IMG/VR virus record: IMGVR_UViG_3300010885_061168
Location: 1-34,904 of that record
Reading direction: 5' to 3' (one strand)
Source of the DNA: a virus
Length of the DNA stretch: 34,904 nucleotides
Part shown: positions 1 through 34,904 of the stretch, in pieces
Layout: the number at the start of each line of letters is the position of its first letter
Numbering within the stretch: the stretch's first letter is position 1
Made by a program: the position numbers and the translations under genes
Notes under the pieces: model-generated
The model's database searches: none
What the model was told of the DNA's origin: nothing
The model's input: only the letters and a program-made list of their open reading frames with translations

Positions 1-171
1 CATACCGTTAACAACTCCTAATGAGTTATAAGCACCTGCCGACTCATTCAATGAGTGGTAGTGACAATATTTTGACAACCAGCCTTTTTTGCCTTCGTCA
101 GTGATACCCGCTTTGCTCTCGATAATCGGAGTCCAGGTATCATAGATTTCTTGTTCGTTAATTAGTTTCAT
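1..171 (-). CDS. 23: Major capsid protein gp23, N-terminal 57 residues only (cut by window edge)
   Basis: The first 57 codons of a gene that continues beyond the window start. The product would be the major capsid protein of the T4-like head. The N-terminus (MKLINEQEIYDTW, then IIESKAGI and WLSKYCHYHSLNESAG) resembles the N-terminal region of marine and other T4-like gp23 proteins as I remember them. It contains SLNE at residues 40-43, which may correspond to the L-T-E site where T4 gp21 removes the gp23 prosequence. The ATG at 169-171 follows an A-rich leader with no Shine-Dalgarno. The gene lies directly downstream of the protease-scaffold gene, the same order (21-22-23) as in T4. The family call rests on a short stretch plus context; the gene is partial only because of the window limit. 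Confidence 0.75.
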   Translation of the reverse strand, partial: MKLINEQEIYDTWTPIIESKAGITDEGKKGWLSKYCHYHSLNESAGAYNSLGVVNGM

Positions 172-200
172 TTTTTTATTTTTTTTGTTTTTAGATTAAT

Positions 201-2276
201 TTATCTGTTAAATTTTTTCCCTAAGGATTCAGCGATATAATTCATATAATCGTTTGAATATCCAAAAGAAGGTTTTTGATTTTCGTTAATCGTTTCGTTC
301 TCTTCTAGTTTTTGAAGTCCTACAGGAGATGCTCCTAAATTTCTAGTTGTCCAGAAGTTTCTAATTTGGTAAGGGGTATTTAATTTATAGAAGTGACTTT
401 GTGCAATAATTGATTGCTGATGTCCTTCATTTAAAGATTCCCAAACCGCTTTATATTCATCTGGCATCTCATCTATAAATTTGATGCCTGCTGCATTAGA
501 ATTCTCATCCTCTTGATTAGATTCGAATAACGGATTTTTTGGTGCCTTTAGTGTGTCGGCGAAATATCCTCCAATTTTATTTGAAGTAGCTTCAGTTTTT
601 TGAGTTTGAACTGATTCTAGTAAGCTATCGATTTTTGAAGATAAATCTGTGTAGGTACCAGCATATCCTGAGGATTTTAATCCTGAAGCTGCTGTAAGAT
701 CTACATTTTCATTTATCTTTTGTCCTGCAAATCTATCTTTTCCTTCCATAGATTCTGCTATGTATTCGGAGTATTCAATAGATTTACCAAGTTTTTCTGC
801 TAAGTACTCTGTGTATTCGATTCCGTTATTTAGGTTTTCCCCTAGATATTCAGAATACTCTACGTTATTGTTAACGTTTTCTGCGATGTGCTCAGAGTAA
901 GCTATATTATTATTTAAATTTTCTGCAATATGCTCAGAGTAAGAAATGTTATCGTCAACATTTTCTGCTAAGTATTCAGTATATTTAATAGTATTATCTA
1001 AATTTTCTGCTATGTATTCAGTATAAGAAATATTAGTATCTACGTTTTCTGCTAGATATTCAGAATAAGAAACATTCTGATCTAATTTTTCTGCTAAATA
1101 CTTAGAGTATTCGATATTCTTATCAACACTTTCTGCTACGTATTCCGTATAAGAAATATTCTTATCTACATTTTCCGCTAAATAATTAGCATAAGTAATA
1201 GATTTATCTAAGTTCTCTGCAAGGTATCCAGTATAAGAAATATTCTGATCCATGTTCTCTGCAAGATACTTGGAATAAGAAATATTCTTATCTACGTTTT
1301 CTGCAAGATACTTTGAATAAGAAATAGATTTATCTAAATTCTCTGCAAGATACTCGTTATATTTAATAGTACCTTCTAAAGACTCTGCAAGATACTCTGC
1401 GTATTTTTCAAGCTTAGATATTCTAAGATCGCTATCACTGTTATTAGATTCAGAAACTGGATTGCTTCTTAATCTAGACATTTCAGATTTCATTGAATCC
1501 ATTTCTTTCTTTAAAAAGACAGAATATTGGTCAAGTTCTTCTGATGTAACAAATTCATTATTTCTTTCCATAAGGCTGGTTGTTTTTTCTTTCTTGTTTA
1601 ATAATTTTTCAAATTCTTCATCATTATCAACTCTATATATCATCATTGAATCCTGATTTTTTAAACCTAGGCTTTCATTTAGACATTCTAGATGATTTAC
1701 TATACTATTATTTTTAATTTTTGAGTATTCTGAATGGCTATAACCACAGCTTTCGTAAACTCTTTCAAGTTGCGCATTCTTAAATCCTGGATCTGCAACT
1801 AAGTCGTAAGTAAATATTTTTTTGATTTGAACTTTTTTATCTGATCCTACTGAACCAGCAGCTCTTGAAGAAATTGAAAGTGGAATGCCAGCATCAACTA
1901 AACTTTTTGCTATTCTTCCAGCTGGGGTATCTAATAATTTAACTTTTATTTTTAGAGTTCTTTCCCCTTTGTTATAATTTAAATCAGTAACTAAATGTGA
2001 AATATTTTTTAAAGAGATATCAAATTTTTCTGGGTGATCTAATTCACCTAAAAGTCTTTGTTGGCTTATCTTATCCTGTAAATAATCTAAATGAGGAAGA
2101 TATTCATTCTCTTCATATATCCTATGATTATTATTTTCTTTACCGAAAACTGCCGCTATACCTTCTAACAAATACTCGTCATTAGAATTTTTTTTAGATT
2201 CTAATATACTAGATTGTTTTTCCAGTATGAAAACGAAATCTTCATTTAAAGACTTTAATCCTTTCATCTTATTCAT
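201..2276 (-). CDS. 21: Prohead protease (gp21-like) fused to a repeat-built scaffold (gp22-like), 691 aa
   Basis: Residues 1-180 match the T4 gp21 prohead protease family: LLGELDHPEKF with the likely catalytic His at 81, and IPLSISSRAAGSVG with the likely catalytic Ser at 136 or 137. The third triad residue is uncertain. Residues 181-290 are a charged linker. Residues 292-515 are 16 tandem copies of a 14-residue unit (consensus Y-s-e-Y-L-A-E-N-l-D-k-n-I-s), predicted helical or coiled-coil, as expected for an internal scaffold. Residues 516-691 are non-repetitive, but a stray unit (YMNYIAESLGKKF) ends the protein at 677-689. In T4 the protease and scaffold are separate genes 21 and 22; here one unbroken frame covers both. 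The gene is followed by gp23, as in T4. A methionine pair at 211-212 could start a free scaffold. The start ATG has an AT-rich leader containing a GATATATA motif. The protease call is strong; the scaffold role is inferred from position and repeats. Confidence 0.85.
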   Translation of the reverse strand: MNKMKGLKSLNEDFVFILEKQSSILESKKNSNDEYLLEGIAAVFGKENNNHRIYEENEYLPHLDYLQDKISQQRLLGELDHPEKFDISLKNISHLVTDLNYNKGERTLKIKVKLLDTPAGRIAKSLVDAGIPLSISSRAAGSVGSDKKVQIKKIFTYDLVADPGFKNAQLERVYESCGYSHSEYSKIKNNSIVNHLECLNESLGLKNQDSMMIYRVDNDEEFEKLLNKKEKTTSLMERNNEFVTSEELDQYSVFLKKEMDSMKSEMSRLRSNPVSESNNSDSDLRISKLEKYAEYLAESLEGTIKYNEYLAENLDKSISYSKYLAENVDKNISYSKYLAENMDQNISYTGYLAENLDKSITYANYLAENVDKNISYTEYVAESVDKNIEYSKYLAEKLDQNVSYSEYLAENVDTNISYTEYIAENLDNTIKYTEYLAENVDDNISYSEHIAENLNNNIAYSEHIAENVNNNVEYSEYLGENLNNGIEYTEYLAEKLGKSIEYSEYIAESMEGKDRFAGQKINENVDLTAASGLKSSGYAGTYTDLSSKIDSLLESVQTQKTEATSNKIGGYFADTLKAPKNPLFESNQEDENSNAAGIKFIDEMPDEYKAVWESLNEGHQQSIIAQSHFYKLNTPYQIRNFWTTRNLGASPVGLQKLEENETINENQKPSFGYSNDYMNYIAESLGKKFNR
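732..1403 (-). repeat. 16 in-frame tandem repeats of 42 bp (14 residues) inside the protease-scaffold gene
   Basis: Sixteen consecutive 14-residue units cover residues 292-515 with no gaps. The core Y-x-x-Y-[LIV]-[AG]-E-[NSK] is nearly invariant, and the [LVN]-[DN]-x-x-[IV] half varies moderately. The DNA copies have diverged, so the array is old enough to be under protein-level selection. A further isolated copy lies at 204-248, at the C-terminus of the same protein. Confidence 0.95.
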
Positions 2277-2283
2277 AATTTAA

Positions 2284-2293
2284 TTATATATCT
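2284..2293 (-). promoter_or_regulatory. Putative late promoter motif (AGATATATAA)
   Basis: This lies 7 bases upstream of the protease-scaffold ATG and is one of a set of GATATATA-type motifs placed before genes in this window. The resemblance to the T4 late-promoter TATA-type element is loose, and its role is inferred. Confidence 0.35.
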
Positions 2294-2333
2294 AAACAAT
2301 ATTTATTTTTTTTAGATTTTTAAAAAATTTAAA

Positions 2334-5300
2334 TTATCTTTTGGCTAATTCTAATTGTTCTTCCTCTGATTCTCTATCATTATTTGCTTTTGCTAAAGCT
2401 AAAGCAGTTTCCCATCCAGGTTCGCCTTTTTCGATTTTTCTAGATTTATCTCCAAATTTAGCTTTTCTGTTTTTAATTTTTATCGTTTCTGCATTTCCGC
2501 TACCGTCTCTTATTATCTTTATACTAGTTACATCATCCCAATCAGATATATCTAGTTGGCTTAATTGATCAGGGCTTATTCTTTCTATAGTGGTTTTTAT
2601 TTCCTCTTTTTCCCCTCTACCCGATGATAAAGGAGCTACTTCTTCTTTGTCTCTAGCTGAATTGATATTAGCAGTTAATATAGATTGACTAGATTTTGAA
2701 TCATCACCTTCAAGATCTTCATCTTTCAACTTAGTTTCTGTGTCTTTTGAAGAAAAATTATAAACTCCTTTTTTAGCATCTAATAGAAGATCTAAGTTAT
2801 TTACTTGAATATCTCCTTCTATATCTGCTCCTTCCGATGCTTTTATTGCAGATGAATCTAAGCTAAAATTCATAAAGCTTCCCGGCTGATATACGTCTCT
2901 CAATTCGGGATCTGCATATTCTCTATTCTCAACAAAATAAATAGAAAAAGGTATCGGTCCTTCTATGGTATCCAGAACCCTTTCGAAATTCTCATTCATT
3001 TGTTTTGCTGTTAGAACCTGAGAACCTATTGTGGTTCCTTTTATATCTTCTAATCCGGGTTTCTCTTCTTCTCCCCCTATCTCTGTTGGTAATTCTTCAA
3101 CCCCAGGTTTAAGGATTCCCCCTTCTATAGGGGGATCTTTTTCTAGTAGCAAAGATTCTTTTATTAGCTTAAAATCAGAAAATGAAGTTATAGGCTTAGA
3201 TTCACCTATGGAAGAATACCATTTATAATTTTCATTACTTGCAAGCTCTATATTTTCTGGGGAATCCAGAGGTTTTTCTTCTTCCGTACCATCGGAAGGT
3301 TCCAAAGAAGATTTAGCAGAGTTTTCTAATGATTTTCTTTCTTCTTTCTCTTCTTCCGTTTCATCATCAGGATTTCCGATATAAGAAGAAATAGGATCTA
3401 CGTTAAAGAAAGAATTTATTTCTTTTTCTGATGCATTTTGTAAATCTTCATCTGTGATTTTACTTCCTGTAACATTTATGACATTAGATTCTGAATCCTC
3501 GAAATGGAAATCAAATGTATCAGGAGAAGATCCGTCTACAACTACCAATTGATCTTTCATGGCTTTGGATTCGGCTATAAAAACTACAGGATCGCAATGT
3601 CCATAATAAGATATAGGAAGTACCCCGTCTTTACTGTCTGGATTACTCTTAGCACCTAAAAAATAAACCCCGATATTATCATCCGCCCATCCTTCTTCAT
3701 AGGTAGCATTTTTTATAAATAAAAACCTAAGATCGTATTCTTTAATTCCATCCCATATACCTTTGTAATTAACACTATTGACGATAAACATAGAAAGATT
3801 TCCAGCTTGATCGAAATCACTAATCTTCGTAATGTTCATTGTAGTTCTAGTAGAATTGGACATTACAAAACTTAAAGCCATTGCAAATCCCTTCTCTGGA
3901 TTCTGTGTCCAACATAAAGTTATAGTTTCCCCTACGTTTATATCGGCAGGATTAAACGAATTTTTTGCATTGGGACAAATAGTTGCTACGTAATCTTTCA
4001 TAGAATCTCCTTTTCCCCCTACGATAGGAGCCCAAGAAGGTGCTTGATTGTCACTGGTATAGTTCATAAAAGATCCAACTGCATCGACTGCTAAAAGAGC
4101 CCATCCTATAGGATTTGACCATTTTGCAACACCCCCTAGAATTCTAGATCCCTTAGCAACAACACTTGCGGTTCTTGCTAAATTTTTTGCCTTTCTTCCA
4201 AATAGTATATACCTTGCGAGTTTCCATCCTTTAAACGCACTTTTACCTTTGCTCATAAATGCGGTCTTTCTATAAGTTCTATAATTTTTTACTATACTTA
4301 AAGGATATCTAACGAATTTACCTATCGCCGAGTTCTTTGCAAAGTTTTTAAATCTTCCTAGTTTACTAGCATTCTTAGCTGCTCTTCTAGCAGATAATAA
4401 ATCAGTTGCTTTCCCTGCACTTAGTAAAGCATTAGCAGCTTGGCCCAATCTGAATGTGTGGAAATATCTCATTGCTACAACTGCACCTATTATTCCGGTT
4501 TTTTGAATCCCGGATAAAGCTGCTAACCCACCGAATATTTTTCCAGTAGTAGTTTCTAAAGCTCCGTTAAGCTTATCCCATATACTATTTACATTTTTTA
4601 CGACTGCTTCTAAAACCCCCGAGAATCCTCCCTCCCCGTCTGATCCCAGATTGGGTGACAATTGGGTTATTTTACCTGCAACCATAGGAACCTCTATATC
4701 CCCCTGGGAAAGAATTACTGCATCAACCTCGAATAAAATTGCAACCATTGCCTTATCGTCGGATTTTCCTGTTTCTGGATCAAATGCAGTTACAAAAATT
4801 TCTATTCTATCCCCGGTTTTCAATTTGGTTAAATCCAATACTTTTTCCATTTTCCCCGAATTCCTAAGATGATTTCGGGTGAATAAAAATCTAATTAATC
4901 TCCTTTGGTCAGATGTTAATTTTCCTTGTTGGAAATTAGGATCATCACCCTCCCATTCCAATCCTTTCCCTGTTACATTAGTACCAACATTTCCTAATAA
5001 GGGTATTCCTGCAATTTCATTTAACGATTCTGATTTTTCTTTTTCGTTTAAAAAATCTGAGTATGTAGATATTTTTCTTTCTTTCTTTTCTTCAGTCTCT
5101 TCGGATTCACTAGTCCAATCTCCTGAATTTTTATTGTATTTTCTACCTGTACTTTTTAGATATGCTTCAAATTCATTTGCAGGACAATACCATTGAAAAT
5201 CTTCAAGATCTATTTCTTGTCCAGATTTTTTTACTATATCAGGGGTAAGCTCTATAAATCCTAAATTTCCTCCTCTTCTTATTATACCTGATTTGTCTGG

Positions 5301-5501
5301 AGCGGTTAGGAACAAAATAGAATTGTGGGATCCCATTATGTCGGTAAGATCCGGATTTTCTGCATTCTTATCAGGATCGTTTTTTGGTTCTTCTGCCGGT
5401 CCTTTAGGTTCGTCTTCCTCGTATAGTTTAGATATACCTATCCCATTATACATGTAAGATAAAAGAGATTCTTTAACTGATTTTTTTTCCATATTAATCA
5501 T
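2334..5501 (-). CDS. Large virion-like protein of unknown function, 1055 aa
   Basis: I do not recognise a family. Residues 1-160 are acidic and end in KISTYSDFLNE (144-153), which strongly resembles the T4 capsid-targeting peptide KTYQEFIAE. A second similar stretch, ITSFSDFKLIKESLLLE, lies at 771-787. Residues 200-300 look like a folded domain. Residues 315-480 are Ala/Gly-rich, hydrophobic and very basic, with potential amphipathic or membrane-active helices (for example 335-345 and 462-478). Residues 490-700 look folded, and 700-1055 are mostly acidic and low in complexity. The gene sits between a nucleotidyltransferase and the head protease gene and overlaps the former by 8 bases, so it is probably co-translated with it. 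A packaged or injected head protein, possibly cut by the prohead protease, is the best inference. A second ATG (Met4) is an equally possible start. Confidence 0.8.
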   Translation of the reverse strand: MINMEKKSVKESLLSYMYNGIGISKLYEEDEPKGPAEEPKNDPDKNAENPDLTDIMGSHNSILFLTAPDKSGIIRRGGNLGFIELTPDIVKKSGQEIDLEDFQWYCPANEFEAYLKSTGRKYNKNSGDWTSESEETEEKKERKISTYSDFLNEKEKSESLNEIAGIPLLGNVGTNVTGKGLEWEGDDPNFQQGKLTSDQRRLIRFLFTRNHLRNSGKMEKVLDLTKLKTGDRIEIFVTAFDPETGKSDDKAMVAILFEVDAVILSQGDIEVPMVAGKITQLSPNLGSDGEGGFSGVLEAVVKNVNSIWDKLNGALETTTGKIFGGLAALSGIQKTGIIGAVVAMRYFHTFRLGQAANALLSAGKATDLLSARRAAKNASKLGRFKNFAKNSAIGKFVRYPLSIVKNYRTYRKTAFMSKGKSAFKGWKLARYILFGRKAKNLARTASVVAKGSRILGGVAKWSNPIGWALLAVDAVGSFMNYTSDNQAPSWAPIVGGKGDSMKDYVATICPNAKNSFNPADINVGETITLCWTQNPEKGFAMALSFVMSNSTRTTMNITKISDFDQAGNLSMFIVNSVNYKGIWDGIKEYDLRFLFIKNATYEEGWADDNIGVYFLGAKSNPDSKDGVLPISYYGHCDPVVFIAESKAMKDQLVVVDGSSPDTFDFHFEDSESNVINVTGSKITDEDLQNASEKEINSFFNVDPISSYIGNPDDETEEEKEERKSLENSAKSSLEPSDGTEEEKPLDSPENIELASNENYKWYSSIGESKPITSFSDFKLIKESLLLEKDPPIEGGILKPGVEELPTEIGGEEEKPGLEDIKGTTIGSQVLTAKQMNENFERVLDTIEGPIPFSIYFVENREYADPELRDVYQPGSFMNFSLDSSAIKASEGADIEGDIQVNNLDLLLDAKKGVYNFSSKDTETKLKDEDLEGDDSKSSQSILTANINSARDKEEVAPLSSGRGEKEEIKTTIERISPDQLSQLDISDWDDVTSIKIIRDGSGNAETIKIKNRKAKFGDKSRKIEKGEPGWETALALAKANNDRESEEEQLELAKR

Positions 5502-6282
5502 TAAATATTTTGTCGTAAGACTTTGTTATGGTGTTTATAATTTTTTCTATATATCCCGTATTCCTTAGCTTTTTAAAGGTTAAATTTCCTATTGAAAATT
5601 CTCCTTCTTCCCTAAGGGATTCGCTTCTCATTTTTTGTATTTTCTCCTTTATAGTTTTTGCTCTTTTATAGAGTTCTTTTGCACTAGAAGGAATTTTACT
5701 TCCGAATAAAAGTCTAGTTTCTAGTTCGTCTATTTCGTAAACATACCCAAGGTATTTTCTTTCTAGCTCAATCTCATCTACATAGGGGACTTCGTATTTT
5801 GGATGTTTTATCCAATTATTGTTTGTTAAAGAATAAGTTGCTGTGGAAGCATCTGGATCATCTAAGCTTTGTAAAAATAATTCGACATCATACCCTTTTA
5901 TTTTTATATCATGTCTAAGATTCCATCTAAATCTTATACCCTGTACAGCTTCATTTAGGATTTTGGGATGTTCGTCATCTATTCCTTTCAGATCCATAAT
6001 AACATGGACATCGAAATCTGAAAATTCGGTGTAATTGTAATTAGCTAGGGATCCAGTAAGAATTATATCTTTATATTCTCTTTCACCGAATATCTCTTCA
6101 AATTTACTAAAGAAATCTTCTCCTATATCTAATAATTTTTTTCTTATTGGTTCATCGAGAGTCCATTGGGATTTTCCTTTTATTACTTCTCTAGACCATA
6201 CATCTGGATTTAGTTCATCGCTATAGAAAGAACTTACTCTGCCTTCAGTTATATAATTATCAATTTTTATAATATTTTTCAC
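5494..6282 (-). CDS. Nucleotidyltransferase-fold protein with capsid-targeting-like N-terminus, 262 aa
   Basis: Residues 73-97 carry the pol-beta-type nucleotidyltransferase signature: GS at 77-78, then SDFDVHVIMD with the paired aspartates D89 and D91. A third candidate acidic ligand lies in YDVELFL (D132/E134). The C-terminal third is helical and charged. The N-terminus MKNIIKIDNYITEGR resembles T4 capsid-targeting peptides (MKTYQEFIAE, cut after Glu), with a possible cut after E13. The enzyme may thus be packaged in the head and injected. The substrate cannot be told from sequence; the fold is shared by nucleotide- and tRNA-modifying enzymes and toxins. The start is GTG, since no in-frame ATG lies before an upstream TAA. 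A GATATATA motif lies 18 bases upstream. Confidence 0.85.
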   Translation of the reverse strand: MKNIIKIDNYITEGRVSSFYSDELNPDVWSREVIKGKSQWTLDEPIRKKLLDIGEDFFSKFEEIFGEREYKDIILTGSLANYNYTEFSDFDVHVIMDLKGIDDEHPKILNEAVQGIRFRWNLRHDIKIKGYDVELFLQSLDDPDASTATYSLTNNNWIKHPKYEVPYVDEIELERKYLGYVYEIDELETRLLFGSKIPSSAKELYKRAKTIKEKIQKMRSESLREEGEFSIGNLTFKKLRNTGYIEKIINTITKSYDKIFND

Positions 6283-6300
6283 CTCTTGGATTTTTTATAT

Positions 6301-6310
6301 TGTATATATC
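6301..6310 (-). promoter_or_regulatory. Putative late promoter motif (GATATATACA)
   Basis: This lies in the 45-base gap before the nucleotidyltransferase gene, 18 bases before the GTG start. The extended form TATTGATATATA is repeated upstream of the first tube gene near 29810. Confidence 0.35.
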
Positions 6311-6327
6311 AATATAAAATTAGAGGT

Positions 6328-7032
6328 TTATTCTACGGATACCGACGCCAAAACTTCTATCACTGAATCGACGTCTAATTCGCAATATCTTTTTATTTTA
6401 TCCAAATCTTTTTCTGTCCAATATGTGTAATTTACTTTAGCCCCTTCCATTTCTGTTTTAGGAGATTCTACACCAAGACTACATGTTAAAAGTTCTAGCC
6501 CTAGGTACCTTCCCTGCATATAGTTACCAAAAGAAAATAATTCAGTTGTGTCTAAAATATTTATTTCCCATGGCTTTTTGTTAGACACCAAAAGACTTGA
6601 CGGAGGAGTAATTTTATTGTAAATCATTCTTTTTCCTAAATAAGGAACATCAAATGATTTTACATTGTGTCCACACATTCTAAATCCTTTGTGTTCAGTA
6701 TTTATTAGGATTTTTTTACAGCTTTCTAGTATTTCGAGTTCATCATGGGAACAAAAACTCATAAATCTTTTTTCCCCATTGTCTTCTAGAACACCAAAAG
6801 AAGCACATAGAATTCTACCAAATTCAGCTTCTAATGGGGATTTATCCATGTATATTTCATTAGATGTAAAATCTTTTAAATCGGAATAAGATTTTCTATA
6901 ATAATCCTCTCTCTTTTTCCAACAGTCATATAGTCTAGGATTATATTCTTTCAATTCGTCCAAAGAAGAGAACTGGGAAACTGTTTCTAAATCGAAATAT
7001 AGCAATTTATTAAGTTCAGATTTTCTTATCAT
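6328..7032 (-). CDS. DEDDy-type 3'-5' exonuclease (DnaQ-like / PolB proofreading-like), 234 aa
   Basis: All three exonuclease motifs are visible. Exo I is YFDLET (D14, E16), Exo II is GHNVKSFDVPYL (D128), and Exo III is YCELDVD (Y216 to D220), giving the DEDDy arrangement. The length and the GRILCASFG strand after motif I fit stand-alone exonucleases related to the proofreading domain of family B polymerases. It would degrade single-stranded DNA or RNA 3'-5'. The ATG overlaps the end of the UvdE-like gene by 4 bases (ATGA type), implying translational coupling. No polymerase gene lies in the window. The family call is firm; the biological substrate is unknown. Confidence 0.85.
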   Translation of the reverse strand: MIRKSELNKLLYFDLETVSQFSSLDELKEYNPRLYDCWKKREDYYRKSYSDLKDFTSNEIYMDKSPLEAEFGRILCASFGVLEDNGEKRFMSFCSHDELEILESCKKILINTEHKGFRMCGHNVKSFDVPYLGKRMIYNKITPPSSLLVSNKKPWEINILDTTELFSFGNYMQGRYLGLELLTCSLGVESPKTEMEGAKVNYTYWTEKDLDKIKRYCELDVDSVIEVLASVSVE

Positions 7033-7931
7033 TTTTTCTTTTTATTTTTCTTGGTGAAAATTATAGGTCCTAGTGATAGGTATTCTCTAGAATATTTTAT
7101 ACATGACTCCTCTTTATTTTTAACTTCTAAAACTATATTAAGGTCAAGACCAAAAGTTGGTATTCTATTTGTTAGATAATCGGAAGGTAAAGGAGATACG
7201 AAATTTCCATCTTCGTCTCTTTCTCTAGATTCGGTATGTATAAATATCGGGGTTTTTCCTTTCCAAGTAGAATTAGATAAAAATATAGATTCTCTAGCAG
7301 TCAATCCCCCATTATTAAATATATGCCCTATAAATCTAAATGTTATGGGGATTTGGGTTTCGTAATAAATTCCGGAAAGAAGATCAGTAACTGAAAATAA
7401 ACTAGGTTTATCATCATTTGTTACTGTTAATTTGGATACGGTTTCGTTATTTAATTCAGAAATTCTAGAACAGAAAGATTTCATAGTTTCTTTTCTATTT
7501 CCATAAGCAGATCCAATCCTAACTATTATAGAAGGATAATCTATTCCTATCGAATCGAATATAGAAGAAATGGAATTTAGAAGAGAAATAGTTTTGGTTT
7601 TAATATCCTCCATCCGGGAAGCTAAAAAATATTCCTTTGAGCAATAGAAAAACAATTTAGAAGAATGGATAATTATAATTTTATTTATTCCATTTAAAAG
7701 ATCTCCTATCTCTTGTGATTCTTCATCTATAGTATCACTAAAGAATTCTTGAGAAAATTCTATTTCTGAGGAATCTATACAAAGATTTCTTATCCCTTTT
7801 TTTGTATTCTCTAATAAGGATCTATATATAAGTTCTAAGAAATCTTTTTTGGAGCTTATATAATATTTAGAATTATTAAAAGAAAGGGGAAATCCAAGAT
7901 AAGTTATTTCCGAAAATCCAATATTATTCAT
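7029..7931 (-). CDS. UvdE-like TIM-barrel protein, probably lacking several metal ligands, 300 aa
   Basis: The order of short motifs follows UV-damage endonuclease (UvdE/UVDE), a metal-dependent TIM-barrel repair nuclease: a strand with IIVRIGSAYGNRKET (135-149), KLTVTNDD (167-174), IPITFRFIGHIF (194-205), PIFIHTES (228-235), PSDYL (249-253) and LEVKNKE (268-274). From memory, the family positions are IHxGG, LENDD, vPxxxDxHHH, HxS, HSDY and ExKxKE. Here H is replaced by R138, E by T171, the D of the HHH motif is changed, and HSDY has become PSDY, while H203, H232 and E269 remain. The protein may have lost or changed its chemistry. It ends in a lysine-rich tail. The superfamily assignment is moderate because it depends on recalled motifs. 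Confidence 0.6.
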   Translation of the reverse strand: MNNIGFSEITYLGFPLSFNNSKYYISSKKDFLELIYRSLLENTKKGIRNLCIDSSEIEFSQEFFSDTIDEESQEIGDLLNGINKIIIIHSSKLFFYCSKEYFLASRMEDIKTKTISLLNSISSIFDSIGIDYPSIIVRIGSAYGNRKETMKSFCSRISELNNETVSKLTVTNDDKPSLFSVTDLLSGIYYETQIPITFRFIGHIFNNGGLTARESIFLSNSTWKGKTPIFIHTESRERDEDGNFVSPLPSDYLTNRIPTFGLDLNIVLEVKNKEESCIKYSREYLSLGPIIFTKKNKKKK

Positions 7932-7975
7932 TTAGTCTTTCTTCTTTCTAGAAGAAAATAAAGAAATAGTTTCTG

Positions 7976-8470
7976 CTATCCCCCTACTGTTTCGAGACCT
8001 AATTGATTAGATGTATAGACTGTATCTGAATTGTATTTTTTAGGAACAGATTGATTTGCTCCATCTCTAGAATCCATTTCAATATGTCCGTGATTTCCTC
8101 CTGGTGCAAATTTAATACTATCCGATTTTATTTCTATAACTCTTTCAGTCTTTTTACCCTTATTGTAAACCTGTATAAAATATCTATACTCCCTATTATC
8201 AGGGGTTCTAAAAGATCTAACTATTACTCCGTTATATTTTTTATCATCTTCGTTATCCAGGGATTTTCCTATTACTGCATCTCCTATCTGAAATTTAGCT
8301 CCCTTTACATTATTAGGAATATTAGGATCCCTTCCAACAGAGACCGATAAATCGTCAAAAGGTTTGTAATTTATTTTAAGGATACCATTAGCTCCACCGA
8401 ATCCATATGTGTCTCCGTAAGCATTATCTCCTCCTCCAAAATCTTCGTATATAGATTTAATATGTTTCAT
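7976..8470 (-). CDS. Unknown virion-like protein with capsid-targeting-like N-terminus, 164 aa
   Basis: I do not recognise a family. The N-terminus MKHIKSIYEDFGGGD resembles a capsid-targeting peptide with a possible cut after E9, followed by a Gly-rich linker. Residues 58-115 (FQIGDAVIGKS to IKFAP) look like a small beta-barrel of KOW/Tudor type, and a comparable module occurs in the 725-residue protein at 584-632. The C-terminal 40 residues appear disordered. The ATG is 4 bases beyond the stop of the preceding gene, so they are probably co-translated. A role as a small internal head protein is inference. Confidence 0.75.
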   Translation of the reverse strand: MKHIKSIYEDFGGGDNAYGDTYGFGGANGILKINYKPFDDLSVSVGRDPNIPNNVKGAKFQIGDAVIGKSLDNEDDKKYNGVIVRSFRTPDNREYRYFIQVYNKGKKTERVIEIKSDSIKFAPGGNHGHIEMDSRDGANQSVPKKYNSDTVYTSNQLGLETVGG

Positions 8471-8474
8471 TAAG

Positions 8475-9014
8475 CTATATATCTTTCTTCTCTTTAAATT
8501 CGGTGTTATGTACTTTAATTACATCTCTTATCTTTGATGCTAGCTCATAATTTTCAGAATCTATAGCTTTCTTTAGCATATTATCTAGTCTATCGAAATC
8601 GGATTCTTCTATCATATAATCGGATTTTCCTACAACATTAGATAAACAAATTCTCTGGGGGGAATAAATAACTTCAATCGATGATCCTATTTGAATTTCC
8701 ATATCCTCGGATTCGTCGTCTTCTTCATCTTCACCAATATCTAAATCCCATTCGCTATTAAACCAGAATATAACCCATGGTCCATAAACTAATTCGCTTA
8801 CATCATTTTCTACGACATATTTGAGAAGGGTCTTTAATTCTGCTTTATAGTCATTTTTAGATATTTCTTCCGCATTATTTTTCTTCTTCATTCCTGGAAT
8901 AGCAGTAACTCCCTCGCCTACCCCGAATTTAAATATTTTTCCTGCACTACATATAGAATCCCAATCTAAGCTAGATATAGTTTTTTCTATTAATTTTGAA
9001 TTGTCCTTATTCAT
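8475..9014 (-). CDS. Unknown protein with C-terminal UVR motif, 179 aa
   Basis: The C-terminal segment DNMLKKAIDSENYELASKIR (about 144-163) fits the UVR motif found in UvrB, UvrC and McsA-type proteins, a short helical hairpin that mediates protein-protein contact. The first 70 residues form an unrecognised domain starting with SLDWDSI. The middle has an acidic run (GEDEEDDESEDME, about 94-106). It lies 3 bases after the gp62-like gene and is probably in the same operon as the replication genes, so a role in replication or repair is possible but not shown. The start has no Shine-Dalgarno. Confidence 0.75.
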   Translation of the reverse strand: MNKDNSKLIEKTISSLDWDSICSAGKIFKFGVGEGVTAIPGMKKKNNAEEISKNDYKAELKTLLKYVVENDVSELVYGPWVIFWFNSEWDLDIGEDEEDDESEDMEIQIGSSIEVIYSPQRICLSNVVGKSDYMIEESDFDRLDNMLKKAIDSENYELASKIRDVIKVHNTEFKEKKDI

Positions 9015-9017
9015 AGA

Positions 9018-9431
9018 TTAATTTTTAATCCCTACCTGTTCACTAACATTTTTTACCCATTCTTCATACTTCTTAGGGTAGAAGGTTTTTAAATCGGAAA
9101 GATCCCTTTTAGACATTTGATATTTCTCTCTCAAAAGATATTCAACTTCCGAATAATCTTTTTTAGATTCTGTCTTTAAAGCTTCTTTCTTCTTAGTCTT
9201 TGTATATATCCAATAAGGAGGTTTAGTATATAGATTTGTAAGGGTTCCGTGCCACCAATCTATTACAGAAGAAGGATTAATTTTTAAATGGTTAAATTGA
9301 TTTGCCTGTACTGGAAAATTTATAGCCATTATTCTATTAACCATAAAGAAATTTCTTGCTTTGTCATTTTTACTGACATCATCCCATTTTTTATCGGAAA
9401 ACATTTTTTTAATTATATCAAATAGCTGCAT
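9018..9431 (-). CDS. 62: Sliding-clamp loader small subunit, gp62-like, 137 aa
   Basis: In T4 the gp62 subunit joins four gp44 ATPases to load the gp45 clamp. The segment FFMVNRIMAINFPVQANQFN (28-47) fits the conserved FMVNRxLSYFxDTxLxANEMN region of T4-like gp62. The C-terminal VEYLLREKYQMSKRDLSDL fits the conserved helix that starts VKEYYGYS in relatives as I recall them. At 137 residues it is shorter than T4 gp62 (187). The gp44 gene is nearby at 12072-13016, though separated by a kinase gene, a homing endonuclease gene and RNase H. This identification is from recalled motifs and context, so moderate. Confidence 0.6.
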   Translation of the reverse strand: MQLFDIIKKMFSDKKWDDVSKNDKARNFFMVNRIMAINFPVQANQFNHLKINPSSVIDWWHGTLTNLYTKPPYWIYTKTKKKEALKTESKKDYSEVEYLLREKYQMSKRDLSDLKTFYPKKYEEWVKNVSEQVGIKN

Positions 9432-9436
9432 ATTAA

Positions 9437-10576
9437 TTAGGAATTAAATAAAGAAAACGGATCAAATTGTTTAGGTGTTTGGTCTACTGATATCCATTCG
9501 GTTCCTTCTAATATTTTTATTCTGTCTATTGTTATATTTCTTTTAGGTATTTCGGTTCCTCTTATTATTTCTTTTTCCATTTCTTCAGTAACATACTCAG
9601 GAATCATTTCAGAATTTAACCACATTAGATTAAAATTTCTTATTAGGTTTTTTATAACTTTTTCTCTATTTTCAGAAGAGTCAACATCTTTAGAAGCTCT
9701 AAGAATAAATCCAGATATCCAATTTAAAAATTCTGGATCTTCTATTATATCAATAATTTCTTTAGAATACCATTCAGATTCTACGAAAGATTCCATAATA
9801 ATATCTGCTTTCTTTTGGCTGAAAGTTTGGGTTCTTTCCCCTTTTTTAATATTCCAAACACTAGGTACACAATCTCCTTTATCCCCAACTAAAACTTTAT
9901 TGAATATAAATTTTTTATCTTCGATTTCTATTAATTCTATTTTATTTAATAGATTAGACATTTTTTCTTTATCTGAATCTATAAAATCAGTAGTATTAAA
10001 TATAGAAGCCTCTGATTTGTTTTCAAGCCATGATTCTTTCCATCCTTTAGGTATACTTAGTATGTTTCTTTTGGAATTAGTGTTCCAAGTACATGTCCAA
10101 GCATTATTTTTAATTTTTACTAGCTGATATAAATCTTTATCTCCGGAGATTATAAAACAATTTTCTCCTATCGAATTAAAATAATCACACCAGTATAATA
10201 AAAGGTCGTCTCCTTCTGCTCCTTCTACTTTAGAATAAATAAATCCCATTTTCTCTAAATGATTTCCAAACTCCTGAAGGAGATCGAAGAATATAGTCCA
10301 ATCTACTTTTTCATCTTTTACTCTATCTGATTTATATCCCCCGCCCTCTATTTCGATTTTCTTTCTCCAACTTCTGCTGTCTGCGGTAAAAATAAGTCTA
10401 CCCCCAGTAGGAAGATCTCTTAGTGAAGAACAAAGGTCGGTAGCTATTTTTCTTATGAATAAAGATCTATCTTTTTTATCCGATAGAGTTTTTCCTGGAT
10501 CTATACTAGTGTATCCTGCAAATACTCCAAAGGTTTTATGGAAAATATAATTTCCATCAATCAGCACGTTTATCAT
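9437..10576 (-). CDS. rnh: RNase H / 5'-3' flap nuclease of the FEN-1 family (T4 Rnh-like), 379 aa
   Basis: This enzyme would remove RNA primers and 5' flaps on the lagging strand. The FEN-family acidic motifs are present in order: VLIDGNYI (D7), LIFTADSR (D66), VEGAEGDDLLLYW (about 117-129), ISGDKDLYQL and LVGDKGDCVPSVW, the last at the helix-3-turn-helix DNA-binding element. It is longer than T4 RNase H (305 residues), partly because of an insertion between SGDKD and VGDKGD. It is followed at 5 bases by the gp62-like gene. Upstream it faces the GIY-YIG gene across an 89-base divergent gap. Confidence 0.88.
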   Translation of the reverse strand: MINVLIDGNYIFHKTFGVFAGYTSIDPGKTLSDKKDRSLFIRKIATDLCSSLRDLPTGGRLIFTADSRSWRKKIEIEGGGYKSDRVKDEKVDWTIFFDLLQEFGNHLEKMGFIYSKVEGAEGDDLLLYWCDYFNSIGENCFIISGDKDLYQLVKIKNNAWTCTWNTNSKRNILSIPKGWKESWLENKSEASIFNTTDFIDSDKEKMSNLLNKIELIEIEDKKFIFNKVLVGDKGDCVPSVWNIKKGERTQTFSQKKADIIMESFVESEWYSKEIIDIIEDPEFLNWISGFILRASKDVDSSENREKVIKNLIRNFNLMWLNSEMIPEYVTEEMEKEIIRGTEIPKRNITIDRIKILEGTEWISVDQTPKQFDPFSLFNS

Positions 10577-10625
10577 ATATTTTTATTGATTTTTTAACTT
10601 TTTTGGTAATTTCATTTTTCACTAT

Positions 10626-10635
10626 AGATATATAA
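10626..10635 (+). promoter_or_regulatory. Putative promoter motif (AGATATATAA) for the GIY-YIG gene
   Basis: The same ten bases as the motif before the protease-scaffold gene, here on the plus strand 30 bases before the ATG at 10666. If it is a late promoter, the inserted endonuclease uses phage late transcription. Confidence 0.35.
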
Positions 10636-10665
10636 AATAAATTAGTTTCATAAAAATATACAGGA

Positions 10666-11547
10666 ATGGGAGAATATTACGTCTACGCTTATTTAGATCC
10701 GGAGAAAGTAGGATTATTTGAATATGGGGGATTCTCATTTGGATACGAGCCTTTTTACATAGGTAAAGGCAAAGGTAAAAGATGCCTAAGAGGATTAAAA
10801 GACTCAGGAAATAAGATTAAAAAAGGTAAGATAGAAAAAATATATTCGAGAGGCCATGAACCCCTTATAGTAAAGATAAAATCCGGACTAAATGAAAATG
10901 AAGCATTTGATCTAGAAATTTCATTAGTAGAAGAGATAGGAAGAATTATTTTGAAAAATGGACCACTGGTCAACATATCAGACGGAGGGATTGGAACAAA
11001 GGGGAGAAAGGATACGGAAAAAGATACCGAAAGAAAGAAAAAATTTAAACACTCCGAAGAATGGAAAAAAGTTCTATCTAAACCAGTACTTCAATTTACA
11101 TTAGATGGAGAATTTCTGGGTGAATATTCCTCGGTAAAAGAGGCATCACAAAAAACAGGAACGATTAAACAAAATATTTCATCTAACCTTAGAGGTAAAT
11201 ATAAAAGTGCCGGGGGATTTATTTGGAAATATAAAGACCCTTCTCTTTTGTTGCAGGGACATCTAAGTAAACCATTTGAGATGCCAAAGCATTCAGAAGA
11301 AACAAAAAAGAAAATGTCTTTTTCTGCAAAGAAAGGGGAAGAACATCACATGAAAAAAAAGAAGGGCGGTAATAATCCAAGGGCTAAAAAAATAGCCCAA
11401 AAAAATTTAGAAGGAGAAATAATAAAAATATGGGACAGCATGTCAGACATCAAAAGGGAATTGGGTTTTACCCCTTCCAATATCTGCAGATGCTGTCAGG
11501 GATCCGTTAAGAGAATAGGAGGATTTAAATGGGAATACTCAAACTAG
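10666..11547 (+). CDS. GIY-YIG homing endonuclease with NUMOD1-type repeats, 293 aa
   Basis: The N-terminal domain has YYVYAYLDP (4-12, the GIY strand), PFYIGKGKGKR (the YIG strand with its following basic residues) and EAFDLEISLVEEIGR with the likely catalytic glutamate, then NISDGGIG. Two modules resembling NUMOD1 DNA-binding repeats follow: QFTLDGEFLGEYSSVKEAS with GGFIWKY, and KNLEGEIIKIWDSMSDIKRE with GGFKWEY. Basic linkers join them. It would cut a target DNA site to spread its own gene. It is one of only two plus-strand genes and sits between the guanylate-kinase-like and RNase H genes without disrupting either. I see no intron. It is probably a free-standing mobile gene. Confidence 0.88.
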   Translation: MGEYYVYAYLDPEKVGLFEYGGFSFGYEPFYIGKGKGKRCLRGLKDSGNKIKKGKIEKIYSRGHEPLIVKIKSGLNENEAFDLEISLVEEIGRIILKNGPLVNISDGGIGTKGRKDTEKDTERKKKFKHSEEWKKVLSKPVLQFTLDGEFLGEYSSVKEASQKTGTIKQNISSNLRGKYKSAGGFIWKYKDPSLLLQGHLSKPFEMPKHSEETKKKMSFSAKKGEEHHMKKKKGGNNPRAKKIAQKNLEGEIIKIWDSMSDIKRELGFTPSNICRCCQGSVKRIGGFKWEYSN

Positions 11548-11559
11548 CATTTCTTTTTT

Positions 11560-12072
11560 TTACTGTTGATAATTTTTTATTAAATTTTCGAAAAAACCCG
11601 AGAAATTATCCATTATCGAATTATTTATGGTAATATCAAAATCATCAAAATCTTTAAAATCTTCTTCGTCTGCTTCTATTCTTCTTTCTACATCATCCGC
11701 ATCCTTTCTCTCTAGAAGTCTGGTCCTTCTAACTTCTTCGTTAGCTTCTATATAAAGTATAATAGATTTTTTTCTATCCTCTTTTTTAAGTGAAGAAATT
11801 CCTTTAGGAGTCATTATAAAGAGATTTGATTTTTTAAATTCTGTTTTAGGAGTTCCGTAAAACCATCCATTAAAATAAACGCTCTCGTAAAGATCTTTTT
11901 TTGCGGGTATATCTTTTTCCTCTATGAAAAAATAATCTTTACCATTTTCTTCATTTTCTCTTATAGGTCTAGTAGTATATGATTTACAATAAGTAAACCC
12001 AAAATCCTCCATAATTTTTCTAAGGTAATCTTTTCCCGATCCCCCTTTTCCCGATATGATTATTCTTTTCAT
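11560..12072 (-). CDS. Guanylate-kinase-like (deoxy)nucleoside monophosphate kinase, 170 aa
   Basis: The P-loop is GKGGSGKD (8-15). The following SYTTRPIRENEENGKDYFF (31-49) is the GMP-binding signature of guanylate kinases (TTRxxRxxExxGxDYxF). RRTRLLERKDADDVERRIE resembles the lid and arginine region. It would phosphorylate (d)GMP or a related dNMP for phage DNA synthesis, a role that T4 gp1 fills with a different sequence type. The ATG overlaps the gp44 stop by one base (TAATG), so the two are translationally coupled. It ends 12 bases from the convergent GIY-YIG gene. At 170 residues it is slightly shorter than cellular Gmk (about 200). Confidence 0.8.
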   Translation of the reverse strand: MKRIIISGKGGSGKDYLRKIMEDFGFTYCKSYTTRPIRENEENGKDYFFIEEKDIPAKKDLYESVYFNGWFYGTPKTEFKKSNLFIMTPKGISSLKKEDRKKSIILYIEANEEVRRTRLLERKDADDVERRIEADEEDFKDFDDFDITINNSIMDNFSGFFENLIKNYQQ

Positions 12073-13016
12073 TATTCTATTAATTTTTGTATGCTACAGA
12101 ATAAAGAAAGAAGAGAAATCATAGGATCTATAACTTGAACTCTTTGTGCTTGGTGACTTGCAACTAAAATTATAACTGCTGGAATTATTCTAGATAATTC
12201 CGGTCTATTTCCAATTATCCAATCTATAAATTCATTACCTAAAGCAGACATTATATCATCAACTTTACCTGAATATTCTCCTACTAATATTTGGTAATTT
12301 TTTACCGGGTCTTTAGATTCAACTATCATTTTATATAGGTCCTCGTATGACCATCCAAATTCTTTTATCTTTTGTGAATCTACTTCTTTTACCCCTTCTA
12401 TCATCCACGTCTGTATTCTATTCAGTGCGGATCTAAAATCGGGATAGTAATTTTTTTGGAAAGTCTCTAACGAATCATCATCTATAGAAATTCCTATCTT
12501 AGATAAGATTATTTTAATCCTGCTCTTCCATTCATCTTTTAAAGCTGTTTCTTCTGAGCTGTCTATTGGATTAAAATCTATAACCTCAAATCTACTTTGA
12601 ATAGCTTCGGGAATCTTATTCATATAATTGCAAGTGGCTACAAATCTAGTATTACTAGCAAATTTTTCTATTGTTCCTCTAAGAGCTTTATAGAATTGAT
12701 CAGAAGCTCCATCAAACTCATCCAATACCACTATCTTCTTAGATGATTTCCCATCTAATACAGACATGCTAGAACAAAATTCATTTATCTTATTTCTAAT
12801 TGTATCTACCGAACTCTCATCAGAAACATTAATAAATAAATGGGGAAATGGTAATGCTAATATTTTAGCTAATGTAGTCTTTCCGCATCCAGGAGATCCC
12901 GAAAGTAATACATTATGTCCTAAACCATTCAGAAAAATATTACTGATTCTTTGCGGAAGAATCATGTGCTTTAATTCTTTAGGTCTTAATTTTTCAGTTA
13001 ATAGTTCTTGTATCAT
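12072..13016 (-). CDS. 44: Sliding-clamp loader large subunit (AAA+ ATPase), gp44-like, 314 aa
   Basis: ATP-driven loader of the gp45 sliding clamp. The Walker A is GSPGCGKT (40-47), the Walker B IVVLDEFD (95-102), the sensor-1 strand TRFVATCNY (123-131), and the trans arginine finger lies in QSRFEVIDF (140-148), close to the SRC/SRF motif of clamp loaders. The length matches T4 gp44 (319). The first residues, LTEKLRPKEL, fit the usual EKYRP-type opening of this family. It is the first gene after a terminator at 13042-13063 and leads an operon with the kinase. The upstream sequence TTATATAAAAATAATAT could be promoter-like. Confidence 0.9.
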   Translation of the reverse strand: MIQELLTEKLRPKELKHMILPQRISNIFLNGLGHNVLLSGSPGCGKTTLAKILALPFPHLFINVSDESSVDTIRNKINEFCSSMSVLDGKSSKKIVVLDEFDGASDQFYKALRGTIEKFASNTRFVATCNYMNKIPEAIQSRFEVIDFNPIDSSEETALKDEWKSRIKIILSKIGISIDDDSLETFQKNYYPDFRSALNRIQTWMIEGVKEVDSQKIKEFGWSYEDLYKMIVESKDPVKNYQILVGEYSGKVDDIMSALGNEFIDWIIGNRPELSRIIPAVIILVASHQAQRVQVIDPMISLLSLFCSIQKLIE

Positions 13017-13041
13017 ATATTATTTTTATATAATACAAAAA

Positions 13042-13063
13042 AAATAGGGAAAGTTCCCTATTT
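13042..13063 (-). terminator. Rho-independent terminator after the second portal gene
   Basis: On the minus strand the stem AAATAGGGA/TCCCTATTT closes a small loop and is followed by a run of eight or so U residues. It separates the portal genes from the gp44 operon. The mirrored U/A tracts make weak bidirectional action possible. Confidence 0.75.
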
Positions 13064-13089
13064 CTATTAATACAAGAGATAATAAATCT

Positions 13090-14712
13090 TTATATAGTAA
13101 CTGATGGAGTTTCTTCTCCTTCAGGAGCTGCTGCTCCACCTTCTGCTGCCCCACCTTCTTTAGCTGCTTTTCCTGCTTCTTTTTCTTCTCTTTTTTTATA
13201 CTCCTCGTTAGTTTTGGCTTGATCTGGGGTTATACCTAAGTATCTATTTATAAGGAATTCTTTGTCAAAATAAGGGGTTTCGGTTTCCCCTATCTTCATT
13301 TTTATTTCTCCCAGGCCATTCACAAATTCTATCCTTTTAGTGAATCCTCCCATTTGGATCATTTCCTCTAATTCGCTTTCCCTGTAGTAATTTAGTCCTA
13401 ATTTACTTTTAAAATTTCTATCTTTTGCTAATTCAGGATGGTCTAGACACATTTGGATATAAAGAGGTTTTACCAATATCTCTTGGAATATAGATCTAAG
13501 TCTTCTTAAAAACTTTTCGAATCTAATTTCATCTCTTTGCATTTGATCTACCCCCGTTTGATAGTTTATAGGAGCAGAGGATCTAGAAGAAAATCTTGCA
13601 TAAGGTATCTTAGAATCCATCTTTAACTTATTAAAGAAATAAAGAACATTGTCCATTATATTAAAATCCGGTCCACTTGGGTTTAAAGATGATATATCAG
13701 GGGTCTGTCCGTCTTTTTCAGGAAATAGATAATTCTTATAAAATTGAACTTTAGGCTTTCCGTTTATTGTTAATTCACCAGAATTATCATTTATTGAAAT
13801 ATCTTCTTTATAGTTAGACATTATCTGTCCTAGAGTTTGTAATGCTTTCTGTTGGGATTGGGTTCCTGTTGGAATTACAAATTTAAGTCTATAAGAAGCA
13901 TTCATAACATTCCATATAATTCTGGTGTTCTCCATTATTTTTAGAATGTTATAAGATCTTATTAGTCTTTCAGCATAGCTAACTCGGGAAACCGAATTTC
14001 CTTTAGCATAAGAAATGTATATGATCTGTTCATTAGTAAGTCTTCTAGACATCTGAGGATTAGTTGGGTATTGTATCCAGAATTGTTGATATTCTTCCTC
14101 GCTTATTTTTTCAACTACCGGTTGAAGAGATGTGGGATCTAGTTCTTTAAATCCTATTATTTCTTTCCCCTTATTATCATAGATTATTTCAAATGCTAAA
14201 AATCCATCAATTAGGAGTTGTCTAAAATATTGCCACCCCAGATTAGAATTTTGGAATCCAAATACATTATAAAGTCTATTATAATGGTCAGTTATTTTAT
14301 CTAGTATCTTATCTTTAAGATCTATATTTAAAGTAGATGCGGTAGCAAAGAAATTTCTATCGTCATAACTTATAGATTCGTCACAAACAGTATCTAGTAT
14401 AAATTCTATTTCGCCATTAAGTGAAAACTTTCTTAAGAATTTTCTTTTCTCCAAATAATCTCTATCAAAATAAGCAATGTATTTTCTTATCTTAACATCT
14501 TGATGTGAAAGTAGCCATTTAAAAGCATCGTCTTGGGTAAACCCAGTACCTTCTGAATTAAAGAAAGAACTTTCTGTCTTACCTATAGCTTGAGAATTTC
14601 GTACAACCATATCATCATATTTCATACCGAAACTAGATATTTTTCCGAGATTCCTCATTATATTCCCAAAAGCTGATCTATTGGGTTGCTGGTAATCTAA
14701 AAATCCTGCCAT
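13090..14712 (-). CDS. 20: Portal protein gp20-like, second copy, 540 aa
   Basis: Portal vertex protein, a 12-subunit ring through which DNA enters and leaves the head. Typical T4-like portal segments are present: SFGMKYDDMVVRNSQAIG (27-44), FILDTVCDESISYD, GWQYFRQLLIDGFLAFEI, ELDPTSLQPV, IIYISYAKGNSVSRVSYAER, and a helical region up to LNYYRESELEEM. The C-terminus is Ala/Gly/Glu-rich and ends EETPSVTI. The length is close to T4 gp20 (524). It lies 9 bases downstream of a paralogue of exactly equal length, with the same start (MAGF) and end. Both copies keep all conserved blocks, so neither looks like a pseudogene. Confidence 0.9.
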   Translation of the reverse strand: MAGFLDYQQPNRSAFGNIMRNLGKISSFGMKYDDMVVRNSQAIGKTESSFFNSEGTGFTQDDAFKWLLSHQDVKIRKYIAYFDRDYLEKRKFLRKFSLNGEIEFILDTVCDESISYDDRNFFATASTLNIDLKDKILDKITDHYNRLYNVFGFQNSNLGWQYFRQLLIDGFLAFEIIYDNKGKEIIGFKELDPTSLQPVVEKISEEEYQQFWIQYPTNPQMSRRLTNEQIIYISYAKGNSVSRVSYAERLIRSYNILKIMENTRIIWNVMNASYRLKFVIPTGTQSQQKALQTLGQIMSNYKEDISINDNSGELTINGKPKVQFYKNYLFPEKDGQTPDISSLNPSGPDFNIMDNVLYFFNKLKMDSKIPYARFSSRSSAPINYQTGVDQMQRDEIRFEKFLRRLRSIFQEILVKPLYIQMCLDHPELAKDRNFKSKLGLNYYRESELEEMIQMGGFTKRIEFVNGLGEIKMKIGETETPYFDKEFLINRYLGITPDQAKTNEEYKKREEKEAGKAAKEGGAAEGGAAAPEGEETPSVTI

Positions 14713-14721
14713 TTCTTTTTA

Positions 14722-16344
14722 TTATATTGTTACTGCTGGGGTTTCTTCTCCTTCGGCAGCTCCTGCTTCTCCTTCTTTTCCACCTTCTTTTTTAGCTTCT
14801 TTTTCTTTTTCTTTTTTCTTTCTCTCTTTTATTTCCTCGTTTGCCTTAAGATCTTTCTTATCGATACCCAGGAAATTTTCAACAAGGAAAGGAACAGAAA
14901 AATAAGGCTTTTCGTCATCACCCATTAACCCAACCATAGCGGTAACGGATTCTTTTCTTTTGTTTATAACATCTATCTCCTGGTTTACTTTAAAAGGATT
15001 ATCAGAGAAAAAATTTAATCCTAGCTGTGATTTAAAAATAAAGTCTTTTTCTAATTCTTTGTGTTTCTTTACTATCTGAACCCAAAGGGGTTTAATTAAA
15101 ATATCTTGGAATACTGTTCTTAATCTCTCTATGAATTTAAAAAATCTTATCTCGTCTTTATCAAACCCTTCCCCGACATTCGAGTACGTGGCCGAGCTAC
15201 CACCCTCGGGGGTAGAAAATCTAGAAGGTGGTATTTTACTTTCCTGTATATACCTATCAAAGAAATAATTCAATGGAGTTGAATCGTTTAAATTAGGTCC
15301 TTCACTATTTATAGGTTCTATAGTAGGAGTTCCCCCCTGACCTGATGGCATTAAATAATTTTTATAAAATTGAATTTTAGGCTTTCCGTCTATCATCAAT
15401 TCCCCTGTTTGATCATTTAAATCAAAATCCTCTTTATAAATACTCATTAATTCCCCTAGAGTCTGCATCCCTTTTTGCATAGATTTAGTACCTACAGGAA
15501 CAGTCATTTTCATTCTGAACTGAGAATTCATCACCGACCATATTACTCTAGTGTATTCTATTGTTCTTAGAATATTAAAAGGTCTTATTAATCTCTCTAT
15601 GTAGCTTATTCTAGATATTGAATTTCCTTTAGCGTAGGAAATGTATATTATTTGGGGTTCATAAAGTATTCTTCTTTTTTTAGGGTCCTGAGGATATTGG
15701 GTCCATGTACTAAGAAAAGTTCCATCCGGCTGTTTTTCTACACTGGGAACTAAAGTAACAGGATCCAGTTCTTTAAATCCTATTATGTTTTTACCATCAT
15801 CATCAAATATGATCTCAAATGATAAAAATCCATCAACCAAAAATTGTCTAAAATATTGCCATCCTGTTATATCATCCGAAAATCCCCATATGTCATATAT
15901 CTTTTTATATGCATCATAGAGATCATCCTTGAATTTTTCATTTATGTCGGTAAGATCTAAAAAAGCAGGATAAGCAAAATAATTTGCTGGATCGTACGAA
16001 ATAGATTCATCGCATATTGTATCTAATACCCATTCTATTTCAGGATTTAAAGAAAACTTTCTTAAATAATCTCTCTTTCCTTTATAATCCTTATCAAAAT
16101 ATGTGATGTATTGTTTTGTATTTATGTCCTGTTTAGCTAAAGCCCAAGATAGATTTTCATCTTCTTTTCCTGCATGCCCATCCTTGTTTAAAAAACTAGC
16201 CTCGGTTACCCCTACCGCTTGGGAGTTTCTTACGACCATGTCATCGTATTTCATACCAAAAGTACTGAGATTTTTTACGGATTGTCTTATCCGATCTACT
16301 GCTCCGGGTGATGAAGGTTTATTATTTTCTACGAATCCTGCCAT
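14722..16344 (-). CDS. 20: Portal protein gp20-like, first copy, 540 aa
   Basis: A paralogue of the next gene and likewise a complete T4-like portal protein. Shared blocks include SFGMKYDDMVVRNSQAVG, WVLDTICDESISYDP, GWQYFRQFLVDGFLSFEI, ELDPVTLVPSVE, IIYISYAKGNSISRISYIER and KIQFYKNYLMPSGQ. The C-terminus ends EETPAVTI after a Lys/Glu/Ala/Gly-rich tail. It differs from the second copy in several regions, including the loop at about 350-385 (SKIPPSRFSTPEGGSSATYS here). The ATG follows a leader without a Shine-Dalgarno, 30 bases after the unknown 198-residue gene. Which copy builds the main ring, or whether the two mix, cannot be told from sequence. Confidence 0.9.
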   Translation of the reverse strand: MAGFVENNKPSSPGAVDRIRQSVKNLSTFGMKYDDMVVRNSQAVGVTEASFLNKDGHAGKEDENLSWALAKQDINTKQYITYFDKDYKGKRDYLRKFSLNPEIEWVLDTICDESISYDPANYFAYPAFLDLTDINEKFKDDLYDAYKKIYDIWGFSDDITGWQYFRQFLVDGFLSFEIIFDDDGKNIIGFKELDPVTLVPSVEKQPDGTFLSTWTQYPQDPKKRRILYEPQIIYISYAKGNSISRISYIERLIRPFNILRTIEYTRVIWSVMNSQFRMKMTVPVGTKSMQKGMQTLGELMSIYKEDFDLNDQTGELMIDGKPKIQFYKNYLMPSGQGGTPTIEPINSEGPNLNDSTPLNYFFDRYIQESKIPPSRFSTPEGGSSATYSNVGEGFDKDEIRFFKFIERLRTVFQDILIKPLWVQIVKKHKELEKDFIFKSQLGLNFFSDNPFKVNQEIDVINKRKESVTAMVGLMGDDEKPYFSVPFLVENFLGIDKKDLKANEEIKERKKKEKEKEAKKEGGKEGEAGAAEGEETPAVTI

Positions 16345-16374
16345 AATTACTATTAGAGATTATACCTCTTTTTT

Positions 16375-16971
16375 CTATTTTAATTTCAATTTATATTCTT
16401 TATATATCCCAAATGAACTTAGGCCCTCGAACGTATTCAATTCTAAGTAAGGAATTCTTACCCAATCTTCAGATTTTATCTCTTTTATATTGGAAAAATA
16501 ATCATATTTAAACCCAAAAATAGATTCTTTATATCCCGTTTTATTAAGGATAGAATCTAAATTAGTAGGGGAAAGAGGTAAAGGCGCTTTTGTTTTTTTA
16601 GGGTCAGTATTTTTGGATATCTGGTCTTCGAATTGATCCCAGATCCGACTTAATACGACTTCTCTTATTTCATAGGGTATAGTAGAAAGATCTATCCCGT
16701 AAAGGATATTCTCATTTGATAAGGTTTTTGAATAATTAAGAAAAAGAAAAATAGGATTTCTATTTATAAATTTTCTTTTTTCTGTAATTTTACTAGGGGT
16801 TTTGTATTGAAAAGAATAGATCATTCCGGGAACAAAAGGTAAAGCAAAAGAAGAATATTTACTATTTTCTAAGTAATTTTTAGAAAAAAAATCATTAGCT
16901 TCTTTTATTCTATCCTGCTGGGTTTTATATTCAGTAGAATATTCTTTTATCAATTCGCCAAAACTTTTCAT
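16375..16971 (-). CDS. Unknown T4-like structural or accessory protein, 198 aa
   Basis: I do not recognise a family with confidence. The opening MKSFGELIKEYSTEY looks like a capsid-targeting peptide (a possible cut after E10). Residues 46-98 (PGMIYSFQYKTP, NRNPIFLFLNYSK, ILYGIDLSTIPYEIR) recall a conserved hypothetical protein found near head and baseplate genes in other T4-like phages, but I cannot name it. The ATG overlaps the gp4-like stop by 4 bases, so it is coupled to head completion, and it is followed by the two portal genes. A head or neck role is the best contextual guess. Confidence 0.75.
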   Translation of the reverse strand: MKSFGELIKEYSTEYKTQQDRIKEANDFFSKNYLENSKYSSFALPFVPGMIYSFQYKTPSKITEKRKFINRNPIFLFLNYSKTLSNENILYGIDLSTIPYEIREVVLSRIWDQFEDQISKNTDPKKTKAPLPLSPTNLDSILNKTGYKESIFGFKYDYFSNIKEIKSEDWVRIPYLELNTFEGLSSFGIYKEYKLKLK

Positions 16972-17453
16972 TTACCTTTGAATAAAAAATTCTCATTTAT
17001 GACTCCGAACCTGAATCCTCTTTGTTCTGCCCATAGTTTAGCTGCTTTGAATTTCGATTGGTTGGTTATCCAGATTTGCATATTCCTATTATATGCTTTT
17101 AATTTTGGGGTTGTCATATTCCCTTCATAAACTGGTTTTTGGGTTTGCTTCTCCGGTTTTATTTCTATTATCCATTCCTGCTCACTCCCATCATTGTTTA
17201 AAGTCTTCATATAAAAATCAACATTATATTGATGTTCTTTTTTATCTAAAGGATTGTAGTAGGGGATCTTTAGGGGCTCGGAGCTCCACTTTAGTATGGA
17301 TTCATTGGTATCACAGTAAATACAAAATCTTTGCTCCCACGACGACCTAAATATGATATTATGGATATCCCCTATGTATTTATCGGGATTCCTCGGTACG
17401 TATTTTCCCGATTTATACTCCCCATTGGGTTTTACTTTTTTTATGTCAACCAT
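16968..17453 (-). CDS. 4: Head completion protein gp4-like (TnsA-endonuclease-like fold), 161 aa
   Basis: T4 gp4 (also called gp50) completes the filled head before tail joining. The block GKYVPRNPDKYIGDIHNIIF (17-36), then RSSWEQRFCIYCDTNESILKW, SSEPLKIPYYNPLDKKEH and DFYMKTLNNDG fit the conserved core of gp4 as I remember it. WIIEIKPEKQTQKP supplies the E-x-K of a PD-(D/E)XK nuclease-like fold. The length agrees with T4 gp4 (150). It follows the gp55-like gene after 30 bases and overlaps the next gene by 4. The ATG follows ATCTAGATC with no Shine-Dalgarno. The family call is good; whether it has nuclease activity is unknown. Confidence 0.8.
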   Translation of the reverse strand: MVDIKKVKPNGEYKSGKYVPRNPDKYIGDIHNIIFRSSWEQRFCIYCDTNESILKWSSEPLKIPYYNPLDKKEHQYNVDFYMKTLNNDGSEQEWIIEIKPEKQTQKPVYEGNMTTPKLKAYNRNMQIWITNQSKFKAAKLWAEQRGFRFGVINENFLFKGK

Positions 17454-17483
17454 GATCTAGATTTTATAATCTATTTATTCCGA

Positions 17484-17843
17484 TTATACATTGTATGTAT
17501 TATCATCACCTGTAATATAGCTAAATGGTATTGTTTTAGGACTTTTTGGTGGATGTATTTTTTTCCAACCTTTGGCAAAACCATTTTTAGCTATCTGGGT
17601 AAAATACGAAAAGGCATTATCTGATTTTTCAGGTTTAAATCTATCCCAATATTTACACAAATCCTCCATCGCAAATGCCATACAATCCTCTTTATCTGCT
17701 GGATCTTTATATGACATTTTTTTAGAAATCCCATCAATTATTAAGTAAAACATCCTAACTATTTCAGGATTTAAACTGCCTTTCTCCTTAGATGCTTTAA
17801 ACTCTGCTAGAAGGTCTTTGTTTTTGACATATATTTTCGCCAT
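17484..17843 (-). CDS. 55: Late transcription sigma factor, gp55-like, 119 aa
   Basis: T4 gp55 is a minimal sigma-70-family factor that directs host RNA polymerase to late promoters. Here EDCMAFAMEDLCKYWDRFKP and NAFSYFTQIAKNGFAKGWKK correspond to the region-2-like core (compare HAYITQACFNAFVQRIKK in T4 gp55). The protein is much shorter than T4 gp55 (185), and the C-terminal clamp-binding segment of T4 is not obvious. The gene lies just after a strong terminator, has its own upstream AGATATACA motif, and precedes gp4 and the portal genes. A candidate late-promoter motif recurs in the window. The identification rests on motif resemblance. Confidence 0.75.
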   Translation of the reverse strand: MAKIYVKNKDLLAEFKASKEKGSLNPEIVRMFYLIIDGISKKMSYKDPADKEDCMAFAMEDLCKYWDRFKPEKSDNAFSYFTQIAKNGFAKGWKKIHPPKSPKTIPFSYITGDDNTYNV

Positions 17844-17858
17844 TTTTGTTTTTTGTTA

Positions 17859-17867
17859 TGTATATCT
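17859..17867 (-). promoter_or_regulatory. Putative late promoter motif (AGATATACA)
   Basis: This lies 15 bases before the gp55-like ATG and just downstream of the terminator at 17904-17925. It is a variant of the GATATATA motif set. Confidence 0.3.
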
Positions 17868-17903
17868 TAGTGGATAAAAATAAAATGATTTCGATTAAAA
17901 AAA

Positions 17904-17925
17904 AAGGGAATCCGAAGATCCCCTT
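17904..17925 (-). terminator. Strong Rho-independent terminator with UUCG loop
   Basis: On the minus strand AAGGGGATC-TTCG-GATTCCCTT forms a 9-bp stem (one G-U pair) with a stable UUCG tetraloop, followed by nine U residues. It starts 4 bases after the TAA that ends the -1 frame extension of the preceding gene. Confidence 0.92.
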
Positions 17926-17929
17926 TTAC

Positions 17930-18082
17930 TTATTTTCTTTTTTCTTCACCTTCGTCTTCTTCGTTTTTTTCTGAAGCTTCTTTTGGTGCTTTTGACATGA
18001 ATTTAGATAAATCCTGGTCAAATTTTTCTTTTGTCTCTTTTTGGTTTTTAAAAAAGGGAGCAAAATAAAAGTTGCGATCTAC
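17930..18082 (-). CDS. Probable -1 frameshift extension of the 725-residue protein, 50 codons
   Basis: This frame reads GTA GAT CGC AAC TTT at its upstream end and encodes VDRNFYFAPFFKNQKETKEK, then FDQDLSKFMSKAPKEASEKN and an acidic-basic tail EEDEGEEKRK before TAA at 17930-17932. The open frame reaches upstream only to a TAA at 18107-18109, and it has no ATG, GTG or TTG before an internal Met at residue 29. It therefore cannot be a normal separate gene unless only the last 22 residues are made. A slippery A AAA AAG heptamer lies at 18082-18088 in the correct phase, adjacent to the TAG of the upstream frame. A length error in the nine-A run would give the same picture. Confidence 0.6.
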   Translation of the reverse strand, partial: VDRNFYFAPFFKNQKETKEKFDQDLSKFMSKAPKEASEKNEEDEGEEKRK

Positions 18083-20256
18083 TTTTTTTTTAGCAACTCT
18101 TCTTCGTTAAGAGTTGTATTGTATCCATGATTGTGGTCTATATCCAAAGTAGAATTTTTAACTTCAAACCCTATTTTCTCTTTCTTTCCCGGTGCACTAG
18201 AAAATCCATGTCCTTCTTTAAATTTTCCTAAATATTCTCTTTGAGAATTAAGTTCACTTTTAGATACTTTTCTTGCTTCTTTTACTCCTTCTTCTCCATC
18301 TTCTTCAGAATCCTCTGAATCCCTTTCGTTGTCTTCTGCAGCTTTATTTAAAGATTCTTCTAAATCTGAAATCTCACCTATTGTATGGTCAGTAGTTTTT
18401 CCACTATCTAATAAAATAGTATATCTTCCTGAACTTCCATCTATAGATAAAACTTTTCCAGTTTCCCCGGATTCTTTAACTTTAACAAAATCTCCTATTT
18501 TAAATTTTTCATCTTCGAAAATATCATCATCTATTTCTACTAAATTATCTTCAACCCTTTCTATTTCGATATTTAAATGATTCCATTTTTCTCTAAGAGT
18601 TGATAATTCTTTACATAAACTATAATGAGCAGTTTTTAATTCTTCGCTTTCTTTTAATTCAGGTTTAGTTCCAAAAAATGTTTCTATTTTATCTATTTCA
18701 GATTCTATTATGGTAATGTTATTTAGAATTTCATTTCTGTCATTCATCATAATAGATTTTCTTTTGTAATCTCCTTCCAAAAATTCAGTTAGACCTTCTG
18801 ATATATCATATCTCAAATAATCTTTAACTACTTTAACTGCTTGGGCTCCATTTACTTTATAAAGGGATTTTTCTCTCATTGATTCATTTATCTTTTGAAG
18901 ATAAATTTGATTTTCCCATTTGATAAGATTAACAGAAACTCCTTCGTAGATATTAGAAACTATAGATTTTGCAAAATCAAGTTCTACTATATTATCGTAA
19001 TTCTCATAAATAGTAATGACGTCATTAACTAAAGTGCTCTCCAGCATTCCTAAATTAGAGGTAACTTCAATACCTACAATTTTTGCAAGATCTACACTGT
19101 TTCTAAAATTTAATTTGCTTTTACCTAAATAAACAGAATTTTTAGTTCCTTCTTCTATTATTTTTACCGTATTTTTTCCTATAGAGATATAAGCTCCGTT
19201 CTCGTCTATTCTCACGTTTGGCTTTGAACAAATAGATAATAAGGATAAATAAGATTTAGGAACTGTTTTTTTAATTTCGGATTCGCTAAGTTTGCTAAAT
19301 CCTGTATATCCAGCAGAAAATAAATCTCCGCCTAATGGAAATACTGTTCTTCCTTCTTCGATTAATACAGGGGAGAATAAAGATTCTACCCTAGATTCGC
19401 CTTGGCTAACTCTAGGAAGATTTAAATATCCACTATTTTTAGATTCATTAATTTTTATAGAGTTTGATAGGTTTCTAATCAATGGATTAAATTCCCATCT
19501 TTTTATTTGCTTTAATAAAAGATCAGTAGATTTACTTTCAGTAACTAGCCAAGAATTTAAAATATCAGCTAAATCTGAATAAAAGTTATAGCTTCCTCCA
19601 TTTCTTAATCCTTCTAAGACTTTAGAAACCTCAATTTCTCTAGAGTATTTTTTTACTTTCTCTGAAATCGTTTCTATAACATCTTTAACATCAGAATCCC
19701 ATCCGATCTTAGAAAGTTCATTTACGTAGGATTCTGCTAATAGAAATTCTTTAACCCCTTTGTCTTCAACTAAGCTTCTGAATTGTTCACAAACAATTTT
19801 AGTTTGTGGGTAAGAATAAACAGCTTTAGTTTTTAAAAATTCTAAAGATTCTAGAATACCTAGGTTATTAAGTTTTTGTAGTTCTCTAAAAGATCTAGCA
19901 CTTCCGTCTACTAAAGATAAATCATCTAATTGGTCTATTAGTGATTCGTTTAAAGAATTGCTAGGACTATTATTAATAAAAGTTCCGCTATTCCCTAAAC
20001 TAGTATTTTTTATACCTCCCCAAGATTCCATTAATGATTGAGCGGATCTTCTAGATATTTCGGATTGCTCATTTTTTATAGCATCTACGTGTTCTTTTAT
20101 ATTATCTGAAAAATTAGAATCCTCTTCATTAATGTTATTAAAAAAAGATTCTGGATCCATTTTCATACCTCCGTTAAGGTAGCTTTCGCATAATTCTCTA
20201 ACTTTTGGAGATTTTGTTAGATCTTTTAATTTTTTAATTTGATTTACGAAATCCAT
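18079..20256 (-). CDS. Unknown large virion-like protein, 725 aa (0-frame product)
   Basis: No family recognised. Residues 1-80 are charged and helical. Residues 97-107 include SNSLNESLIDQ, an L-x-E motif like those in the head proteins. Residues 120-480 look like folded helical and mixed domains without known motifs. About 505-575 is a likely coiled coil. Residues 584-632 (KFKIGDFVKVKESGETGKVL, then YTILLDSGKT) form a KOW/Tudor-like small barrel. Residues 633-725 are acidic and disordered and end EELLKKK. The size and its position among virion genes suggest a structural or internal head protein. The stop TAG directly follows AAAAAAAAAG, and a -1 shift would add 50 residues. A GATATATA motif lies 22 bases upstream of the ATG. 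Confidence 0.8.
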   Translation of the reverse strand: MDFVNQIKKLKDLTKSPKVRELCESYLNGGMKMDPESFFNNINEEDSNFSDNIKEHVDAIKNEQSEISRRSAQSLMESWGGIKNTSLGNSGTFINNSPSNSLNESLIDQLDDLSLVDGSARSFRELQKLNNLGILESLEFLKTKAVYSYPQTKIVCEQFRSLVEDKGVKEFLLAESYVNELSKIGWDSDVKDVIETISEKVKKYSREIEVSKVLEGLRNGGSYNFYSDLADILNSWLVTESKSTDLLLKQIKRWEFNPLIRNLSNSIKINESKNSGYLNLPRVSQGESRVESLFSPVLIEEGRTVFPLGGDLFSAGYTGFSKLSESEIKKTVPKSYLSLLSICSKPNVRIDENGAYISIGKNTVKIIEEGTKNSVYLGKSKLNFRNSVDLAKIVGIEVTSNLGMLESTLVNDVITIYENYDNIVELDFAKSIVSNIYEGVSVNLIKWENQIYLQKINESMREKSLYKVNGAQAVKVVKDYLRYDISEGLTEFLEGDYKRKSIMMNDRNEILNNITIIESEIDKIETFFGTKPELKESEELKTAHYSLCKELSTLREKWNHLNIEIERVEDNLVEIDDDIFEDEKFKIGDFVKVKESGETGKVLSIDGSSGRYTILLDSGKTTDHTIGEISDLEESLNKAAEDNERDSEDSEEDGEEGVKEARKVSKSELNSQREYLGKFKEGHGFSSAPGKKEKIGFEVKNSTLDIDHNHGYNTTLNEEELLKKK

Positions 20257-20278
20257 TTTTGTCTATTTAAGTTGTGAT

Positions 20279-20288
20279 CTATATATCT
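20279..20288 (-). promoter_or_regulatory. Putative late promoter motif (AGATATATAG)
   Basis: This lies in the 59-base gap between the 161-residue gene and the 725-residue gene, 22 bases before the latter's ATG. Confidence 0.35.
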
Positions 20289-20315
20289 TTTTGAAAATAA
20301 AAAAATTACAATTTA

Positions 20316-20801
20316 TTATCTTGCAACAAGAATTTCTAATTTAATTGTAATGTCGGAATGCGGATTACAGAATATTATCCCTCCGTCACTGTACACTGTA
20401 CCTGGCTGGGATATATTCCACCCCGCAGGCTCGGAAGAAAAATCTGTGATGTTTAATCCGCTTAAAACCATAATTTTTCCCATATTATAAATTCCTCCCT
20501 GGTATTCCCAGCTTAGGTATTTTCTGGTTTCTAAAGTGTTATCAGGGAATGTAGATTTTACCAGTATAAAAGAAACAAACCCTTCATTATCAGAGATGTC
20601 AGTTTGGCTTAACAGATAACAAGATAAAGGGGTTAGATTTATTCTAAGCTTGGAATATGATGTTATTTCTTCAAACATATCATCAAACCTTATAAATTTT
20701 TCTGGGTAGTTAGTAGTTGGGGTATCTAGAACTAAATACCCTCTGTTAAATCTAAATCCAGAAGCTTCGTCATATGGACATGTTATAGGTCTAGTTGCCA
20801 T
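20316..20801 (-). CDS. Unknown beta-rich protein, paralogue of its upstream neighbour, 161 aa
   Basis: No named family. The protein looks like an all-beta fold with alternating hydrophobic strands. The C-terminal half shares a pattern with the preceding 224-residue protein: KIMVLSGLNI versus SIMILSGSIK, GWNIS versus GWDID, GGIIFCNPHSDITIKLEILVA versus GGISFTNPTEKTVKLIILTA. The two are therefore tandem paralogues. The ATG overlaps the preceding stop by one base (TAATG), coupling their translation. A small virion decoration, neck or fibre component is possible, but no sequence feature proves it. Confidence 0.8.
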   Translation of the reverse strand: MATRPITCPYDEASGFRFNRGYLVLDTPTTNYPEKFIRFDDMFEEITSYSKLRINLTPLSCYLLSQTDISDNEGFVSFILVKSTFPDNTLETRKYLSWEYQGGIYNMGKIMVLSGLNITDFSSEPAGWNISQPGTVYSDGGIIFCNPHSDITIKLEILVAR

Positions 20802-21475
20802 TAGTTAGCTGTTAAAATTATTAATTTTACGGTCTTTTCTGTAGGATTAGTAAAAGATATTCCTCCTTCGTTTATGTCAGGATTTGAAGTATGAGCATAA
20901 TCTGAAAAAGGATCTATATCCCATCCGTGCCAAACGGATCCATCCTTTATCGATCCTGATAATATCATAATAGATCCCATTATTTTTCTAGGTGTATTCC
21001 CGTAGTCCCAGAATATCATCTTTTCATTAGGGTCTGCTTCTGGTAGGTATTCAGCTTTAACTACTACCAGGGAAACTTCTCCCTCGGTAGAATAAAAAGA
21101 AGAAGGGTCTAGATTTATTGTAGTTAAAGGGTCAATTACAACTGTTTGTTTTTGATATTCAGAGAAAGATTGTAAGGGATGGAAAAATTCTGCAAGAGAA
21201 ACTTTATCCATAGTCTCTTCTTTCCTTGTTACCGAATAATATTCTTTTATAAATCTAACTTTCGGTTGATCGTTAAATCTCCTAAAAGTTGCATCTATTC
21301 TTTTGAGATCTTTCTTTTGTAAAGCAATATTAGCATATGCAGTTAAAAATCCTCCAGTAGCACCAGACGGTTGAGGGCTTAAAGGGTATTGGGAATTCCC
21401 TCCGTTGATTTCAGAACCCTGGCTTAAAGAATTTCCTCCGTCTATATTTAATATTTCGTCATTTGGATCTGCCAT
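20801..21475 (-). CDS. Unknown beta-rich protein, 224 aa, paralogue of its downstream neighbour
   Basis: No named family. The first 45 residues are Gly/Ser/Asn/Pro-rich and probably disordered. The core from about 60 includes KVRFIKEYYSVTRKEETMDK and LAEFFHPLQSFSEYQ, and the C-terminal beta region is shared with the 161-residue neighbour (see that entry). Its ATG is 3 bases after the stop of the membrane-protein gene, and its own stop overlaps the next start by one base, so three genes appear to be one translational unit. Probably a virion protein, by context only. Confidence 0.8.
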   Translation of the reverse strand: MADPNDEILNIDGGNSLSQGSEINGGNSQYPLSPQPSGATGGFLTAYANIALQKKDLKRIDATFRRFNDQPKVRFIKEYYSVTRKEETMDKVSLAEFFHPLQSFSEYQKQTVVIDPLTTINLDPSSFYSTEGEVSLVVVKAEYLPEADPNEKMIFWDYGNTPRKIMGSIMILSGSIKDGSVWHGWDIDPFSDYAHTSNPDINEGGISFTNPTEKTVKLIILTAN

Positions 21476-21478
21476 TAC

Positions 21479-22108
21479 TTAAGTTATTTTAGTTGGATCC
21501 AGATCATAATAGACAGTATCTTTTAATCTTCTAGATTTGTTAGTATTATCTATATTCTCTATTTTTTCTTCCCCGATTTCTTCTTCTTTAGATTCAATGG
21601 ATTCAGTAAATTCTTCTATTTTTTCTTCCCCCTGTATTTCCCCTATTTTCTCTTCTGTTTTTTCTTTAGTCGAATCAGGACGAATGTAGTCAACCAAAGC
21701 TTTTATAAATCCTAGAGAAACCAAAGGGAGAATAGCCCCGCTTATTACCGAAAGAATTCTTTTTTGGAATACAGGTTCTTCTTCGGATAATCCAAACAAT
21801 TCACTCCATTGACTAAAATCGGATAAATGGGTATACGCAAAATAAGTATTTCCTATAGCTTGCATTGCAGTCAATATAAAGAATAACGACCAAACTATAA
21901 ATTTATTCATCTTATCCATTACTATTATAGAAGCTAAAGAAGCTGCTGCACCTATTTCAAAAGCTATAGCTATAGAGATAGCAAGCCAATTGGGATTACT
22001 TAACCTAAAAAAATCAATAACGTGAATCGTAGACACAATGCTTGTAATTATATACAGGGATATAAATACCAATACGATCGACCATTTTATAATTTTATTT
22101 TTTTTCAT
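21479..22108 (-). CDS. Four-helix membrane protein with acidic cytoplasmic-type tail, 209 aa
   Basis: Four hydrophobic segments are visible at about 9-31, 42-64, 68-90 and 115-140, followed by a highly charged Glu/Lys tail (about 145-190) and a final SRRLKDTVYYDLDPTKIT. It would insert in the host membrane. No holin or other family is recognised. The leader AAGGAAAG placed about 9 bases before the ATG is one of the few Shine-Dalgarno-like sequences in the window. It is followed after 3 bases by the paired beta-rich genes. Possible roles are lysis, superinfection exclusion or membrane remodelling; nothing separates these. Confidence 0.78.
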   Translation of the reverse strand: MKKNKIIKWSIVLVFISLYIITSIVSTIHVIDFFRLSNPNWLAISIAIAFEIGAAASLASIIVMDKMNKFIVWSLFFILTAMQAIGNTYFAYTHLSDFSQWSELFGLSEEEPVFQKRILSVISGAILPLVSLGFIKALVDYIRPDSTKEKTEEKIGEIQGEEKIEEFTESIESKEEEIGEEKIENIDNTNKSRRLKDTVYYDLDPTKIT

Positions 22109-22189
22109 AAATTTCTTTCCTTAATTTTTTTCTTCCAAGTATATATTACCCTATAGAAAATATGGACCTTTTCATTTATTTTCATAAAA

Positions 22190-22474
22190 TTATTTTGGAG
22201 TATTAATTTTAGATTTTATATCAGAAAGAGAAGCTTTCCCTTTGTCGAAATCATCTTCATAAATGAGAAAATTAAACATGGTTTCATTCATTTCTTTTCT
22301 TATGTCTTCTTTCGTAGGTATTACTAAAGAATCTACTTTATTATTTATGGACTTTACCGATTTTTCCATTCTATCTATATCCCTATTAACCCCACATTGT
22401 CTAAATAACATAAAAAGAACTAGGATTAAAGTAATTGCCCATGAGTAATTTTTAATTTTTTCTATTGTTTTCAT
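22190..22474 (-). CDS. Small single-span membrane protein with coiled coil, 94 aa
   Basis: A basic N-terminus (MKTIEKIKNYS) precedes one hydrophobic span at about 12-25 and then a charged heptad-like region (NRDIDRMEKSVKSINNKVDS, about 30-49). The topology resembles inner-membrane spanins or small anchoring proteins, but there is no outer-membrane partner next door to support spanin. It follows a terminator at 22517-22542 and has an AGATATATATAA motif 12 bases before its ATG, so it may begin a transcript running into the four-helix membrane protein after an 81-base gap. Confidence 0.7.
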   Translation of the reverse strand: MKTIEKIKNYSWAITLILVLFMLFRQCGVNRDIDRMEKSVKSINNKVDSLVIPTKEDIRKEMNETMFNFLIYEDDFDKGKASLSDIKSKINTPK

Positions 22475-22486
22475 AATTTATTTTTT

Positions 22487-22498
22487 TTATATATATCT
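22487..22498 (-). promoter_or_regulatory. Putative late promoter motif (AGATATATATAA)
   Basis: This lies between the terminator at 22517-22542 and the 94-residue membrane-protein gene, 12 bases before its ATG. Confidence 0.4.
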
Positions 22499-22516
22499 AT
22501 CCTTATGCCATTAAAA

Positions 22517-22542
22517 AAGCCAAGAAGAAAACTCCTTGGCTT
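22517..22542 (-). terminator. Rho-independent terminator
   Basis: On the minus strand the stem AAGCCAAG/CTTGGCTT closes a 10-base loop and is followed by a U tract. It ends the transcript of the 173-residue gene. Confidence 0.85.
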
Positions 22543-22564
22543 GATTGAATTATAAAAGAGAAAA

Positions 22565-23086
22565 TTAACCTAAAGATATCCCTTGCATTGCAGCTGCAAG
22601 TTTCTTTTCCAAATCTTGCAAGATTTGGTTATCACTTTTAACGTCATTAAGTGCCTGGTCAAAAGATCTATACAATTCTATAAAATTGCTAGCTTCGATT
22701 AGACCTTTACCTTTAACTTTATTTAAAAAATAATGGGTTGCTTCTACAGGAAGAGCTCCCATATAAATAACATTATCCTTAATTTTTTCAGATTTTATTT
22801 TTTGTATCTGTTTATTAACTTCAACAACACCTAAAGCTTCGGTAGAATTCCATTCAGCTTCTTCGGTCATAAAATTTTGATATCTTTTCAATAGAGATTC
22901 GCTCATAGAGATAGCATATAGTTTTTCTCTATTTTCTTTTCTTTTGTCGTCTAATTCTTTTTCTACAGAATTAACTAATTCTTGATCTACCGAAACATTC
23001 AATTCTGTTTCATTGAAATCAATTTGAGAAGATCCACCAGGTAGATTGTTAGAATTTAAAGGAGTAGATTCTTTTTTAGTCATCAT
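22565..23086 (-). CDS. Unknown helical protein, 173 aa
   Basis: No family recognised. The first 30 residues are polar and probably disordered. Residues 35-110 are charged and likely helical or coiled-coil, and 145-165 (SDNQILQDLEKKLAAAMQG) form a second amphipathic helix. There are no transmembrane segments and no catalytic motif. It begins ATGATG after a leader made of repeated AAATA units, with no Shine-Dalgarno. It ends just before a terminator, so it is the last gene of the operon holding the sigma factor, membrane protein and RecB-like nuclease, with a 53-base gap from the last of these. Confidence 0.75.
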   Translation of the reverse strand: MMTKKESTPLNSNNLPGGSSQIDFNETELNVSVDQELVNSVEKELDDKRKENREKLYAISMSESLLKRYQNFMTEEAEWNSTEALGVVEVNKQIQKIKSEKIKDNVIYMGALPVEATHYFLNKVKGKGLIEASNFIELYRSFDQALNDVKSDNQILQDLEKKLAAAMQGISLG

Positions 23087-23139
23087 TTTATTTTTATTTT
23101 TATTTTTAAATTATACAGAATATATTAAAAATGTTTCAT

Positions 23140-23973
23140 TTAGATTTCGAAAATATCTAAATCCATTCTATTGTTATCTAAATAAACTTTTAAAGGTTCT
23201 CTTAAATCTTTACATTTATAAAGTTTTGCTGGGCTATCAGGTCCAATATGACAAAGAAATCCATCTTGGGTTTCTATACCTAATTCTTCGTATAGCATTA
23301 ATCTATACATGCTTATCTGAATAGAGTATTCATTTAAGTGATTTTGGTAAAGCCCGTTAAAAGGTCTAAGTAATTTATTATATTTTCCTTTTGGGTGATC
23401 GTCATGTGTAAACATTCCATTTGTTTTCCAATCCCCTATCAATATAAACGGATTGGGAAATTCTGGATCAAAATAAAGGAAAGGTTGATCTATCGTTCCT
23501 GCTAATCTCCATTTTCTACAAAATATTCTTAACTCAGATTCTAAAGGCAAAAGATATTTAAGTCTATTTTCATAGATATGAATAAATTTATGAATTCTAG
23601 CTTTATAAATAGGATCCTCATCTTCATTTAATTCAGGATCTAATCCGCTTAAAAAATCTTCTATAAATTTATGAACCTTAGTTCCTAGATCCATAGACGT
23701 TTCGGATTTTTCCTTCCATTCATCAGAGATAACCGAAGGATCTACACCTCTTTCTTTTGCTTTGTATTTAAGCCAATATTCGCTATCAAAAGGTTTTTTA
23801 AATACTTTTAATAAAGTAGTAACCGAATCGAACTTTTTCCCTGAATAAGTGTAAACGTGAGCTTCTTCTTCGAATTTAAAATTATCACTTTTAAAAAAAG
23901 CTAATTTAGTATCTAGATCTTTTTTATATTCCAGAAGTCTAGCATCATATTCTTGATTTCTCGTAAATATCAT
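23140..23973 (-). CDS. RecB/Cas4-like PD-(D/E)XK exonuclease, 277 aa
   Basis: The nuclease motifs of the RecB-type family appear in order: GTKVHKFIED (97-106, with H101), GTIDQPF (159-165, D162), LIGDWKTN (178-185, the D-x-K at 181-183) and YSIQISMYRLMLYEELG (216-232, Q219 and Y223). It would degrade or process DNA ends, using Mg2+ ions. I see no cysteines placed like the Cas4/AddB iron-sulfur cluster. The N-terminal 95 residues include a possible DNA-contact region. The start overlaps the stop of the 144-residue membrane gene by one base. Roles could include host DNA breakdown or recombination. Confidence 0.85.
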   Translation of the reverse strand: MIFTRNQEYDARLLEYKKDLDTKLAFFKSDNFKFEEEAHVYTYSGKKFDSVTTLLKVFKKPFDSEYWLKYKAKERGVDPSVISDEWKEKSETSMDLGTKVHKFIEDFLSGLDPELNEDEDPIYKARIHKFIHIYENRLKYLLPLESELRIFCRKWRLAGTIDQPFLYFDPEFPNPFILIGDWKTNGMFTHDDHPKGKYNKLLRPFNGLYQNHLNEYSIQISMYRLMLYEELGIETQDGFLCHIGPDSPAKLYKCKDLREPLKVYLDNNRMDLDIFEI

Positions 23974-24407
23974 TAAAACAAATTAATAAGAAAAGACCAA
24001 TAAACCAGCAAAAGAATAATAAGGGTAATTTGAAAAAGAAAAGATAAAATCCAAATCCAGCTTAGCTGTCTAAATAAAAATTGATAAACTATTAACCAGG
24101 AATTATTTTGGGTTTCTTCTATAGGCTTAATTGACATAGTTAAAAGCTCTTCCAGGTTAAGATATTTTAGGTATTCGTTTATTGGTTTAAGTTCAGATAT
24201 AACAAAAGAAGGCTTTGATTCTTCCGGAAAATCGGGAGACATAGTAACTTGGGGAGGTAAATTTATAACGGTATAAATCCTATAAACCCAATCTCTCCTA
24301 AGCTTTGCTTTAGCCCATCTAGGAGAATCGAGCTCTTCCTTTCGAATAATCTTTCGATATTCCCGATAAAGCCTAATTTCTTTTATTACTTTTAATAATC
24401 TGAACAT
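23973..24407 (-). CDS. Membrane-anchored unknown protein, 144 aa
   Basis: The N-terminal 45 residues are very basic (IRLYREYRKIIRKEE, then RWAKAKLRRDWVYRIYTVIN). The C-terminus from about 104 is strongly hydrophobic (SWLIVYQFLFRQLSWIWILS, then FLFQITLIILLLVYW), giving two probable membrane spans or one hairpin. The sequence RRDWVYRIYTVINLPPQV recalls hypothetical proteins of other T4-like phages, but I cannot name a family. It is tightly packed between the sigma factor (2-base gap) and the nuclease (1-base overlap). Confidence 0.75.
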   Translation of the reverse strand: MFRLLKVIKEIRLYREYRKIIRKEELDSPRWAKAKLRRDWVYRIYTVINLPPQVTMSPDFPEESKPSFVISELKPINEYLKYLNLEELLTMSIKPIEETQNNSWLIVYQFLFRQLSWIWILSFLFQITLIILLLVYWSFLINLF

Positions 24408-24409
24408 AT

Positions 24410-25036
24410 TTATTTTACCTTTTTCTTGATGGTTTGTTTCGGGTCCATTTTTTTTCTAATTCTAGCTCTAGCTCTTCTTATTCGAGTAGCAATAGATCTT
24501 TTCTTTAAACCGTATTTTTCTGCAATATCTTTATATTTCATACCGTTTATTTCCCTATCTACCATTATCTCTCTGTATATTTCAGGTAATTCTCTTATCT
24601 CTTCTAATACGGATTCATAAACACTGTCTATAGTATTATCTTCGAAGAGAAAAGAATAAGTAGGATCTTCTTCCATAAGGTATTGTCCTCCTAAATCTCC
24701 CAGCGTAGATTTGCTAGAAAAATATTCCATTTCTTCGTCGCTATGGGAAAAAAATCTCTTTCCTGTTTTTAAGATTAGTAGGGATTCATTCCTAGCAATA
24801 TTATAAGTCCATGTCGAAAAATTTGCTCTGTCTTTATCGTATTGATGTATCTTCAGCCATATCTTTGTCATCGTATTAGAAAAAGCATCTTCTGCAAGTT
24901 CTTGACTCTTAAGTATTAAGTAACAATGGTTAGTTATTCCTGGCTTTAGCCTCTCATATAAGGTTTTAAAACATTTAGAACTTTTAGATTCGATGAAAGA
25001 TTCAGCTAAAAATTGGATGTTGTTTTGTCTTTGCAT
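24410..25036 (-). CDS. ECF-type sigma-70 family RNA polymerase sigma factor, 208 aa
   Basis: Sigma region 2 is visible in LKSQELAEDAFSNTMTKIW (about 43-61) and the following DRANFSTWTYNIARNESLL. Region 4 is ELPEIYREIMVDREINGMKY then KDIAEKYGLKKRSIATRIRR, a clear helix-turn-helix, followed by a basic tail. There is no region 1 or 3, as in ECF factors. A 45-residue acidic linker separates the two regions. It would redirect host RNA polymerase to a subset of phage promoters, acting alongside the gp55-like factor. It starts after a 42-base gap from the dCMP deaminase gene. Confidence 0.9.
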   Translation of the reverse strand: MQRQNNIQFLAESFIESKSSKCFKTLYERLKPGITNHCYLILKSQELAEDAFSNTMTKIWLKIHQYDKDRANFSTWTYNIARNESLLILKTGKRFFSHSDEEMEYFSSKSTLGDLGGQYLMEEDPTYSFLFEDNTIDSVYESVLEEIRELPEIYREIMVDREINGMKYKDIAEKYGLKKRSIATRIRRARARIRKKMDPKQTIKKKVK

Positions 25037-25078
25037 AGTAAAATTTACTTTTTATTATTTACGTGATTTAAAAAATTA

Positions 25079-25642
25079 TTAGATTTCAGATAAGTATTTA
25101 TTACCTATTCTGGTTATTTCTATTCCTCCCTCGGATAGAAAAATTAGGGGATCAGTATTTCTGTAAACTTCACAGAAAACTATTCTTTTTATTCCCGATT
25201 GTATTATTAGCTTAGCACATTCAAAACAAGGGGATAATGTAACATACATAGTAGATCCTATAGAGCTCTGTGTACTTTTAGCCAGCTTTGTTATTGCATT
25301 TGCTTCTGCGTGTAAAACATAAGGGAGAGTAACCATTTCTTCGCTTTCACATATATTGGGAAACCCGGAAGGAGGACCGTTATATCCATCAGATATTATA
25401 GATTTATCTTTAACGACAAGACATCCTACTTTCATTCTTTTGCAATGGGAAGAAGATCCCCAGGTATTAGCCATTCTTAGATATATGAGATCCGATTTAG
25501 TCTCTTTGGATTCTTTATCTATGTTAAATTCTATAGAATCTTTTTTTATGGCATAATATTCTAAGAAGATTAGGTCAGGATTACTTTTTAAATAATCGGG
25601 AATAGATTCTTCTCTGTTCTTTTCTACATAGTTTTTATTCAT
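25079..25642 (-). CDS. cd: Deoxycytidylate (dCMP) deaminase, 187 aa
   Basis: Converts dCMP to dUMP, feeding dTMP synthesis. The zinc site is complete: H111-A-E113 in HAEANAITKL and PCFEC with C139 and C142. RMKVGCLVVKDKSIISDGYN and GPPSGFPN are typical of the ComEB/dCMP deaminase family. It has an extra N-terminal stretch of about 50 residues (DYLKSNPDLIFLEYYAIKKD) compared with the minimal enzyme. E113 is the expected proton shuttle. The leader has no Shine-Dalgarno. It lies between the tape-measure-like gene and the sigma factor. Confidence 0.93.
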   Translation of the reverse strand: MNKNYVEKNREESIPDYLKSNPDLIFLEYYAIKKDSIEFNIDKESKETKSDLIYLRMANTWGSSSHCKRMKVGCLVVKDKSIISDGYNGPPSGFPNICESEEMVTLPYVLHAEANAITKLAKSTQSSIGSTMYVTLSPCFECAKLIIQSGIKRIVFCEVYRNTDPLIFLSEGGIEITRIGNKYLSEI

Positions 25643-25693
25643 ACGGAATAAATATATGTATTTTTTCGTAGTAAAAAAATAAAATTGGGGAAA

Positions 25694-27229
25694 TTAGAAT
25701 CTTCTTGAATCTGGTCTAAAAGGAGAATCCATAGTTTCTATAGAAAGCGGACCTTCTAGGAGAGATACCATTCTACCTAATAGGGATTTTATATCCGCCA
25801 TATCTGCAGATCCCATATCAGTAGAAGTTTTTCCCGGGGATGCCGATCCTGGTTTAGGGGATTCAGTTTTAGGGGATTCTTTTTCAGGGGTAACAGCTTT
25901 AGATTCAGTTTGTGTTATTTCTTTTTTTGGCTCTTTTTTTTCCTCCTGTTTTTTTTCTTCTTCTTTTGGAGCCTCTGCCTTAACTTTTTTAAGTTCAGGG
26001 GATTCGGTGGTAATAGAAGATTTTTCTTCTTCTTTTTCTTTTTTAAGTCCTTTCAATTTTTCCATTCCCTTTCCCCTTAGTTCTTTGTTGGAGAGTAGAG
26101 AAGTAGCAGCTCCTACACCTTTACCCATTAGCTGGCTTTTATCCCCAAGGAGAGAAGCTGGGTTTTTTGCTATGTCTTTTAAAGAAGTTTTTCCGGTTAA
26201 TATGTCTTTTCCTTTTAGGAAATTTTTACCTTTATCCAACAGAGAAGATTTTTCTTTTTCCTCTCCCTCTTTATTTGCGTTTTTTCCCGGATTTAATAAA
26301 TCTTTTGTTTTTTTGGATTCTTCTTTGGATTTTCTTTTTTCCTCCTTTTCTTTTTTTCTTTGGTCTCTTTTAGATTCTTCTTCTTTTTTTTCTTCCAATA
26401 ACACCGGATTTGAATCTTTTACAGGGGGAGATAGTTTCTGTATATCCTCTTGGGTAAATGTTTCTCTTTTTTCTTTTAGCTCGCTAAGCTCATATTCTGC
26501 ATCTTCTTCTAGAGAATCAGGATCTAAACTATAACGTACAGGATCCTCCTGCATTAATTTTGCTTTAACCTCATCAAGAGTAGAATTTTCATTTAAAGAT
26601 TTCTTAGCAGGGGAAGAAAGATTTTGATCTGCAGTTTTTATTTCGGATTTTTTTTTATTTGCATCCTCAACTTCAAAGGCTAAAAGCTGACTCATCTTAT
26701 CGTCCCTATTTGATGATTTTTTATTGGGTATAACCTCGTCGCCTTTATCCAATTTAACTATCTCCGGGCCTTTTTCACCAACTAAAGCTAATCCAGTTTC
26801 ATCCATAACTCCCCCAGCAGCAAATTTGGGGATTTTTCCTAATAATTCGGCAACCCCTTTGGGTGTTTTTATATTAGATGTTATTCCTTCAATAGATTTA
26901 TCTTTTAAAGGAGCTGAAGAAACCAACGGAGAACCAAGACCTTTTTCTTTAGATCCTACTACATCTTTTAGAATACTATTAGATTCTTTGTTAGATTTAG
27001 TTATTTCACCTATTCCTTTCTTAAATATATCTTCTAGAGATTTTAAGAATTTTTTATTCTGGTCTTCTACCGGTTCTTTTTTACCTGGATCTTCTTTTGC
27101 CGGTTCTTTTTGGGAATTAGCATTCTCTGCAGAAACCGCATTTTTATTCTCTTTCACCTCAGAGGTAAGAGACTTTATGTTTCTGCTTAGATCGGATAAT
27201 TGATCTATGAGTTTTTTATTTAGATCCAT
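25694..27229 (-). CDS. Tape-measure-like tail protein with Lys/Glu-rich low-complexity body, 511 aa
   Basis: Residues 137-168 (FAAGGVMDETGLALVGEKGP, then EIVKLDKGDEVIPNKK) match the FAxGG...LxLVGExGPExV motif very common in tail tape-measure proteins. The N-terminus has a helical stretch with heptads (LIDQLSDLSRNIKSLTSEVK). The body (about 200-470) is dominated by Lys, Glu, Ser and Pro, with no membrane spans, unusual for a tape measure. The C-terminal SADMADIKSLLGRMVSLLEG could be a terminal helix. It follows gp51 by 27 bases; in T4 the tape measure gp29 lies a few genes beyond gp51. It could instead be another tail-tube-lumen protein. Confidence 0.6.
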   Translation of the reverse strand: MDLNKKLIDQLSDLSRNIKSLTSEVKENKNAVSAENANSQKEPAKEDPGKKEPVEDQNKKFLKSLEDIFKKGIGEITKSNKESNSILKDVVGSKEKGLGSPLVSSAPLKDKSIEGITSNIKTPKGVAELLGKIPKFAAGGVMDETGLALVGEKGPEIVKLDKGDEVIPNKKSSNRDDKMSQLLAFEVEDANKKKSEIKTADQNLSSPAKKSLNENSTLDEVKAKLMQEDPVRYSLDPDSLEEDAEYELSELKEKRETFTQEDIQKLSPPVKDSNPVLLEEKKEEESKRDQRKKEKEEKRKSKEESKKTKDLLNPGKNANKEGEEKEKSSLLDKGKNFLKGKDILTGKTSLKDIAKNPASLLGDKSQLMGKGVGAATSLLSNKELRGKGMEKLKGLKKEKEEEKSSITTESPELKKVKAEAPKEEEKKQEEKKEPKKEITQTESKAVTPEKESPKTESPKPGSASPGKTSTDMGSADMADIKSLLGRMVSLLEGPLSIETMDSPFRPDSRRF

Positions 27230-27232
27230 GCT

Positions 27233-27242
27233 CTATATATCA
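27233..27242 (-). promoter_or_regulatory. Putative late promoter motif (TGATATATAG)
   Basis: This lies 3 bases before the ATG of the tape-measure-like gene, in the 27-base gap after gp51. If it is a promoter the message would be leaderless, so a translational or chance explanation is also possible. Confidence 0.25.
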
Positions 27243-27256
27243 AGAAATAAAAATAT

Positions 27257-27517
27257 CTATTTCTTAAGGCTAAATACTTGTTTGAATCCTTTAGATTCCA
27301 TATCTTCCTGAGACTCTATTTCAATAGATTGATTTATTTTTTCTATCCATAATTGATATTCATAGAAAGGAAGATTTTCTAAAAAAACAGGATCTATTCC
27401 ATGTTCTCTCCAGAGTCTAAATTTTATATCAAAGTAATTCTCTAAAGATATCTGAAATAAGGAAAAGAGATCTGATCCCGCCGGGAAAGGTAATATCTGC
27501 GGTGACCTCCCCCTCAC
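27257..27517 (-). CDS. 51: Baseplate hub assembly protein gp51-like, 86 aa
   Basis: T4 gp51 is a small catalytic factor for baseplate hub assembly. The segment SLENYFDIKFRLWREHGIDP (28-47) followed by ENLPFYEYQLWIEKI (50-64) fits the pattern of gp51 homologues as I recall it, and the place directly after gp26 matches T4 gene order (26-51). The only start that keeps the conserved part is GTG at 27515-27517, giving an 89-base overlap with the end of gp26 in another frame. The first 13 residues (MRGRSPQILPFPA) may be dispensable. Confidence 0.65.
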   Translation of the reverse strand: MRGRSPQILPFPAGSDLFSLFQISLENYFDIKFRLWREHGIDPVFLENLPFYEYQLWIEKINQSIEIESQEDMESKGFKQVFSLKK

Positions 27518-28523
27518 CGCATGCTTGACATTTTTGTTTTGCTTCTGTTTTAGTTCCTATTTTGATTTTTTCTGATATCTGATAAAGTAAACTAAATTCT
27601 TTTTTAGTCCATTCAGCAGATGTTTTTCTCATTAAAAATAATACACCTTCAAAATCTAAGCCTCTCCATTCGGGTATAATAAACGGTGCTATTTCTAAAA
27701 ATCCATCTTCTATTTCTATATTTCTTTTAGAACATATAGAAACAAAATCGGAAAGGGATTGGGTAACCCCTATACTAGGAACAAATATCTCAAAAGATTT
27801 TTCTTCCGCCTTTAAAGTAAAAATAAAAGATCTGGTTTCAGGATTGTATCTTTTTAATATTTCTTCCTCTAGTTCATAAGAAGAAAGATTACCAGATCTC
27901 AATTCAAATCCCTCTATAGCTTTACAATCTTTAGTATTTCCGCATTTTCTATTAGGGGTAAGCATTAAAGAATTTTCCCCTCTTAAAAAAGTAAGATCCC
28001 TGATTGCCATTATTATATAGAATCTGTCTTCTTGTTTAAGATCTTTATAGCTAACAACACCTTGTCCTGGAAAATCTATTCTTAGACATCTTTCTAGAAT
28101 GAAAGAAAGTTTTCTTTCTATGTCTACTGAATCGTCTTCATCTATAGTCGAAAAATGTCTTATTTCTTTAACATCAGAAGGTCTTATTGCCATTCTTGTG
28201 CCTTCCGGGTAAAATAATCCTTTTGAGGGTAAAAGGTGAATAGGTAAATTTTTCCAATTGACTTCAAAGACCGCATCTTTTTTAGCTTCCTGTACCGGTA
28301 TTTTGGTTTCTTCTCTTTGTGGAATAACAACCGGTTGTGGTTTTATTTCTTCTTTTTGTTCTTCAGCTACAGGGGATTCTTTTATTTCCTCTTTTGGTTC
28401 CAAAGCCTCCTCTGTAGGGGTTTGATTTATCGCAGGAGGTACGATAGGATCATATTCTAATCCTCCCATTAACTCCTTAGATCTTAGTAATTCTTCCGGT
28501 GATATACCTAATAAATTATCCAT
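27429..28523 (-). CDS. 26: Baseplate hub protein gp26-like, 364 aa
   Basis: Member of the T4-type baseplate hub family. The conserved core begins NLPIHLLPSKGLFYPEGTRM (about 92-111), then IRPSDVKEIRHFSTID. The C-terminus has a possible zinc pair CQACGEGE followed by ITFPGGIRSLF, a hallmark of the family. Another Cys pair is CGNTKDC (about 194-200). The N-terminal 85 residues are a Pro/Glu-rich extension not found in T4 gp26 (208 residues), so the protein is much longer than T4's. It follows a terminator, and its 3' end overlaps gp51 by 89 bases. Confidence 0.85.
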   Translation of the reverse strand: MDNLLGISPEELLRSKELMGGLEYDPIVPPAINQTPTEEALEPKEEIKESPVAEEQKEEIKPQPVVIPQREETKIPVQEAKKDAVFEVNWKNLPIHLLPSKGLFYPEGTRMAIRPSDVKEIRHFSTIDEDDSVDIERKLSFILERCLRIDFPGQGVVSYKDLKQEDRFYIIMAIRDLTFLRGENSLMLTPNRKCGNTKDCKAIEGFELRSGNLSSYELEEEILKRYNPETRSFIFTLKAEEKSFEIFVPSIGVTQSLSDFVSICSKRNIEIEDGFLEIAPFIIPEWRGLDFEGVLFLMRKTSAEWTKKEFSLLYQISEKIKIGTKTEAKQKCQACGEGEVTADITFPGGIRSLFLISDIFRELL

Positions 28524-28558
28524 AGTTTATGTTATTTATATTATATAACAAAACACAA

Positions 28559-28586
28559 AAAAAGAGACAAATTTATGTCTCTTTTT
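28559..28586. terminator. Terminator after the tube genes (possibly bidirectional)
   Basis: The stem AAAAAGAGACA/TGTCTCTTTTT closes a 6-base loop and is flanked by A and T tracts on both sides. On the minus strand it ends the gp19 transcript before gp26. Confidence 0.85.
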
Positions 28587-28604
28587 TCAAAATATTTTTT
28601 TATA

Positions 28605-29183
28605 TTATAAAAACGTATCTGACCAGTAGTCGCATATCCATGAAAGGGATATACTATAATTATTTGCTTGTTCATAATCTAAGTCCATTGCAGGAATAGC
28701 TTCTGAAGGAAAACACGAAGGAATAGATACTCTTCTAAAGACATCTCCTCTTTTATTAAATATAGAGATAACCATTGATCCCACATAATCTTTTTTAATA
28801 CCCATAGCTCCGGTAAGAGGATTATAGATTAAATCTGACCATTGTCTTAGAATTTTGTAAACCTCCATAGAATTGCTTTCTGGATTTAAGTTAACTTCAA
28901 ATTCCATAGATACTGTCATATCTGTAGTAGATGGTTCTCCCCCTGCATATCTTCTAGTAGCAAATTTATAGTTTTGATCTATAGTTGCGGAAGGAGAAAT
29001 ATCAACAGCTAAGCCGGAAAGACTCTTTATCCCTTGAGCTAATATACCCTCTCCTTTAAATCTCTGAGCCGCAAGAGGAATACCTGCAGGCGGATTTATA
29101 ATAACCTCAAATTGGTTAAGGTAAACAGGTTCATAGTTATTCCTAGAAGCTGTTGAGTTACTAAAATGTGGAAGTCCAGCCAT
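28605..29183 (-). CDS. 19: Tail tube protein gp19-like, second copy, 192 aa
   Basis: Subunit of the inner tail tube. T4-like gp19 features are MAGLPHFSNS at the start, YLNQFEVIINPP (20-31), KFATRRYAGGEPST (73-86), LRQWSDLIYNPLTGAMGIKK and ISLSWICDYW near the end. T4 gp19 has 163 residues. The protein is a close paralogue of the gene 13 bases upstream, with identical first ten residues and an identical LRQWSDLIYNPLTGAMG block. It has a slightly longer loop (GIPLAAQRFKGEG). It is followed by a terminator. Confidence 0.9.
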   Translation of the reverse strand: MAGLPHFSNSTASRNNYEPVYLNQFEVIINPPAGIPLAAQRFKGEGILAQGIKSLSGLAVDISPSATIDQNYKFATRRYAGGEPSTTDMTVSMEFEVNLNPESNSMEVYKILRQWSDLIYNPLTGAMGIKKDYVGSMVISIFNKRGDVFRRVSIPSCFPSEAIPAMDLDYEQANNYSISLSWICDYWSDTFL

Positions 29184-29196
29184 ATTAATTTAAAAA

Positions 29197-29751
29197 TTAT
29201 AAAAATAAATCATCCCAATAATCAACGGCAAATTCCATATCGTTAATTGTATATATTCCCTCGTCTGTGTAGTTCAATCCCATTTCAGGAAGAGCTTTTA
29301 AAGGGAAAACATCTTTACAATTAATTCTACGATAAACATCACCTTGTTTATTAAAGATAGAAATTAAAATATTTCCTGTGTAATCTTTTTTAAGACCCAT
29401 AGCTCCTGTAAGAGGATTGTAGATCAAATCTGACCATTGTCTTAGGGTTTTAAAAATATACATAGAGTTAGCATCATTTAAATTGACAGTAAATGAAATA
29501 CTAATGTTCATTGTGGTTTCAGAAGGTTTAGCTCCTGCATAGTTTCTTTTAGCAAACTTATATTTCTGGGTAGCTAATCCCGGGTTCTTATCTACAGATA
29601 AACCACTAACTTTAGTTACGTGCTCTATCAATATATTTCCTCCGCCTACACCATTGGGACAAGTTATTTGGGCCTCAAACTGGTTAAGGTAAACAGGCTC
29701 GTACTTATTTAAAGAAGCCTGAGAATTTGAGAAATGTGGTAATCCTGCCAT
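29197..29751 (-). CDS. 19: Tail tube protein gp19-like, first copy, 184 aa
   Basis: Paralogue of the next gene, with the same opening MAGLPHFSNS, then YEPVYLNQFEAQITCPNG, KFAKRNYAGAKPSE and LRQWSDLIYNPLTGAMGLKK, ending FAVDYWDDLFL. It is complete, with no sign of decay. It is divergent from the plus-strand endonuclease gene, which is inserted between it and the sheath gene; T4 order is 18-19 with no gene between. A TATTGATATATA motif lies about 57 bases upstream of the ATG. Confidence 0.9.
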   Translation of the reverse strand: MAGLPHFSNSQASLNKYEPVYLNQFEAQITCPNGVGGGNILIEHVTKVSGLSVDKNPGLATQKYKFAKRNYAGAKPSETTMNISISFTVNLNDANSMYIFKTLRQWSDLIYNPLTGAMGLKKDYTGNILISIFNKQGDVYRRINCKDVFPLKALPEMGLNYTDEGIYTINDMEFAVDYWDDLFL

Positions 29752-29807
29752 AATGTTTTTTAGTATATTTATCCGACTTTATAAAAAATCAAAAATTACA
29801 TATTTTC

Positions 29808-29817
29808 ATATATATCA
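29808..29817 (-). promoter_or_regulatory. Putative late promoter motif (TGATATATAT)
   Basis: It lies within the divergent region before the first tube gene. The longer string TATTGATATATA is shared with the site at 6301. Confidence 0.3.
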
Positions 29818-29890
29818 ATATGCTATTAAAAAAAAATATAGGAAACATATTATAAATTATGATATATATTATAAAACCAGCATAAGGAAT

Positions 29891-31483
29891 ATGAAAACTA
29901 TAGAGGATTTAAATAATTCAATTAAAAAAGGAGAAATTAAAACTAATTTTATTTCTAGATTTTTAGAAAAAAATCAAGAAATAAAAGAAATGATATTTTT
30001 AAAATCTATTGATATAGAAAAATATTATAGAAATCCAACTATTTTGCAAAGATTAAAATTTATTATAAATGAAGAAGTTATAGAATTATGCACATGCGGT
30101 GATCCTTTATTATGGAGAAATTTTACTAAAGGTTATAACAAAACTTGTGGATCTAAAAAATGCTCAACGAGAAAAAATATAGAATCAGTAAAAAAATATT
30201 ATACTGAAAAATATGGAGTAGATCATTTATTTAAAACTGATAAATTTAAAAATGATATAAAAAATACATTTAATGAAAAATATGGGGTTGATAATCCGTT
30301 TAAAAGTAAAGAAATAAAAAATAAAATAAAAGAAACTAATCTTTTAAAATTCGGGGAAACTAATTGGTTAAAGGTCCCGGAAAATAGAGAAAAAATATCA
30401 AATAAAATAATAGAAAATAATAAAATAGCCAGGAAAGAAAAAATAATAAATAATAAAATTCCTATTGAGATTATTGAATATTCAAAAAACCAAAAAGTTA
30501 TTATTAATTGTAATAAATGTAATAATAAAAGTGAATTTTCGATTTCGTTTTTCAATAAAAAAATAAAAATACAAGAAAACCCATGTTTAACATGTAATCC
30601 TTTATTAAGATCTACATCCAAAGGGGAAATCGAACTTTTCCATTTTATAGAATCTATATACAAAGGTAGTATAATAAAAAATGATAGAAAAATACTAGGG
30701 GGTAAAGAAATTGATATATATTTGCCAGATTTAATGATGGCATTTGAATTCAATGGGATTTATTATCATAGCGAAATATTTAAAGAAAAAAAAGATTGTT
30801 TATCTAAAAAAAAATTATTATCTGATAAATCTATAAATTTAATAGTAGTATGGGAAGATGATTGGGAGCAAAAAAAAGAAATAATAAAAAGTAGGATAAA
30901 ATCTTTATTGAATCAAAATAATAAAATATACGCAAGAAAATGTAAAATAATGGAAATATCAGGAAGTGTAGAAAAAAAATTTTTAATAGATAATCATATA
31001 CAAGGATATGTTCCGTCGTCTATAAAAATAGGTCTATATTATAATAGTGAATTAGTTTCGATTATGTCATTTGGATCATATAGAAAATCTTTGGGTAAAA
31101 ATAAAATAATAGGGGAATATGAATTATTAAGATTCTGTAATAAATTAGGAATTAATGTAATAGGAGGAGCATCTAAAATTTTTAAATATTTCATAAATAA
31201 ATATTTACCAAATAAAGTTTTATCATATCAAAATAATTCATGGAATACCGGTAATCTTTACGAAAAAATAGGATTTATCAAAAAAAATACAACAGATCCA
31301 AACTATTATTGGGTAAAGGGAAATTTAAGATTTAATAGATTTAATTTCAGAAAAGATAAATTAATAAAAGAAGGATATGATCCAAACAAAACAGAATCCG
31401 AAATAATGTACGGGAGAGGATATTATCGAATATGGGATATGGGAAATATAAAATGGGAATACAAAAAGCCATCAGTAAACTGA
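29891..31483 (+). CDS. Homing-endonuclease-like protein: Zn-finger/repeat region, Vsr-like nuclease, acyltransferase-like C-terminus, about 530 aa
   Basis: The likely start is ATG at 29891, which begins MKTIEDLNNSIKKG and is preceded by AAGGA, a Shine-Dalgarno-like sequence. The frame is open back to an ATG at 29753, but those 46 extra residues look random. Parts in order are a cysteine cluster (CTCGDPLLW, CGSKKC); repeats of KYGVD-type (EKYGVDHLFKTDKF, EKYGVDNPFKSKEI) probably contacting DNA; CNKCNNK and CLTC cysteines; a nuclease core GKEIDIYLPDLMMAFEFNG then IYYHSE and LIVVWEDDW, like Vsr/PD-(D/E)XK homing enzymes; and a C-terminal region (MSFGSYRK, YELLRFCNKLG, GGASKIFKYF, YEKIGF) resembling GNAT/Mom-type acyltransferase folds. 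It is a plus-strand, even more A-rich insertion between sheath and tube genes. The nuclease call is moderate; the acyltransferase-like part is tentative. Confidence 0.75.
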   Translation: MKTIEDLNNSIKKGEIKTNFISRFLEKNQEIKEMIFLKSIDIEKYYRNPTILQRLKFIINEEVIELCTCGDPLLWRNFTKGYNKTCGSKKCSTRKNIESVKKYYTEKYGVDHLFKTDKFKNDIKNTFNEKYGVDNPFKSKEIKNKIKETNLLKFGETNWLKVPENREKISNKIIENNKIARKEKIINNKIPIEIIEYSKNQKVIINCNKCNNKSEFSISFFNKKIKIQENPCLTCNPLLRSTSKGEIELFHFIESIYKGSIIKNDRKILGGKEIDIYLPDLMMAFEFNGIYYHSEIFKEKKDCLSKKKLLSDKSINLIVVWEDDWEQKKEIIKSRIKSLLNQNNKIYARKCKIMEISGSVEKKFLIDNHIQGYVPSSIKIGLYYNSELVSIMSFGSYRKSLGKNKIIGEYELLRFCNKLGINVIGGASKIFKYFINKYLPNKVLSYQNNSWNTGNLYEKIGFIKKNTTDPNYYWVKGNLRFNRFNFRKDKLIKEGYDPNKTESEIMYGRGYYRIWDMGNIKWEYKKPSVN

Positions 31484-31487
31484 TGGC
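31468..31487. terminator. Bidirectional terminator between the endonuclease and sheath genes
   Basis: A perfect 8-bp stem GCCATCAG/CTGATGGC with loop TAAA is flanked by A5 on one side and T5 on the other, so it can work in both directions. It includes the stop codon of the plus-strand gene and lies 30 bases past the sheath gene's stop. Confidence 0.92.
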
Positions 31488-31516
31488 TTTTTATTTTTTA
31501 TTAAAATTTAAGGATT

Positions 31517-34500
31517 TTAAACGAATTGGGAGAATCCTCCGGAAGCAATACCTCCAGTTCTTGTTACCGTAATTCTATTTATAAATTTCTGTATACCTCT
31601 TGCTGGTTCTATGATAACATCTATAACTCCCATATTCATATCTATGATAGCTGGGGTATTGTTAGAAGTATCCATGATAGTTTGGTAAGCGTAGATTCCT
31701 CCTCCTGATTGAACTCCATCCAAATAATTATCTACCAATGTCTTGATTTCAAGTCTAATAGAATCTTCGTTAAAATCAAATAAGTAATTAGAAAGAATAG
31801 TTTGAACATCGCTCTCTACAGAGATTAATAAATCTCTTACGTGTAAAAGGTTAAATGCTGAATTTACTGTTTGGTAAGCTGTTTGGTTACCAAATATTAC
31901 AACTCCTACCCCTGTTCTTTTTATTATAGGATTTATACCGAATGGTTCTAAGTTTCCTCTATCTTCATCTGTAAAATCATATTCTACACCTACTATAGTA
32001 CCTCCTGAAAGAACCCCTCTTTTTTGTCCTGCAACTATAGAATAAGGTTCTCCTGCTGCAAATTTTCTAACATAGTTGTTGGAAACAAATGCTGCCGGTG
32101 GTACATTTATATTTCTATTAGATTCTCTAATTGTAATATAAGGAGAGAAGAATCCGCAGAATTTAGATCCATCATCTTCATTAGGTAAACTAAATGTGTA
32201 AGATGGATTCAGAGATAGATTACCTCCATCTGCAATATATCTAATTTGTAAAGCTGGATACGGGTTAACTGCAGTAGGTGCATCTGTAAATCTAGGGTCT
32301 GTACTATTTCTAAATTGGGCAATTGAAGGTGCATTAATTAATGCCATTGCTTGCTGTCTATTTTTAGCAAGTAAACTCAATTGACGTTTAGAATTAGGTA
32401 GAATCTGTCCAGAGAAAGTATCTACGATATATCTAAAACTAATTATATCTTTAGCTGCTAATGTCTTAGCTATATTTGTATCAAACATAACATCTAAGAT
32501 CTCAGAAACTCTAGCATCTGTTCCATTAGGTCTATGTGATTCTTTCATTGTAAATCCTGAAAGGTATGTAAAATCAAAAGATGTAGTAAATTCAGGAATA
32601 GATTTAAATTTCTGTACTCTTTCAGTTCCTATTCCAGAATAGTAAAGAACTGGTCTTGCACATACAACTCTATAAACCCCAGAAGATGTAGTTGAAGCTA
32701 CTGTGACAATTTTAGCAAGTCTTTGTTGCTGATTTCCTGTAGGGGGTACACATATATCTAAATCTGTAGATACTATTAAATCACCTACAGAGAAAGGTAC
32801 ATTACCATTAGAATCCTCTACAACATTAAATGTGGTAGGACTTATCTGGGTTGCATTTACAAATTCTGATATTCCTCCTGCTTGTGAAATTATATCGATT
32901 TTTTGATCAGATACAGGTAATCCTGAATTATCAGAAGCATAAGAAGGATTTACTCCTCCTCCGAAAGTAGCTATATCTGTAATTGTAGTATTATTTCTAG
33001 AAACATTAGTAAATGCTCTAGTATAAACCAGATTGAATTGATCTCTATCTACTGTTTGTTGGAAACCTACATATTGTAAAGAAGATCCATCATCGTTTAA
33101 CCATATAAGGTCACCATCACTGATTTCATTGTATTTATTATCTACATATAGATCTGAAGCATTATATCCTACTAACACATCAGAAACCCCAAGAGGTGCA
33201 TTAGGTCCTGTCACTCCATTAGGTGTAGGTATACTTTGGATATCTAGATAATCTGAATTACCAAATTGATAAGCATCTGTGTAGAAAGGTCTATTACTTC
33301 CAGAAGCCCCTGTATTATAAGAAGTTAGATTATATGTTGGGCTTACGCTTATTCCTTGAGCTCTGTATGAAGATATATCTAAAGGATGACTAAATAATAT
33401 TCTTAATTCGCTTCCTACTTCAGTAGTTCCTGAAACTTTAAGTTTAACTAAATCTCCTTCTTGGTATTGACTAATTAATCCTCCGGTTAAACCTGCGATT
33501 CCCTGTACTACCCCTAATATAAATTTCTGATCACTTGAATCTGTTACTGTTAAAAATTCTTTTAACAAAGTTTTTTGAGAAGCTGAGGATATACCACCCG
33601 TTGCTCCTGTAGTTCCTGATGTTTGTAGATAATGTAATCCTCCATCAAATAGATTAGAATTATAAGCAGCAAAAGACTGATTAATAATACCCGCAGTTGC
33701 TCCGGTAACCCCTGGATTTAAAGTAAATAATGTACCAACTTTAGCTCCCGTAGTGAAAACTGTTGCACCTGCTGGTGTAATAGGAGGAAAAGCAGCCGAT
33801 CCAGTAACCCCAATAACATTTTGTGTGTAAAGGTAATCTGCTACTAGTACTTGGTCATAGCTTAGAAATTTAATTCTAGGTGTTGCAAGATCTCTATCTC
33901 CTGAAAGTTCATCTATTAGGTGATTTCCTACTAAATCTATTTTATATGGGCTATTACAAATATCATCAAATGCTTGTTCGTCGATAGCACAGAATAAACC
34001 TGTAGAAGGTGTATTTTGATTTACTAAAGTTTGTATATATTGGTTATTACCATTTAGATCTACAAAATCAGGTATGATACATCCAGTAACAGAAGTTACT
34101 ATATTTACATTTTGATTAGCTAAAAAATTATCAATTTGACTTTTTACAAATCCATTATTAGTAAAATAAGAGCTCCATTGAGGATCTACTGATAAAGCTT
34201 GATAATTAGTCCAGTCCCCTGATACTGCAATTACATCAATAAAATAATCTGAAATATAATCATAAGGATGCATAAAGGAAGGAACGTTATTTATTCCATA
34301 CCAATCTGCTGCAAAAACATTAAACCCTAACAAAGGAAATATAGAATCAGTAGATTTTCTGGAAATTATACTTATTGGACTTTTTCCTAAATTAGTCAGA
34401 CTAAATAGTTTACCCTGATCTGCCACACTTAACGTAGCTAAAAAATATTCAGGATCCGGAAACCAGAATCTCTCTTTATTATAATACGAAGAATATAATC

Positions 34501-34885
34501 TTGGCGTTACTACACCGTTGTATTGTTCTGTATCTAAGGAAAAGGATTTATATGTAACCTCATCTGGGGATGCACTTGATACGTCATCATTTAATCTAAG
34601 AAGATTCAACGCAAAAACAGGTCCCTGGCTCAAACAAGTAAAAACCGATCTGTGAAAGAAAGATCCCTTATTTTCTAAGGATCTATCTATATCCCCAAAT
34701 ATAGCGATCATTGTCGTAGCATCCGGTATATAAACCGGAGTATTGAAAGGACCAATATTAGAGAATCCTACAACTAGACGGATTGTTTGAGATGTTAGTA
34801 TAACATTTTGGGAAGCGTCAAACTCCAATGTATAAACTCCAGAAGCTTTAAACTGAGAGTAGTCTATTTTAATCTTACTTGCCAT
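31517..34885 (-). CDS. 18: Contractile tail sheath protein gp18-like, unusually large, 1122 aa
   Basis: Forms the contractile sheath around the tail tube. The N-terminus (SQTIRLVVGFSNIGPFNTPV, 32-51, and YIPDATTMIAIFGDID) and the C-terminus (FAAGEPYSIVAGQKRGVLSG, then NPIIKRTGVGVVIFGNQTAY, LLHVRDLLISVE and the final EPARGIQKFINRITVTRTGG) are typical of T4-like sheaths. T4 gp18 has 659 residues, and most of the excess lies in a beta- and Gly/Thr/Ser-rich central insertion of roughly residues 350-770, with recurrent G-x-T-G motifs (GVTG, GTTGATGG). The insertion probably forms surface domains on the sheath. The gene is complete; its leader is AT-only with no Shine-Dalgarno. Confidence 0.92.
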   Translation of the reverse strand: MASKIKIDYSQFKASGVYTLEFDASQNVILTSQTIRLVVGFSNIGPFNTPVYIPDATTMIAIFGDIDRSLENKGSFFHRSVFTCLSQGPVFALNLLRLNDDVSSASPDEVTYKSFSLDTEQYNGVVTPRLYSSYYNKERFWFPDPEYFLATLSVADQGKLFSLTNLGKSPISIISRKSTDSIFPLLGFNVFAADWYGINNVPSFMHPYDYISDYFIDVIAVSGDWTNYQALSVDPQWSSYFTNNGFVKSQIDNFLANQNVNIVTSVTGCIIPDFVDLNGNNQYIQTLVNQNTPSTGLFCAIDEQAFDDICNSPYKIDLVGNHLIDELSGDRDLATPRIKFLSYDQVLVADYLYTQNVIGVTGSAAFPPITPAGATVFTTGAKVGTLFTLNPGVTGATAGIINQSFAAYNSNLFDGGLHYLQTSGTTGATGGISSASQKTLLKEFLTVTDSSDQKFILGVVQGIAGLTGGLISQYQEGDLVKLKVSGTTEVGSELRILFSHPLDISSYRAQGISVSPTYNLTSYNTGASGSNRPFYTDAYQFGNSDYLDIQSIPTPNGVTGPNAPLGVSDVLVGYNASDLYVDNKYNEISDGDLIWLNDDGSSLQYVGFQQTVDRDQFNLVYTRAFTNVSRNNTTITDIATFGGGVNPSYASDNSGLPVSDQKIDIISQAGGISEFVNATQISPTTFNVVEDSNGNVPFSVGDLIVSTDLDICVPPTGNQQQRLAKIVTVASTTSSGVYRVVCARPVLYYSGIGTERVQKFKSIPEFTTSFDFTYLSGFTMKESHRPNGTDARVSEILDVMFDTNIAKTLAAKDIISFRYIVDTFSGQILPNSKRQLSLLAKNRQQAMALINAPSIAQFRNSTDPRFTDAPTAVNPYPALQIRYIADGGNLSLNPSYTFSLPNEDDGSKFCGFFSPYITIRESNRNINVPPAAFVSNNYVRKFAAGEPYSIVAGQKRGVLSGGTIVGVEYDFTDEDRGNLEPFGINPIIKRTGVGVVIFGNQTAYQTVNSAFNLLHVRDLLISVESDVQTILSNYLFDFNEDSIRLEIKTLVDNYLDGVQSGGGIYAYQTIMDTSNNTPAIIDMNMGVIDVIIEPARGIQKFINRITVTRTGGIASGGFSQFV

Positions 34886-34904
34886 TATAAAAATATATTT
34901 TTAG

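Follow-up and report, generated by a model that had tools for sequence, protein, structure and literature searches.

In bacteriophage T4, the prohead protease gp21 cuts after Glu in L/I-x-E motifs (PMC9026906), and most of the fragments that it makes of gp22, gp67 and gp68 are lost from the head (PMC9026906; PMC5694885). The T4 proteins IPII and IPIII begin with MKTYQEFIAEA, a single N-terminal copy of the capsid-targeting sequence (CTS) that is cut as MKTYQEFIAE↓A, and a mutational map of the CTS assigns targeting mainly to residues 4 and 7 and processing to residues 8 and 10 (PMC9026906). In SPN3US and phiKZ, the proteases and propeptides likewise show Glu-specific cleavage with several sites per propeptide; however, their cleavage motif and propeptides differ from those of the phage described here, and these papers report no tandem CTS array for them (PMC10052503, PMC9026906).

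We analysed a window of 34,904 nucleotides (positions 1 to 34,904 of the IMG/VR virus record IMGVR_UViG_3300010885_061168), in which a single minus-strand frame (201-2276) encodes a fused prohead protease-scaffold protein of 691 residues, consisting of a protease, a helical linker, an array of 16 units and a lone C-terminal unit. Whereas T4 gp21 is a separate protein of 212 residues, the protease is here the N-terminus of the fusion; the fold, the GEL[ND]HP and SSR motifs and the place beside gp23 are common to both. The identification of this N-terminal part as a T4 gp21-type (S77) prohead protease is confirmed by family, fold and His/Ser motifs. Pfam Peptidase_S77 (PF03420) scores 29.1 bits, above the curated cut-off of 27, residues 22-228 match the head maturation protease PHROG_207 (E 8.5e-37), and a profile match was obtained to the solved structure of T4 gp21 (5jbl, E 0.0014), which is also the best structural match of the AlphaFold model (Z 9.1, 3.3 Å, 119 residues). 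The mean pLDDT of this model is 46.9, with moderate confidence in the protease part and an array part too weak for helix pairing. On the combined evidence of Pfam, PHROG, profile, structure and alignment, the domain covers about residues 13-183 (1728-2240, minus strand), and it carries GE[LF]DHP (His81, 2034-2036) and SSRAAG (Ser136/Ser137, 1866-1871), both invariant in 20 sequences, where T4 gp21 has GELNHP and SSRG. Two candidate cleavage sites were recognised on the same strand: a putative self-cleavage site, LNE12↓D (2238-2249), at a place where most close relatives have [LI]-[NTQ]-E and which resembles the LIE-9 site of T4 gp21 in that an L/I-x-E motif lies near the N-terminus in both; and LNE201↓S (1671-1682) at the protease/scaffold junction, where nearly all aligned relatives, as well as Lak, have [LIV]NE[SA]. 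Three of the phages that encode the array, hereafter array phages, have a second, short protease-like frame at a distance from their head genes (W01:154846-155139, W04:11437-11790 and G004:289360-289623).

A helical linker (residues 243-291, 1404-1550, minus strand), predicted by AlphaFold with low to moderate confidence and falling within a profile match to a three-helix bundle, leads into sixteen contiguous 14-residue capsid-targeting-like units (residues 292-515, 732-1403, minus strand) with the consensus YSEYLAENLDKNIS, which were detected independently, as a 42-base array, by Tandem Repeats Finder. The post-array region (residues 516-676, 249-731, minus strand) is disordered in part, includes a helical block that is conserved (at about residues 600-647), and is followed by the isolated C-terminal unit YMNYIAESLGKKFN (207-248, minus strand), which contains YMNYIAES at residues 677-684. 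The Glu of this unit is not conserved, most relatives having YMNYIASALEQKF, with YMNYIASA at that place, in the alignment. Beyond it lies the start of a gp23-like major capsid protein gene (1-171, minus strand), truncated by the window end and sharing its N-terminus with the relative L001; the capsid pro-region ends in Y-C-H-Y-H-S-L-N-E↓S, and YCHYHSLNE is invariant in 16 relatives. Like T4 gp22, the scaffold part of the fusion is helical (here by prediction), stands just upstream of gp23 and contains several L/I-x-E sites, and its place beside the capsid and protease genes and its helix content fit a gp22-type scaffold; gp22, however, is a separate gene without the 14-residue array, and a search of T4 with the array found no sequence match. 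The joining of a protease to a scaffold-like part in one frame, the 16 back-to-back units and the fit of nearly every unit to the L/I-x-E rule of gp21 had all been put forward in a sequence-only reading of this DNA, and all three hold, as does the structural relationship to gp21 that it had anticipated; the isolated C-terminal unit as a conserved cut site is ruled out by the replacement of Glu by Ser in most relatives, and a role as a capsid-binding helix is possible for it.

Within the window, position 1 of the units is always Tyr (16/16), position 4 is Tyr in 14 and His in two, position 5 is Leu or Ile in 15 and Val in one, position 6 is Ala in 15 and Gly in one, and position 7 is Glu throughout (16/16); 15 of the 16 units thus read [LI]-x-E, the remaining one being VAE. 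The units share on average 64% identity in DNA and 55% in protein, and their codons differ, with pS at about 0.69, near saturation, and dN/dS at about 0.16, a rough value at such saturation. Because synonymous sites are near saturation and dN/dS is so low, the array is old and held by selection at the protein level. Recent slippage or an assembly artefact is ruled out by the near-saturated synonymous differences among the units and by the retention of the array in relatives. The 235 distinct units collected across relatives show the same pattern, with Tyr at position 1 in 97%, Tyr at position 4 in 93%, Leu, Ile or Val at position 5 in 98%, Ala at position 6 in 89% and Glu at position 7 in 97%, while the polar positions 3, 10, 11 and 14 are conserved at 28-71% only. 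The hydrophobic period of the array is 3.50 residues per turn, that of a canonical coiled coil, and AlphaFold predicts, with low confidence, a continuous helix through the array.

The unit resembles the T4 CTS. The core Y-x-x-[YH]-[LIV]-A-E matches the CTS at all four mapped determinants, namely the two aromatics, [LI] and E, and the Y-x-E-[FY]-[IL]-A-E core of IPII and IPIII is shared together with its targeting and processing positions. T4, however, has a single copy at the N-terminus, whereas 16 tandem copies occur here inside the scaffold. Judged from their sequence, the units are accordingly described as CTS-like and not as CTSs, given that they lie in the interior of a scaffold, whereas a CTS stands at the start of a cargo protein.

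Other proteins carry the same element as an N-terminal tag. The pattern [YF]xx[YF][LIVM]xE within the first 30 residues, which selects exactly IPII and IPIII among 198 T4 ORFs, is present in 56 of the 809 proteins of a 735-kb array phage versus 4.2 in shuffles. The corresponding values in the other four array phages are 10/412 vs 1.3, 11/274 vs 1.7, 12/269 vs 1.8 and 12/241 vs 1.2, it being understood that the five phages are related and that the co-occurrence of array and tags does not amount to five independent cases. No enrichment of the tag was observed in Lak (0/214 vs 1.0 shuffled) or PAU (1/254 vs 0.8). An unsupervised scan for N-terminal enrichment in the 735-kb phage, run over 325,488 gapped four-class patterns with the array proteins excluded to avoid circularity, ranked aromatic-x-x-aromatic-aliphatic-x-Glu second (56/809 N-terminal vs 11/2406 internal), the first rank being held by an overlapping pattern, aliphatic-Lys-x-aromatic-x-x-aromatic. 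Units and tags are not identical, since residue P2 is Ala in the scaffold units and mostly Asn or Lys in the tags. The tagged set of the 735-kb and 373-kb phages comprises otherwise unrelated proteins, with PPK2, adenylate kinase, ATP-grasp, methyltransferase, radical SAM, CHAP and SLT domains. The idea that the tags of the 735-kb phage mark a single expanded gene family was rejected, as mean column identity is 6% beyond the N-terminus and many Pfam families are represented. Some tags of LR756500 do belong to an apparent paralogous cluster, and in the same record (L262:3382-7720) the products of a row of adjacent genes start with MKYI- or MKFI- and continue with a Y-x-x-F-[LV]-x-E tag, which looks like the joint expansion of a cluster of cargo genes and the tag that they bear.

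Related elements occur around the capsid gene and elsewhere. In relatives, M-x-x-[FY]-x-[ED]-[FYW], or a motif very like it, opens most products of the three genes that follow the capsid gene, with [LIV]-x-E within a few residues past this start motif. Shorter arrays, with two to four units each, were found in an 83-residue protein, in a collagen-like Gly-repeat protein and in a 76-residue protein that has a likely membrane anchor. One protein of LR756501 (about 620 kb), 207 residues long (L120:2761-3384), combines collagen-like Gly-x-y repeats with three scaffold-type units and has near its end PYGEEDW, a string also present in a few tagged proteins. Two adjacent small proteins of the same record (L103:15658-16576) contain one or two scaffold-type units each and resemble one another in a hydrophobic helix at the C-terminus, which may tether the growing head to a membrane. 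Within the window, the protein encoded at 16375-16971 (minus strand) begins with MKSFGELIKEY, which comes close to the tag but has Leu where the second aromatic would stand.

We propose, as a somewhat probable explanation, that the scaffold is a polymer of CTS-like elements that would form a coiled-coil core, co-assemble with tagged cargo and then be cut after Glu by the fused protease. The array units would pack together as long coiled-coil helices to build the prohead core, and head proteins bearing a single N-terminal element would be drawn into this core by like-with-like packing, for which the T4 CTS provides a precedent. Through the fusion, the protease would be brought in 1:1 with the scaffold; it could then cut the linker at LNE201↓S, thereby freeing itself, and subsequently the scaffold units, the capsid pro-region and the tags, always after Glu, so that the core would be dismantled and the cargo released. 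It counts against this proposal that five of the 11 units of LR756500 are without Glu, and that P2 is Ala in the units and mostly Asn or Lys in the tags. A search for the 14-residue array in the T4 and PAU genomes found none, which is no proof of absence; T4 uses its CTS with gp22, where no array was found, and the array is therefore not needed for CTS function.

The sequence-only reading had seen in the array a self-shredding scaffold, whose units would serve mainly as cut sites and whose 14-residue peptides would leave or fill the head; the likeness to the tags would then reflect a shared protease specificity. That Glu7 is kept while the polar residues around it vary speaks for a protease site, the [LI]-x-E motif recurs in nearly all window units, and the fate of T4 gp22, gp67 and gp68 offers a parallel. 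We nevertheless consider cutting as the main function unlikely, for L/I-x-E would suffice for the protease, yet the two upstream aromatics of the units are almost as constant as the Glu, and the N-terminal tags, too, are defined by aromatic-x-x-aromatic. The expectation that relatives would keep the L/I-x-E core is borne out for the great majority of their units and fails in part in LR756500, where positions 1 and 4 are still Tyr or His in the five units that have dropped Glu. This loss, together with the Ser that replaces Glu in the C-terminal unit of most relatives, suggests that assembly may be the primary constraint, perhaps a deeper one than cleavage, and that cutting at each single unit may be dispensable. 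The CTS match and the tag, which the sequence-only reading had missed, make assembly and cargo recruitment, and not self-shredding alone, the likely role of the array.

Also improbable, in our estimation, is a plain coiled-coil scaffold, a heptad pair grown by unit duplication in which Glu and the likeness to the tags would be coincidental: the clean hydrophobic period, the continuous model helix, the copy-number changes by whole units and the partial loss of Glu in LR756500 are all consistent with it, whereas a near-invariant Glu7 beside freely varying polar positions, the agreement, at each of the four mapped residues, with a T4 CTS known from independent work, and a tag motif that was found without reference to the scaffold and is confined, among the tested phages, to array phages plus T4, argue against it.

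Fusion by itself does not set this phage apart. In relatives from 38 first-round viral contigs, in the 20 aligned sequences and in phage records of 462, 635, 636 and 735 kb, protease and array share one frame in every case that includes both ends. A search with the array only revealed it in at least 468 viral contig stretches, and among the best 80 of these 468 matches, all 79 complete frames (79/79) are fused to the protease. The conservation of fusion and array that a homologue search was expected to reveal is thus established, and the repeat number varies by whole units, from about 9 to 16 among relatives. With 16 units in the window, 13 in the 373-kb relative and 12 in the 735-kb phage, a function of the repeat number as a head-size ruler is ruled out. 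Lak (in which TAG is read as Gln), Tenacibaculum phage pT24 (528 aa) and Flavobacterium phage MaF61 (1404 aa) have, as here, a protease N-terminus and a scaffold-like C-terminus in one frame but no 14-residue array, and separate genes are kept in T4, PA5oct, PAU, P-SSM4 and Marzo. The array-less fusions indicate that the fusion is a wider trait and that the array marks one large group. No array was detected in a search of plasmids. True fusions were established from sequence and not from names: 'prohead core scaffolding protein and protease' was rejected as proof of fusion, as this name includes short gp21-like proteins and has been given to a protein of 176 aa (PMC8504454). The bS21-encoding freshwater phages of up to 331 kb, in which the neighbour of the capsid gene is listed as 'prohead core scaffolding and protease' (PMC9723584), may be relatives.

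The S77 protease and the T4 CTS were known already; for tandem targeting sequences in a scaffold, or for a tag census in huge phages, no published description was found in the literature searched, which included few subscription journals. More broadly, we suggest tentatively that the head core of a large group of huge phages may be a covalent polymer of CTS elements of which each cargo protein bears one copy, and that the tag may list the packaged or injected proteome, polyphosphate kinase and adenylate kinase included. If this is true, recruitment would be a matter of like-with-like packing, candidate cargo of huge phages that are uncultured could be listed from sequence alone, and a short modular signal would become available for loading proteins into large capsids. 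The question bears on how the core recognises the T4 targeting sequence and on the contents of giant phage heads.

Two further observations concern other genes of the window. The gene just upstream of the fusion (2334-5501, minus strand, 1055 aa) has a weak tape-measure match and contains YSDFLNE (residue 147) and FSDFKLIKE; a large gene is found at this place in relatives too, and its product could belong to the head interior and be cleaved at these motifs. Phages usually have one portal gene; the window encodes two T4-like portal proteins in tandem (13090-14712 and 14722-16344, minus strand; Portal_T4 E 2.7e-65 and 1.2e-55), with a mutual identity of 50%.

Follow-up and report, generated by a model that had tools for sequence, protein, structure and literature searches.

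Why should a tailed phage carry two complete portal genes side by side? In tailed phages, as in herpesviruses, the portal is described as a ring made of twelve copies of one subunit; that this twelvefold symmetry matches neither the fivefold vertex nor the sixfold tail has long been a puzzle. The window, an IMG/VR virus contig of 34,904 bases known here from metagenomic DNA alone, encodes two portal proteins in tandem (Table 1); an earlier note on this DNA had described two complete genes of 540 residues each, 9 bases apart, and this description is exact. Paired portal genes in a lineage where every described relative that was checked has one suggest rings built of two kinds of subunit.

Table 1. 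Features of the window; motifs are given as amino acids.
Feature	Position	Strand	Details
Prohead protease (gp21-like)	201..2276	(-)	PHROG 207 at residues 22-228; Peptidase_S77
Homing endonuclease gene	10666..11547	(+)	
Portal A, second gene of pair	13090..14712	(-)	540 aa, T4 gp20-type; PF07230 221 bits; dN/dS 0.019
C-terminal tail of A, EGEETPSVTI	13093..13122	(-)	within- versus between-genome tail identity
B-A gap	14713..14721	(-)	9 bases, A-rich (sequence); relatives 1-23 bases
Portal B, first gene of pair	14722..16344	(-)	540 aa, T4 gp20-type; PF07230 189 bits; PHROG 213
C-terminal tail of B, EGEETPAVTI	14725..14754	(-)	matches A tail of same genome, permutation z = 7
DNA end protector-like (gp2)	16375..16971	(-)	PHROG 429, E 4e-7
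Head closure (gp4-like)	16968..17453	(-)	PHROG 218, 160 bits
Small protein	20316..20801	(-)	
Small protein	20801..21475	(-)	
Tail tube protein 1, downstream copy	28605..29183	(-)	192 aa; PHROG 3629 and 45 'tail tube'
Tail tube protein 2, upstream copy	29197..29751	(-)	184 aa; PHROG 3629 and 45 'tail tube'; directly downstream of sheath gene
Homing endonuclease gene	29753..31483	(+)	
Tail sheath	31517..34885	(-)	1122 aa; PHROG 34521, 416 bits; one per genome

Portals A and B both match the Pfam family Portal_T4 (PF07230) and PHROG 213 'portal protein' across nearly the whole profile, with scores above the Pfam cut-off of 22.9 bits, and neither reading frame contains an internal stop. The two proteins are 50% identical over 505 aa and share their termini, MAGF at the start and EGEETPxVTI at the end, in agreement with the gp20-type assignment and common motifs of the earlier note. 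The nearest solved structures by sequence are those of T4 gp20 for both portals; A matches 3ja7 in phmmer with an E-value of 2e-21, and B also has a phmmer match to T4 gp20 structures, which assigns it the gp20 fold by sequence. An AlphaFold2 model, made for A only, is of moderate confidence (pLDDT 63), and its top 13 PDB matches in Foldseek are all T4 gp20 (E from 2e-20); a model of the A-B pair, in which the TAA stops were read through as a modelling device only, is uninformative (pTM 0.32). A and B are complete gp20-type portals, located in a window with the morphogenesis neighbourhood expected of portals: gp4-like, gp2-like, prohead protease, sheath and tube genes. The short gap between them suggests co-transcription and coupled translation.

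The pair is widespread. A search of IMG/VR with A returned 80 loci; the intact B-A tandem is present in 54 of these besides the window, from many metagenomes and on contigs of up to 430 kb. Both genes are complete in 55 sequences including the window (42 distinct sequence pairs), all 55 of which keep the B-A order, the same strand and a spacing of 1-23 bases; no gene or long gap separates the copies in any locus, no broken copies of A or B were found, and in the remaining loci of the two-portal lineage one copy is cut by the contig end. Exactly two portals are present in each of 18 long records (91-430 kb), and among 17 contigs picked via the tail tube the four with the whole portal region (G023, G025, G026 and G027) all have two, a fifth being cut at its edge. 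The usual single portal gene per genome thus does not hold for this lineage, with exactly two in 22 records and no third or distant copies in the two-portal records.

Outside the lineage the rule of one portal, which the earlier note had stated for T4-like phages, is borne out. In the INPHARED collection tblastn placed A in 2,082 records at 2,084 places and B in 2,176 records at 2,178 places; among the records listed only the 735-kb LR756501 and LR756503 have a second place, and LR756501, the one checked, has one portal and a weak 62-codon fragment as its second profile match. Since places and records nearly coincide, no deposited phage is seen with a second complete copy at that sensitivity. 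One portal each is found in LR756500 (462 kb), LR756502, LR756504, LR745206, Lak-A1, PTm1 and PAU, and in 157 of 159 loci of the IMG/VR sister lineage; the other two (L284 and L354) have the single portal gene split into two ORFs, for which a sequencing frameshift or a true split is possible.

In a tree of 103 proteins all A sequences form one clade and all B sequences another, with A+B apart from the single portals (SH-aLRT 99, 100 and 99), and the branching within A largely reflects that within B. By this tree, A and B are the products of one duplication that followed the split from the single-portal relatives, and the phylogeny that the earlier note had proposed as a check finds the duplication common to a clade. 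Paired portals are a trait of one huge-phage lineage and stem from an old duplication. No isolate of the lineage was found, and a host search against bacterial genome contigs gave no useful match; a link to the freshwater Bacteroidetes phages carrying bS21 (PMC9723584) is not supported, as bS21 was present in just one of ten two-portal records tested. No duplicated or heteromeric portal was found in the open-access subset of the literature.

Both copies are under equally strong purifying selection: across 17 pairs with dS below 1, median dN/dS is 0.019 in A and 0.021 in B. B orthologues are 64-98% identical to the B of the window. These values rule out a pseudogene or relaxed copy, and relaxed selection on one gene, the genetic half of what the earlier note had set against its own proposal, is seen in neither. 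Across 861 genome pairs dN in A rises with dN in B (r = 0.96, slope 1.02), and the A-B distance correlation (r = 0.951, slope 1.04) is the highest among the portal comparisons; when neighbouring genes are set against the portals, r is 0.55-0.946 and the slopes run from 0.28 to 1.46, the best neighbour (r = 0.946, against B) falling below the A-B value by a small margin. Such a rate match would be expected of co-assembled subunits, and the equal rates and correlated distances probably in part reflect shared phylogeny. A is slightly nearer to the single portals (11 informative fixed differences, 6 A-like and 2 B-like; stem in the tree 0.56 versus 0.69).

The bodies of the two proteins have evolved without mutual conversion, as A-to-B identity is the same within a genome (0.504) and between genomes (0.500); gene conversion keeping the pair alike was considered and has no signal in the gene body, only in the C-terminal tail. 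When the portal is divided by the T4 domain boundaries (PMC4493910), A-B identity is lowest in the crown (0.27), the tunnel loop (0.29) and the channel loop (0.38) with higher values, 0.56-0.60, for wing, stem and clip. Within A and within B, conservation is highest in the stem (0.93 and 0.87); for the clip the two copies have similar values (A/A 0.85, B/B 0.86). Of the columns fixed in both copies, those where A and B differ are concentrated in the stem and channel loop (9/28 versus 17/151, Fisher p = 0.008), an enrichment that is gone at looser conservation thresholds (p = 0.07 and 0.33); it may be a hint of change where subunits pack around DNA.

The tails are matched within genomes. Over the last eight residues A and B agree at 4.8/8 positions in the same genome versus 3.6/8 across genomes (permutation z = 7). 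In L036 both portals end in GEEKPPQVTL with DNA that differs at five synonymous positions, and in L005 the tail DNA is nearly identical (29/30 bases); these two cases allow for common selection as well as for local conversion. In a 373-kb relative (G005) the ending is found only on the two portals, and both tails seem to face one common partner inside the head.

The tail-tube gene is duplicated in the same genomes, which the earlier note had not foreseen. Both tube copies match their PHROG families with E-values of 4e-8 to 6e-7, with no Pfam match for either, and are about 58% identical within a genome. Among the tandem paralogues of G005 the most similar pairs are the adjacent genes after the sheath (56%), followed by the portals (50%). 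Two tube copies are present in 10/10 two-portal genomes and one in 10/10 single-portal records where the tube was found. The tube copies fall into two clades, T1 (96/98) and the weaker T2 (88/90); dN/dS is about 0.04 for both copies, and the pair, like the portal pair, is spaced by 1-23 bases on one strand. Branch lengths in the portal and tube trees place both duplications about midway along the stem. Simple distances suggest that the portal duplication is the earlier (distance ratio 0.69, 90% range 0.58-0.82, versus 0.28, 0.17-0.41, for the tube), so the two were probably not one event; a single segmental duplication spanning portal and tube was rejected, the genes between being single and the distance ratios different. 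Two separate duplications on one stem are the best fit. The lineage therefore has old, co-retained, equally constrained and tightly coupled paralogue pairs for both ring proteins of its DNA conduit.

Other components of the particle are single. Genomes of the two-portal lineage have one full TerL and one sheath each, and the full-length major capsid gene, which lies about 15 kb from the portals in relatives, is also single. For the neck families no genome has more than one match, a weak one, and there is no sign of duplication; any mixed ring must thus be compatible with just one kind of neck. A second, short Gp23-like ORF lies far from the capsid gene in G002, G005, G009, G011, G016 (~310 aa) and G019 (369 aa); these ORFs match just the middle part of the capsid profile.

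It is proposed that the A and B proteins sit together in a single portal, a mixed dodecamer, within one virion; this reading is given an even chance. It is favoured by the equal rates, fixed order, tight spacing, matching tails, parallel tube duplication and the hint of difference in the stem. A single gp20-type gene would have been duplicated in tandem in the stem of the huge-phage lineage, and the two co-expressed paralogues would then build the mixed ring, in the simplest case with alternating subunits (6A+6B) and a symmetry that is sixfold, not twelvefold; the tube duplication on that stem would in the same way give a mixed tail tube. The fuller version, in which a heteromeric 6A+6B portal brings the symmetry down from 12 to 6 and the tail tube is mixed as well, so that the conduit is remade from paired paralogues, is a serious possibility that falls somewhat short of even. 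Co-assembly, stoichiometry and any benefit are inferred; a possible gain would be a sixfold portal that matches the sixfold tail, or a finer-tuned DNA channel and valve. The earlier note had listed a mixed ring, a special second vertex and a ring used at another stage, and the set was well chosen: the evidence leans, short of proof, to the mixed ring, and no specific support was found for the second vertex or the other stage.

The alternative that survives best, although unlikely, is that every infection uses two homomeric rings, one of A and one of B, for different jobs: one copy would serve as packaging and virion portal, and the other might, for example, initiate assembly, stack as an extra ring within the head or plug another vertex. 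Each protein is complete with all domains, clip included, and could in principle form its own ring, and the somewhat closer affinity of A to the single portals is as if A had kept the old job; a specialised copy, however, should change its rate or lose its terminase, neck or capsid surfaces, whereas the rates are equal, the clip is conserved alike in both copies, and TerL and the full-length capsid gene are single. It is distinctly unlikely that the ring became obligately mixed through a neutral ratchet, in which the interfaces of the two copies degenerated in complementary ways and no new function was gained. Other protein rings can acquire paralogue pairs by this route, and equal rates, strict co-retention and conservation of nearly all contacts would look alike under it; by itself, however, it leaves the tail tube duplication in the same lineage unexplained. 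More doubtful still is the view that A and B each build a homo-ring that can stand in for the other, possibly paired with a tail tube of its own, so that there would be two virion morphs or portals for different conditions. The duplication of portal and tube in the same genomes makes two matched sets conceivable, but the tight spacing of each pair on one strand, with nothing inserted between the copies, argues for constant co-expression, and no second copy is seen of the sheath, full-length capsid, terminase or any detectable neck protein. An assembly artefact or recent, transient duplication is refuted, with no evidence found in its favour, by the 54 other loci with both genes complete, the 50% protein divergence, the mirrored trees of two separate orthologous families and the lack of broken copies, and the earlier note was right to set an assembly repeat aside.

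The mixed portal ring would depart from T4 in a specific way. T4 gp20 (PDB 3JA7 and 6UZC, a homo-dodecamer) resembles A and B in family, domain order and best sequence and fold matches, and the neighbourhood logic of sheath, tube, portal and prohead protease is the same; T4, however, has one gp20 gene and twelve identical subunits, whereas the window lineage has two paralogues that are 50% identical. The nearest relatives, judged by portal, tube and sheath, are LR756500, the Lak megaphages, LR756502, LR756504, LR745206 and the IMG/VR sister lineage (L065-L082, L229-L387). Most of these single-portal huge phages share the long sheath (~1,000-1,300 aa) of the window lineage, and the long sheath thus predates the portal duplication; unlike that lineage, they have one portal and one tail tube.

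Duplicated tube domains are familiar from the trimeric tube of T5 pb6, the T4 gp27 hub trimer and the tube paralogues of contractile injection systems, where they give pseudo-sixfold rings or position-specific tube proteins; to our knowledge none of these concerns a portal or couples portal and tube duplication. A head protein has been duplicated into two co-assembled, specialised subunits in T4 gp23 and gp24, which are shell proteins at different lattice positions and not a portal ring. A lineage with both portal and tail tube as ancient paralogous pairs is a natural experiment: should its rings be mixed, their symmetry would be under genetic control, and either kind of subunit could be changed without the other. 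Paired portals with paired tubes also serve as a marker for a widespread clade of huge phages.

Several other genes of the window deserve mention. The prohead protease domain is fused to a long repetitive C-terminal region of YxEYLAENxDxNI type, perhaps a built-in scaffold. The two homing endonuclease genes (GIY-YIG with NUMOD motifs; HNH/Hef-like) are on the strand opposite to the late genes, and one sits between the tube and sheath genes; they are without counterpart at these positions in the 373-kb relative and so look mobile. The two adjacent small proteins have no family match and similar C-terminal parts (~32% over 97 residues between relatives); they are possible duplicated virion decoration proteins.
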